From: Myotis daubentonii
Lineage: Eukaryota; Chordata; Mammalia; Chiroptera; Vespertilionidae
DNA: 64,000 nucleotides
Assembly: GCF_963259705.1 (NCBI RefSeq)
Contig: NC_081840.1
Coordinates: forward strand, 116,301,074 to 116,365,073
Direction of reading: 5' to 3'
Shown piece after piece: positions 1 through 64,000 of this stretch (its first letter is position 1; each line of letters begins with the position of its first letter). The notes beneath the pieces were generated by a model. That model did no database searches. It saw nothing but the letters and a program-made list of their open reading frames with translations, and was not told where the DNA came from. A program made the position numbers and the translations under genes.

Positions 1-1607
1 GATTTTAATAAGAATTTATTTGAAAATAAAGGTACATATTAATGAGAAGACAATGTTAAATCTCTAGAACTAAACTTTATAAAAATAATTTGCAATTGCA
101 TTTTCTGATGTTGACCTGTCAGACTTAGCAATCAAATAGGGACCACATATTCAATGCTTGACTTCAATCTTAGGAGTGAAGAAAATGTTTCTACTCTTAG
201 TTCTATTTATTAAAGTCAAGCTTTAAAATGCCAGCTTTCTGTAATTTCTCAGGAGAGTAAATAATGAATTGCAGACCAAGTATATTAAAGCTTTCAAAAT
301 TCAATAAACAGCTTTGATGTTTTTCTGGCCTCTTAGGAAGCATTATGGCCCTTTTATATCAGTATTAACAGACTAATATGTACATACTCCTCTACTCAAA
401 TTCTATGAAAGTTTTATTTCTCCCCCATAAACTTTCAGACCACATTGGGAAGCTCATCAGATAGAATATTCAACCACTCCTATTTTGCAAACATGAAAAC
501 CCATCTGCACAATTTTTCACTAGTAAAAGAGCACACTGGGTTTAAAATCTATCTCCTGTTTTCAAAAATCCAAACTTTATTTCTATGGTAACTGGACTCT
601 ATAGCCTGCAGGAAATGTTAATACAGCCTTTAAAGTTAGTGGTTGGTGGCTGACTTCCATTTACTTTCTGAATGGAAATAGATGTCATAATGGTTAGGAC
701 CAAGGAAAGGTCTGACAATGCTTCGTAGAAAAAAACTTACCTTATTTCAGTTGATCCAGTTTCTTCAGGAAAAGATGCTGAAGGCAACCAGATAGTGAGA
801 ATGAAACGACCAGTTCATTTTAACTCCAAGGTGTAAGACCAATTCTATGAAAAAGCTGTAATACAAAGTAAAAGGGCATTTGGTTTTTTGGCTCCTAGAG
901 CTATTGAGGCATTACATATAAAACAGTTATGATTTAAAACCTTTAGCTTTTTATGATTTAAACCTTTAACTTTTTATATTTTAAAATACTCCTTTAAATA
1001 CACATTTTCATAGAAAAGTTCTTACATAGTATATTTTAATGCTTTAGCCATAAACTTATACAAATAGCCTATTTAAGACTTGAAATGAGATCTCGTAAGG
1101 TAAATCGGGAATAATTTAACCACTGTTCCTACAGGTTAGTCCTAGGAGGCTAGTATTTATCCTTCCTCTTATATGCGTTAAGATCTGTTTTAAGAATTAT
1201 TACCTCATGACACTAGTTGTGGGTTTTAAGAAATCAGATCAAATAACCTCATGTTATATCCTCTGAAGCAAGATTGGAAAAAATCAAAATATGAGTAACC
1301 TATAAGTAAAAAGTCTCAGACCTTTGTTAAAAACTCATGGCATTAATATAATTGAAGTGTCTGCTCAAGTGCTGTCTCTTTAGGAGTCCCCTGATCACCA
1401 TATCTTAACCAGCAGTTCATTTAACACTCCCTCCTGATTTTGTTTTGTTTCTCTTCACTGTGCTTATTCCTTCCTATTAGTACATTAATTATATACATAT
1501 AAAATGAATAGATACTTTTTAATTAATTTAACTTTTAAAAATTAATTGCTTATGTAAATAATAAAAGGGGACAGTGCTAAATGCTAGATTAGATTAGGAA
1601 AGACTTG
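1..1607. other. AT-rich intergenic DNA, no feature recognised
   Basis: I see no long open frame, RNA gene or recognisable repeat here. The sequence is AT-rich and looks like ordinary intergenic or intronic mammalian DNA. Very old repeats could be hidden. Confidence 0.5.
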
Positions 1608-1776
1608 AGCCTTGCCTGGTATGGCTCAGTTGGTTGACTGTCGTCCCATGCATGAAAAGTTGCCAGTTCAATTCCTTTACGGGGACATGCAGTAGGTAGC
1701 TGATCAACGTTTCCCTCTCACATCAATATTTCTGTCTCTCTCTCCCTCTCTGTTCTTCCTTTTCTAAAAATCAACC
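1608..1776 (+). mobile_element. Old VES-type tRNA-derived SINE
   Basis: The sequence follows the bat VES pattern: a tRNA-like head (tatggctcagttggttgact), a B-box-like gttcaattcc, then 'gctgatcaacg' and a pyrimidine-rich ctctctccctctc tail before an A-rich end. It is more diverged than the copies at 11183 and 18171, so it is an older insertion. Transcription of such SINEs is by RNA polymerase III, and mobilisation is by L1 proteins (family knowledge). Confidence 0.8.
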
Positions 1777-2077
1777 TGTAAGATATAATTCGTGGTTCAT
1801 AATTAGACATTGGTTTCAACAAACTATTAAAATATTAAGACAGATTTTCAAGAAGAAATAAAAATTATTACTTAATAAAAGCAGTTTACAAAAGAGCATA
1901 TACTATATTATCTCATTTTGGTAATAAAAAATCAATATATGTACATAGTAAAAGAGAAGGAAATATTTATAATAAGGTATTCAGAATGGTAATCATCTTC
2001 AATAATAAAGCATGATGTTTTAATTTTCTCATTTTACATGTATTTTTTTTGTTATAATACACATGCACACAAGCTTA

Positions 2078-2262
2078 TCCTATATAATGAAAGGCTAATA
2101 TGCAAATTGTCGCCACGGCCGGGAATATGACCAAGAGTTAGATGTGCACTGACCACCAAGGAGTCGTGTGGAACATGGAGGGCATCGGTGACACGGTGCT
2201 GGCAGCAGGCAGCAGTGAAGGCGCTGCTGGTCCCGATGGGCCCTGACGAGAGTGGGACCGGA
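2078..2262 (+). mobile_element. HeliBat 5' fragment
   Basis: It starts with the HeliBat 5' terminus (tcctatataatgaaaggcta, then atatgcaaat) after a host A and contains the usual 'gcactgaccacca' block. It stops abruptly where HAL1 sequence begins, so its normal 3' palindrome and CTAG end are missing. Non-autonomous rolling-circle element: it has no Rep/helicase frame. Confidence 0.8.
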
Positions 2263-3390
2263 AAAGCAAAAGGAAAAAAGAATACAAAAATATGAAGATA
2301 GTGCAAGGAGCCCCTGGGACAACTTCAAGCATACCAGCATCCGAATTATGGGGGTACCAGAAGAAGATATTGAAAACCTATTTGAAGAAATAATGACAGA
2401 AAACTTCCCCTACTTGGTGAGAGAAATAGACATACAAGTCCAGGAAGCACAGAGAACCCCCACAAAAAAGGAATCCAAAGAGGACCACACCAAGACACAT
2501 CATAATTAAAATGCCAAGGGCAGCCAAAACCGGTTTGGCTCAGTGGATAGAGCGTCGGCCTGCGGACTGAAAGGTCCCAGGTTTGATTCCGGTCAAGGGC
2601 ATGTACCTGGGTTGCGGGCACATCTTCAGTAGGAGATGTGCAGGAGGCAGCTGATCTATGTTTCTCTCTCATCGATGTTTCTAACTCTCTATCTCTCTCC
2701 CTTCCTCTCTGTAAAAAATCAATAAAATATATTAAAAAAAATAAATAAAATGCCAAGGGCAAAAGACAAAGAGAGAATCTTAAAAGCATCAAGAGAAAAA
2801 CAGTTAGTTACCTACAATGGAGTACCCATATGATTGTCAGCTGATTTCTCGACAGCCAGGAGTGGCAAGAAATATTCAAAGTGGTGAATACAAGAACCTA
2901 CAACCAAGATTACTCTACCCAGCAAAGCTATCATTTAGAATTAAAGGTCAGATAAATAGCTTCACAGATAAGAAAAAGCTAAAGGAGTTCATCACCACCA
3001 AACCAGTATTATATGAAATGCTGAAGGGTATTCTTTAAGAAGAGGAAGAAGAAAAAAAGGTAAAGATAAAAAGATAAAAAATACATATTTATCAACAAGT
3101 GAATCTAAAAATCAAGTGAATAAAAAATCTGATGAACAGAATAAACTGGTGAATTTAATAGAATCAGAGGCATAGAAAGAGACTGGACTGACAATTCTCA
3201 GGGGGAAAGAGGTGTGGGGAGTGTGGGAAGAGATTGGACAAAAATCTTACACCTATAGATGAGGACTGTAGGGGTGGTAAGGGCATGGGATCGGGTGGGA
3301 ACTTGGTGGAGGGGAGCTATGGGGGCGGGGAAGAGGAACAATTGTAATAATCTGAACAATAAGGATTTATTAAAATTAAAAAAATTAAAA
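2263..3390 (+). mobile_element. HAL1-like (ORF1-only L1) copy, 5' truncated
   Basis: The + strand encodes an L1 ORF1p-like protein in pieces: an N-terminal part ending in the RRM-like 'IRIMGVPEED' (about 2263-2509) and a C-terminal part containing 'YPAKLSFRIKG' (about 2750-3038). The frame is split by a VES insertion and by substitutions. After the ORF1 stop there is no ORF2. Instead a short purine-rich tail follows (gaagaggaagaag, then a GA/GT-rich block and 'caataaggatttatt') ending in A-rich sequence near 3390. The same tail ends the copy at 19697-20924, so it is a family 3' end and not a random truncation. HAL1 is the known name for L1 derivatives carrying only ORF1; the assignment is by structure. 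Confidence 0.8.
2523..2745 (+). mobile_element. VES SINE inside the HAL1 copy
   Basis: This is a well-preserved VES SINE: head 'aaccggtttggctcagtgg', B box 'ggtttgattcc', pyrimidine tail and A-rich end. It is flanked by a perfect 16-bp target duplication (taaaatgccaagggca) at 2507-2522 and 2746-2761. It inserted after the HAL1 and separates its ORF1 into two parts. Confidence 0.93.
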
Positions 3391-3576
3391 AGTTATAACT
3401 AGTAAGTTGAATCACAGAATACAAGGATAATATACCACATCTTATTTCATTTCCATATATTATCAACAAACAATTGAAATGTAAAACAATTTTTTATTAT
3501 CCTCAAGAAAAATGAAACATTTAGGGATAATTTTAACAAAATATGTGCAAAATCTTTATGCTGAATCTATAAGCTA

Positions 3577-4123
3577 TCTATATGTATATATATAAGGCTA
3601 ATATTCTAGGTGTCTGTCCAACTGGTAGCTATGATATGCACTGACCACCTGAGGACAGACACTCAACGCAGGAGCTGCTGAGCTGCAGTGACTTGGCAGC
3701 AGCAGTTCTCAGGTGACACACCCCAAAACCAGAGAGGAGGGAGCCCGATTCCTTGTGGGGCCATGCGATTCCACCTTTGGCCATGGGTTATGTTGTTGCT
3801 GGGGCACTGTCAGCGCCAGGTCTGGTTTAGTGAACACTTGCATTTGAGTTCCACACCCTGTATTCCAGCAACTTTGCAGAGTCGCTGTAATACACTCCAG
3901 AACCCCTTCGGGGATGTTGGAGAGCCAGTTTCGGCTGAAGGACTCCACTTGCCAGAGAGACCCCGTTCACTCCGCAGATGCCCTTCGAGCCACAGCGCCA
4001 CGCAAGGTGTGGCCGGTTGGGGAGGGACTGTGGAAGGTTGGCTCCAGGGCATTTCCGGCCCATCTTGCCCAGTCCTGCCCCATTGGCCACCTTCTAATTA
4101 AGATTCTTTCAATGTGCATGAAT
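3577..4123 (+). mobile_element. HeliBat, degraded at both ends
   Basis: Internal sequence matches other HeliBats in the window, especially 25836-26309: 'ggtagctatgatatgcactg', 'gctgctgagctgcagtgact', and a 3' region 'ctttcaatgtgcatgaatc'. The 5' TC terminus is only approximate (tctatatgtatatatataag) and the 3' palindrome is lost after 'catgaatc'. Open frames here are incidental. Confidence 0.75.
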
Positions 4124-4239
4124 CCAGAAAGTGTATTGATAAAAGGAATTAATGAAGATCTAAAAACATAAATATTAGTAATAAAAAGTCAACAAATTAA
4201 TGACATACACAAAACATCTTCCGAGAAGTAAGTATGCAT

Positions 4240-4575
4240 ACTTGAGCAGAAAATTAGTAGAACAGATATTGTTATGAATTATAAAATTATTGTTAGTGAA
4301 ATGATAAAAAATAAACATTACATGCTATAATGCTTTGATATGAAAATCTAGAAAAATTATAGTGATAGAGAGAAGCTTGGTAGTTGCTAGGGTCCAGGCC
4401 ATTGGGAAGGAGATTGAATGAAAATAACATGAGGCAACTTTTTAGGGTAATAGAAAATTTTGGTATGATTGTGGTGATGGTTATGTGACTAAACAAATTT
4501 GTCTAAAACATCAAATTATATACATAAAATTGGTTAACTGTATTATGTATAAGTCATGCCTCAATAAAGCTAATC
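4240..4575 (+). mobile_element. Ancient L1 3' UTR fragment
   Basis: The block ending in 'catgcctcaataaagct' with the preceding 'gatggttatgtgact' resembles the 3' end of old mammalian L1M elements. It is strongly diverged, and the boundaries are approximate. Confidence 0.55.
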
Positions 4576-4619
4576 TTGCCCTAAACCCCCAATTTGTTAG
4601 GTTTCTGTACCATTATATT

Positions 4620-4807
4620 GTAAAAGCATGTATGGACCTGGAGAGTATTCTGCTAAGTGAAATAAGTCAGAGAAAGACAAATGCTATATGATTTCACTTA
4701 CCTGTGGAGTCTAAAGATCAAAATAAACATACAAAATAGAAATAACTTATACATACAGAGACTGATGTTGTCAGAGGGGAGGAGGTTTGGGAGGCTGGGT
4801 TAAAAGT
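4620..4807 (+). mobile_element. L1 3' fragment, left part (split by the ERV)
   Basis: The sequence 'gagagtattctgctaagtga' plus 'aataagtcagagaaagac' is the typical end of L1 ORF2, and it runs into an L1 3' UTR. It breaks at the LTR at 4808 and resumes after the provirus at 10496. Confidence 0.8.
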
Positions 4808-5141
4808 TGAAAGGTTCGGAGTGAGCTGGGGTCGCAAACCTATGACATGAGGCCATAATTTATCACAAGAGATTTTATCCCAGGAACCTGGGTGCGGGTG
4901 GGCTGAGTCTAACAAAAAGGAGTCAGCAGAGACTGAATGGGGAGGCAGACTTTTATTAATCCTTGCTGGCTGCAAGGCATTCTACTGATGTCAGGGTCCA
5001 GTCTGTCCTTGGTCCCTCCCATGCTGGTTGTCTTCTGGTTATCCGAACTATGCGGTGCTCAAGGCTGAAAGCTTTCTGCAAGATATCTGCTAAGCACAAT
5101 AAGTTTTCCTCTGCCCCATTTTAGTCTCTTTAACCCTTTCA
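4808..5141 (-). repeat. 3' LTR of the class I ERV
   Basis: It begins TGAAAGG and ends CCTTTCA, a 7-bp inverted end pair, and is the same length as the LTR at 10162-10495. The two share long blocks such as 'ggcagacttttattaatcc' and 'ctttctgcaagatatctgct'. The visible differences between them show an old insertion. The minus-strand AATAAA (seen as tttatt in the plus strand) fits a polyadenylation signal. Confidence 0.9.
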
Positions 5142-5320
5142 TTCTCGCCTTAAAGGGTATGTATAAAGGAAAAGAAGGGGATAGGGTTGCCATTTCTCTT
5201 TGCCTGCTTCTTGTGTGGGAGGGGCTGTTGTGGATGCCTACGGAGTAAATTCAGGTTATTTCCTGGGATATAGGCCTGTAGGGTCCCTTTACCTGGGTAA
5301 GAACAAATTTTCCTGCTGTC

Positions 5321-5689
5321 TTAACTAGGACTTGTAATCTTGTTTGTATAAACTTGGCAACTAATTTTAAAATGCAGGGCCCAAAGAGGAGGAGGAGGAA
5401 GAGGAGGAGACATAGTGTTAGGGGGGCTCAAAAGGGTAAAAGCCAGGTTCATTTGAGAAGAGCTGCATGTAGGCTGGACCATATGGACTGTTCTATGCTG
5501 TCCTGACTGATCTCCTTGAGCCATTGAGTATTCTGTAGAATGCATTGTGTTTTTTACCTCTATTTGACCTGTAGAGTTTAGATAAAAACAACAGGAGGTG
5601 TTAGCAATTAAACAAACCCTTCCCTTTTTGGCTAAAAGATAGTTTAGGGCGAGTAGAGGGACCATTTTAGGGATATAAGAGATCTGCAA
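5321..5689 (-). pseudogene. env: ERV env transmembrane-subunit remnant
   Basis: The minus strand encodes 'LLAKKGRVCLIANTSCCFYL', with the pattern of the class I Env ectodomain just after the immunosuppressive-like region, including the CxxxxxxCC disulfide motif. Nearer the 3' LTR, another frame reads 'LFGPCILKLV', typical of the end of the membrane anchor. A frameshift separates the two. Weak surface-subunit similarity may extend to about 6280. The gene is not functional. Confidence 0.75.
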
Positions 5690-7388
5690 GATTCAGAAGT
5701 ATTATGAAGGTAAACGTATAGATGCGATCTGAAGAGAAATCCTATAAATTGCCCTGGAGCCAGAGGTCTGTAATGAGTTCAAACATATCTTGCACTGTTC
5801 GGATGGGATAGTCTGGTTCAGGTGGGGGAATGTTGTTACTAATAATTTGCAGGAATGTGGAAATCTGGGTATATAATTTATTAGCCATTCAGCTGATATG
5901 TGAGAGGGGCTATTTTTTCCCAGGAAGGCTAGTGGGAGGATAGGTTATTCTGGAGGTGAGGATTTTTTAGTTGTTTTTTTTTTTCCAGCTTTGCCCTTTG
6001 CTAGGCATTTGAAGCTTTCTGCTCTGGTGAGTTTGTACACTTGTATCTAGCCCATCACCCTTGTTCTGAGAGTCAGGGATGATGAGCCTGGGGCACAAAA
6101 GGTGGTCTTGATGGTGTTTAAGGGTGGTATTTACTGAGTACAAGTAGGGCTTGTAACCTGGTGTAGACAGACTATTTTATACATTAGTATTATTGAGGTA
6201 AAAGTTAGAATAATGAGAGTTATGACAAATAGTCTGGTGGAAGGAAAGAGACATTAGTTGAGGGGTTGTAGTTTATTATACCAACATGAGGTTTATTCTT
6301 AAATTATTTATTTTTAAGTGCCCTTGGTTTAGGGAAGATAGAATTTACTAGGTGGCTGTGGAGTGCTGTTTTATTATTTCAGTTTTATTATTCTGCTTAC
6401 CTTTGCTTACTGGTTTGTGTTATTTATATAATTTTTAAAATATTCTTCCCTACTAACCTTTTATAATTTCCACAAATATTTTTATAATTTTAATTCACTT
6501 TCTTTTTTCTTTAAAAATGCATGCCCATGCCTTTTATTATTAAAATTATATAATTTTTAAACCTTAATTTTCCAATGATTATCAGAAAGTAAACAGCCAG
6601 CATTTCTTAGATTGACATATATGAATATTAATATATCTGTAACAAATCACAAGACATTATATTAACAGTTCTGAATTTAGTTTGTAGATTTTCTGTAATA
6701 AAAGCTAAAATCAGGTGAACTTAAAATTTGTTAGACTATTTAGATGTTTATTATTTAATCCAGGAATGTTCCAAAGTTTTTAAGTTGCCAAGGACTTTGG
6801 AAAATTATGCATAGGCATATGAGGCTGGAGAAAAGTCAGTGGAAGGAGGGAGTAGACCCAGTAGCCTGTTCCCAGGCCTCCAGCCGCTTGGATTTAAAAC
6901 TGCCACATTTTTCTTAGAGATAACCTGCTAAGGTCTGGGTGACAATGAGTTCAGCTTTAGATAGTAGCAGGACTGTTAAGTAAGCCTTTTTAGTTTTGCA
7001 GTAAAGAAAATTGTTCTTTGGAGGAAAAAACGGGGGCGGGGGGGAGGTGGTAATTGAGAAGGCACTGAGGTCAGAGCAGTTTTCGGAGCATTAAAGGGGT
7101 GAGAATGCTGGCCTTGGGATGTAAAGGCTCAGTGAGGAGCCCCTTCGCCATGTCGTGTTATAGAGGAGTTTTGCAAGAAAACTGAAGTTGGGAACTCAGG
7201 GGTGAGAGTACCTAGTGAGCCTGAGAAAGGAGCGCATTTCTTATTTAGAGGAGGGGACAGTCATGGAGGAGATAAGGCATTTGCAGTCTAAGGGGTGATG
7301 TGGCTTTGTGGGGTGAGAGTGAAACTGAAGTAGGTGACTGTCGCTTGGGACAGCTGGGCTGTCTGAGGGGATGCCTGTACCATTCCGT
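5690..7388 (-). other. ERV interior, mostly unrecognised; pol largely missing
   Basis: Broken frames near 5960-6280 could be an Env surface-subunit relic. About 6360-6840 is markedly more AT-rich than the rest of the provirus and may be an unrecognised insertion. I did not find the RT YxDD region or integrase motifs. The distance is too short for a complete pol. Confidence 0.5.
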
Positions 7389-7577
7389 TCAGGCAAGAAG
7401 AGTGGATAAGGGGTTATTTAGTAAGATGCAGGGTAGAGGTGAGGTGGCTGATGGCTGTGAGACTAATCTGTCAACCCCCATAATAGAGGCTAAGGAGGGG
7501 ACAAGGGTCCCAGCGAATTCAGAGAGGGCAGTGGCCCCCATGTTAATTAAAAGGAGATAGCTTACCTGCCACCCCAT
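7389..7577 (-). pseudogene. pro: ERV protease remnant with altered active site
   Basis: Directly downstream of the nucleocapsid remnant, the minus strand encodes 'LLINMGATALSEFAG', followed by a PS..S(I/V)MGVD-like segment. This resembles the retroviral aspartic protease around its D-T/S-G catalytic triad, here read as N-M-G, so the catalytic aspartate is lost. It is about 60 codons long, a partial domain only. Recognition is from motif spacing and gene order. Confidence 0.6.
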
Positions 7578-7579
7578 CG

Positions 7580-7936
7580 TTACCAGAGGCTCTGTCCTGG
7601 TGATGTCAGTCTGTGGGGCCTTGCCGAGGCCTGGGCGGCTTCAGTCTTTAGTGGCCAGTCCCAGGCGGTCTGGGAGCTGCAAACCAGATCCAGAGGGTGG
7701 CCTTGATGAGGTCCAACCTGGAGGGGCCAGACTAAGTCTGGTTTCCAGTGGCCTTCCCTTCTGCACCTTGGGCAGGGCTGAGGTAGGGGTCTCGGGTTAG
7801 GGCAGGACCTGGCCCAGTGTCCTCTTTTGTTGCACTTGAAGCATGGGCCTGGAGGAGTCTTAGCCCCTGACTTACCCTTGGTCGGAGGACCAGCACTTCT
7901 CTTGGGGTTCATGAGAGTGCTGGCTAGGAGCTGCAT
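7580..7936 (-). pseudogene. gag: ERV gag nucleocapsid remnant with zinc knuckles
   Basis: A 118-codon open stretch holds one full CCHC zinc knuckle, [14 protein letters not shown] (C-x2-C-x4-H-x4-C), about residue 33. A second, [14 protein letters not shown], has its last cysteine replaced by leucine. Zinc knuckles bind genomic RNA during retroviral packaging (family knowledge). Two knuckles are known in HERV-H/F-type elements, in line with the tRNA-Phe primer site. The downstream residues are frame-shifted noise. Confidence 0.85.
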
Positions 7937-8022
7937 CTGGGCTTCAGCCTTGGCCTGATCTTGCCTTTGTTTTTGGATTTGGGTCTCCTTTTCTCTATTA
8001 TTAAAGACCTTAAAGGTTATGT

Positions 8023-8214
8023 TTAAAATGTCTCTTTGTGGGGGGGGGTTGTCCCTTCTGGGCTTGTAGGGTCAAGATTGCTGTATTTTTTTATGGTCTG
8101 TGCAAAGTGAGAGAGGAAGATTGCCGAATTTTCACGTATTTCCTGGGTGACCTCTGTATAATTAACTGCTTTGTGGACTGCATTTTTCAGTCCTTCTAGC
8201 AGGCAGAGAACCAC
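8023..8214 (-). pseudogene. gag: ERV gag capsid remnant
   Basis: An open stretch of about 60 codons encodes a capsid-like segment. It includes 'LLEGLKNAVHKAVNY', then 'ENSAIFLSHFAQTIKKYSNL' and 'DPTSPEG', which follow the pattern of the C-terminal part of gammaretrovirus-like capsids (leu-rich helix, FLxR-like segment, YTPxDPTS-like segment). It lies upstream of the nucleocapsid remnant in the same orientation. The frame is broken on both sides, and the matrix region further upstream is interrupted by the hAT element, so no Gag protein can be made. Confidence 0.7.
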
Positions 8215-8880
8215 GTGGTCTCAAGACCTGTGACCTGCCTAGCCTTCCTGATAGTTCCACTGTGGGTCCCTGTTAGGGACAGCATCCATTCCGACTGGGA
8301 GGGCAGGGGCCTGTCAGCAGAAGGTATGCAAGTGGCCTTGGACATGAAGCCACATTGGTGCCAACAATCTCCCAAAGGGGGGCACTTTAAGGCTAGTGTC
8401 AGAGTGGGGGGAGGAAGAGAGCTGAAAACTGCCCCAGACGGGGTGTGAGATGGGGTGGTGGCGGTGGGATCTGCTGGGTAGGGTAGTGGGCTTTAGGCTG
8501 CTGAGATGGAGGAGCCATAGGCTGAGGAACCCAGGAATGGTTGGTGAGATAAAAAGTGGTGAAGGAGGAGGAGGATTTGAGATCCTGGGGTCTTAGAGTG
8601 AAGAAGAAAAAACCTGTGAGGGAGAGCAGCTGTTACAGAGAGAAGGATGTGTCCTTGAGTGTAAAAAAACCTGGATATACAGGACCTCAGACCAGTTGCC
8701 CTGCCTGCAGCAGAATTGTCAAGGTCACTTAAGATTTGGGAATCGAAAGTGCCATTTTACTTTATACTGAGGCCAGACAGTATTGCAATAAAAAACAAGT
8801 CACGTAGGGTGTAAGTCCTGCACAAGGGTGTGGTGCAGGGAAAGGCTGAAGGCAAGTTTCCCCATGGTGATGGGCTAGGG

Positions 8881-9610
8881 CACGGGTGAGCAACCTTTTT
8901 GTGAGTGCGTGCCAAAACCAGCAAAATCTCTGACTCAAAATTCTTCTGCGTGCCAACCCTAATTTTTTGAGAACATGTTACGTCTACTTGATATCTCTTA
9001 AGGTGTACGTATGTGAAGAACCTTGAAGAAATAATAAATTCATTCGAGCGACAAAAACACAGTATATGATGATTAAAAATACATTTATTTTTTAATGTAT
9101 ACATGTACACTGATAGTCCGACAGAAAACTTTATGACTCCGTTTGATATTACCAGTGGGACTTTTGCTGTTGCATCACTGATGACAGAGATTTTACATCA
9201 GGTTTATATTTTGTGACCTTCAGAGATATGCACGAGCTACTACTTTCATCCGTCAGGCTACTCCTATTTCGAGACTTAACAAAATTCATCACTGAGAACA
9301 AAGATTCACAAGCATATGTGGATGAAACCCAAACACTGGTTGGATCTAGGAAGGCAGGGAGAGTTAAGGCAGAGGCATAGAAATTGCTCTTCCCCTCTCT
9401 CGTCAATCCATGTCTGTGGTCTTTAAGATAACTTGTTATGTAAAATTATTTATTTATCTAAGATGCACCGACATTGAATTTATCTGAAAAATAAAAAAGT
9501 CGATATTAAGAAAAAAATTGTAAATGGAAGATTATGAGAGGGTTTCGTGTGCCAGCAAAAGTTACTGGTGTGCCATGTTTGGCATGTGTGCCAGGGGTTG
9601 CCCGCCCATG
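8881..9610 (-). mobile_element. hAT DNA transposon (730 bp) with transposase C-terminal remnant
   Basis: The ends are imperfect inverted repeats: cacgggtgagcaacc at the left and catgggcgggcaacc read inward from the right. The element is flanked by a perfect 8-bp duplication, ggctaggg, at 8873-8880 and 9611-9618, the hallmark of hAT. The minus strand from 9406 to 9149 encodes 'STYACESLFSVMNFVKSRNR' and 'SSLTDE', the hAT C-terminal dimerisation region. No N-terminal catalytic part is present, so it is an internally deleted, non-autonomous copy. It inserted in the ERV gag/leader region after the provirus. Confidence 0.92.
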
Positions 9611-9856
9611 GGCTAGGGCTTAAAGTCTGTTTTCTGTTAAGTTAAGGCAAAGAAAGGCAGCCCCATCTCCCCTTAACGTTCACCGAAATGGATGGAGCTT
9701 CCTTCTGTGAAAGGCATCCCGGTCAAGAGAGTGGGTGAGGGAACCTGGGTCCCCTGAGGACTTGTCCCAACCAGTGCTGGATTTTCAGCAACAGCCCGGA
9801 GCCTGGCTCCAAACCCAAAATTAAAGGACAGCCCGGAATGAAAACAGACTAAAGCA

Positions 9857-9866
9857 ACTTACCTAT
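9857..9866 (-). promoter_or_regulatory. Candidate retroviral splice donor in the ERV leader
   Basis: The minus strand reads ATAG/GTAAGT, a strong 5' splice-site match, about 300 bases downstream of the 5' LTR. This is where the donor for a spliced env mRNA would be expected. Position and match support it; use is inferred. Confidence 0.4.
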
Positions 9867-10141
9867 GAATCTATGCCTGGTGTTGATGGAGGAGGAGGCA
9901 AGGCAAGGAGAGGTCCACTATCCAGTCACGGGCATGACCCAGACCGGTCCAGAGGAAGGCTAGGGGGGCCCAGGTAAGTGTCTTGAGTTCAGCAGAAGTT
10001 CAGTCGTGTGAAAGCGTGGCTGGGGGGCCTTCCTTGGACACAACGGGAGCTCAGGAGCCTGATTATCATGGTCTCTCTGAATCCCAAGTGCCTGGTTTCT
10101 GGAACCCTGCAACGATTTTTACCAGACCCCTCACTAGACCT

Positions 10142-10159
10142 TCCCGGGTTTCAGCATCA
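10142..10159 (-). other. Retroviral primer-binding site, tRNA-Phe type
   Basis: Read on the minus strand, two bases after the LTR end, the sequence is TGATGCTGAAACCCGGGA. It matches the complement of the tRNA-Phe 3' end (as I recall it) at 16 of 18 positions. The spacing and position relative to the LTR are correct for minus-strand DNA priming. Confidence 0.8.
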
Positions 10160-10161
10160 AA

Positions 10162-10495
10162 TGAAAGGTTTGGAGTGGCCTGGAGTCATGCACCTATGAC
10201 CTGAGGCCATAATGTATCAAAAGAGATTTTATTCCAGGCACCTGGGTGCAGGTGGGCTGAGTCCGACAAAAAGGAGTCAGTGGAGACTGAAGGAGGAGGC
10301 AGACTTTTATTAATCCCTGCTGGCTGCAAGCCATTCTGCTGATGTCAGGGTCTGGTCCATCCTTGGTTCCTCCCATGCCAGGTGTCTTCTGGTTACCTGA
10401 ACTATTCCATGCTCAAGGCTGCAAGCTTTCTGCAAGATATCTGCTAAGCACAATAAGTTTTTCTCTGCCCCATTTTATCCTCTTTAACCCTTTCA
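10162..10495 (-). repeat. 5' LTR of the class I ERV
   Basis: Same length and same inverted ends (TGAAAGG, CCTTTCA) as the 3' LTR. Read on the minus strand it lies upstream of the primer-binding site and leader, as a 5' LTR should. It contains the shared tttatt (AATAAA on the minus strand). Confidence 0.9.
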
Positions 10496-10760
10496 ACAAA
10501 GTTGAAGGGATTATGCAGTACGCATTGCTAGATGCAGAATAACCACAAAGATGTGGTTTGCAGTGTGAGAAATATAGTCAATAATGTCAAGATAACTTGG
10601 GCATGCAGTCAGATGGGTGCTTAGAGCAGGGGGGGAGGGGGGTGGGGGGGCAAGGGGGGAGCATTCTATAGAATACATGGTTTTCTGGCCACTTTGCTAC
10701 ACATTTGAAACTGGCCCAGAATGGTATTAAATGTAAACTGTGGTTGAAAAATAAAATAAA
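10496..10760 (+). mobile_element. L1 3' UTR, right part (resumes after the ERV)
   Basis: The sequence resumes at 'aaagttgaagggattatgc', then 'aaatatagtcaataatgtc' and 'gtcagatgggtgct', the common 3' UTR of Laurasiatherian L1s. It ends in an A-rich tail near 10745-10760. Together with 4620-4807 it forms one L1 3' end split by the provirus. Confidence 0.75.
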
Positions 10761-11182
10761 TAAATAAGTAAATGACAGGAAAAAAAATAATTTTAATATT
10801 TAGTGAATTTTGGTCTACATTAATGTAAAGCTTTAAAAAGTGTTGTATATAAAGAAAGTTAAAATTTTCATTCATTAGCTGATTCTAAAACTTATTTTTT
10901 ATGTGCTGCAGTTTATTTGTGCCAAACTAAATATACCAACTCAAACTTATGTTTTAATTTAATGATAAAATATGTATGAACACCGAAATGGCCTCAGATA
11001 CAGATTCCCTATACTCTGGAACAGTTTCAATAAAATGATAAAAATAAAAAATGTAAAATTTAATCATGTTCAATTGTGTATCCATATTCATCTTTTAAAA
11101 GAATCTCTTATCTCCCACTGACAGAATAAATTAATAAAAACATTCTTTTCAATCCTCTTTTTAAAGTAAAGAATGTTCACTG

Positions 11183-11405
11183 AGCTGAAACCGGTTTGGC
11201 TCAGTGGATAGAGCGTTGGCCTGCGGACGGAAAGGTCCCAGGTTCGATTCCGGTCAAGGGCATGTACCTGGGTTGCGGGCACATCCCCAGTGGGAGATGT
11301 GCAGGAGGCAGCTGATCGATGTTCTCTCTCATCGATGTTTCTAACTCTCTATCTCTCTCCCTTCCTCTCTGTAAAAAATCAATAAAAATATATTAAAAAA
11401 AAAAA
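11183..11405 (+). mobile_element. VES SINE
   Basis: Complete young-looking copy: A-box region 'tggctcagtggatagagcg', B box 'ggttcgattcc', pyrimidine tail and A-tail. A perfect 15-bp target duplication (aaagaatgttcactg) lies at 11168-11182 and 11406-11420. The tRNA-like head is not a tRNA gene, because the 3' half is SINE body. Confidence 0.95.
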
Positions 11406-11749
11406 AAAGAATGTTCACTGGTTAAAGTTATAAACTTATTTCCCTTTTTAATAAATCTTTTTAGTGTTTTCTTTAAAAATATAGGTTTCAAGGAAAAATT
11501 TTCACTTCCCAATTTGTAAGTGAATACGTGACTTAGATAATACTGTTTTTAAATATTTTGTTAAAGGAAATATCTTCCTTGCCTTCTGGGAATTATAAGA
11601 GAGAAGTGGTCAAGAGGTTTTCAAGCAAGAAATTTATTACAACTTTCCTAACTTGTAAGTATTTTGACTCCTCCCATTTCAGATCACTTAGAATTTTTGT
11701 ATTTCACTTATTGATACAGATTTTTTTGGACTGGAACCTGGATTCTTTG

Positions 11750-12270
11750 TCCACCAGTGTCGAAGAAAGAATCCACGGGCAGAGGTGGTATAGCAAAGGT
11801 CGAAATTTATTGAAGAAGAAGTAAAGACTCCCATGTGGGGAGAGGGAAAGTGTCCCACAGAATGGACTCCCACGTGGGGAGGGGGAAAGAGTCCCACTGA
11901 CTTCCTGTTTCCATGGTTTATAAAGGCTGCAGTTCCTGTGCCCTGATATCCCTTCTGATTGGTCAATATTCTCTTTTGAATTGGTTATTATAGTAACTCC
12001 TGAGGCCCTCCTCCCTCATTGTCCTCCTATTCCCTCTGGGCTTTCTTCCTCCTTCTTTATTTTGTAAATATAGACCTTTTTTGGCTACTTCCAGTCCTTT
12101 GTCTTATGGAAATGTATCTGTTGTTGTTCCCTTGTCTTATGGAGATGTAACTGCACCAGGCTTCCTTATGTTATGGAAATGTACCTTCTCCCAATCTGTA
12201 GCCCTGTGTTTTTCCATGGACCCCAATTCCCTAAGCCTGCCTATACTGGTATTCCCCTAAAATTCCTGTT
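11750..12270 (-). mobile_element. Probable solo LTR
   Basis: Read on the minus strand it starts near TGAAACAGG and ends near CTTCGACA. It carries LTR-like signals in order: CCAAT (plus-strand attgg near 11960), a TATA-like TTATAAA (11917-11922) and AATAAA (11806-11811) about 110 bases later. The repeated 'cttatggaaatgta' units upstream resemble enhancer repeats. No clean target duplication was found, so the ends and class are uncertain. Confidence 0.6.
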
Positions 12271-12950
12271 TCATTATCATATGAGTTGAATTCATGTTTC
12301 AAGTAGTCAAGCAAACAGTTTAACGATTCCCATCTTCTTGAGCTACAAATGAAATCCAGGCTTTCTTCTAAATCTACCTTCACCAATTAATTTCACTCAG
12401 CTCAAAACAAATTGTAGTACCCTAAACTTTCATTCCTACTTATATTTCCAAATATATGCAATAAAAATCTTGTAAAGGTTTTGTTCTCTAGATCATGCTT
12501 TGTTCTTGTTTTCCCACGATGATAAATATCTAGTTATAGGTAATATGGTTAAAAAAAAAAAAAAAAGCAAGCAAGAGTTAAACCACATCACCTTACAAAA
12601 TGTTCCTCAGGTAAGATAATTATAGGGCTGTACAGCAAGATAAGATCAACCTTTTAAGAAAGAAAAAGGAGAAGCATAGTCTGTGGCAAGATATTCTCAA
12701 TATGTTTTATGTATTAATCATCCAAATTCACTCACACTTCCATTCTATTACTTGAAATTCCACCATTTTCCAAACAATATCCTAACTTTCACCTGAAAGA
12801 CTCAGTTAATTCAACCTACACAATAACTTGCCTTCCCAAGAATCTGCCCTGTAATTGTAGCTGTAAGAGATGAGGATTGTTTCAAGAAAGCTCCCATGGT
12901 CCCTTGATCATGGCCCGAGCAAGAATTTAAAATCCTGAGCTCGTCTTTTT
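12271..12950. other. No feature recognised
   Basis: The stretch holds a 16-A run near 12550 and otherwise ordinary AT-rich sequence. I see no gene or clear repeat. Confidence 0.5.
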
Positions 12951-13157
12951 TTTTTTTTTTTTAATATATTTTATTGATTTTTTATAGAGAGGAAGGGAGA
13001 GGGATAGAGAGTTAGAAACATTGATGAGAGAGGAACATCGATCAGCTGCCTCCTGCACACTCCCTACTGGGTATGTGCCCGCAACCAAGGTACATGGAAC
13101 CCAGGACCCTTGAGTCCGCAGGCCAATGCTCTATCCACTGAGCCAAACCGGTTAGAG
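12951..13157 (-). mobile_element. VES SINE, minus strand
   Basis: T-run at the left, then the reverse complement of the VES body, ending in 'ctctatccactgagccaaac'. Flanked by an imperfect duplication beginning cctgagc (cctgagctcgtc at 12934 and cctgagcttatc at 13158). Confidence 0.9.
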
Positions 13158-14382
13158 CCTGAGCTTATCTTTTTTTATCTCACAGACATTGTAGCTCACA
13201 TTTCACCACAATGGTCTATTGTAGGGGCAACCAAGCCTGACAAACACTCATTCAATACACATTTCATTTCAGAGGACCACATTTACATTTATGTTTTGCC
13301 AAGTATAACATGAGTTACCAATGTCTCATTTTCTGATGTTAATGTAGTCACCATTGAATCCAAACACAATCAGAACCCCAAACTCAAATTCTTGAAAGTT
13401 TTATTTGCCACCACTCCTGTGATTATCATAGATTAGGTGCACAAAGAACAGTGCCCTCTAGCTAGTTTAAGCAGGAGGCATTTAATACAGTATACTGCAT
13501 GACTTACACAATTTGGAGAGAGCTGAAAATACAAATTATGATGAAATTTCAGGAAGTTCCTCCAAAACTACAGGATGATTCTGTCAGAAAGCTGCAGCTC
13601 CAGACACATACTGCAAAGCTGCTAACATCAGGAAATCACCAGTTACAAATTCACAACCAGGAGGTGCCTGTTACAACCTCTAACACAGGGACGCTCAGAG
13701 CACTGCTGCTTCCCACCTTCTACGTCCCTTCTGGCTTCCAAATCACATGTAAGTGCATCTCATTGACCAAAACTTGATTACATTCAGAATCCTACTAGCC
13801 AAATAGTCCAGGATATGTAATTGTTAGCTTTCTAGTTTCTTCACAATAGAGGCACACTGCTACAGAGGTAAAAATAGGGCTGAGCTGCAATCTACCATAT
13901 TTATCAGTAACAATAAACGTAAGCATCTCTTTTATCTCCATGGATTATTTTCTCCCGTGATGTTTTAACTCACAATCCAACCAATATGGATTATTTTAAA
14001 GTGTCCAATGATCTATTGAAACTGAGGGTCCTTATGACTTTGTTTAAGTGTAGTTTTAAATCCTAGCCTTCAAAAGCATCTCTTTTCTCTCTATATATAC
14101 CCTTCAGGGACACGGCCTCCTCCCTCTCCCATAATCAGCACTCCCTGAGGCAGCAGAAACACAGATCTGACTAAGGAACTCTGTCTGCCAGGCTAAAGAT
14201 AACATCTTGACCAAAGTTATGTTTCATTTCCCCTAGCTACTTTCCCATGGAATGGGGGGAGGGGGTGAGGGCACTGGAACAAACCTCAGAGCTGTCCTCA
14301 AGACTGGAAGAAATGGTTTATTACCTTTACCTCACCTCCCACCAATCAGCTTCCAGGATGACCCCTAATCCATGGTGTTTTG
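13158..14382. other. Mostly unassigned; possible decayed repeat near 13450-13880
   Basis: The part around 13450-13880 ('aggaggcatttaatacagta', 'agaaagctgcagctccagac', 'gcttctag'-like end) looks like an old interspersed repeat, but I cannot name its class. The 92-codon open frame inside it has no recognisable domain. The rest looks unique. Confidence 0.3.
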
Positions 14383-14390
14383 ACCTATAT

Positions 14391-14612
14391 CAAAGGTTCT
14401 CAACCTGTGGTCTTGAGCCCTTTGGGGGTCGAATGACCCATTCACAGGAGTTGCCTAAGACCATCGGAAAACACATACATAATTACATATTGTTTTTGTG
14501 ATTAATCACTATGCTTTAATTATGTTCAATTTGTAGCAATGAAATTGAGGGTCACCACAACATGAGGAACTGTATTAAAGGGTCGCGGCATTAGGAAGGT
14601 TGAGAACCACTG
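14391..14612 (+). mobile_element. SPIN-type hAT MITE (222 bp)
   Basis: The ends are caaaggttctcaacc and, inverted, cagtggttctcaacc, and the body has the SPIN hallmark 'cctaagaccatcggaaaaca'. It is flanked by an 8-bp duplication with one mismatch (acctatat at 14383-14390, acctacat at 14613-14620). SPIN is the hAT group known for patchy, horizontally acquired distribution in tetrapods, including Myotis (established knowledge). It has no transposase. Confidence 0.9.
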
Positions 14613-14620
14613 ACCTACAT

Positions 14621-15292
14621 AATCAGTAACCTACACAACATCAGGGAGTTCAGGCTTTTGATTATTAAAAGCTTCCCTTTCTCCCAGGTGGTGCCATTCC
14701 TAATAAAATGGCCAGTATTTCTTTATTGTAATTCTCTATCTACTGTTTGGCTCTGCTAGTGCCCAGTGGAGAACTCTTTCTGTTCTATAACACACCACAT
14801 TACCCAGCATGCCCTTGCTGTTTGGTATCCATTTTAGGTAGAGGTGTAGAGTGTATCATCTTACTCTAAGTTCTTTTGTGCCTCATATTTACATAATCTA
14901 AATAACTCTAAGCTTAACATTATATGAATAACATCTTTTTGCAGTATAAATGATTAAAAATTTTATACAATGCCCATTTGACATTGAATCACTATACCCC
15001 TTTAAATCAAAGAGATAATACTATTCATAAGGTAAAATAGATTATTTTTTATGTTAATGGGAATTTTATCTATCTTTTATTCCTCCTCAAATTGGTTGTT
15101 TCTCACCATGTAAACATAGGGTATGTGGAGAGTTTTGACTTCTAGCTGGCAAGTGCTATATACATTATGATACAGCAAATACAAAATAATTGTTTAAATA
15201 CTGGCAGCAGACATAATTAAATTACCCTATCATTCACCACCCCCCAAAATTTGCATTGGTCTTTTTATAAAATATCAGCTTCATAATACTAA
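14621..15292. other. No feature recognised
   Basis: Ordinary AT-rich sequence without an evident repeat or gene. Confidence 0.5.
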
Positions 15293-15662
15293 GGAAATTT
15301 TTTTTAATATATTTTTTATTGATTAAGATATTACATATGTGTCCTTATCCCCACATTACCCTCTACCCCCCCACCCCACTCATGCCCTCACCCCCCCGTT
15401 GTCCGTGTCCATTGGTTAGGCCTATATGCTTGCATATAAGTCCTTTGGTTGATCTTTCCCCCTTACCCCCACCCTCCCCTGCCTTCCCTCCAAGGCCCGA
15501 CAGTCCAATCAATGCCTCTCCGTCTCTGGATCAGTCCTTGTTCATCAGTTTATGTTGTTCATTATATTCCACAAATGAGTGAGATCATGTGGTATTTATC
15601 TGCTCTCCAGTTCCATCCATGCTGTGAAAAATGGTAAAAGTTCCTTTTTCTTCTCCCTCTTC

Positions 15663-16554
15663 TTAAATAATACCTTTCAGCATTTCATATAATGCTGGTT
15701 CGGTGGTGATGAACTCCTTTAGTGTTTTCTTATCTGTGAAGCTCTTTATCTGACCTTCTATCCTGAACGATAGCTTTACTGGATAAAGTAATCTTGGTTG
15801 TAGGTTCTTGGTATTCATCACTTTGAATATTTCTTGCCACTCTCTTCTGGCTTGCATGGTTTCTGTTGAGAAATCAGCTGACAGTCGTATGGGTACTCCC
15901 TTGTAGGTAACTGACTGTCTTTCTCTTGCTGCTTTTAAGATTCTCTCTTTGTCTTTTGCTCTTGGCATTTTAATTATGATGTGTCTTGGTGTGGTCCTCT
16001 TTGGATTCCTTTTTTTGGGGGGTTCTCTGCGCTTCCTAGACTTGTAAGTCTATTTCTTTGACCAGGTAGGGGAAGTTTTCTGTCATTATTTCTTCAAATA
16101 GATTTTCAATATCTTGCCTTCTCTCTTCTTCTGGTACCCCTATAATTCTGATGTTGGTACGCTTGAAGTTGTCCCAGAGGCTCCTTACACTATCTTCATA
16201 TTTTTGGAATCTTTTTTCTTTTTCGGTTAGGTCTTTTTTGTTTCTTCGTATTTCAAATCTTTGACTTGATTCTTGGGATCCTCTTGTCTGCTGTTGGATC
16301 TCTGTATATTATTCTTTATTTCAGTCAGTGTATGCTTAATTTCTAGTTGGTCCTTTTTCATATCCTCAAGAGTCTCACTAGATTTATTGAGGGTCTCACT
16401 AAATTTATCGGCGGTTTCCATAATTTTTTTTTTTTTTTTTTTTGGTTTCCATAAAATTCTTGAAAAACCTTATAAACGTGGCCTTGAACTCTATATCCAG
16501 TTGTTTGCTTTCCTCCATTTCTGTAATTTGTGACCTGTTTCTTTGTCTCCGCAT
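15663..16554 (-). pseudogene. HAL1 ORF1p pseudogene
   Basis: It starts MRRQRNRS at 16554 as in the intact copy at 20900. It runs through a coiled-coil-like segment and an RRM-like region and ends 'ALYEMLKGII' at 15663. ORF1p is an RNA-binding trimeric chaperone in L1 RNPs (family knowledge). The 892-base span is not a multiple of three. Frameshifts fall near the inserted T-run at 16424-16443 and in the 15970-16230 part, giving three open pieces. Confidence 0.85.
16413..16454 (-). repeat. Orphan poly(A) insertion with target duplication
   Basis: A 20-base T-run (16424-16443) lies between two copies of ggtttccataa (16413-16423 and 16444-16454). This is the outline of an L1-mediated insertion consisting of only an A-tail, placed inside HAL1 ORF1. 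Confidence 0.7.
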
Positions 16555-18170
16555 TTTTATGCTTCCCTGTGTTGGTAGAGTGGTTTTGTGTGCTAGGTGT
16601 CCTGTAGGGCCCAGTGGCTCAGCCTCCCCAGTTACCTGAGGTGGACACTCTTGGTGTACCCCATTGTGGGATTTTTGCACAGTCTTATTGTAGTTATGCC
16701 TTGATTGTTGTAGGATCACTGGGAGGAATTGACCTCCAGGCCAATTGGCAGTGAGAATCAGCTGTGTCTGCAGTGGGAGAACTTCTGTGCTGAAGACACC
16801 CTTCTGGGGCAAGACTTGCTTCAGTGGGGTTTTGGTGCTCACTGAGTCTGCTCCCTGAGTGTGTCCCTTATGGATCTGTGGAGTTGTAATCTGGATGGTC
16901 CCACTCTGTCCACTGGGTACACTGGCTCTTGGATCTAAGGAGGTGCTAATTTAGCCTCTGCCTGAGGTTACACAGCAGGAGCTACGAAGAGAACTGCAGA
17001 TTCCCCTTCCTTTTTTGGGGTTTGGAGGTGCCCTGATGAGGCCCAGCTGTGAAGCAATGCAAGCCTCTGTGGGGCCTTGGGCCTTCTCTTGGAAGTTCTG
17101 GGTCTGTCTGGCCCAGCTGCAGTTAGGTAATTTTCAGGTTGCAAAGAGCTGGGGCATTCATATGCAAAAGCCTCTGCCGCAGCATGGGTGGGGCGAAGTC
17201 TCAGGAAATCAAAGGGCAGAGCAAGAAGCTATGGCGGATTTTCAGCCCTGCCCTAAGGGGCCGTGCGTCTCAGTGTCCCGGTAATTGCTGCAAGCACCTC
17301 TGAGGGAAAGCCGTCCTCAAGTTCTGAGCTCTGCCCGCTGCCAGACAGTCCAGTTTCTCCCTGTATGATTTCTGGGTCCCCAGAGACTTCCAGGAACCAG
17401 AGTTCAGAGCAGTCAGGAGCTTGTGACTCCCTCCTGATTCAAAAAGACAGCCGTGTCCTCAGGTGCCAGACCCTTTCTACGCGCGCGAGCCTCCGTACCT
17501 CTGCACTTTACTTCCGCAGCTCCTCTGGCTCTCAGTGTGCTTTTCTTTCCTTCTAGTTGTAGAATTTCCACTCAGCCAGCTTTCCTGTAGTTCTGGATGA
17601 TGTCTGTTTTGTCTTTATGTTGTTTTTTTGAAGTTGTTGTGGGAGGCAGCAATTTCCCGGTGTTTATCTATGCTGCCATCTTAGTTTCTTCTTCAGTTAT
17701 CAGGAAATTTTTTAAAGTACCAAATATGTTGGGTTAGAGAAACTTTATCAGTCTGTCCAAGAACTAACAATGGAAAGAACTATCATCCCCTGACCTAGCT
17801 GCTAATAGTTTCACACTGTCTTTGTTGTGTGCATACTCAGCAAGATTGGATTCAACATTGAAAGAGAGGTGGAAGAGGCAACATTTCACCTAAACAGTCT
17901 GTTAATATAAAAAGCTAGAAGTTCAAGATCTTGATAGGTCTGTAACCACACTATATTGAATTTAATGTATCCCAGTAAAGACTAAGAAATTTTCTCCCTT
18001 TTAAATTGTTATAAAGTTACCATCTTTGCGCTCAGAAATGAATAAATGAATAAAAACATAGTTTAGAAATAAATTGATAGAAATTTGTAGAAGTGTTCTG
18101 GTAAGAAAAAGGAGAGTGATGGGTTGTGGAAAGTAGCAGGGAATATCAAAATATATAAGAAGTTTATTGA

Positions 18171-18391
18171 GCCAAAACCGGTTTGGCTAGGTGGATAGAG
18201 CGTAGGCCTGTGGACTGAAGGGTCCCAGGTTCGATTTCGGTCAAGGGCATGTACCTTGGTTGCGGGCACATCCCCAGTGGGAGATGTGCAGAAGGCAGCT
18301 GATCGATGTTTCTCTCTCATCGATGTTTCTAACTCTCTGTCTCTCTCCCTTCCTCTCTGTGAAAAATCAATAAAATATATTTTTTTAAAAA
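18171..18391 (+). mobile_element. VES SINE
   Basis: Full SINE with head 'aaccggtttggctaggtgga', B box 'ggttcgatttcgg', pyrimidine and A tail. A perfect 14-bp duplication (aagaagtttattga) lies at 18157-18170 and 18392-18405. Confidence 0.95.
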
Positions 18392-18839
18392 AAGAAGTTT
18401 ATTGAATAGAACCTGGCTGTAAGATCCATCAAGCTCTCAGCTAAATGCTATAATGCTGTTACAAGTCAAAGCATATCCACTTTAGAAACATTCCCAGTTT
18501 TTCCTTTAGCCTGCATGTTTCATAGAGCAGGACCTAGAATCCATGGACAAGTTTTTAAACTCTGAATTCATATGTTAATTTGGCCCTTAGCCACCATCCC
18601 CTTACATGGAGTGTAAATTCAGGCAAAGACATTTTTACAGATTCAACTCAATTTTTCTGTTCTTTCTCGTGCATGTCTTAATTTTTCAAAGGGACAAAAT
18701 ATTTTAATCACTACCCTTAATGTTGAGCTTTGTGTTTTCATTTATGCCTACTGTCTCTGTGGAACAGTCCCCAGGGTCACCCTACCCACCTGTCCCTGAC
18801 TGTATCTTGGAATTAGTTTCTTCATCCAGCTAGTAGTGG

Positions 18840-19065
18840 TAGTAGTTATAGTGGAGAACTTTGTATGGGACAAATACTGTCCTACGTCCTTTTCATTAAT
18901 TAACTAATTTAATCTTTTCAACATACACATTTTATGGATGAAAACACTGAGTCACAACGAGCTTAAGTAACTTGTCCAAGAAGACAATGCTAGTACGTGG
19001 CAGAGTTGTAATTTCAGTTTTAACAGGATAACTCAAGTCCCGGGACTTTAGCATTATACTACTTG
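18840..19065 (-). mobile_element. MIR SINE
   Basis: It is the reverse complement of the conserved MIR core: 'cattttatggatgaaaacac', 'tgagtcacaacgagcttaag', 'taacttgtccaag', then 'gtggcagagttgtaatttca'. This is an old pan-mammalian SINE, so divergence is high and the ends are approximate. Confidence 0.8.
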
Positions 19066-19678
19066 AGAAGAACAATAGAAAACAAAGCAGTTTTCTTCAC
19101 AATCTCTCAGGCTGTAGTTATGCTTTATGCTCCAGACATTAGACCTGACTAGAACTTGTGAGTTCCATGGCATTAAACTACACGTTCCACATTCCTCTTT
19201 TGATGTCCTCTGAAAAAGTAACACCTAAAAAAAGTAAAATGTGATTTGCAGGGGATTTTTTTTTCTTAGTTTCAAATAAAACAGAAAGGTTTTGTTTATT
19301 TTTGTTTGTTCTGTTTTTACAATATGGTTTAGAAAAATAAAACAACATTATTATACTTACTTTAACAACCTTTTTTTATTTTTTTATTGAGGAGATGTAA
19401 AGATTTTCCATTACAATTGATGCTGATGCTTCTTTTCTTGTTAATATTATGTACTGACATAATCAGGTTAGCAAGTGATGAAAATCAAAGCAAAGATGGA
19501 GATTTTGAATGGAAGCAAGTATTCTTTTGTTACTTCCTCTTATTGATTGCTATAATTTACCAAAATCCCCTCATATTTAGAACAGTGCTCAAGATTCAAT
19601 AAAGTTAAATCACAGCACCATTCTACTTAAACACCTTTAAATTCTGACTGTTCTCTCTTGTAGAAGAAAGAATACATT
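19066..19678. other. No feature recognised
   Basis: AT-rich sequence. A 71-codon frame starting at 19387 has no recognisable motif and follows a T-run, so I do not call it a gene. Confidence 0.45.
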
Positions 19679-19696
19679 TCAAGTAGATAAACTTTA

Positions 19697-20924
19697 TTTT
19701 TTTTTAAATTAAATCTTTATTGTTCAGATTATTACATTTGTTCCTCTTTTTTTCCCCCCCATAACTCCCCTCCTCCCAGTTCCCGCCCCACCCTCTGCCC
19801 TCACTCCCCACCCACTGTCCTCATCCATAGGTGCACGATTTTTGTCCAGTCTCTTCCCGCATCTCCCACACCCCTTTCCCCCCCAAGAATAGTCAGTCCA
19901 TTCCCTTTCTATGTCCCTGATTCTATTATAATCAACAGTTCATTCTGTTCATCAGATTATTAATTCACTTGATTCTTAGATTCACTTGTTGATAGATGCA
20001 TATTTGTTGTTCATAATGTGTATCTTTACCTTTTTCTTCCTCTTCCTCTTCTTAAAGGATACCTTTCAGCATTTCATATAATCCTGGTTTGGTGGTGATG
20101 AACTCCTTTAGCTTTTCCTTATCTGTGAAGCTCTTTATCTGACCTTCAATTCTGAATGATAGCTTTGCTGGATAAAGTAATCTTGGTTGTAGGTTCTTGG
20201 TATTCATCACTTTGAATATTTCTTGCCACTCCCTTCTGGCCTGCAAAGTTTCTGTTGAGAAATCAGCTGACAGTCGTATGGGTATTCCCTTGTAGGCAAC
20301 TGAGTTTCTTTCTCTTGCTGTTTTTAAGATTCTCTCTTTATCTTTTGCTCTTGGCATTTTAATTATGATGTGTCTTGGTGTGGTCCTCTTTGGATTCCTT
20401 TTGTTTGGGGTTCTCCGCGCTTCTTGGACCTGTAAGTCCATTTCTTTCACCAGGTGGGGGAAGTTTTCTGTCATTATTTCTTCAAATAGGTTTTCAATAT
20501 CTTGCTCTCTCTCATCTTCTGGCACCCCTACAATTCTGATGTTGGTACGCTTGAAGCTGTCCCAGAGGCTCCTTACACTATCCTCGCATTTTTGGATTCT
20601 TTTTTCATTTTGCTTTTCCGGTTGGATGTTTTTTGCTTCCTCGCATTTCAAATCATTGACTTGATTCTTGCGCTCCTCTGGTCTGCTGTCGGGCGTCTGT
20701 ATAATATTCGTTATTTCAGTTCGTGTATGCTTAATTTCTCGTTGGTTCCCCAATATAAGATCGAGGGTCTTATTAGTTTTCGTGTAGATCTCATTAAGTT
20801 TATCGACAGCTTCTAAACAGTTCTTGAGGGACCTTAAAAGTGTGGTTCTGAACTCTATATCTTCCATTGACAATTTTGTCCTGTTTCTTTGTCTCCGCAT
20901 TTTGTTTTGCTTCCTTGGTGTACC
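19697..20924 (-). mobile_element. HAL1-like element with intact ORF1 and 18-bp TSD
   Basis: Perfect 18-bp target duplications (tcaagtagataaacttta) lie at 19679-19696 and 20925-20942. Between them, on the minus strand, come 24 bases of leader, an uninterrupted ORF1 (20900-20052), a purine-rich 3' tail (gaagaggaagag, then GT/GA-rich sequence and 'aataaagatttaattt'), and an A-tail. There is no ORF2. The 3' tail is shared with the copy at 2263-3390. The intact frame and perfect duplication indicate a comparatively recent insertion, 5' truncated just before the start codon. Confidence 0.92.
20052..20900 (-). CDS. L1 ORF1p-like RNA-binding protein of a HAL1 element, 282 aa, intact
   Basis: The frame starts MRRQRNRTKL 24 bases inside the element and runs 282 codons without interruption. 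Residues about 15-70 have the spacing of a short coiled coil. Residues 120-128 (NIRIVGVPE) start the RRM-like domain and 131-136 read REQDIE. Residues about 160-282 form the C-terminal domain (PRHIIIKMPRAKDKERIL, YPAKLSF, ending EMLKGIL). L1 ORF1p trimerises, coats L1 RNA and acts as a chaperone (family knowledge). L1 ORF1p is usually somewhat longer; the coiled coil here is short. Retrotransposition would need ORF2p from an L1 in trans. No promoter is included because the 5' UTR is missing, so expression is unlikely unless read through from outside. Confidence 0.85.
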   Translation of the reverse strand: MRRQRNRTKLSMEDIEFRTTLLRSLKNCLEAVDKLNEIYTKTNKTLDLILGNQREIKHTRTEITNIIQTPDSRPEERKNQVNDLKCEEAKNIQPEKQNEKRIQKCEDSVRSLWDSFKRTNIRIVGVPEDEREQDIENLFEEIMTENFPHLVKEMDLQVQEARRTPNKRNPKRTTPRHIIIKMPRAKDKERILKTARERNSVAYKGIPIRLSADFSTETLQARREWQEIFKVMNTKNLQPRLLYPAKLSFRIEGQIKSFTDKEKLKEFITTKPGLYEMLKGIL

Positions 20925-20942
20925 TCAAGTAGATAAACTTTA

Positions 20943-22111
20943 CAATAAGCCACTAGGTGCAAGTTTCATTTAAAAAATGTATTCATAAAACCTTGGTATA
21001 TATCACCTCTATTTCAAAATAGTAGCCATTTTTTTCATTGTTAGTTAACAACCCTCATATCTACAGATTTTCTCATTAGCATATTTACCATTACTAGCTA
21101 ACTATGTGGCTTAAGAGTTGAGCTTTTATTTTGTGCCCAGCTACACATCATCTGAGGAGGTGAGTCATCCTGCTACCATTTGAATTTCCAGTATGACTAG
21201 AAATTTCCTTCCACTTGGGATAAGAGGCTACAGGCTGCTCTGCTCTTCAGTGATCCCTTAATGTTTTTCCCTTGTTTATATTTTCTTAGGACATAGAAGG
21301 TGCAACATAAGAAATAGGTCAAGGATGTAGGAACTGGAACGAAATAAAAACAAGTGAGAATTGATAGGCTCTTCTCCACTGGCCAACCTATTCCTGTTTC
21401 AGCCAGCAGGTGTCTACAGGTGTAGGCCAGCAGGTATCATCAGATGGCAAGGCATGAAGAGTCAGGGATATCAGAGTAATTGCAGTGGAAGCATAAATCA
21501 GCCTAAGTACTACGTGCCAGCAGAGGCCTGTTGGAAAGCTCTCTTTTTCTCATTCTGGATCTAATGTACCAATTAAGTTTAGCCTTTCCTATGAGAGGAA
21601 GGGGGAGGTTTAAAGTAACAGAAACCTATTTGCAGGTAAGGAGAAAGAAAAAAAGCCAAGTCTCTCTAGAGTTATACTAGTACCTGTTCTAATCTCTGTC
21701 ACCATGCCAGCGTCTAATGTTTCTAGAACCATCTTATTTTCATTTTAACAAATATTTTAATATTTCAGGAAAAAATAATTTTTTGTGGACAACACAAACT
21801 AGTTATAAATTGGATCTTTAAACTGGAAATTGTTTAATTAACTTTTCTAGCTTATATTGCAATAATAAGAAGTCAACTTCATAAAGCAAATCACCATTGA
21901 AAAGGTACCGCTGTCACTCACATAGCCTAATGTGCCATAACTACAAAACTTAGAGAGAGTGATTTTTTATAGGAGGAATACATACATTACTTAACACTCC
22001 CCCAAACTGTAAATCAATGCTATTACTAGTGCAATGCAGATTGCATCATTTGAAAAATGTTCTGCTGAGCTGGAAACTGATGGAGCAGGGTTGGAATACA
22101 CTCTTCTGATT
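20943..22111. other. No feature recognised
   Basis: Mixed-composition unique-looking sequence. Small open frames here show no domain, signal peptide or repeat. Confidence 0.5.
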
Positions 22112-22117
22112 CTAAAG

Positions 22118-22863
22118 TGCCGGGGTCCAACCCCAGCAGGTCCAGGGGTTCCCAAAGGCGTAGACGGAGTCGGCGAAGAAGGAAGGACACGGAGACAGCG
22201 TTCAGTTGATCAGCAGCCTAGCCAGGATCTCTAGCCAGGATCTTCAGCCAAGTTCTGGTCTGGATCTCCAGAGAGGTTCTGCTTAGGATCTCCAGTCAGG
22301 TTCAGTCACCAGGTTCTAGTCAGGCTCTCCTGCCAATCTCCGCAGTCAGGTTCAGTCCAGGATCCCCTGCCATGCTCTCTCGCCAGGCTCCGCCTCCAGG
22401 CTCCGAGGCCAGTCCCTGTCCAGGATCCTCCGGCATGCTCTCTCCAGCGAAGTTCTTCTGTCTCCAGGCTCCGTGTAGGTTCTGTCTTCTGAATTCTGTC
22501 TCCTGAGTTCTGTGTCTGAAGTTCTGTCTTATGTCTGGTTACATCTGTATATATACCAGTTGATTCAATCCTATCAATCTCTATTACAAAGGTTAGGGCG
22601 TTTCTTATCTCCATTCCAGGGAGTAAAGATTATGTAGCTTAAGCATGATTGTTTGTAGTGATTAACTACCCGCCTGGCACTTAGTTAAGGAGTTTCATCC
22701 CCTCCCTGACTTCAGGGAAAAATTCCTACGTGGGGAAACAACCTTTCTCGGAGAGGTGACCTTGGTTAAAACACAGCGCCAAGAAGGTGAGCAAACATAT
22801 TAAGAACCGTATGCCATATATGCCAGGTCCCTTGAAACAGCAAGGATGGACCGGCTCCCGGCA
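22118..22863 (-). mobile_element. Solo LTR, class II (ERVK-like), 746 bp
   Basis: Perfect inverted ends (tgccggg at the left, cccggca at the right) are bracketed by a perfect 6-bp duplication, ctaaag, at 22112-22117 and 22864-22869. A 6-bp duplication and these ends fit betaretrovirus-like ERVK LTRs. On the minus strand a TATA-like element (plus-strand tatatata, about 22547) precedes a region of imperfect 10-20 bp repeats (variants of 'ccaggatctc' and 'caggttc', 22195-22470). No internal retroviral sequence remains, so it is the product of LTR-LTR recombination. The 102-codon frame inside it is not a gene. Confidence 0.92.
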
Positions 22864-22869
22864 CTAAAG

Positions 22870-23104
22870 ATCATGCCTCTTTGCTCATTTTATCACACCC
22901 CTTAGATTCTGATATAGCCTGATTTCAAATAACTTTATTACTTCAATATAGGCTCTTTATTAAATGTGGACATACACGTGTTTTATGATAAAGGGAAAAA
23001 CTTATGAAATGTAACATTTAAAATTCCACTATAAGAATGCATATCTTGATATTAATGAAAAGTAAAGACCTTTTTAACTCTACTACTCTGAGTCTGTAAT
23101 GAAA
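22870..23104. other. No feature recognised
   Basis: AT-rich interval between the solo LTR and the MIR. Confidence 0.5.
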
Positions 23105-23340
23105 GAAGGCAATTAATATTTGTTAGGTGAAAACTATTTAACATGTACTGTACATACATTTTGTCATTATTCCTCAAAATGAACATGGATCAGATAATAT
23201 CAACACAATTTAATGAAAATCATGGGGATTTTAAAAGTTAAATAAGTACACAACAGCTATGTGGTAATTAGAGTGGTGGGAATTGAATCTGAGTTTAAGA
23301 GCACTGATGATTTTATGCTTTTTTCTACATCATGCTGTCT
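23105..23340 (-). mobile_element. MIR SINE, diverged
   Basis: Order and spacing match a reverse-complement MIR: 'tttaacatgtactgtacata', 'tttgtcattattcctcaaaa', a 'ggggattttaaaagttaaat' block, 'acaacagctatgtggtaatt', 'gtggtgggaattgaatctga' and 'agagcactgatgattttatg'. Ends approximate. Confidence 0.7.
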
Positions 23341-23470
23341 AAAAATGAATATTCCCTCATACCATAAATTTTCTGCCAAAAATTTCACCATAACATTTTT
23401 ATAAAAATAATGAATTTCATATCCAGGACTAATTTCCAAATTTAATTTTTCTTTTGTTTTTATTTATTTA

Positions 23471-23932
23471 CCAGAGGCTCGGTGGACAAAAATTCGTGCA
23501 TGGGGGAGGGGGCCGGTGGGGGGTCCCTCAGCCCAGCCTGTGCCCTCTCACAGTCCAGGAATCCTCAGGGGATGTCCTACTGATGGCCTAGGCCCACTGG
23601 GGAGCAGGCCTAAGCTGCAGTCTGGCCTCCCTCTGCGGGAGGTGAACGGGCCAGCCAATCAGGGGATGGCACCACCCTCATCACCCTGCCACTGCTGCCA
23701 CCCAGCCTCCCTCTGTGGGAGGCAACTGGACGGATGATTACGGGACAGTGCCCATTGCCTCTCTCCTGCTGCTGGTTGCTGCCCCCCCATCATCATTCCC
23801 TCCCTCTGCCCACTGGCACACACTTTGGCTGGCCTGGCACTGCCTGCTTGCAGGCCCTGCCCCCGCTGACTGGTCATTCTGCCATTCGGTGGATTTGCAT
23901 ATTATGCTTTTATTATAAAGGATTAATTTTTT
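23471..23932 (-). mobile_element. HeliBat, minus strand
   Basis: The 5' terminus is at the right (minus strand TCCTTTATAATAAAAGC, then ATAATATGCAAAT). The 3' end at the left has a degraded palindrome (aaaaattcgtgcat) and 'ccagaggctcgg' in place of CTAGAGGCC. The body has the usual 'gtccctcagcccagcctgtg' and 'ccctctcacagtcc' blocks. Confidence 0.88.
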
Positions 23933-24789
23933 TATTTATTTGAATTTTTCTTTTTAGTTCTATATTTGATGCCTTATTAATCATTTCAAGACTACATATA
24001 TTTATTAACACATAAGCTCTCCAGTTTCATTCCCAAATTATGATGAAAAATAAATATATACATCAGTAATAAAGATGCTATGACTTTCTGAATCACAAAG
24101 GGAGTAAACTGAGTTATTACCTTGAAAATATAAATTGATGCTTTCTGTTAAAAAAATCAGTTAAAAATTATTTGCACTTCACATAGATGAATAATTTTGC
24201 TCCTAGACTTATGTAAGTACCAATACTTTCTAATTTGAGTCTTCTCTATGTTCCACTAAAGTCATTTTAATGTCTTTCCTTTTATTTTCATTAAAACAGA
24301 TAATGATCTGCTTGAAAGTATGACAACTCTGCAATCAAACAAGACATTGAACAGTAACACAAACAAAATTATGAACTATTCATAGTTTCTCCATTAAGAA
24401 AGCATTGACCACTCTTTTATAATATTTGAAAGAGTTAAACCATCATTCTTTTATTAATACATCACAGCTAAATTATGTGGCAGGAACAGCCTGCACCTGC
24501 ATTCCAACCAGCTGTTCCTGCTAAAATTAATGTGTGTAGAATCCTGGCTGACAGTGGATGATGGAGCCATTAATCAAAAAATGTAGAAGTTTACAGGGGT
24601 TTCTAGGTTTGGCTCAATTTCAATTTATTCATCAACAGTTTCCTGAGAACTATAGGTATGGGGAAAGAATGAGATAAACTTTCAGATTAAACAAACTCAA
24701 CTTTTTCTAATATTAGCTCAGTTTATTGCTTCAATTTTAAAAATGCAACTTGTTGGTATATTTATAATAAATTTGCCTCCTAATTATTT
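23933..24789. other. No feature recognised
   Basis: AT-rich sequence without an evident repeat or gene. Confidence 0.5.
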
Positions 24790-24877
24790 GCTTATTTTTT
24801 TTAAATTAAAATTATTGAGGTAACCTTGGTTAATAATAATATTATATAGGTTTAAGTGTACAATTCTATAATATCTA
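24790..24877 (-). mobile_element. Old L1 3' end, left part (split by the HeliBat array)
   Basis: The sequence 'aaattattgaggtaaccttg' and 'aggtttaagtgtacaattct' is the reverse complement of a Laurasiatherian L1 3' UTR. It continues at 27228 after the Helitrons. Confidence 0.65.
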
Positions 24878-25326
24878 TCCTATATAATAAAAGACTAATA
24901 TGCAACTCGACCGAATGGCAGAATGACCCATCACTATGACACACATTGACCACCAGGGGGCAGACATTCAATGCAGAAGCTTCCTCCTGGTGGTCAGTGT
25001 GCTCCCACAAGTGGAGCACCACTCAGCCAGAAGCCGGGCTCACAGCTGGCGATCCCAGCAGCTGTGGCGGAAGCCTCTTCTGCCTCCAATGCAGTGATAA
25101 GGACTCCTTGGGGGATGTCCGCCTGTCAGCTTAGGACCTGTCTACGGGCCTATGCCGGCAGGCGGACATCACCCGAGGGGTCTCGGACTGTGAGAGGGAG
25201 GAGGCTGGGCTGAGGGACTGAGCTGCCATGACTTGGCAGTGGTGGTTCTTAGGTGATGCACCCTGGAACCAGAGATGAGGGAGCTCTCACACTCTAGGAA
25301 CCAGATGTTGTGCACTGGGCCTCTAG
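24878..25326 (+). mobile_element. HeliBat, array member 1
   Basis: 5' TC terminus (tcctatataataaaagacta) after a host A. The 3' end 'gtgcactgggcctctag' is at 25310-25326. The body contains 'cattgaccaccagggggcag' and its inverted counterpart 'cctggtggtcagtgtg', a long internal stem. Its CTAG is followed directly by the TC of the next element. Confidence 0.93.
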
Positions 25327-25831
25327 TCCTATATAACAAAAGGCTAATATGCAAATAGACTGAACAGCGGAACAACCAAAAAACCGGTTGCTGTGACATG
25401 CGCTGACCACCAGGGGACGTGAACAGAACGTGGTGGGCATCAGCAGCAGGTGGCAGAGTGCAGAACATGGCAGGCATTGGCTGCGGCGGAATGGTGGAGC
25501 AGGTGAGCAGGGTCGCCAGAACAAGGAGGGGCACCAGTTTCTGCATTCGGGATGAGCCTCTCATGGTTATAGAAAATTCTATGTTCTCACGTGCCATGGT
25601 CCCACCCGGTGCTCGCACCTGCTGCTAGTGCTGGAGTCACTGCTCACACCCGCTGCTGACGTCTTCAGCACATGGGAGCAACAGTGGTGGGAGCAGGGCT
25701 TCCAGCAGACAGGGAACCTGGGGCCATGGCAGGAGGGGCCAGGTAGGATGGGCTGAGACCCGCCCCTGTGTTCACTGCAGCCTCACAGCCCACAGTTCCT
25801 TTCAAGGTGCATGAATTTGTGCACTGGGCCC

Positions 25832-25835
<4 letters not shown>
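25327..25835 (+). mobile_element. HeliBat, array member 2
   Basis: Starts 'tcctatataacaaaaggcta' immediately after CTAG of member 1. The 3' palindrome 'ggtgcatgaatttgtgcac' is followed by gggcccctaa, where the final CTAG is mutated to CTAA. The body differs from member 1 ('cgtgaacagaacgtggtggg', 'ctgtgttcactgcagcctca'). Confidence 0.9.

Positions 25836-25882
<47 letters not shown>
25835..25882. repeat. (AT)n microsatellite at a HeliBat junction
   Basis: About 24 AT units, lying exactly where the 5' terminal TATATAATA of the next HeliBat should be. It probably grew from that terminus. Confidence 0.9.
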
Positions 25883-26309
25883 CTAAGCAATCATCTGACC
25901 AGCCAATTGGCTGGTAGGTATGATGCACACTGACCACCAGAGGGCAGATGCTCAATGCAGGAGCTGCTGAGCTGCTGTGACTTGGCAGTGGCGGTTCTTG
26001 GGTGATACACCCTGGAACCAGAGAGGAGGGAGATCTCACACTCTGGGACCCTTTGGGAGATGTTGGAGAGCCAGTTTTGGCCTGATCCCCACAGGCCGGG
26101 CCGAGGGACCCCCACCTGCCAGAGGGACCCCATTCACTCCGTAGACTCCCTTCAAGCTGCGATACTGCCCCAGGTGTGGCCAGCTGGGGAGGGACAATGG
26201 GAGGTTGGCTCCATGGCATGTCTGGCCCGTCTAGCCCAGTCCTGCCTCACCAGTCACCTTCTAATTAATTTCCTTTCAATGTGCATGAATCTGTGCACCA
26301 GGTCACTAG
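25836..26309 (+). mobile_element. HeliBat, array member 3
   Basis: The 5' terminus is masked by the (AT)n. It then reads 'agctaagcaatcatctgacc' and 'ctggtaggtatgatgcacac'. The 3' end 'gtgcatgaatctgtgcacc' and 'aggtcactag' end at 26309. It is closely similar in body to the degraded copy at 3577-4123. Confidence 0.88.
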
Positions 26310-26324
26310 TATCATATATATATA

Positions 26325-27227
26325 CTCAGGGCCCAGTGCATGAATTCATGCACCTTGAAAGGAACTGTGGGCCACGAGGTTGCAATGAGCACAGGGACGG
26401 GTCTCCGCCCATCCTCTATGCCTCCATCTGGCCCTTCCCACCACAGCCCTGGTCCCCTGTCTGCCAGCAGCCGTGCTCCCACCACCACTGTTCCCACATG
26501 CTGATGGCACCAGCCCCACTCACACCCGCTGATAGCTTGGAGCGACTGGGGTTGGCGCCAGCAGTGGGTGCAAGTAGGGTCCGTGCTATCAGTGGGTGTG
26601 AGCAGCAGCCACTGCCCCAATTGCCCCTCAAGAGCAGGGGGAGGTGGAGAAGCTCTCAGGGGCTATCAGGGCCAGCAGCCACCACTTGCACCTGCTGACG
26701 GCTTCAAGCAATTGGGACTGGCACTGGGCGCTGGGTCCCAGCAGTGGGTGTAAGTGACAGCTGCTGGCCCCAATCACCCCTCCAGAGGAGGGGGAGGTGG
26801 AGAAGCCCTGAAAGGTGATTGGGGCCGGCACCTGCTGAAGGTGCTGGGTGATTGGGGCTGGTGTCAGGCGCTGGCAGTGGGTGCAAGCAATAGCTCCAGT
26901 GTTGACAGCAGGTGCGAGCAGGGCCTGCACTGGAAGCAGGTGTGAATGCTGGGTGGGACTATGGAGCGCAGGAGCAAAGAATTTTCAGTAACCACCAGAG
27001 GCTTGCCCTGATGACAGCAACTGGCATCCTGCCTTTGTCTGGCACCCCCACTCATCTGCTCCACCATCCTGCCATGGATGATGCCCCCCATGTTCTGTGC
27101 TCTGCTGCCTGCTTCCAACACCCGCCATGTTCCGTGCATGCCCCCTGATGGTCAGCGTATGTCATAGCGACTGGTTGTTTGGTTGTTCTGTCAGTCTACT
27201 TACATATTAGCCTTTTATTATATAGGA
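26325..27227 (-). mobile_element. HeliBat, array member 4, inverted
   Basis: The 3' end is at the left (plus strand 'ctcagggcccagtgcatgaa' with palindrome tgcatgaattcatgca). The 5' terminus is at the right (minus strand TCCTATATAATAAAAGGC) ending at 27227 before a host T. The middle (26500-26930) holds repeated GGGGAGGTGGAGAAGC-like and 'cagcagtgggtg' motifs. It is about 900 bp, longer than its neighbours. Confidence 0.9.
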
Positions 27228-27545
27228 TTGCATTATGTGCCCACCACTCAAAGTCAAGTCTTCTTCCATCACTGTATATTTAACCCCCTTTACCCTTCAC
27301 CACCCTCCATTCCCCTTCCCTCTGATAACCACCATGTATGAATTCTTGCTTGTTTGTTTTTCTTTGTTTGTTCAATAGGGTTTTTTTTCAGTTTTATATC
27401 CCATCTATAAGTGAAATTACATGGTTCTTGACATTTTCTGTCGGACTTAATTTGCTTGGCATGATATTATATATCCTTCTTTACTTATGAAAGAGTCTCT
27501 ATTTGTTTGTCATGCATGTAATGCCTCTCATCTATTTACCATATA
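27228..27545 (-). mobile_element. Old L1 3' end, right part
   Basis: Resumes the L1 of 24790-24877: 'tgtgcccaccactcaaagtc', 'aacccccttta', 'aagtgaaattacatggttct', 'tttctgtcggacttaatttg' are reverse-complement L1 3' UTR and ORF2-end blocks. Confidence 0.7.
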
Positions 27546-27555
27546 CTAGTAGCAG

Positions 27556-27625
27556 GGAGGAAGAAAGGAAGGAAGGAAGGAAGGAAGGAAGGAAGGAAGG
27601 AAGGAAGGAAGGAAGGAAGGAAGGA
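27556..27625. repeat. (GGAA)n microsatellite
   Basis: About 15 near-perfect aagg units, then interrupted purine-rich sequence to about 27645. Confidence 0.95.
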
Positions 27626-27796
27626 TGAAAAGAAGGAAAAAAGGGCCCAGAAATATAAAATGAAATCAAAAGAATCTGAAGCAAATGTATAGAAACCCCA
27701 TCTTTGATCTATATTCCTAAAATATATTTCTCACTTGATATAAGTTTAGATCAATCTATTATGCATTTAAAAAATGAAGTTTAAAATCTTATATTT

Positions 27797-28012
27797 GGCC
27801 CTGGTTGGTGAGTTTCAGTTGGTTGGAGCACCACCACATGTAATGAAGGGTCACTGTTCAATTCCCAGTCAGGGAACATATCCAGGTTGTGGGTTCAATC
27901 CCCAGTTTGGGCACATATGGGAAGCAGCAGATCAATATTTCACTCTCACATCAATGTTTTTATCTTTCCTCTCCCTCTCCTTTCTTCTCTCTCTAGATTC
28001 AATGAAAACATG
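27797..28012 (+). mobile_element. VES-type SINE, old
   Basis: Diverged head 'ttggccctggttggtgagtt', 'gttcaattcccagtcaggg', 'ggttcaatccccagt' and the pyrimidine tail. No clean target duplication seen. Confidence 0.75.
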
Positions 28013-28173
28013 TCTTTCAGTGAGTATTTAAAAGTTACAAGAAAAAAACTATATTTTGTTCTCTTTCCAGCCAATACAAAAAAATTTAAAACAACAACAA
28101 CAACAATAACAACAACAAAAAACAATAGGGACTAGATTTACCTTCTTGCCTGAAACAACTTTTAAAAACTGGA

Positions 28174-28363
28174 TCCTGGATGGCATGGCTCAGGGGTTGA
28201 GTGTCTACCAATGAACCAGGAGATCATGGTTCAGTTCCCGGTCAGGACACGTGTCCAGGTTCCAGGATTGATCCCCAGTGTGGGGCATGAAGGAGGCAGC
28301 CGATCAATGATTTTCTCTCATCATTGATGTTTCTCTCTCTCTCTGAAATCAATAAAAATATAT
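28174..28363 (+). mobile_element. VES-type SINE
   Basis: Head 'tcctggatggcatggctcag', 'gttcagttcccggtcagga', then 'ggcagccgatcaatga', pyrimidine tail and 'aaatcaataaaaatatat'. A perfect 14-bp duplication (ttttaaaaactgga) lies at 28160-28173 and 28364-28377. Confidence 0.9.
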
Positions 28364-28377
28364 TTTTAAAAACTGGA

Positions 28378-28970
28378 AAAAGCATATGAAATGTCAGTTT
28401 TCAAAATTTTGGCTATCAGGCATCCCTGAGAGATGATAAACAAAGAAAGTTAGCACTGTAATTGTTCCACCTTACTATCTGAAGACTGTTTCCATGCTGT
28501 AGCACAGGGAGAAGGAACCAATAAAAAGTAGAGACTTAATGAGCAGAGACAGCCATGTAAGGAAACTACATGAAATCAGGAAAAGAAACAACCAGAGCAT
28601 AGGGTATAGTCCTCAAGCCTACACAAGGCTGAGATAGTTACTATTTCTACTAGGCAGAATTGAAAAACTATATAACTCACAGGGCATTGGGTAAAATGTT
28701 CAGAAGGGCTTTCTCTCAGAGGTGGAGTAATATCAACTCTTAAAATATATTAAGTTCTGGAATTACCTAACGAAGCTTAAAAATAAGAATAAAACTATTT
28801 CTGTGTAACTTAATTATATCTCATAACAAATATTTGTTATAAAACATAAATATCTCAGCAAGCTAAAATAAAATGGTGCTTCCTCAATCTGATTAATTTC
28901 AGCTATAGAAACCTATAGCTAGGTTCATAGTTATTAGTGAAAGACTAAATGTTTCCCCTCCAAAAATATT
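28378..28970. other. No feature recognised
   Basis: AT-rich sequence between a SINE and a decayed L1. Confidence 0.5.
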
Positions 28971-29460
28971 AATAATAATAATGTAAGGATATGTACTCAT
29001 GCCCAGTTCTATTTAACATTATGCAGGAGGTACTAATCAGAGCAGTAAGACAAGAAATCATAATATAAGCTATTCAGATTGGAAAAAAAGGAAACCTGTC
29101 CTTTTTTTGCAGCTGACATGATAATGTATATAGATAATCCTAAAGATTCCACCCAAAAATTACTACAACTGATAAATGAATTCAGTAATATAATAGGATA
29201 CAAAATAAGTATCTAGAATTCAGCTGCATTTTTATACACCAATATGAACTATCAGAAAGATACTAAGAAAACAATCCCACTTACTATTGCAACATAAGAA
29301 TAAGGTGACTATGAATACATTTAGCCAAGAGGTAAAAAACCTGTACTGAGAAATCTTTAGGACACTGAAGAAAGAAATTGAACAAGATACAAATAAGTGA
29401 AAGCATATACCGTGCTCATGGATGGGAGAATTAACAGCATTAAAATGTCCATACTACCCA

Positions 29461-29677
29461 TACTAGCTGGTTTGGTTCAGCAGATAGAGCATCGGCCTGC
29501 AGACTAAAGAGTCCTGGGTTTGATTCCAGTCAAGGGCACATGCCCGGGTTGAGGGCTCGATCCCTAGTAGGGGGCATATAGGAGGCAGCTGATCAGTGAT
29601 TCTCTCTCAACATTGATGTTTCTATCTCTCTCTCTCCCTCTCCCTTCCTCTCAGAAATCAATAAAAATATATTTTAA
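29461..29677 (+). mobile_element. VES SINE inside the L1
   Basis: Head 'ctggtttggttcagcagata', 'ggtttgattccagtcaaggg', pyrimidine tail and A-tail. Duplicated L1 target 'aaaatgtccatactaccca' (left) and 'aaaatgtccatattaccca' (right), one mismatch. Part of this SINE and its right flank recur inverted at 30431-30633. Confidence 0.92.
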
Positions 29678-30012
29678 AAAATGTCCATATTACCCAAAGT
29701 GATCTATAGAATCAATGTAATTCCTATTATAATTCCAATGGCATATTTCAGAGAACTAGAACAAATGTTCCAAAAATTTATATAGAACCACAAAAGACCC
29801 CAAATAGCCTCAGCAATCTTGAGAAAGAAGAAAAAAGTTGGAGGGAGCATAATACTTAGTATCAAACTATACTACAAGGTCATTATATTCAAAACAGTGT
29901 GGCAATGGTATTGGAACAGGCATATAGTTCAATGGAGCAGAACAGAGAGCCCAGAAATGAACCCACACCTAAATGGACAAAGGAGGCAAGAGCATACAAT
30001 GGGGTAAAAACA

Positions 30013-31317
30013 TCTACACTAATAAAAGACAAACATGCAAATTGACCATACCTTCACTACACCTTAAGCCACGCCCACCAGCCAATCAGAGCGACTATAT
30101 GCAAATTAACCCAACCAAGATGGCGGCCGGCTCAGGCTTATCCACTGAACTGTCCTAGCATCTTTGTCAAAAATTAATTGACCATATGTGTATGAATCTT
30201 TTCTGAACTTTCTATTCTATGCATTTATTTATTTGTCTGTCTCTACATTAATACCAGATAGTCTTAATTACTATAGATTTATAATAAATCTTAAAGTCAG
30301 GTGACATAAGTCCTCTAACTTCTCTATTTTAAATTGCCTTTATTATTCTAGGTTCTTTGAATTTCTGTTTAAATTTAGAATTAGCTTATTTTCACTTTAT
30401 TTTTATTGTTGGCACTTTTATAGATGTCCTATCACTTTGGGTAATATGGACATTTTTAAAAATATATTTTCATTGATTTCTGAGAGGAAGGGAGAGGGAG
30501 AGAGAGATAGAAACATCAATGATGAGAGAGAATCACTGATCAGCTGCGTCCTATATGCCCCCTACTAGGGATCGAGCCCTCAACCTGGGCATGTGCCCTT
30601 GACTGGAATCAAGCCCAGGAATCTTTAGTCTGCTGGAGCAAGCAGGAGGCTTGGTTGCCCCAATGATGGAGGAAGCCAAGCTTCCCGCTTGCCATGTCAG
30701 GCTCTGAGCGCCACTCAAAGCAACAAAGTTTCAATTATAGAAGATAAATAAACCCCAGATACCTGCTTTCAGCCAGCCATGGCCATGGAGCTGGAGCGAG
30801 CAGGAGGTTCGCTCCTGCCAGCCCTGGCCGGCTCTGCGCTCCACTGAAGGCAACGAAGTTTCAATTATAGAAGGTAAATAAATCTCAGAATAAAAAAAAG
30901 AAATAAAAAAAGGAGAGGCTATGAGCTTCTATCACCGGGGGTCTTGGCCAGCCTGAAAATGGCCCTCAGCCCCTCATCCAGACTGGCCAGGTACCCCAGC
31001 GGGGACCCCCCACCCTAAAGGGGGTGCGGCCAGCCTGAAAACAGCCATCATCCCCTCATCCAGGCTGGCCAAATCTCCATGGGGTGAGGGTCCCCACTGG
31101 AGGGGGCTTGACCAGCCTGCAAACAGCCCTCAGCCCCTCACCCAGGCTGGCCAGGCACCCCAGTGGGGACTCCCACCCTGAAATGGGTGTGACCAGCCTG
31201 AAAACAGCCATCAGCCCCTCACCCAGGCTGGCCAGGCACCCCAGCAGGACCCCCACCCTGATCCGGGACACCCTTCAGGGCAAACCAGCTAGCTCCCACC
31301 CATGCACCAGACCTCTA
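30013..31317 (+). mobile_element. HeliBat A of a composite pair (5' unit)
   Basis: Starts TC ('tctacactaataaaagacaa') after a host A. The 5' region has 'agccaatcagagcg', 'atatgcaaattaaccc' and 'aagatggcggccgg'. The 3' part has tandem 'ggccagcctgaaaacagcc' blocks and ends 'catgcaccagacctcta', where CTAG has lost its G. It touches HeliBat B at 31318. It carries a foreign block at 30138-30633. Confidence 0.9.
30138..30633 (-). repeat. Inverted chimeric copy of the flanking L1/VES locus inside HeliBat A
   Basis: 30138-30428 is the reverse complement of 33017-33307 (291 bases, same length, about 4 differences by eye). 30431-30633 is the reverse complement of 29499-29703, including part of the VES SINE and its L1 target site (about 7 substitutions and one 2-bp indel). 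The two donors lie right and left of the Helitron. The block equals the inverted local locus with its interior removed. Confidence 0.92.
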
Positions 31318-31784
31318 TCCTATATAATAAAAGGGTAATATGCAAACTGACCCTAACAGCAGAACCACTGGGAATGACTGGTCACTATGACACACACTGA
31401 CCACCAGGGGGCAGACGCTCAATGCAGGAGCTGCCCCCTGTTGGTCAGTGTGTTCCCATAGGGGGAGTTCTGCTCAGCCACAAGCCAGGCTGATGGCTCC
31501 CAGTCCAGCGGTGGTGGTGGGAGCCTCTCCCACCTCCTCAGCAGCCTTAAGGATGTCTGCCTGCAGCTTAGGCTTGCTCCCTGCTGGCAAGTGGACATCC
31601 CCCAAGGGCTGCCAGGCTGCCAGAGGGATGTCTGACTGCCAGCTTGGGCCCAATCTCCCAGGGAGCGGGGCCTAAGCCAGCAGGTGGACATCCTCCGAGG
31701 GGTCCCAACTGCAAGAGGGCACAGGCCAGGCTGAGGGACTCCCTGCACCCTGAGTGCACAAATTTTTGTGCACTGGTCCTCTAG
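31318..31784 (+). mobile_element. HeliBat B of the composite pair (3' unit)
   Basis: Starts 'tcctatataataaaagggta' immediately after HeliBat A. It has the internal inverted 'tgaccaccagggggcag' / 'ccccctgttggtcagtg' stem and ends with the palindrome gtgcacaaatttttgtgcac (31754-31773) and CTAG at 31781-31784, followed by a host T. Confidence 0.95.
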
Positions 31785-33049
31785 TTTTCTTTAATAAATG
31801 GTATGGGAAAATTAGACAGGTACATGAAAAGAAAAATAAAATGAGACCAGCAACTTACACAATAGACAAGAATAAACTCAATATGGACAAAAGACTTAAA
31901 TGTAAGTTGAAAAATCATAACAATCCAAAAGAAAACATCAGCAGAAAAATTTCAGACATCTCTTATAGATAAAAATTTTTGCTGATGTGTCTCCTAGGGC
32001 AAGGGAAATAAAAGAAAAAGTAAACATGGGACTATGGCAAACTAAGCAGCTCTTCCATAGCAAAAGAAACCATCATCAAAATGAAAATGGAGCCCACTGT
32101 ATGGGAGAAAGTATGCACCAATGCTACATCTGATAAGGATAATTTTCAATATATATATAGAACTTATACAATTATAAACCAGCAAGGCAAGCGGTAAAAT
32201 TAAAATATGTCCAAAGAGGACCTAGAGATGGCTAATAGACATATGAAAAAAATGCTCAAAGTCACTATTCATCAGAGGGATGCAAATTAAAACCACAATG
32301 AGATACCACCTCACGTCTGACCTAATAGGCAACATCAATAAATCCACAAACAATAAGTTCTGGCAGGATGTGGAGACAACTGAACCTTAGTGCATCGTTG
32401 GTGGGAATGCAGATTGGTGTAGCCACTGTGGGAAATAGTATGGAGTTTAAAAATTAAAAATGGAACTTCCTTTTGACCCAAGAATCCCACTTTGTGGAAT
32501 ATATCCTAATATTCCTGAAACACCTATTTGAAAGCATATATGTACCCCTATGTTCATAGTAGCATTTTTATAATAGCCAAGATTTGGAAACAGCCCAAGT
32601 GTCTTTCAGTAGGTGAGTGGATAAAAATGTGTGGTTATTTACACAATGGAATACTATGAGGCCATAACAAAAGAAGGAAATTTTACATTTGTGACAGCAT
32701 GGATGAACCTAGAGATTATTATGCAAAGCAAAATGAGCTAGTTGGAGAAAGATAAGTACCATATGATCTTACTTACATATGGAAACTAATGAACAAAATA
32801 CTAATGGACAGAATAGAAACAGAGGCAAATAGATAAATGGAACAGACTGTCAACTGTCAGAATGGATGGGGGAGAGAAGTACTGAATGAAGGAATGTGAA
32901 GAATTAGCCAAAGAACATATATGCATACCCCACAATGACAGACAACAGTGTGGTGATGGCCAGAAGGAAGAGAGACTGGGTGTTGGGAGGAGGTGGGCAA
33001 AGGATTAGAAAATTAAGACATCTATAAAAGTGCCAACAATAAAAATAAA

Positions 33050-34150
33050 GTAAAAATAATCTAATTCTAAATTTAAACAGAAATTCAAAGAACCTAGAAT
33101 AATAAAGGCAATTTAAAATAGAGAAGTTAGAGGACTTATGTCACCTGACTTTAAGATTTATTATAAATCTATAGTAATTAAGACTATCTGGTATTAATGT
33201 AGAGACAGACAAATAAATAAATGCATAGAATAGAAAGTTCAGAAAAGATTCACACACATATCGTCAATTAATTTTTGACAAAGATGCTAGGACAGTTCAG
33301 TGGATAAAAAATAATCTTTTCAACTAATGGTACTGGAACAATTGGCTATCCATAAGCAAAAAAACAAATGTTAATCAATAACCCACACCATGTATAAATA
33401 TCAACTCAGATTATAAGTGTACATTAAAATCTAAAACTATAAAAATTCTAGAATAAAATCTTCAGAGTCTTGGTTGTGTTAGGCAATGATTTCTTAGGTG
33501 TGGCTCCAAAAGCAAAATCCATACAGAAAAAATGATCAATATAATAAAGAACTCTTGTGCTGTAACAGACACTGTTTATAGAATGAAAAGGAAAGTCACA
33601 GGGTGGAAGAAAATATTTGCAAATTTCTTGATTGATAGAGAACTTTTGTTCAGAATACAAAAGGAATTATCAGAATTTAACAAACATCTCAATTTTTGAA
33701 ATGGGAAAAACTGTTGAATAAAATTTCACCAAAGAATATAGATAGATGGGCAATTATAACAAGTAAAGATGGCCAACGTTAATAATAGGGAAATGCAAAT
33801 TAATACCATGAAATATTACTACCTATCTATTAGAATTTCTACAATAAAGAAAGATTGACCACTGCAGGTGTTGGTGGGGTGTGAAGCAAAGGTAACTCTT
33901 ACACACTGCTGGAGGGAAATTAAAATAGTTCTACTTTGTAAAGTAGTTTAACAGTTTTGTAAAATCTTAAACATAACCCTACCACATGAACCAATTATTT
34001 ACCTAGAGAGAGAGAGAGAAAAGCATAAACCTATGCAAGGATTTGTTTATGGGTTTTCACAGAAGCTTTATTTGTAGTAACCAAAAACAAACTGAATGTT
34101 TATCATTAATAGTCAAATGGATAAACAAATTGAGTTTATGTATATAATCT
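33050..34150 (+). mobile_element. Older L1 ORF2 3' region
   Basis: Diverged ORF2-like blocks on the + strand: 'agtaattaagactatctggt', 'aatttttgacaaagatgcta', 'gaaagtcacagggtgg', 'cacactgctggagggaaatt'. It follows the A-rich end of the younger L1, so they are two separate elements. Confidence 0.75.
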
Positions 34151-34161
34151 TCTATATATAA

Positions 34162-34685
34162 TCTATACTAATAAAAGGGTAATATGCTAATTAGACTGGG
34201 AGACCTTCTGGACATCCTTCCAGACAAAACCATGGTGGCGGGGCTGAGGCAGAGGCAGTTAGGGGTGATCAGGCCTGCAGGGGAGGGCAGTTGGGGCAAG
34301 CAGGCCAGCAGGGGGGGTTGGGGGGTAAGGAGGCCAGCAGGAGGGGGCAGTTGGGGGCGAGCAGACCAGCGAGGAGGGGGGAAGTTGGGGGTGAGCAGGC
34401 CGGCAGAGGCAGCAGTTGGGGGTGATCAGGCCGGCAGGGGGGGCAGTTGGGGTGAGCAGGCTTGCAGGCAGAGTGGTTAGGGGTGATTAGGCAGGCAGAA
34501 GAGCAGTTAAGAGCCACTGGATTATGAGAGGGATGTCCGACTGCCAGTTTAGGTCTGATCCTGCAGGGATAAGGACTAAACTGGCAGTTGGACATGACCC
34601 GAGGAGTCCCAGATTGGAGAGGGTGCAGGCCAGGCTGAGGGACACCCCCACCCCTGTGCACAAATTTCATGCACCAGACCACTAG
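34162..34685 (+). mobile_element. HeliBat with an internal minisatellite
   Basis: 5' terminus 'tctatactaataaaagggta' after a host A. 3' end with palindrome 'gtgcacaaatttcatgcac' and CTAG at 34682-34685. It abuts the next HeliBat directly. The block 34259-34500 is a GC-rich tandem repeat. Confidence 0.92.
34259..34500. repeat. GC-rich minisatellite inside the HeliBat
   Basis: Imperfect units of about 30-36 bp built on 'gcagttgggggtgagcaggc' plus 'cagcaggggg'. It gives a fortuitous 98-codon open frame. Confidence 0.85.
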
Positions 34686-34976
34686 TCTATATATATAAAA
34701 GCCTAAGTGACTGTTACAGCCGGTTAACAAAATGACTGGTTGATTGGTTGCTATGACGCACACTGACAGACGCTCAATGCAGGAGCTGGCCCCTGGTGGT
34801 CATTGCATTCCCATAGCCAACCTCCCGTGGCCAGTCAACCTCCCGCAGTCTCTACCCCTGGCCAGCCAGCCCTGATCGGCCCTGATTGGACTGGGCAAGA
34901 TGGCCCTTATTGGCCCCAATCACCAGTCAGGACAAGGGACCCCAACCATTCATGAATTCATGCACCAGGCCTCTAT
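34686..34976 (+). mobile_element. HeliBat, short, abutting the previous one
   Basis: Starts 'tctatatatataaaagccta' right after CTAG. It ends 'catgaattcatgcaccaggc' plus 'ctctat', with a perfect palindrome but CTAG changed to CTAT. Confidence 0.88.
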
Positions 34977-35104
34977 TGACCTATAAAATGCATTAATAGA
35001 CTAATGCCCTGCAAGAACAAAAGATTCATGGAACCTCATGGGAAAATCTTAAAATTGTTCTGAACAAAAGAAGTTCCATAAATTAGGATTCTTTTTATAT
35101 TAAA

Positions 35105-36108
35105 CTAGAGGCCCAGTGCACAAAAATTTGTGCACTCCGGGGGGAGGGGTGGTCCCTCAGCCTGGCCTGTGCCCTCTCACAGTCTGGGACCCCTCGGGAG
35201 ATAACGACCTGCTGGCTTAGGCCTGCTCCCGGGTGGCAGAGGGCAGGCCCAATCCCTAGGTGCAGCCCCTGGTCAGGCTCAGAGCAGGGCTGATTGGGGA
35301 GTTGGGGCGCCTTCCCCTGTCATGCACAGAGCAGGGCAGATTGGGAGGTTGTGATGCCACCCTCAGTCACGCACAGGGTAGGGCCGATTGGGGGGTTGGG
35401 GCACCACCCCCTGTCACACTCAAGGCAGGGTCGATGGGGAGGTTGCAGCGTCACCCCCTGTCACGCACAGAGCAGGGCCCATCAGGGGGGTTGGGGCTCC
35501 ATACCCTGTCATGCACAGAGCAGGGCCCATCAGGGGGGTTGGGGCTCCATACCCTGTCACGCACAGAGCAGGGTCAATCAAGGGGTTGGGGAGCTCCCCC
35601 CTGTCATGCACAGAGCAGGGCCGATCAAGGGGTTGAGGAGCTCCCCCCTGTCACTCACAGAGTAGGGCCGATAGGGGAGTTAGGGCACTGCCCCCTGTCA
35701 CACTCAGGGCAGGGCGGATCAGGGGGTTGGGGCGCCGCCCTCTATCACCCACAGAGCAGGGCCAATCAGGGGGTTGGGGTGCCACCACTGTCACACTCAG
35801 GGCAGGGCGGATGGGGAGGTTATGGCTCTATCCTGTCACACACAGAGCAGGGCTTATCAGGGGGTTGAGGCGCCAGACCCTGTCACACACAGAGCTGCAG
35901 AGCGATCAGGTGGTTGGGGCGCCTTCCCCTGTCACAAACAGAGCTGGCGGATAGGGAGGTTGTGGCCCCGCCCCCTGTCACACACAGAGCCGCAGGGCGA
36001 TCAGGGGGTTTGGGCGCTGTCCCCTGTCATGCTGATCCCGGTGCCGGGAGGCATCTTGGCTCCGCTGATCCCGGTGCTGGGAGGCATATTACCCTTTTAC
36101 TATATAGA
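35105..36108 (-). mobile_element. HeliBat B-type unit with 48-bp minisatellite (3' unit of a composite)
   Basis: The 3' end is at the left: ctagaggcc and palindrome gtgcacaaaaatttgtgcac (35116-35135), preceded by a host A. The 5' terminus is at the right (minus strand TTCTATATAGTAAAAGGG, then TAATATGCC). It abuts the minus-strand HeliBat at 36109-36745. Most of its body is a tandem repeat. Confidence 0.93.
35275..36025. repeat. 48-bp minisatellite, about 15-16 units
   Basis: Units such as those starting at 35461, 35509 and 35557 are exactly 48 bases apart and share 'cacagagcagggc', 'atcagggggg' and 'ttggggc'. The 48-base period is a multiple of three, so 16-residue repeat frames stay open (up to 202 codons at 35260-35868). 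I regard these as shadows. Confidence 0.92.
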
Positions 36109-36745
36109 ATAGAGGCCTAGTGAACGAGTGGGGGATGGCTGGTTTGCCCTGAAGGGTGTCCTGGATCAGGGTGGGGGTCCCCACTGTGGTGCCTGGCCAG
36201 CCTGGATGAGGGGATGATGGCTGTTTGCAGCTGGTCACACACCCTTCAGGGTGGGGGTCCCCACTGGGGTGCCTGGCCAGCCTGGGTGAGGGGATGATGG
36301 CTGTTTTCAGGCCAACTGAAGCTCCCAACTGCTCCTTTTTTTCTTTTTTTCTTTTTTTTATTCTGGGCCAGCTTTAGCTCTGGCTCTTGCTCTGAGGCTT
36401 CTGCTGCTGAAAGCAGGTATCTGGTTTGTTTCGGTTCTATAATTGAAACACTGTATAACTCCAGCTCTGAGATCCCGGCCTCACTGAAAGCAGGTTTCTG
36501 GGGTTTTGTTTAGCTTCTATATTTGTTACAATGTTTCTTAAACTGCAGGCTCAGAGGCCAGCAAAGCAGGCGGGGAAAGTTGGTTTCCTCCGTCACTGAA
36601 GCAAGCATGCCTCATGTTAGTTTCAAGCTGCCTGGCTGCCGGCCGCCATCTTGGCTGGCAATTAATTTGCATATCGCCCTGATTAGCCAATGGGAAGGGT
36701 AGCGGTCGTACGCCAATTACCATGTTTCTCTTTTATTAGATAGGA
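36109..36745 (-). mobile_element. HeliBat A-type unit (5' unit of the composite)
   Basis: 5' terminus at the right (minus strand TCCTATCTAATAAAAGAG) before a host T. Minus-strand blocks: CATTGGCTAATC, GATATGCAAATTAATTGCC and CCAAGATGGCGGCCGGC near the 5' end; tandem 'gcctggccagcctg' repeats near the 3' end. The 3' end at the left is 'tagaggcctagtg' with a degraded palindrome. Confidence 0.92.
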
Positions 36746-36939
36746 TTCTAGAAACTGTAAACTACGCTATAGTGATAGAAATCCATTAGTGGTTGTCTAA
36801 AGATTACAAATGACCAACTGATATTATATAAATATATATCTTTATTGTCTTTATTGTCATAATGGTTTCAAAAATATATTTATATGACAAAATTTATCAA
36901 ATTATACAATTTAAGTATGTGCAGTTTATTATATATCAA

Positions 36940-37283
36940 CTAGTAGCCCTGTGCACGAATCCTTGCACCAGTAGCTCTCTGCAGGGCCTGGCCACTCCAC
37001 ACCCACTTCCCAGTGGCTCTTTGCCACCCAGAGGCCCATCTATGCTCCAGTCTGGCCATAGGCCTCCATGGCTGGCGTGGAACGCTTGCCTCATTGCTGT
37101 GGTGACAAAGCAAGCATTTTTCCAGGCCACTCACACTGCCTGCTCTCAGCGGCCGCCCCACCAGGACTGGGGGACTCCAGTGGGGCTGAGAGGATTGGGC
37201 GCCACCATCTTATGGCTATGGGTGCCACCATCTTTGTGACAGAGTCTTGGTTAATTTGCATATTACCCTTTTATTAGATAAGA
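36940..37283 (-). mobile_element. HeliBat, minus strand
   Basis: Left end ctag (36940) with 'gtgcacgaatccttgcac'. Right end on the minus strand TCTTATCTAATAAAAGGG, then TAATATGCAAATTAACC. Host A at the left, T at the right. The body shares 'gtggcgcc'-rich and 'acaaagcaagcattt' blocks with no other copy here, suggesting a different subfamily. Confidence 0.9.
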
Positions 37284-37800
37284 TTATACCCCATTAATTC
37301 TATTTTTTTAAAAGCTAGGTTTGGATGAGATCAGAAATTTTTAAAGGAACTTTCAGAATTCTGGCCTACATTTTTCAAAATTTTATTTTAAGTATAGTTG
37401 GTGTACTGTCTTACATTGGTTATAATAGTGTACAATATAGTGATTTCACATTTTTATACCTTTTTGGGTGTATAATATAGTGATTTCACATTTTTATACC
37501 TTACATTGTATACCCTACTAATTCTAGTAATCAACTATTACCCTGCAAACTTATTACAATATGGTAGACTATATTCTTCTTCCCCTTTTCACCCATTTCC
37601 CTCCCTGTCCTTCTGGTAATCATCCCTTTAGTCTCTGTTTCTGTGAGTTTGTTTGTTTTGGTTTTTAGATTATACATATAAGTAAAATCATATGGTATTT
37701 GTCTTTTTCTGTCTGACTTATTTCACTTAGCATAATACCTTCTAGATCCATTCATGTTTTTGCAAATGGCAAGAATTTATTCTTTTTTAATATTCCATTA

Positions 37801-38208
37801 TCCTATATAATAAAAGCCTAGTATGGAAATCAACTGAATGGCAGAACGACTGTTTGGCGGGTGGCAGGACTGGTGAGTGGGTGGTGCCAGGCCAGCCAAG
37901 GCGGGTGCCAGTGGGCAGAGGGAAGGGACGGTGATTGGGGGACAGCAGGGACTGGCAGTGGAGGAGGAACAATTGGGGAGCAGGGGTATCCACTCGCCAG
38001 CTGGTGCTGTCCCCTGATTGGCCCATGGGTCGCCTCCCACAGAGGGAAGCCAGACTGCAGCTTAGACCATTTCCTCACAGGCAGCAGGCCTAAGCCGTCA
38101 GTCTGACATCCCCCTGAGGGCTTCTGTTCTGCAACAGGACACAGGCCAGGCTGAGAGAGCCCCTCCCCCCCCCCCGAGTGCATGAATTTTCATGCACTGG
38201 GCCCCTAG
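37801..38208 (+). mobile_element. HeliBat
   Basis: Perfect 5' 'tcctatataataaaagccta', 3' palindrome 'gtgcatgaattttcatgcac', then tgggcccctag at 38198-38208. Host A before and T after. Body shares 'cagactgcagctta' with the copy at 23471. Confidence 0.95.
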
Positions 38209-38227
38209 TATACATATAATATACATA

Positions 38228-38356
38228 CAGGGTGTCCCAAAAACATATACCCACTTTGGCTACTGTTATTAATTCCAATGGGTTATATCTGAAAATAAAG
38301 AAACATCAATTAAGCTATCAACTGTTAAAGTGTGTATGCATTATTTTGGGACACCC
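38228..38356. mobile_element. Tc1/mariner MITE (129 bp)
   Basis: Inverted ends cagggtgtcccaaaa and, inverted, cagggtgtcccaaaa are identical over 15 bases. TA duplications lie at 38226-38227 and 38357-38358. No coding capacity: a non-autonomous mariner. Confidence 0.93.
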
Positions 38357-38760
38357 TGTATGTTCATATCACATCTTCTTTATCCATTTATCTATTGATG
38401 GACACCTAGGTTGCTTCCATATCTTGGCTATTGTAAATAATGTGCAATAAATATTTTGATTTAAAATAGTTTCAAAGTCAATAGTCATGAGGAATCCAGT
38501 GTTTGTTTGGAAAACCCAAGGGTCAAGCTTTTCTCTTGATACCCAATAACTTTTCTATTATATGAATATTGAAATGCAAGTTATACATTAATGTCTACTG
38601 ACTCTATTAATACTCTTATTAAATTACAGCATGTTTACACTCAGTTGTCATTCCAACTGGATTATGAATAAATTCTGAGCAATGTCTACACCTTAACATT
38701 TTTTGCATGTAGTGTAGTGCCAGAAAATTGTGCATTTTTGATAAAGAATTGTTCAGTGAT

Positions 38761-39136
38761 TGTACCACACCAGCATGGCCAAGGGTGAACCTGAGGATGG
38801 GCAGTGAAGGACTGAAGAAAAGACAGACAAGAGAATACAGCTGGGGCTCAGTGGATCTCCCGTGCCTGGATGAGGACACAAAAGGCCCAGCCTGCAAGCT
38901 GATGCTTTATTTTATAGTCTGATTAAAACAAGGGTAGATTAACATGTATACAAATGTTCTTATTTTGGCAACACTTGCTGCACTCCCCACAGCCCATTAG
39001 CTGCTTTAGAAGGAATTAGGGAGGGCTACAAAGTCAGGCTTAATTATGCTAGGAGAGCTCTGCCCTCCAGGCTGGGACTTGTTTGTGGCCCTGCCACAGG
39101 TCAGTCCGAGGCTTGACCCTAGAGCCTCTCCCTACA
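38761..39136 (-). mobile_element. Solo LTR, 376 bp
   Basis: Ends TGTA...TACA with a perfect 6-bp duplication, agtgat, at 38755-38760 and 39137-39142. AATAAA on the minus strand (plus-strand tttatt near 38904) suggests minus orientation. The 6-bp duplication fits a class II (ERVK/IAP-like) LTR; the family was not recognised. Confidence 0.75.
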
Positions 39137-39229
39137 AGTGATTGAGTGAGTGATTGCAAGAGAAAGGTTTTAATATTTTACTGCTCTGACATATCAAATT
39201 CCCTCTGTTTGCCTAGAAGATTTATTATT

Positions 39230-39370
39230 TTGGAATAATAACAATAATAGTAATTATTCAATGTTCACTTTGTTCATGCACAGATTTAAACATGTTGTGT
39301 TTAATTCCTCAAACAACTACAGTGAAACATCCATTTTATTGTCTTGGCAAAGAATTTTTGCTACAGATGG
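39230..39370 (-). mobile_element. Possible MIR fragment
   Basis: Weak order match to reverse-complement MIR ('taatagtaattattcaatgt', 'aattcctcaaacaactacag', 'catccattttattgtctt'). Low certainty. Confidence 0.3.
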
Positions 39371-39498
39371 ACAATAGCTAATTTCAGGCTCATATACACA
39401 TACAGGATTTTCTATGCAGTACTTATTTTTAGGGAATAATCATTTTAATAAAATACGTTTTACCAATATTAATTTGGTCCTGACAAAACATTAATTTG

Positions 39499-39586
39499 GT
39501 ATGTGCCCTGACCGGGAATCGAGCCCACCATCTTCTGGAGTAAGGGACAATGCTCCAACCTACTGAGCTACACTGGCCAGGGCTCT
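39499..39586 (-). mobile_element. Truncated tRNA-derived SINE (VES-like)
   Basis: Only the tRNA-related part is present, in reverse: 'tgccctgaccgggaatcgag', 'ctccaacctactgagctaca', 'ctggccagggct'. The SINE tail is missing. Confidence 0.75.
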
Positions 39587-39589
39587 TTT

Positions 39590-40980
39590 TTATTCTTGAA
39601 TAATCCTTTCTTATATGTGGTAAAACTAAACCTTTACCTAAAAAAATAAAGAAGCAGTCCTGTAAAAACAATGCAAATGGGGAAAAATAAATATTTATGA
39701 CTTTATTAATTTTCAAAATCTTAAGTATATTGATCATCACCAAATATATTTGCAAGATAATAATGATGATATTGTTAGTAATAATAACAATAAAGAGTGG
39801 TAATGGGGTCATCATGAACAGAATAGAAATGATATTTAGAAAATCATATTTGACTAAAAAATTCTTTATGTAAGACCATGTCTTTTTTCTCCATGCTAAT
39901 TTTAATAACCCTAGGAAATATAAGCCATTTAGCTTTTTGGAAATTATAAATAAAAGCGTGGATTATATATACATAATGATTTACTTTTTCTAAGTATAAA
40001 ATATTCATTAATTTTTTTGCACAATAAAGCAATGGTTTCCTATACATATTCCTATACATATTTCAAATAATATTAAAAGAATGACAAATACAGTGAAATG
40101 CTATAAACTAGTTTTAACATAATCAAAGATGAGAGGAAAAAATTATAGCCTAAACTCATAAAAATAACTTGCAAAACAGTAATATTAATAAAAAGGTTGA
40201 CATAGACATTTCTTAACCAAAAGTTTTCATTAATAATTCAATACAATGACTTTGAATAAAGCATACTTTATTATTCAGAATAAAATTTTGAAGTTATGTA
40301 GGTTATATTTAAAAAGTCACAGACTCCCAGACATATTGATCTCTCAGACAAATTACAGGAACTTATATCCACAGCCAAAATGAAGGGTGACAAACAGAAA
40401 AAGTTTGACCTGGCAGAGTCAATACTTATACACATTACCAATATAGTTTACATGTTTTAAACTAAAAATAAAATAAAACCTTAAACTATGGTATACTCAA
40501 AACCTAGAGTATCTGTACCTCTTTATACTCAACTAAGCCACACTAAAATACTTTTTTTGTTAAAACTAATCTGGTTCCTTAGCTTAAAGCTCTCATTCCA
40601 GCATTTTCTTAAAATCAAAGGATGCTTAAAGTATCTATCCTCAGTCTTTTCAAACTAAGTATTTAAAAATTCTATTATCCCCTCTTTTTTGTGTTATTAT
40701 TTCTCTCTTTTTCTCCTCAACCAGTGAGCAATAATCTGGCCACTTCTAATGAGCCTGAATTTATTAACTTTACTTCTTTCTCCTCACGTCAGTAGTGATT
40801 TCATCCAGTAATTGCCTTTGTCTTGTACAAGACTTCTGCAATCTAATACATCGAGTCTTTTTGTAAGTTGTCTCTACTTATTTATCTTCTTTAAGTGCAG
40901 TGTAACTCCTTTGAGATCATGTTTAAAGATAGAAAATACACAAATGTGGATTGGTTTATGCTTATTTATCCATCTAAATA
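39590..40980. other. No feature recognised
   Basis: AT-rich unique-looking sequence with no clear repeat or gene. Confidence 0.5.
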
Positions 40981-40987
40981 TACTCCA

Positions 40988-41411
40988 TCCTATGTAATAA
41001 AAGCCTAATATGCTAAATGTCCAGTCGACCAGTCGGTCGATCAACCAATCAAAGCGTAATATGCTAATGATATACTAAAGGCCATACAACCGCTCGCTAT
41101 GACGTGCACTGACCACCAGTGGGCAGACGCTCTGACTAGTACGTTAGACTGCTGCTGGGGTCCATCCAATCGGAACTGAGCAAGACAGACCAGACACCCC
41201 CTGGAGCCCTCCCGTGGTCCCTCTCTGGCTGGCCAACCTCCCGCGTCCCTCTCTGGTCCTGATCATGCACTGGTGGGGTCCCTCAGCCTGGCCTGTGCTC
41301 TCTCCCAATCTGGGATCCCTTGGGGGATGTTGGAGAGCTGGTTTTGGCCTGATCCCACAGGCCAGGCTGAGGGACCCCACTTGTGTACGAATTTGTGCAC
41401 TGGGCCTCTAG
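40988..41411 (+). mobile_element. HeliBat, first of a head-to-tail pair
   Basis: Starts 'tcctatgtaataaaagccta' after a host A and ends 'gtgtacgaatttgtgcac', then tgggcctctag at 41401-41411. Near its 5' end is a short-palindrome cluster (gtcgaccagtcggtcgatca). Confidence 0.93.
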
Positions 41412-41848
41412 CCTATATAATAAAAGCCTAAGCAACTATAACAGTGGAACGACCAGAATGACCAGTTGCTATGAGGTGCACTGACCACCAGGGGGCAGAC
41501 GCTCAATGCAGGAGCTGCCCCCTGGTGGTCAGTGTGCTACTACAGGGGGAGCGCTGCTCAGTCAGAAGCCAGGCTCACGGCTGGCGAGCACAGCTGCCAC
41601 AATGGGAGCCTTTCTCAACTCCACAGCAGGAGGCACAGTGGGCCAGGATGAATTTAAGCAGCTCCCGGCCCTGATTCGGCTCCTCCCTTGTTGCCTGCCA
41701 CTTGGCACACTACTACAACCCTAGGGGGATGTCCGACTGCTGGTTTAGGCAGTCAGACACCCCTGAGGGGTCTCGGACTGCGAGAGGGTGCAGGCCAGGC
41801 TGAGTGACCCCTTTCCCAGTGCAAGAATTTCATGCACTGGCCCTCTAG
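41412..41848 (+). mobile_element. HeliBat, second of the pair
   Basis: Starts 'cctatataataaaagcctaa' directly after CTAG, so the first T of TC is lost or shared. It ends with 'gtgcaagaatttcatgcac' and CTAG at 41845-41848, before a host T. Internal stem 'tgaccaccagggggcaga' / 'cccctggtggtcagtg'. Confidence 0.93.
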
Positions 41849-41904
41849 TGTTCTAATAAAGAATACATGGTGTCATAGTTTTATGATTTAACCCTAATGG
41901 CAAT

Positions 41905-42745
41905 GTACACTGGAGGAAAAAAGAGAATACTCTTACAGAAGACCAGGAGACATATGAAAACATACTCAAAGTCACTAATCATCTGAGAGATGCAAATCAA
42001 AATGACAATGATCTACCATCTCACACCTGTCAGAATGGCTACCATCAACAAATCAACAAACAATAAGTGCTGGCAAGGATGCGGAGAAAAAGGAACCCTT
42101 GTGCACTGCTGATGGGAATGCAGACTGGTGCAGCCAGTGTGGAGAACAGTATGGAGTTTCCTCAAAAAACTAAAAATGGAACTCCCATTTGACCCAGTGA
42201 TCCTACTTCTAGGAATATATCCCAAGAAACCAGAAACACCAATCAGAAAAGATATATGCACGCCTATGTTCATAGCATCACAATTTACAATAGCTAAGAT
42301 GTGTAAACAGCCTAAGTGCCCATCAGCAGATGAATGGATTAGAAAACTGTGGTACATCTACCCAATGGAATAGTATGCTTCTGTAGAAAGGAAGGAACTC
42401 CTACCATTTGCAACAGCATGGATGGAACTGGAGAGCATTAAGCTAAGTGAAATAAGTCAGTCAGAGAAAGATAACTATCACATGATCTCACTCATTTGTG
42501 GATTATAATGAACAACATAAACTGATGAACAAAGACAGATCCGGAGACAGAGAAGCAGCTATCAGACCGTCAACCTCAGAAGGAAGGCAGGGGAGGGTGG
42601 GGGGAAGGGAAAGAAATCAAACAAAGGACTTGTGTGCATGCATATAAGCATAACCAATGGACACAGACACTAGGGGGGGGGGGTTGAAGGAACTGGGGGG
42701 GATAAGGACACATATGTAATACCTTAATCAATAAAGAAAAAAAGT
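41905..42745 (+). mobile_element. 5'-truncated L1
   Basis: Last part of ORF2 and 3' UTR on the + strand, ending 'cttaatcaataaagaaaaaa'. Closely matches the full-length copy next to it (for example 'cccatttgacccagtgatcc'), but the frame has stops. Confidence 0.88.
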
Positions 42746-43214
42746 GTATAGAATACTATCTTAGATATTCTAAGGAAACTGGATGGTAGTCCTGGATCTC
42801 CCATTAGCAGTGTGACATTTAGAAACTATTTGCTTGTTTTTGGTTGTTTCTACATCACTGATAGAAGAACGCAGGCTACTCTCTGTTATCTAATTTGTTG
42901 TGATTATTTAGGTTTCTTCCAGTTCTCTTTTTTTTAATTTTTTTAATTTATTGCTTAAAGTATTACAAAGGGTATTACATATGTGTCCATTTTTCCCCCC
43001 CGCCCTAGACAGTCCCCTAGCCTCCCCTATCCCCCAGTGTCTTATGTCCATTGGTTATGCTTATATGCATGCAGACAAGTCCTTTAGTTGATCTCTTACC
43101 TCCCTACCTCCTGCCCCCCAACCCTCCCCGGCCTTCCCGCTGCAGTTTGACAATCTGTTTGAGGCAGCTCTGCCTCTGTATCTATTATTGTTCAAAAGTT
43201 TATAATGGTCTCTA

Positions 43215-46200
43215 TTATCCATGAATGAGTGAGATCATGTGGTATTTTTCCTTCATTGACTGGCTTATTTCACTTAGCATAATGCTCTCCAGTTCCATCC
43301 ATGACGTTGCAAATGGTAAGAGTTCCTTCCTTTTTAGAGCAGCACAGTATTCCATCGTGTAGATGTACCACAGTTTTCTAATCCATTCTTCTACTGATGG
43401 GCACTTAGGCTGTTTCCAGATCTTAGCTATGGTGAATTGTGCTGCTATGAACATAGGGGTGCATATATCTTTTCTGATTGGTGTTTCTGGTGTCTTGGGA
43501 TATATTCCTAGGAGTGGGATCACAGGGTCAGATGGGAGTTCCATTTTCAGTTTTTTAAGGAAACTCCATACTGTCTTCCATAGTGGCTGCACCAGTCTGC
43601 ATTCCCACCAGCAGTGCACAAGTGTTCCTTTTTCTCCACATCCTCTCCAGCACTTGTCCTTTGTTGATTTGTTGATGATAGCCAGTCTGACAGGTGTGAG
43701 ATGGTACCTCATTGCTGTTTTGATTTGCATCTCTCGGATGATTAGTGACTTTGAGCATGTTTTCATATGTCTCTTGGCTTTCTGAATGTCCTCTTTTGAA
43801 AGGTGTCTATTTAGGTCCTTTGCCCATTTTTTGATTGGATTGTTTATCTTCCTTTTGTTAAGTTGTATGAGTACCCTATAAATTTTGGAGATTAGGCCCT
43901 TATCAGATATGACATTGGCAAATATGTTTTCCCACACAGTGGGTTTTCTCGTTGTTTTGTTGATGGTTTCTTTTGCTGTGCAGAAGCTTTTTATTTTGAT
44001 GTAGTCCCATTTGTTCATTTTCTCTTTCGTTTCAAGTGCCCTAGGAGCTGTATCAGTGAAGAAATTGCTTCGGCATATGTCTGAGATTTTGTTGCCTTTG
44101 GATTCTTCTAGAATTTTTATGGTTTCCTGTCGTACATTTAAGTCCTTTATCCATTTTGAGTTTATTTTTGTGTATGGTGTAAGTTGGTGGTCTAGTTTCA
44201 TTTTCTTGCATATATCTGTCCAATGTTCCCAACACCATTTATTGAAGAGACTATCTTGGCTCCATTGTATGTTCTTGCCTCCTTTGTCAAATATTAATTG
44301 AGCATATTGGTTCGGGCCGATTTCTGGGCTCTCTATTCTATTCCATTGAACTATATGCCTATTCTTGTGCCAGTACCAGGCAGTTTTGAGAGCAGTGGCT
44401 TTGCAATACAGCTTGATATCTGGTATTGAGATCCCACCTACTTTGTTCTTTTTCAGGATTGCTGCAGCTATTCGGGGTCTTTTTTTATTCCAGATGAATT
44501 TTTGGAGAGTTCGTTCTAGATCTCTGAAGTATGCCGTTGGTATTTTAATGGGAAGTGTGTTGAATTTATAGATTTCTTTGGGTAGTATGGACATTTTAAT
44601 GATGTTGATTCTACCAATCCATAAACACGGTATGTTCTTCCATCTGTTTATGTCTTCCTCTATCTCTATTTTCAACGTCCTGTAGTTTTCTGAGTAGAGG
44701 TCTTTTACCTCTTTAGTTAAGTTTATTCCTAGGTAGCTTAATTTTTTTGGTGCAATGGTAAACGGGATTGTTTTTATAATCTCTCTTTCTGAAAGTTCAC
44801 TATTGGTGTATAGAAATGCCTCAGATTTCTTGGGGTTAATTTTGTATCCTGCTACATTGCCAAATTCATGTATTAAGTCTAGTAGCTTTTGGATGGAGTC
44901 TCTAGGGTTTTGTATGTATAATATCATGTCGTCTGCAAATAAGGACAGTTTTACTTCCTCTTTTCCAATTTGGATGCCATTTATTTCTTCTTCTTGCCGA
45001 ATTGCAATGGCTAACACTTCCAGTACTATGTTGAACAGGAGTGGTGAGAGGGGGCATCCCTGTCTTGTTCCTGTTCTTCGAGGAAATGGTGTTAGTTTTT
45101 GTCCATTGAGTATGATGTTGGTTGTGGGCCTGTCATATATGACCTTTATTATGTTGAGGTATGATCCTTCTACTCCCACCTTACTGAGAGTTTTTATCAA
45201 AAATGGGTGTTGAATTTTGTCAAATGTTTTTTCTGCATCAATTGATATGACCATGTGGTTTTTTTCTTTCAATTTGTTTATGTGATGTATCACGTTTATT
45301 GATTTGCGGATATTGTACCATCCTTGCATCCCTGGGATAAATCCTACTTGGTCGTGGTGTATGATCTTTCTGATGTACTGCTGGATCCGATTTGCTAAGA
45401 TTTTGTTGAGGATTTTGGCATCTATGTTCATGAGGGATATTGGCCTGTAATTCTCTTTCATTATGTTGTCTTTACCTGGTTTTGGTATTAGGGTGATGCT
45501 GGCTTCATAGAATGAGGTTGGAAGTGTTCCTTCCTCTTGAATTTTTTGTAGTAGTCTGAGGAGGATAGGTTTTAGTTCTTCCTTGAATGTTTGGTAAAAC
45601 TCCCCTGTGAAGCCGTCTGGTCCTGGGCTTTTGTTTGATGGAAGCTTTTTGATGACTGCTTCAATTTCTTCCATAGTTATTGGCCTGTTGAGATTTTTAG
45701 ATTCTTCCTGATTGAGTTTTGGAATGTTGTATTTTTCTAGGAATTTGTCCATTTCCTCCAGGTTGTCTAGTTTGTTGAAGTAGAGCTGTCCATAGTATTT
45801 TTTAACAATCATTTATATTTCTGTGGGGTCTGTTGTTATTTCGCCTCTATCGTTTCTGATTTTGTTTATTTGGGTCCTCTCTCTCTGCTTCTTGGTGAGT
45901 CTGGCTAGAGGTTTGTCAATCTTGTTTATACTTTCAAAGAACCAGCTCTTGGTTTCATTGATTTTCTGTATTGTTTTTTTGGTCTCTATGTCATTTATTT
46001 CTCCTCTAATCTTTATTATCTCCTTCCTTCTGCTCACTCTGGGTTTTTCTTGTTGCTCTCTTTCTAATTCTTTGAGTTGTAGAGTTAGATAATGTACTAC
46101 CATTTTTTCTTGTTTTTTGAGATAGGCCTGTAGAGCTATAAACTTCCCTCTCAGGACTGCTTTCATTGTGTCCCATAGGTTTTGGATTGTTGTGTTTTCA

Positions 46201-47034
46201 TTGTCATTAGTTTCCAGGATGTTTTTAATTTCTTCTTTGATCTCATTGGTAACCCAATCAATATTTAATAGCATGCTATTCAGCTTCCAGGTGTTTGAGT
46301 ATTTTGGGTTGTTTTTATTGTAGTTTATTTCTAATATCATGCCACCGTGGTCTGCGAAGATGCTTTTTATGATTTCAATCTTCTTCAATTTTGGGAGACT
46401 TTGTTTGTGACCCAATATATGGTCTATTTTTGAATATGTATTATGAGCACTTGAGTAGAATGTATATTCCGTGGCATTGGGGTGAAGTGTTCTGAAGATG
46501 TCTATTAAGTCCATCTGATCTAGTGAGTCATTTAGGATTGCTGTATCTTTGCTGATTGTTTGTCTAGAGGACTTATCCAGTGCTGTCAGTGGTGTATTAA
46601 AGTCCCCTACTATGATTGTATTGTTGTCGATCTCTCCTTTGATATCTTCCAGGAGTTTTTTTTATGAATTTGGGTGCTCCTGCATTGGGTGCATATATGT
46701 TTACCAGGGTTATATCTTCTTGTTGTATTGATCCCTTTAGTATTATGAAGTGGCCTTCCTTATCTCCTGTTATGGCCTTCACTTTGAGGTCTATTTTGTC
46801 TGATATAAATATTGCTACCCCAGCTTTCTTTTCCTTTCCATTTGCCTGAAAGATATTTTTCCATCCTTTCACTTTCAGTCTGTGTGAGTTCCTTCTAATG
46901 AGGTGGGTTTCTTGTAGACAGCAGATGTATGGGTCGTGTTTTTTTATCCATTCAGCCACTCGATGTCTTTTGGTTGGAGCATTTAGTCCATTTACGTTTA
47001 AAGTTATTATTGAAAGGTATTTGTTTGTAGCCAT
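43215..47034 (-). pseudogene. L1 ORF2p (endonuclease-reverse transcriptase), two lesions
   Basis: Starts MATNKYLSIITLNVNGLNAP at 47034. The apurinic endonuclease-like part shows N14-type NVNG, 'CCLQETHL' and, further on, '[11 protein letters not shown]'. The reverse transcriptase follows ('[15 protein letters not shown]', '[18 protein letters not shown]', catalytic FADDM near 44926-44940). The C-terminal Cys-rich segment [18 protein letters not shown] lies near 43590-43645. The frame is shifted at an 8-base T-run (46656-46663), and a TAA at 45815-45813 splits the rest into 701- and 2598-base open parts. ORF2p performs target-primed reverse transcription (family knowledge). The length, about 1270 codons, is normal for L1. 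Confidence 0.95.
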
Positions 47035-47083
47035 TTCTTTTTTTGTGTGGCTGTTTTCTTTCTTAGCTTTTTATGTCTTATTT

Positions 47084-48058
47084 TTATACCAGTCCCTTTA
47101 GCATTCCTTGCATTGCTGGCTTGGTGGTGACAAACTCCCTTAGTCTTTTTTTGTCTGTGAAGCTTCTTATTTCCCCTTCAAGTTTGAATGATAGCCTTGC
47201 TGGATAGAGTATTCTTGGATTCAGTCCTTTGCTTTGCATCACTTTGTAAATTTCAGTCCATTCTTTTCTGGCCTGATGTGTTTCTGTTGAGAAGTCATTT
47301 GACAATCTAATGGGAGATCCCTTGTATGTAACTTTCCGTCTCTCTCTTGCAGCCTGTAAGATTCTCTCTTTGTCCTGAACATTTGCCATGGTGATTATGA
47401 TGTGTCTTGGTGTGGGTCTTTTCGGGTTCACCTTGTTTGGGACTCTCTGGGCTTGTGTGACTTTTTTCTTCCCCACCTCAGGAAAGTTTTCTGATATTAT
47501 TTCTTCGAGTAGGTTTTCTAATCCTTGTTCATCTTTCTGTTGTTCTGGTACTCCTATTATTCGTATGTTGTTTCGTTTCATGTTGTCCCAAAGCTCCCTT
47601 AGGCTCTCCTCCTGTCTTTTAATTTTTTTCTCCAATTGCAGTACATTTTGGGTGTGTTTTGTTTCCTTGTCTTCTAATTCACTAATTCGGTCCTCCGCTT
47701 CTCCTAGTCTACTGTTGATACTTTCAATGGAGTTTTTCATTGCAGCTATATCACTCTTCATTTCTTCTTGGGTCTTACTTAGGTTGTTGATTTTTTCATC
47801 TGTTTCTTCTAGCTTCTTCCATATGTTATCGATTTTTTCATCTGTTTCTTCTAGCTTCTTCCATATGTTATCGATTTTTTCATCTGTTTCTTCTTGCTTC
47901 TAGCAGAGGTTGTCGATTTTTTCCTCCATCCGGTTTATGCACTCTAGGATCCTTATTCTGAATTCTTTATCTGTCATGTTGCATGCCTCTGTATTACTTA
48001 GCTGCTTTTCTGGAGAGTCCTCCTTCTCTTTCCTTTGGGGGTTTCTTTGTCTACCCAT
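47084..48058 (-). pseudogene. L1 ORF1p, 324 codons, one premature stop
   Basis: Starts MGRQRNPQRKEKED at 48058. The coiled coil (about residues 40-130) contains a 14-residue unit (EETDEKIDNIWKKL, two heptads) repeated in tandem, with 42-bp periodicity at 47768-47893. Then come the RRM-like domain (NNIRIIGVPEQQ), a C-terminal domain (PRHIIITMANVQDKERIL, YPARLSF) and the end GMLKGLV. An in-frame TAG at 47902-47900 (codon 53) interrupts it. ORF1p packages L1 RNA (family knowledge). The ORF2 start lies 49 bases downstream, as usual for L1. Confidence 0.92.
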
Positions 48059-50064
48059 GTTTGATCTCACTGACATATCTAGACGTTGAGTTGTTCAGTG
48101 GTTGCTCCCTTGGTGGCAGTGACTCCTTGGTCTGTGGTTGCTCTTCGGGCGGTTGTGGTAGCAGCTGCTCTTCAGTTGTCAGCAGCTCCTCTGGTGGGTG
48201 CTGTTCACAGCTGTGGTGGCTCTTCCGGCTGGTGGGGCGAGGTTTCACGTACAGCTGCTGTTCCTCAGCAGAGGATGAGGTGCTCAGGAGGTTGCTGTTG
48301 CTTGGATCTGCTGCGTTGATTTAAAGGCACAAAATACAACACAACAAGGCACCACGTACCAGGCACTATACACAAATATATTCACGATATTAATAACCCC
48401 AATTAAAGGTGACCACCTGAATTAAGAGAATTAGGGGATAAGGAAGAAGGAAGAGAAAAAGATAAAAGGGAAAAAGGAAAAGAAAAGTAGGGACCGAAAA
48501 AAGGGAGTGCAAAAATGAAATTGGGAAAAAGGAAGGGGGAAAATAAAAGCGAGAAAAGAAAAGAAAAAAAAAAAAAGAGCGAAAAGAGAGAATGAAGTGG
48601 AAGAGGGAAGAGACTTTTTATATGAGGAGAATACTCCTATAGAACAGCCATTAATCCCAACAAATTCCAGCAACAGCTCCCTGGATATGAGTGCAAACTA
48701 GAAACAACCAATAATATAACGATGAAAATAGAATGGTGAACACCAATCCCAAAATAAAATAAAGAAAAAATAAAATGGCACTTTAAAAAAATGGTAAAAT
48801 GGTAGCAGTAATAATACTGGTTAAAAATAAGAAGGTAGTAATTAAAAGGGTAAAATCAGGTGATGGAAAAAGAAGAAAGAAAAAAAGAAGAAAAAAAAAA
48901 AGAAAAAAAATTGGTTTCTTAGTTAAAAGGTGAAAAAAGAAAAAAAAATGCAGTAGTGAAGGTCCTTCGGTTCTTCTATTCTTCAGTGTGGCTCCCCTTA
49001 GACCTGCCAGGTATTCAGGAGAGTGTTGAGTTTCCCTGTGATACACTGTTCCTCTGTGTTGTAAACCACAGTCCTTATTTTAAAGCAGGCTGTATTTGTT
49101 CCCCAGACTGCCTTATTTTGTGTTTAGCAAAGAGTCAGTTTGTGGGTCAGCCTCTGGGTGGCAGTGTTCTGGGGTTGGCCTCTGAGGCTATAGGGCCTCT
49201 CTGTCCAGTGGAAGTAAACTGCCCAGAGCTGGCTGCATAATAGTTAGTTACCAGCGCTGTGTTGTTGCTGGGATTGAAAATCCCTCTATAGGCCAGACCC
49301 TGTTAACTCCCAGGGACTGATAAGGTTATTTTAATCCTTGATCTCATTCAGGGTGGAATCTGGGTGTGGCTGTGCTCCTTGCCTGGGGGCTGGGGGGAGG
49401 AGTCTCACTCTCAGGAGAGAATGGCTGCCCCAGTCCTGGGCTCAGGGGTGTCTCAGCACTCAATTCACTGCCACCTCTCTCGGCCCCCCTTCTCTCCTCA
49501 GTCTCTCCCCAGATTCCTGTCCTCTGCACCCTCTCCCTCTCTTCAGCACAGGTGAGTGTCTGTATCCCAAATGTCCCATGAACAGGATTCAGTGAAAACA
49601 AACAAACAAACGCCAGCCGCGGAAACGGGGAAGGCTTGGTTTCTGTAAGCTTCTTCTCTTACCGGGACAGCATAGTCTGGTCAGCTCTTCAGGCTCTCCC
49701 CTTTAGGCTCAGTCCTCCGTGATCACAGAACCCAGCTCTCAATTCCCCCGGTGGTGCCTGGAATCCCGCGGTTCTCCTTTCCCCATCAGGGGCTGTGCCT
49801 GTCCCAAGGGATGCGGCTGTCTGCCACGTGGTCTCCCTCCGTCTCTCTGGGCTCAGAGGTCTGGCAAACGTTCCTGCCCAAATGCCTATTTTGTTTTTTT
49901 TACCTTTCCAGGGGAGTTCTGCTCTTCCCGTCTGCAAACCGTCTCACCAGCTGAGCAATTTCGCCAATTCGGGTTGGGTGTTATTAGTTTCAGCTGCTCA
50001 CTCCATTTGCTCCGGGACATGACCTGGGACGCGTCTGCCTATATCGCCGCCATCTTCCGTCTCC
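48059..50064 (-). promoter_or_regulatory. L1 5' UTR with internal promoter region
   Basis: About 2 kb between the YY1-type motif at the element's 5' end and the ORF1 start. The part 49340-50064 is GC- and CpG-richer than its surroundings, as expected for an L1 internal RNA polymerase II promoter. The part 48420-48960 is A/G-rich. Activity is inferred. Confidence 0.75.
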
Positions 50065-50079
50065 TCTTCCAGTTCTCTT

Positions 50080-51030
50080 AATAGCATTTCCACCAAAAGA
50101 TAAAGAAAAAAAAATCAAATCGATTAAAAAACATTTGTCAGATTAAATTCCTGTTGGCAAAGGCATTGGCGACTAACAAGTGAAATTAATACCTGACCTA
50201 AAAATTTGTATTGCAGTTATCTTTATTTCCCCAAGGATTCCTTATAATTAGAGTGTACCGTTCCTGTACCCTATTTACTTCAGTAACCTTGGAAAACTAA
50301 AAAAAAATTGTTCCATGGGCTTCTTTCAAAAAGTTGCATCTCTTTCACATTTCTTTCTTTCTTTAGAATTTTACATTTTCAGGTACTATAGGTTTTTGTT
50401 CATATAGAGCAAAAAGAAAATCTAAATGACTACTCATACAGGGCACTCATTTCTGTAAAACATAGCATGTGGCCCCTTTTCATCCATAAAAATATCTACT
50501 CAGCAGGCACATTTCTTAGTATTAACTATGATTTAAGAATTATTTTAAACAGTCTTAATTCAGGGTATATAAGATTTGAGATAAAATCTAGAGTGAACGT
50601 TACTTTGCAATTTCATTTCTAGGTAGCATTTCTCTTGTGCCTAGGAGAATTGCTGGAAACCTATTTTATTTAATAAACTATAAGTTATTTACATTTTATT
50701 CTTCTATATAAAGATCTAATGGGTTCCAAGAATACCAATGAGTTCATTAGGGAGTGTATATTTGCTCTGAAACATGATGTCATCAAAACTTCTTAAACTG
50801 AAATCTAGAGATTCTCTGATGCAGTATTTAAATCAGTTATTCACATGAATTTTTAACTACCATTGTTTATTGAGTTATTCTTAGTAAATAGTTCTTTCTC
50901 AAAAGTCATTACAAGGACATTTTAACTTCTCCCGACCACCCCCCACACACAAAATGAGTACTTTGTTTTACAGGTTACGGCAAAATTCTACAAAGTGCTT
51001 TCAGGTAAAGCATTGTCTAGCTATTCTAGG
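50080..51030. other. No feature recognised
   Basis: AT-rich sequence after the L1; no clear repeat or gene. Confidence 0.5.
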
Positions 51031-51034
51031 GAAA

Positions 51035-51710
51035 TGCAAATAGAAAACAACATGATATATTTAATTTCACTCCAAAAAATGTTAAAAATATAAAGCTCAA
51101 CAAAGTCAAATTCTAACAAGGACGTGGAATAAACAGAACATTGATTAAGTTCTTGTGGGACTGTAAAGTGGTAAAATAATTTTGATCAAGTAAGACATTC
51201 CCTTACTCTATACTAAAAACAACAACAACAACAAAAACATATCTCCACACACACACACACACAAATACCCAGAAACAGCAACCAAACCAAATGTTCATCA
51301 ACAAGAACATAAAAAAGGCAATACATTCTTACAATGAAGGTATATTGATGCAATGGTGACTAAACCATAAAAAGAGTTAATTACCAATATATGCAATAAC
51401 AGATGATCTCACAGACATCAAGTTCAGCAAAAGAAGCTAAAAACAAAAGCATATGTACCATAGTATTCCATTAATATAAAATTCTAGGATATTCAAATAT
51501 AATATATGCAAATAATTGCTCAGGGTGGGAAAAGGTATTGATCTACTGATTAGGACACAAAGACACCTTCCAGAGTGAAGTTAACCTTTTCTTTTAGATT
51601 AGTTTACCAAATAAACAAACAATCCAATTAAAAAAGTGGGCAGAGGACTCCAATATATACTTCTCCAAAGAGAACATACAGATGGCCAATAAACACAGGG
51701 CTGTGAGTTA
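51035..51710 (+). mobile_element. Old L1 ORF2 fragments
   Basis: 'ggaaatgcaaatagaaaaca', 'acaaggacgtggaataaaca' and 'ccaaatgttcatcaacaaga' follow ancient L1 ORF2 3' order. At 51600-51710, 'aatccaattaaaaaagtggg' plus 'agatggccaataaacac' is an ORF2 segment that should come earlier, so it is a second fragment. A small (AC)n and (CAA)n occur at 51220-51262. Confidence 0.6.
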
Positions 51711-51984
51711 CATGGTGTATAAATTTGTCATATCATAAAATTTATACTTAAGATATGGATATTTTGCTATATCAAATTTTTATTTCAGAAATATTTTGCC
51801 CTAGTTAGTAAGTGTGCAAATCACGACTATTTTGGAAAGTAGTTTCTGCATAGTCTGTGTATATAAGAGCAAAAAATAAGTATTTTGTAGATAATAAAGG
51901 CGTGGAGAAGAGAGTCCTAAATATAGAAAAGCATAAGACTAGATTATATCTGAATGCTTTTTTAATTGTAATTAGAAGTATGAG

Positions 51985-52251
51985 CCTTAGCCTATTTAAC
52001 TCAGTGGTTAGAGTGTCGACCCACAAACTGAAGGTCATAGGTTCAATCCCAGTCAAGGAAACATACCTCGGTTGCAGGCTTGATCCCTGGCCCCCAGATG
52101 GGGCAAATGCAGGAGGCAATGAATTGATGTGTCTCTCTCACATCGATGTTTCTCTCTTTCTCTGTCAATCCTCCTCCATTCCTCCCTTCCATTCTCTCTA
52201 AAAAATCAATTGAAAAAATTATACTCAGGAGAGGATTAACAACAACAAAAA
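51985..52251 (+). mobile_element. VES-type SINE with extended tail
   Basis: Head 'ttaactcagtggttagagtg', 'ggttcaatcccagtcaagg', pyrimidine tail, then an A-rich end with extra sequence. Short duplication aagtatgag at 51976-51984 and 52252-52260. Confidence 0.85.
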
Positions 52252-52265
52252 AAGTATGAGTATGA

Positions 52266-52268
52266 GTT

Positions 52269-52315
<47 letters not shown>

Positions 52316-52372
52316 GAGTTTATATATACATATATATACATGAGTTTGTATATATGTATACATATATATATG
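52266..52372. repeat. (TA)n-rich microsatellite
   Basis: Pure TA run followed by interrupted units with a repeated 'catgagtttatatat' motif, just 5' of the composite HeliBat. Confidence 0.92.
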
Positions 52373-52388
52373 ACTGTGAATTAGATTA

Positions 52389-52917
52389 TCTACACTAATA
52401 AAAGAGAAACATAGTAATTGGCGTACGACCGCTACCCTTTTCATTGGCTAATCAGCTAGATATGCAAATTAACTGTCAGCCAAGATGGCGGCAGGCAGCC
52501 AGGCAGCTTGAAACTAACATGAGGCTTAGTTGCCTCAGTGACGGAGGAAACCAACGTTCCCCGCCTGGGGCTGCAGGCCTCTGAGCCTGCAGTTTCAAAC
52601 ATTGTAACAAATACTGCCAGACTTCAGCTAGCAGATTCTCAACATTGTAAGCAAAGGACAGAAACCTACTTTCCGGAGCGGAGGCCTAAGAGCTGCAGCC
52701 AAGCCTCAAGCTAAAGCTGGCCCAGAATAAAAAAAAAAAAAAGGAAAAAAGGAGCGTTTGGGAGTTCAGTCACCACCAGCCTGAAAACAGCCCTCAGCCC
52801 CTCACCCAGACTGGCCAGGCACCCCAGTGGGGACCCCCACCCTGATTCAGGACACCCTTCAGGGCAAACGAGCCGGCCCCACCCATCACCCATGCACCAG
52901 GCCTCTACCCTATATAG
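52389..52917 (+). mobile_element. HeliBat A-type unit (5' unit of a composite)
   Basis: Starts 'tctacactaataaaagagaa' after a host A. It has 'cattggctaatcag', 'tatgcaaattaactgtc' and 'agccaagatggcggcagg', then 'ccagcctgaaaacagccctc', ending 'catgcaccaggcctcta'. Same layout as 36745-36109 and 30013-31317. Confidence 0.93.
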
Positions 52918-53831
52918 TAAAAGGGTAATATGTCTCCCAGCACCGGGATCAGAGGAGCCGCGAGGCCTCTCGGCACCGGGATCAGCATGACAGGGGGCAG
53001 CGCCCAAAAACCCTGATAGGCCCTGCTCTGTGTGTGAGAGGGGGCGGCACCCCAACCCCCCCCACCCCACCCCCGGGCCCTGCTCTGTGTGTGACAGGGT
53101 AGAGCCATAACCTCCCCATCGGCCCTGCCCTGAGTGTGAGAGTGGCGGTGCCCCAACCCCCTGATTAGCCCTGCTCTGTGGGTGATAGAGGGTGGCGCCC
53201 CAAATCCCCCCGCTCCCCCCACGGGCCCTGCTCTGTGTGTGAGGGGCTAGAGCCATAACCTCCCCATCAGTCCTGCCCTGAGTGTGAGAGTGGCGGTGCC
53301 CCAATCCCCTGAATGGCCCTGCTCTGTGGGTGATAGAGGGCGGCGCTCCAACCCACTGATTCCCCCTGCTCTGTGTGTGACAGGGGATGGTTCCCCAACT
53401 CCCCTATTGGACCTACTCTGTGAGTGACAGTTAGGGCGCTCCCCAACCGCCTGATGGGCCCTGCTCTGTGTATGACAGGGTATGGAGCCCCAACCCCCCC
53501 GATGGGCCCTGCTGTGTGTGTGACAGGGGGCAGTGCCCCAACCCCCGGATTGGCCCTGCTCTGTGCGTGACAGGGGATCGCGCCGCAACCTCCCCATCGA
53601 CCCTGCCTTGAGTGTGACAGGGGGTGGTGCCCCAACCCCCCAATCAGCCCTGCTCTGAGCCCGACCAGGGGCTGCACCTAGGGATTGGGCCTGCCCTCTG
53701 CCACCCGGGAGCAGGCCTAAGCCAGCAGGTCGTTATCTCCCGAGGGGTCCCAGACTGCGAGAGGGCACAGGCCGGGCTGAGGGACTCCCCCTCCCCCCGA
53801 GTGCACAAATTTTTGTGCACCGGGCCTCTAG
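52918..53831 (+). mobile_element. HeliBat B-type unit with minisatellite (3' unit)
   Basis: Starts 'ccctatatagtaaaagggta' directly after unit A. The body holds units related to the 48-bp repeat at 35275 ('ggccctgctctgtgtgtgac'). It ends with gtgcacaaatttttgtgcac (53801-53820) and CTAG (53828-53831) before a host T. Confidence 0.93.
52975..53655. repeat. 48-bp-type minisatellite (reverse orientation)
   Basis: Imperfect tandem units around 'ccctgctctgtgtgtgacag' and 'accccc', the reverse complement of the 35275-36025 repeat. Gives long but meaningless open frames on the minus strand. Confidence 0.88.
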
Positions 53832-53869
53832 TATATTTATAGACAGAAAGAGAGAGAATACAATGAGCA

Positions 53870-54780
53870 CACATAGAACATTTTTAATTTAATTTTATTT
53901 TTGTGTGTGGTATATCTTTAAATTTATATCTTTAATTTTTTTCAACAACTTTTTTGATTTCAGTATAGAGGTTGTGAGCACCTTTTGTTAGATTTATCCT
54001 AAGTCTATGGTGTTTTTTGAGGCTAATGTAAATGTTGTGTTCTTGCCTTCTTTCTGATTACAGGGAAAATACCTTAATATTTTGCCATTTGGAATTATAT
54101 TAGATAAAAATATTTCATAGATGTTCTTTAACTGATTGAGATAGTTCCTTTTCATTCCTAGTTTGCTTTGAGTAATCATTATAAATGAATATTAAATTTT
54201 TTCAATTTTTTTTTACATCTGAGAAATCAAATGTTTTTTATTCTCTATTCTATTAATACTAAAGGCCTAGTGCACGAAATTCTTGCACTCATGGGGGGGG
54301 CAGTCCCTCTGCCTGGCCTACACCCTCTCATAGTCTGGGAGTCCTTGGGGGATGTCCAACTGCCAGCTAAGGCCTGCTCCACACAGTCGGACATCCTTAG
54401 CGCTGCCTTGGGGGTGGGAGAGGCTCCCGCCACCATCACTGTGTTCTCCAGCTATGAGCCTGGCTCAGGACTTCTGGCTGAGCAGCGCTCCCCCTGTGGG
54501 AATACACTGACCACCAGGGGGCAGCTCCTGCATTGAGCCCGACCAGGGGCTGCACCTAGGGATTGGGCCTGCCCCTGGTGGTCAGTGCACATCATAGCGA
54601 GCAGTTGAATGGCCTTGGCATATCTTTAGCATATTACACTTTGATTGGTTGAACAGCCAGCCAGGCAACTGGACACTTAGCATATTAGGCTTTTATTATA
54701 TAAGATTATGAATTTCATTGATTGATTGATCTTTTATGCCTTCCTGGTATAAACTCCACCTGGTTAAGATTTATTGTTGC
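53870..54780 (-). mobile_element. Old L1 ORF2 fragment, split by a HeliBat
   Basis: Reverse-complement ORF2 reverse transcriptase region: 'tttagatttatcctaagtc'-like text at 53988, 'tgatagttcc'-like at 54138, resuming after the HeliBat with 'gccttcctggtataaactcc' (the SGI/V-type RT segment). Highly diverged. Confidence 0.55.
54259..54705 (-). mobile_element. HeliBat with a patch from a neighbouring HeliBat
   Basis: 3' end at the left (ctaaaggcc, palindrome 'gtgcacgaaattcttgcac'), 5' terminus at the right (minus strand TCTTATATAATAAAAGCC). Inside, 54533-54573 is identical over about 41 bases to 53655-53695 in the composite HeliBat upstream. Confidence 0.92.
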
Positions 54781-54784
54781 TTTT

Positions 54785-55350
54785 AAAAAATATTTATTAT
54801 TGAAAGTATTACATATGGTACCTTTTCCCCCAATGATCTCTTCCTTCCTGCTCCCACCCCCACCCCAGGCCTTTACCACACTATTGTCTGTGTCCATGGG
54901 TTGTGCATTTACATGCATATGAGTTCACTGGTTGATCTCTCTCCCACCCCTCCACCCCCATCCACTCCTGCCTTCTCTCTGAGGTTTGACAGCCTATTCA
55001 ATGCTTCTGTGTCTCTGGGTCTATTTTTGTTCATCAGTTTATGTTGTTCATTAGATTCCACATTTGAGTGAGAGCATATGATACTTAATCTTTCTCTGAC
55101 TGGCTTATTTCACTTAGCATAATGCTCTCCAGGTTCATCCATGCTGTTGCAAATGGTAAGAGTTGGTTCTTTTTTTTACAGCACCATAGTATTCCATTGT
55201 GTAGATGTACCACAGTTTTTTAATCCACTCATCTGCTGATGGGCACTAAGGCTGTTTCCAAATCTTAGCTATTGTAAATTATGCTGCTATGAACATAGGG
55301 GTGCATATATTCTTTCTGATGAGTATTTCTGATTTCTTAGGATATATTAC
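54785..55350 (-). mobile_element. 5'-truncated L1 3' end
   Basis: Minus-strand L1 3' UTR and ORF2 end: 'tgaaagtattacatatggta', 'cttagcataatgctctccag', 'gtgtagatgtaccacagttt', as in the full-length L1. The 5' break lies near 55350. Confidence 0.85.
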
Positions 55351-56265
55351 TAAATATCACTCTAGTAAAAGAAAAAGAAATTAGGTCTCATTAGAGATGT
55401 TTTAGACTACATGGCTGAGGAGAGTAGTCAAAGTGACGGAGATACATCAAAAGGACACACGGGCCAGCTCATGAGGCTCCCACTGGCAATATCTGAGACA
55501 TTTTTATTAAAATAAATAATAATAGTGATGGGTTAAACACTTTGAATAAAATAAAAATCCAGAAACCCATAATCATATAGAATAATATATTTAAATATTA
55601 ATAAATGAAAAGAAAAAAATAAATAATAAAGGACTGAAGAAATTTAAAAGATTACCAGTGGATGTTAAAATAGCAAATTATATGTTCAATAAGGAACAGC
55701 ATTTTTTCAGAGTGTCAAAGCACATTTTCACAAATTATCTATTAAGTATAAGAAAAAAAATTTAAAGTAAAATAATCTGACACTACCTTAACCAAATTAC
55801 AAAAGTTAACATTACCAATTTGGAGACAAACCAACATCATTTGCTTCCTAATATGGTACTGACAAGGAAGATATTTTATTTGATATTACTACCCAAAATA
55901 TACAACCTGAATCTAATTGTTGTTAAGAAATATCAGACAAATTTAATTAAGGGACATTCTACAATATAATTTTCAGATATATCAAGGTTAAGAAAGAAAG
56001 TTTGGGAAACTGTTTTAGATTTTTAAAGAGACTAAATATTTATGGTAACTAAATGTAATATAAGAGTCTGGACTGGAAAGTAAATCATAAATGGTATTAT
56101 GGAGATAATGAAACTTGAATGATGAATGTGAATTAGATATTATTATGGTATCAGTATTAAATATACTATAATGTAGTTATGTAAGAGACTGCCCCTCCTT
56201 CTTTTTAGTAAAAAATATATTGTTTAGGGATACAGGAGCCTGAAGTCTTCAACTTACTAATGCTT
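55351..56265. other. No feature recognised
   Basis: AT-rich sequence; no gene or clear repeat. Confidence 0.5.
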
Positions 56266-56267
56266 CA

Positions 56268-56291
56268 AAAGAGAGAGAGAAAGAGCTAGAG

Positions 56292-56341
<50 letters not shown>

Positions 56342-56350
56342 AGAAAGAAA
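56268..56350. repeat. (GA)n microsatellite
   Basis: Long run of GA units with A-rich interruptions at both ends. Confidence 0.95.
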
Positions 56351-56426
56351 GAGGAAGAGATGATAATGGGAGATTAAAAAGAAGTCAAACCTGGGTAAAG
56401 GGTATGCAGGAGTTCTTTGTACTATT

Positions 56427-58080
56427 TTTTTTTTTTTACTTGAAAATGTTTATTCTTTAAAAAATGAGTTGCTTTTTTATACAGTTATACAAAGTTTTTA
56501 ATGTTTCTTTGGCAATAGAATATGATGAAATTTTACAACTACATAAAAATTTACCTTTGCCTACAAAACCATATTTACTATATATACATAGCTGACTGAC
56601 ACAATTTGTTACCATCCAGCACCCTAATTAATTAACAAAATAAGCGACCACAAAAAGGATATTACAGGATTTTCAAAAAGAAAAAAAAGGGCAAAAGAGA
56701 CACACAGTCTTCTGTGGCTCAAAACACAGTATCACAGCCTTATCTGCAGGCAACTTGCAATAATTGCCTAATATAATTAGTGATAAGAAATCCTTTCAGT
56801 GATGAAAAAATTCTTATAAGTCCCGTTGAAGTACTGCTTTAGTTTAAATATATATATAGGAAACTATTTAAACTTCTGCTACTCCAAATATATTTAATGC
56901 TCATTTTTAATGAGGTGTCTTCTCCCAAGTATAACTACATCTTATCTTTGTAATAAGCAGACAAACAAAAACCCAGTGCTGGTGACAAATAGACAGTGGC
57001 ACCTTGTGCTATCCTTAAACCTTTTATATAATATTGAAATTGTGTGAAAATAAAAATGTACCCTCCAAAACAGATAAAATCAATACATGGTGATATAAAT
57101 CAAAATAGAAGTGCAACCATTACTTTACTAAAATTTCAATTTTGTGCTATAATCCAGTCAGATTTGTAGTGTAAGGGAGAGCTAGCACTCTTCTCACACT
57201 TGCCTTGAAAAGTAGCCTGTTTTTGTTTATAGGTATATTTCAAGGACTTCCCAGCTCTGTAAGCTAAGGACATGTCAGTTAGTTTATAAGTTTATTTTAT
57301 CAGGGTCAAGATTAGTTAGTCTGAAATAGATTTACCATTTCTTTTTTGGGGGGTGGGTCTACCCATTTCTTGCTTTTTAAAAATTTTTTTATTGCTTAAA
57401 GTATTACAAAGAGTATTACATATGTCTCCTTGATGGGAGATTTACCATTTCTAAAAAGGAAAAATACTGTGTTTTTGTTTGTTTGTTTCCTCTCAAGAAA
57501 TTACTCAATCTGAAATAACATAAAAATCACTGGCAAATGACAAGAAAAGAACCAAATGTTTTATATTAATCTGTACTTTAATCCTTCAATGTTTTGGTTA
57601 AAGAAGCTATGTTGTGTAACTGTACTTAAGTATTCAAAGAATAAAGGATTTGGTTTGGAGAGAAGAGGGTAGATTAAAAACACCTGCCTACATTTTACAG
57701 GAAATTGCAAAAGAACATGTTACAAATGAGTGAACAAATCTAGAATTTTTGACTTTGGATTTCAGTTGTACTGCCTATATAATTTGTACATCAGCCTTGT
57801 TTTATGATCATAAAATAATAAAAATAGATAGGTCTCTTTGTGTACAATGATTTTTTTTCTTGTTCTCCCAACATATTCTTAGTGAACTAAATTTTGTCTT
57901 AAAAAACACACAAGTAATTATATGGTAAAATGTAAGAGGAAATGAAGGCCGCGCGGTGAAAATTAACTCTACAAAAGGTGCCACATATTCTGTACTTAGA
58001 TGGGTTTTATTAATTTTTAATGACTTTATAGTAATGTGCTCATTCGAGTACTGATTATTCCAGAGTGATGGGACAAACAC
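56427..58080 (-). pseudogene. Possible retrocopied mRNA 3' UTR (source unknown)
   Basis: Read on the minus strand, an AATAAA (plus-strand tttatt at about 56450) lies roughly 12-15 bases before an A-run (T-run near 56427-56440), as in a processed transcript. The upstream sequence is moderately AT-rich and looks like a long 3' UTR. A 90-codon frame at 58080-57808 has no recognised domain. I found no target duplication and do not recognise the parent gene, so it may be ordinary DNA. A small L1 piece interrupts it at 57343-57437. Confidence 0.3.
57343..57437 (-). mobile_element. Very short L1 insertion with a 3' extension
   Basis: Perfect 15-bp duplication agatttaccatttct at 57328-57342 and 57438-57452. 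Inside, on the minus strand, are about 45 bases of L1 3' end ('gtaatactttaagcaataaa'), an A-rich stretch, about 30 non-L1 bases ('gaaatgggtagacccacc') and a second short A-run. Confidence 0.8.
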
Positions 58081-58519
58081 TCAGGTGTGTTATTTTGTTT
58101 TCAAACAAAAATTAAGGCAGGAGGAAAGGAAGATGAGAAGGAAATCACAATGCATCTATTATGTTCAAATATACTGAAATTAGAAGCCCCAAGTATGTAA
58201 AACAATAAACAACTTGATTGAAATGGAATATATGGCCACAATATAATGACATACATGTGATCCTATCATCTAACATGTGAATTCCTCAGCCAGACTTTCA
58301 TTATTTTCCATGGCACAGTATAGGCCTTAGTTCCACATACAACTTCTCTGCTTTAATAAAAGCATTACCCTCCCTGCCTCTTCCATAAGTCTATTGGTTC
58401 CTACCACCTCAGCTATACTTATGCTGGCCCTCTATTCAAAACCCCTCTCACTTTCCCTCTAAGCCACACCCATCCTTTAATGTCCACCCCCTCCTGAGCA
58501 TTATCTTAAGACATTATTA

Positions 58520-58696
58520 TTATTTTTAACTGATAGAGAGAGAGAAAGAGAGACATTGATGTGAGAGCAAAACATGGATTTCTCTCCTACGAGGGATGGA
58601 GCCCACAACCCCAGAATGTGCCCTAACCAGGAATCAAACCAGCATCCTTTGGGTACACAGGATGATGCCCAAACTACTGAGCCACAGGGGCTAGGG
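58520..58696 (-). mobile_element. VES-type SINE, minus strand
   Basis: 'gatagagagagagaaagag', 'gggatggagcccacaacccc', 'accaggaatcaaaccagcat', 'ccaaactactgagccacagg'. Imperfect duplication cttaagacattatt / cttaagccattatt. Confidence 0.85.
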
Positions 58697-58978
58697 CTTA
58701 AGCCATTATTTTATCAAGAAGATGATACTTTTTATTTCTATAGTAGAATAAGATCAAAGAAAGTTCAGACCAAAGGGGAGGCTAGAGAATTCCAGGAATA
58801 TCTTTCATAGCCACTTAGTCATATCTCAGCATATAGATTTATTAATTTTTAAAGTATTCAAATATCCACAAAATGGTACAGATATTTTTTAATTATCTCA
58901 TGTGTTTATACTACATTTAATCATTTTGTAACATCATTATCATTTTTTGCTTCTGTCTCCAACAATAAAATATATAAG

Positions 58979-59186
58979 TAGCCCTCGCCATTTGCTCAGT
59001 GGTTAGAGCCTCAGCCTGCGGACTGAGGGTCCCGTGTTTGATTCCATTCAAGGGCACATGCCTGGGTTGCAGGCTCAATCCCCAGTGTGGGCATGCAGGC
59101 ACAGCCGATCAGTGATTCTCTCTCGTCATTGATGTTTTTTCTCTCTCTCTCCTTCTCCCTTTCTCTGAAATCAATAATAATAATAT
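58979..59186 (+). mobile_element. VES-type SINE
   Basis: Head 'ccctcgccatttgctcagtg', 'gtttgattccattcaaggg', 'ggctcaatccccagtgtggg', pyrimidine tail and an (AAT)n/(TA)n end that runs into the next HeliBat. Confidence 0.88.
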
Positions 59187-59200
59187 ATATATATATATAT

Positions 59201-59374
59201 TAGAGGCCCAATGCATGAAATTTGTGCAAGAGTAATCCTTCCTTCCCCTGGTTGCCAGCACTGGCTTCCCTCTGGCACCAGGACCTGGGCTTCCCTCGCA
59301 GACCCAGCTTCATCCGGAAGGTCATCTGGAAGGACGTCAGTCTAATTAGCATATTATGCTTTTATTATTATAGA
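59201..59374 (-). mobile_element. Short HeliBat (174 bp)
   Basis: 3' end at the left 'ttagaggcccaatgcatgaa' plus 'atttgtgca' (CTAG changed to TTAG). 5' terminus at the right on the minus strand TCTATAATAATAAAAGC. The smallest complete-looking Helitron here. Confidence 0.85.
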
Positions 59375-59813
59375 TATATGTGTGATTGATAATCTCCCCA
59401 GGGCAATGCATATTATATATTTACCTCTGAGCTAGACACATCATCCTAATTGTATCTTTCCCTTGCATCCATGCTACTCTGGCATTTCATTACTTATCTC
59501 TTGCCTGGACAGTATCAGAAGCTTCCTAACTAATTTCTTGTTTCCTGGCTTTCTACACCAATGAATGTTTCATATGCTTAGGGAATGACATTTCTTAAAC
59601 ATACAAATTGCCTCCTTAAAACTCTGTGGTGCTTGCTCATCTTCTAAAAGATAAAGTCCCAAGTTCTTGATACAGCCTGTAAAGCCCTCTAGTATATAGC
59701 CTTTGTCTCTGTTTTACTTCTGTTCCTCTCTAACCAAAATGTGAACTCTGCACTACTGCTTCTGTCAAAGACTTTCAGAACTTAATCCTGTTGTGTTTTT
59801 TCAATCTTGCATG
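59375..59813. other. Possible ancient repeat, class not assigned
   Basis: Text such as 'ccttaaaactctgtggtgct' and 'aaagataaagtcccaagttc', 'agcctgtaaagccctctagt' recalls a common old mammalian repeat, but I cannot assign it. Confidence 0.3.

Positions 59814-59908
<95 letters not shown>
59814..59908. repeat. (CT)n(CA)n compound microsatellite
   Basis: About 25 CT units followed by about 21 CA units. A (TG)n of about 8 units is at 60085-60102. Confidence 0.97.
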
Positions 59909-59909
<1 letters not shown>

Positions 59910-60585
59910 TACCTGAAATAGCTCTCATTCCTGGTTTCTCAGGGGTCTATTTTTTCTCTGTGCCTCCTCAGACATTTCCTCCTCTCTGAGGACTCCTCAG
60001 ACCCTCCCAGGTCTATCCTCCTATGACACCAACATTTTATGTATCTGCATTGCAAGACTAAGTGCAAGAAAATGCAGTAGACTTGTGTGTGTGTGTGTGT
60101 GTTTCCAGCAGGATCTGGCTCATGGTAGATGAGATATAAAAGTTGGTTGTCTAAACAAATAAAATTGTGCTCCATAAACAGCTTTTGTTTGATTAGTTAT
60201 AGGCATATTTTGATTACAAGTATCAGTGACTCTAACATAAACATAAAGAGAAACTTATGAGTTTATCTAACCATGGGGATCATGGTTAAAAAAACAAATA
60301 AGACCAAATTATATATAATTACATGTGTCAAACTTGTAAAAATGTTCTGTAAGTAATACATGGATATAGAACCCCCCCCCCGCCCCCACCCAAGATATTA
60401 AAGGTACACAGCAATCCTCAGCCCTAAAGAGTAACAAATTCATCAATCACTGCAAGGTGATTAAAATTTTAACGTTAAGACTTAACATTTCTATGTTTTA
60501 GAAAATAACCCAGTCCTCTGGAATATACCAATCTGTGTCATCTTTCCTAAGCATAGGAAAATCTTCTCACTTGATTCCACTAGGT

Positions 60586-60777
60586 CAGGGGTGGGGAACC
60601 TTTTATCTGCCAAGGGTCATTTGGATATTTATAACATCATTCGCGGGCCAGACAAAATTATCAACTTAATATATTTGGTCAAGCATTTAATTAACTCACC
60701 CCTAATGCCTTGGCAGGGCCAGTCCTAATGATTCCTCGGGCTTTATATGGCCTGTGGGCTGAACATTACCCACCCTG
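60586..60777 (+). mobile_element. hAT MITE (192 bp)
   Basis: Ends caggggtggggaacc and, inverted, cagggtgggtaatgt. 8-bp duplication with one mismatch (cactaggt at 60578-60585, cactagat at 60778-60785). 'gcgggccagacaaaatta' is typical of hAT MITEs. Non-coding. Confidence 0.9.
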
Positions 60778-60948
60778 CACTAGATGAACACAGGAATGAT
60801 ACATCTAATTATACCCACCACAAATAGCAAACTAAATTCAATGAGAGATTACATATAATTTAGGAATGTTTCAAAAAAGGGAAGTTTCTTTCTTCTAATA
60901 AAGTGCATGGTGGCTCTAAAATTTTTACACTTTCGAAAAAAAATGTTT

Positions 60949-61160
60949 CAGTGGTTCTCAACCTTCTGGCCCTTTAAATACAGTTCCTCATGTTGTGACC
61001 CAACCATAAAATTATTTTCGTTGCTAATTCATAACTGTAATGTTGCTACTGTTATGAATCGTAATGTAAATATCTGATATGCAGGATGGTCTTAGGCGAC
61101 CCCTGTGAAAGGGTCGTTTGACCGCCAAAGGGGTCGCGACCCACAGGTTGAGAACCGCTG
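60949..61160 (-). mobile_element. SPIN-type hAT MITE (212 bp)
   Basis: Ends cagtggttctcaacc and, inverted, cagcggttctcaacc. Body contains 'ggtcttaggcgacccctgtg' and 'ggggtcgcgacccacagg', the SPIN terminal blocks, in reverse. No convincing 8-bp duplication seen. Confidence 0.9.
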
Positions 61161-63185
61161 TTACATAAACATAGGTAATGATTCTTAGTTTGGGGCCAGG
61201 TCTAACCCAATCCTTTTTGAGATATTTGTTAGCCTACTTTGAAGAAAGTGCTGCTTAAAGCTGTAGATGTCCACAAAATATATGATCATTCGGTTAGAAA
61301 ACAAAGCATGAGAATGAATCGAAATACAGTTGCCAACTCTTTTGGGAGTTGCACTTTGGAGTGCTTGTGGGAATTTGGAGGATGCAATCAAGTACTTTGC
61401 AGAGGTAGAAATGCTGTGCTTGACCATTTCCCCCTAATCCTCTTGGATCCACTGCAAGCAGCATTCACTATAATTGACTAAGACACCCACTTAAATGATT
61501 CTGCAAGCTGTCATAACCCTCACCAGGCAATGTGGTCAGAATGCTATTATCATAACCTCTTGATATAGTATGATTCTTTATTGAAAATATCTATAAAAGT
61601 AAAAGGAAAAAGAGACTTCCAATAAGTGTATACTCATTTAGAATAGATTCACCAGAAAAGGAAGATTTAATAATAGGAATAATATACTAAGACAGTTGGG
61701 GATCCTTGGAGAACAAAATCTGAATTTTGAGCAAGTTGCAACCTTGCTATAATACAGCAGAAAGGTCTTCAAATAAAATATTAGAAAAATGTAACTTTGA
61801 AGAAAACCCAAACTATCATCAATCTAACTCTATCTTATTAAAAGTTGGCTCTTTCAATTACCCCTAAGATTTGTTACCAAAAAGGAAGCTTGTGGGGATT
61901 TCATGCTTCCCAGAGTTAATTATAGCAGCAATTCCTCCAACTGGAAAGTGTTTTCAGAGTGGAATCTTGAGGGTCCTCGTATACTTTGAGAGTCTGAGTC
62001 ATTCTTAGAATACTAGTATGTCTGTTGAGCAATATTCCTGTGTATCCTATCTCTGAATAATAATATGTGGTAAAAAAAAAATCATTCTGATTTCTACTAG
62101 ATAGATGTTTACCATATTCAAATCTATACTAACATTTTTAATTTTCCCAATCAAATTATTTCTTTATTTTACTTATTCTAGGCAGACTGGGAATTAATTT
62201 ATTTTTTCTATAATTAATTATGCATTACAGTATTTTCCAATAACCCAACCTTCCAAATGATTTAAATTAAAGTTGATAAAATGACTAAAAAAAAAAAGAT
62301 TTTTCTTCAACTTATTCTATACACATCAAGATTAAGCACAACAAAATATAATAGATGCTTTTTCATTCACTTTTACTGAGTATAGTTTATACTATACTAT
62401 AGACTTATTAATGTAAACCAGACTCCCTGTATACCAGAATGCCAGTGTGTTTACTTCCAAAAAGGAATATTAATGTCCATTTTCCATGGGAGTTCTTATC
62501 TGTATAAAACTTCTAAATAAATAACCTCAAAGTCTCTTGATGAGCACAGAATCAGAGCAAAGAGAATTAGATTGTCTTGAGTGATACTTCATTCTGTCTA
62601 CAGAAAAGCCTGATGAACTATCTCGGCTTCACAAGAAAATAGATTTCCCTTGTGAATTAAGTATCTGTGCCTACCAGACACATTTTCTCTTTCCTTGGAC
62701 TGTGTTGACTAAATAGTTACAAATTCTATCTACTTTTCTGTTATCTACTAATGCTTACTACATCATTACTTCTGAAAATAAGATTACAACACAATTGAAT
62801 GAGTTCATCTTTCCTTAGTCTAGGATACATTCTAATCCTTTTGATTGGATATGTTATTCCTCAAGTATCCAATGACAACACTTACAAAGACTTCTCTTAG
62901 GTTATTTCTGAAGATAGCGAAATTGTCCACTTTATAAGGGATTGTGCTTGCTTTTTACTATTTTTATTCTAAGTGTATAACCTTCTCCAAATCCTGAGGT
63001 TAGCTTGATGACTTATACATAATGGTTTCTGAAGTTCCATCATGCATTGTGGATTTAATCAGAAGGGTTACTTTAAAAATTAATAAAATACAAAGTACTG
63101 ATACATGCTAAAATGTGCATAAACATAAAAAACATTACTCTTAGTTAAATAAGCCATTTCATATTTATATGAAATATCCAGAATA
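61161..63185. other. No feature recognised
   Basis: Mixed AT-rich sequence. The overlapping frames at 61185-61481 on the two strands have no domain and I do not call them genes. Confidence 0.5.
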
Positions 63186-63189
63186 GGTA

Positions 63190-63375
63190 AACCTAAAGAG
63201 ATTAAAGCAGATAAGTGGCTCATATTTGCCAGAGGCTGGAGAAAAATTTTTTGAACTAGATAGAGGTGATAGTTACACGACATTGTTAATGTAGTAATTG
63301 TCACTGAATTGTTCACTTTAAAAGAGTTTATTTCTATTATATGAAATTTCATCTCAATAAAAATGTTTTAAAAAT
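63190..63375 (+). mobile_element. Old L1 3' UTR end
   Basis: 'tttgccagaggctggagaaa', 'gaggtgatagttacacgaca', 'gtcactgaattgttcacttt', 'atttcatctcaataaaaatg': the 3' end of an L1M-type element with A-tail. Confidence 0.75.
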
Positions 63376-63394
63376 AAAAATGCTATGTTGAAGA

Positions 63395-63495
63395 TTATTT
63401 GCTCATATACATGTGGATTTCTGAGCTCTTAACTCTGTTGGTCTGTGTGTCTGTTTTTCTGCCAATATCATGTTGTTTTGATTACTGTCACTTCA
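63395..63495 (-). mobile_element. L1 ORF2 segment, inverted 5' part
   Basis: Reverse-complement ORF2 text: 'tttgctcatatacatgtgga', 'ttggtctgtgtgtctgtttt', 'gccaatatcatgttgttttg'. It is adjacent to, and upstream in ORF2 order of, the sense-strand part that follows. Confidence 0.75.
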
Positions 63496-64000
63496 TAAGG
63501 AGTTAATACTCAAAATATATAAAGAACTCATACAACTAAACAGCAAAAAAAATCAAACAATCCAATTAAATAATGGGCAGAGAACCTGAACAGACTCTTC
63601 TCCCGAGAAGACATAGAAATGGCCAACAGATACACAAAAATATGCTTACCTTCACTAGCTATTAGGGAAATTAAAATCAAAACTACAATGAGATACCACC
63701 TCACACCTGTTAGAATGACTATCATCAACAAGGCAGGTAACAACAAGTGCAGGAGAGGTTGTACAGCAAAAGGAACCCTCATTTGCTGCTGGTAGGAATG
63801 CAAATTGTAAAAATTACTATGGAAAACAATATGGAAGTTACTAAAAAAATTAAGAATAGAGTTATTATGTGACCCAGAAACCCCTCTTCTGGGTATTTAT
63901 CTAAAAAAATTTGAAAACAGTTATTTGTAATAATATATGTACCTCTAGTACCTCTATGTTCATTGCAGCATTACTTACAGTGGCCAAGACTTGGAAACTA
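63496..64000 (+). mobile_element. L1 ORF2 3' part, runs off the window
   Basis: Sense ORF2 sequence: 'tactcaaaatatataaagaa', 'ccaattaaataatgggcaga', 'atgagataccacctcacacc', 'tatgtgacccagaaac'. Continues past the window end. Stops present. Confidence 0.85.

Follow-up and report, generated by a model that had tools for sequence, protein, structure and literature searches.

An inverted, two-sided copy of flanking DNA inside a resident Helitron of Myotis daubentonii, most likely a product of templated repair

Within the 64,000 nucleotides of Myotis daubentonii DNA analyzed here (the window), a Helitron, named Helitron A below, carries a patch of 496 bases that is inverted and was copied from the DNA on both sides of the element. 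We consider it very probable (roughly 0.85), judging from the sequence, that this patch is filler DNA, formed when a break in the already resident Helitron was repaired by switching to local templates. Inverted two-sided copies of nearby DNA in an otherwise collinear locus are what template-switching repair leaves. The features of the locus are as follows.

about 29072 to 33058, plus strand: old host L1 copy (L1#1) from part of ORF2 to the 3' end, recognized by collinear blastn matches to a paralogous L1; contains the VES-type SINE and the Helitron composite
29469 to 29684, plus strand: VES-type SINE in L1#1, aligned with 9 further copies from the window; its target-site duplication, AAAATGTCCATAYTACCCA, was recognized by eye
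29499 to 29703, plus strand: left donor, source of block 2; the clean limit is 29701, with 29702 to 29703 inside the junction scar
30013 to 31317, plus strand: Helitron A; starts with TC after a host A and ends with CTCTA where Helitron B begins; 809 bases when the patch is excluded
30138 to 30428, plus strand: block 1 of the patch, reverse complement of 33017 to 33307
30429 to 30432, plus strand: junction scar CTAT between the blocks, where the donors have TATAGAT in common
30433 to 30633, plus strand: block 2 of the patch, reverse complement of 29499 to 29701; part of the SINE and its L1 target
31318 to 31784, plus strand: Helitron B, head-to-tail with Helitron A; ends with CTAG before a host T; other partial copies occur in the window
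33017 to 33307, plus strand: right donor, source of block 1; 3' end of L1#1 and start of an older L1 (L1#2)

The element names L1, VES and Helibat are putative and follow general usage, the initial annotation and the cited papers rather than a repeat library.

The initial annotation, made by reading the sequence, had described donors on opposite sides of the Helitron and copies that are both inverted. Comparison of the interval 28000 to 35500 with the window by blastn bears this out: 30138-30431 matches 33307-33014 (98.3% of 294 positions, E 6e-145) and 30431-30636 matches 29703-29496 (95.2% of 208 positions, E 1e-90). The limits proposed for block 1 hold at the level of single bases, with 4 differences in 291 positions. 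Block 2 is indeed the reverse complement of the left flank, with limits now placed at about 30433-30633 against 29499-29701, and contains 7 substitutions in 201 sites and one gap of 2 bases; block 2 is less similar to its donor (about 96.5%) than block 1. As proposed, the order of the blocks equals the inverted local locus minus its interior, 3.3 kb being missing.

The left donor runs from the interior of the SINE into the adjoining L1 sequence, and the limit of block 2 lies 30 bases inside the SINE. Since block 2 starts within the SINE and carries the L1 target of that same SINE, it is a DNA copy of the donor locus, and a new SINE insertion was rejected as its source. Both donors are located in cis, at most about 1.5 kb from the Helitron composite (0.3-0.5 kb and 1.2-1.5 kb beyond it), and are still in their L1 context. 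At the inner switch the donors have TATAGAT in common, a word noticed post hoc; when 24-base stretches of the locus are paired at random, 3.5% of the pairs share 7 bases or more. At the outer junctions there are 0-2 bases of microhomology, as judged against diverged relatives. The 27-mer at 30423-30449, across the inner junction, occurs once in the window, and 100 shuffles yielded no chance match with up to 3 mismatches.

When self-pairs of the window were kept at an identity of at least 88% and a length of at least 60 bases, 12 remained, of which 5 are inverted: two patch/donor pairs, two matches between Helitron A and its relative near 36.3 kb, and one between 2268-2522 and 16223-15957, which are 88% identical. 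Examination of all 12 thus leaves the patch/donor pairs as the sole inverted ones that are not plainly dispersed repeat, the pair 2268/16223 being unclassified.

The acceptor had been annotated as a single HeliBat at 30013-31317. It is a Helitron, but the insert in the L1 is a composite of Helitron A and the directly abutting Helitron B. The ends of the composite are A|TC at 30012/30013 and CTAG|T at 31784/31785, and it has the 5'-TC, the CTRR-3', the insertion between A and T and the lack of a target-site duplication that characterize Helibat-type elements; Helitron A alone ends with CTCTA, without G. Relatives of Helitron A are located at 36739-36111 (minus strand) and 52389-52906 (plus strand), and short matches at 24885-24912 and 48728-48775 stop short of the acceptor site. 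In Helitron A and in both relatives the CTCTA end immediately abuts a further Helitron at its 5' end (about TCCTATATARTAAAAGGG), with joins at 31317/31318, about 36111/36110 and about 52906/52907; the sequence past the join is similar between the two relatives and different after Helitron A. The arrangement would reflect either repeated insertion at the 3' end or a composite moving as one; abutting Helitrons are described in PMC4778049. Beside Helitron 3' ends there are also two arrays with a 47-base period, 35266-36029 (about 16 copies) and 53011-53657 (about 12 copies), which are related to each other and lie in opposite orientation. A scan of viral contigs for the Helitron core pattern gave 0 matches, and 0 of 4227 RNA families reached their gathering scores in 28000-36000.

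The acceptor site itself can be seen without the patch. The initial annotation had named the occurrence of the same block in other HeliBat copies as the observation that would speak against its reading; the block is absent from 2 of 2 relatives that span the site, both being copies from the window. In these relatives 21 bases separate the parts that are homologous to Helitron A on either side, as compared to 15 bases plus the patch in Helitron A. Little acceptor sequence was thus lost; the lost bases appear to be few, the exact ones not being definable from diverged relatives. Two unrelated Helitron fragments around an older inverted repeat were considered and rejected, as both parts are collinear with the relatives, where they are 21 bases apart. 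A hairpin at the acceptor site that might explain a break gave no clear signal (z -0.47 and -1.57) with the two relatives as unpatched stand-ins.

The host element provides a second reference. Three segments of L1#1 (29072-29460, 29678-30002 and 31788-32827) are collinear by blastn with a paralogous L1 at 43100-45000 on the opposite strand; the 3' limit of L1#1 near 33058 was set by eye from its A-rich end. The paralogue shows the site without a Helitron, and the joined flanks are identical at 176 of 230 positions, although it does not itself carry AT at the insertion point. As far as can be read from a paralogous copy, it supports the view that the composite 30013-31784 simply inserted and that the donor locus is otherwise collinear.

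The patch differs from its donors at 11 of 492 sites, which corresponds to 4.7 My (2.4-8.5) at a rate of 2.366e-9 as used for bats in PMC4436864, where the rate is printed as 'per site/my', which we take to mean per year. Taken separately, the estimate is 2.9 My for block 1 (1.4% divergence) and 7.4 My for block 2 (3.5%); the two divergences are not significantly different (p 0.13). Such an age would be an underestimate if the copies underwent gene conversion. Over 162 comparable sites, the SINE part of block 2 and the donor SINE have 22 non-consensus bases in common, some of which may be subfamily marks, the consensus being built from 9 window copies of mixed kinds. Where SINE differences could be polarized, 4 changes occur in the block only and 0 in the donor only; one further difference looks donor-private by eye and was left unscored, as too few copies cover the site. 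Both the shared non-consensus bases and the block-private changes argue that the copy was probably made long after the SINE had inserted. The VES-type copies at 2522-2752, 11169-11413 and 18157-18396 are mutually 90-95% identical, lie close to the window consensus and are apparently much younger than the donor SINE. For the insertion of Helitron A, three-way distances from the two diverged relatives provide an upper bound of the age only.

We infer a break, the subsequent polymerase steps and a timing after transposition from this arrangement; position and parsimony suggest that the Helitron came first and the patch later. The composite would have inserted into the L1, and a break or a collapsed replication fork would then have occurred near base 125 of Helitron A. 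The left end could have copied 33307 to 33017 and the right end 29499 to 29703, the two new ends finally being joined at the short shared word. Alternatively, one nascent strand could have copied 33307 to 33017, jumped, copied 29703 to 29499 and returned to the Helitron. Both routes predict the same block order, and the sequence does not tell them apart.

An involvement of the two L1 copies in arranging the templates was suggested by their register. The outer limit of the right donor, 33307, aligns with 30006 in the register of L1#1 and L1#2; the Helitron inserted after 30012, some 6 bases away. The step from one donor to the other measures 3314-3316 bases as compared to an L1-L1 offset of about 3301, a match to 13-15 bases. 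Because of these matches, the patch can be read as if the left flank of the Helitron (29499-30006) had been copied by folding back, with the near half taken from the second L1. The matches were noticed afterwards and would have chances of about 0.3% and 0.6% if the limits were uniform over 5 kb. L1#1 and L1#2 are 57.6% identical over 788 columns under loose scoring, and no exact words of at least 8 bases are shared in register; a single 8-mer is shared between 29704-30012 and 33060-33330, out of register at an offset of 3434. Identity of about 58% and the lack of an in-register word of 8 disfavor ordinary homologous pairing of the L1s, and homology-driven pairing was rejected as the main explanation, the lone shared word being at the wrong offset. 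It is thus rather unlikely that the two L1s organized the event, as if direct-repeat pairing had presented a displaced strand as template.

The initial annotation had offered three origins for the block, namely local replication-based template switching, an inverted duplication with a central deletion, and pick-up of flanking DNA by the rolling-circle element at its current site. The first of these fits best, and pick-up is disfavored, since the patch is internal, inverted and two-sided and since the element would have to land between its own two donors. The same difficulty makes a capture during transposition, in which the chimeric block was acquired in replication and the element then inserted at the very same locus, highly improbable, even though Helitrons do capture flanking DNA and Helibat activity is reported to have lasted until as little as 1.8-6 My ago (PMC4778049), a period that overlaps the age of the block. 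The capture demonstrated there for a bat Helitron proceeds by reading through its 3' end into the DNA downstream, whereas Helitron A shows no downstream flank at a new 3' end. Transposase could also have acted indirectly: a nick and strand peeling in rolling-circle transposition would leave a gap at the donor site, and its fill-in might have switched templates locally. The same sequence outcome would be expected and the overlap with Helibat activity (PMC4778049) applies here as well, but the sequence does not call for a transposase, the patch begins 125 bases inside the element rather than at an end, and equivalent gap filling is reported from species without active DNA transposons (PMC8277862), so that we regard this origin as very unlikely.

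The remaining origin proposed initially, in which the whole 3.8-kb locus was duplicated in inverted orientation into the Helitron and then shortened by a 3.3-kb deletion, would account for a block order that equals the inverted locus without its interior. It takes two events, and the patch has no match to 29704-33013 (blastn, E 1e-5); we regard it as no more probable than capture. A false duplication would be expected to show fewer differences between copy and donor than the 11 in 492 sites and the gap observed here, and the 4 polarizable SINE differences are changes in the block, which makes an assembly or read artefact extremely unlikely. Templated filler DNA in a resident element thus remains the preferred reading. 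The patch is, as the initial annotation stated, not a standard outcome of Helitron insertion, but it corresponds to a recognized outcome of break repair, i.e. filler DNA and gap filling.

The closest parallel is the transposition-independent gap filling described for terminal-inverted-repeat transposons (single-copy Pack-TIRs, PMC8277862). There, the donor lies within 15 kb in 160 of 281 unique cases (56.9%), a cis bias, microhomology is present at one or more breakpoints in 190 (67.6%), and an unfilled orthologous element was found in 91 of 97 primate cases. The patch likewise fills a resident transposon that has unfilled relatives (2 of 2 in the window), its cis donors are left in place and little of the acceptor was lost; a 7-base word is shared beside the inner switch and 0-2 bases at the outer junctions. 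In contrast, a Helitron is the acceptor here, and the fill joins two inverted copies whose donors lie on opposite flanks; moreover, Pack-TIR fills are non-TE DNA by definition, whereas the patch is repeat DNA. For insect Helitrons (Hel1), filler DNA is supported for internal acquisitions (PMC6544945), which are similarly attributed to break repair inside the element. The cases compared here are amplified exemplars with source loci elsewhere, whereas the patch stems from the site at which Helitron A inserted and is not known to have been mobilized.

Templated insertions by MMBIR (PMC8421209) and short-range template switches (PMC7954356) are also inverted copies of nearby templates, sometimes with several templates per event and with short microhomology. 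However, MMBSearch seeks templates within 100 bases (PMC8421209), while the patch, a germline relic, consists of stretches of 200-290 bases copied from 0.3-0.5 kb and 1.2-1.5 kb beyond the composite. Small inverted triplications (PMC13334657) resemble the patch in having a local inverted copy among direct ones, but here each donor is merely duplicated and two different segments are fused. The 3'-end bypass of Helraiser (PMC4778049) likewise adds flanking DNA to a bat Helitron, but it extends the 3' end into downstream DNA. A narrow search of the open-access literature, in the parts of these reports it covered, did not find a Helitron combined with two opposite-flank donors that are both inverted.

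The locus thus offers a readable case in which a Helitron most likely gained DNA by repair in place and not by transposition. Comparison with related species would allow the steps behind this scar, with its two templates and its uniform inversion, to be dated. Should patches of this kind prove common among vesper bats, part of the sequence counted as Helitron gene capture may be filler from repair, open to later mobilization. Overall, filler DNA in Helitrons and gap filling with a cis bias in terminal-inverted-repeat transposons are known from the reports cited (PMC6544945, PMC8277862); what is unusual is to see a Helitron filled from both sides with both copies inverted.
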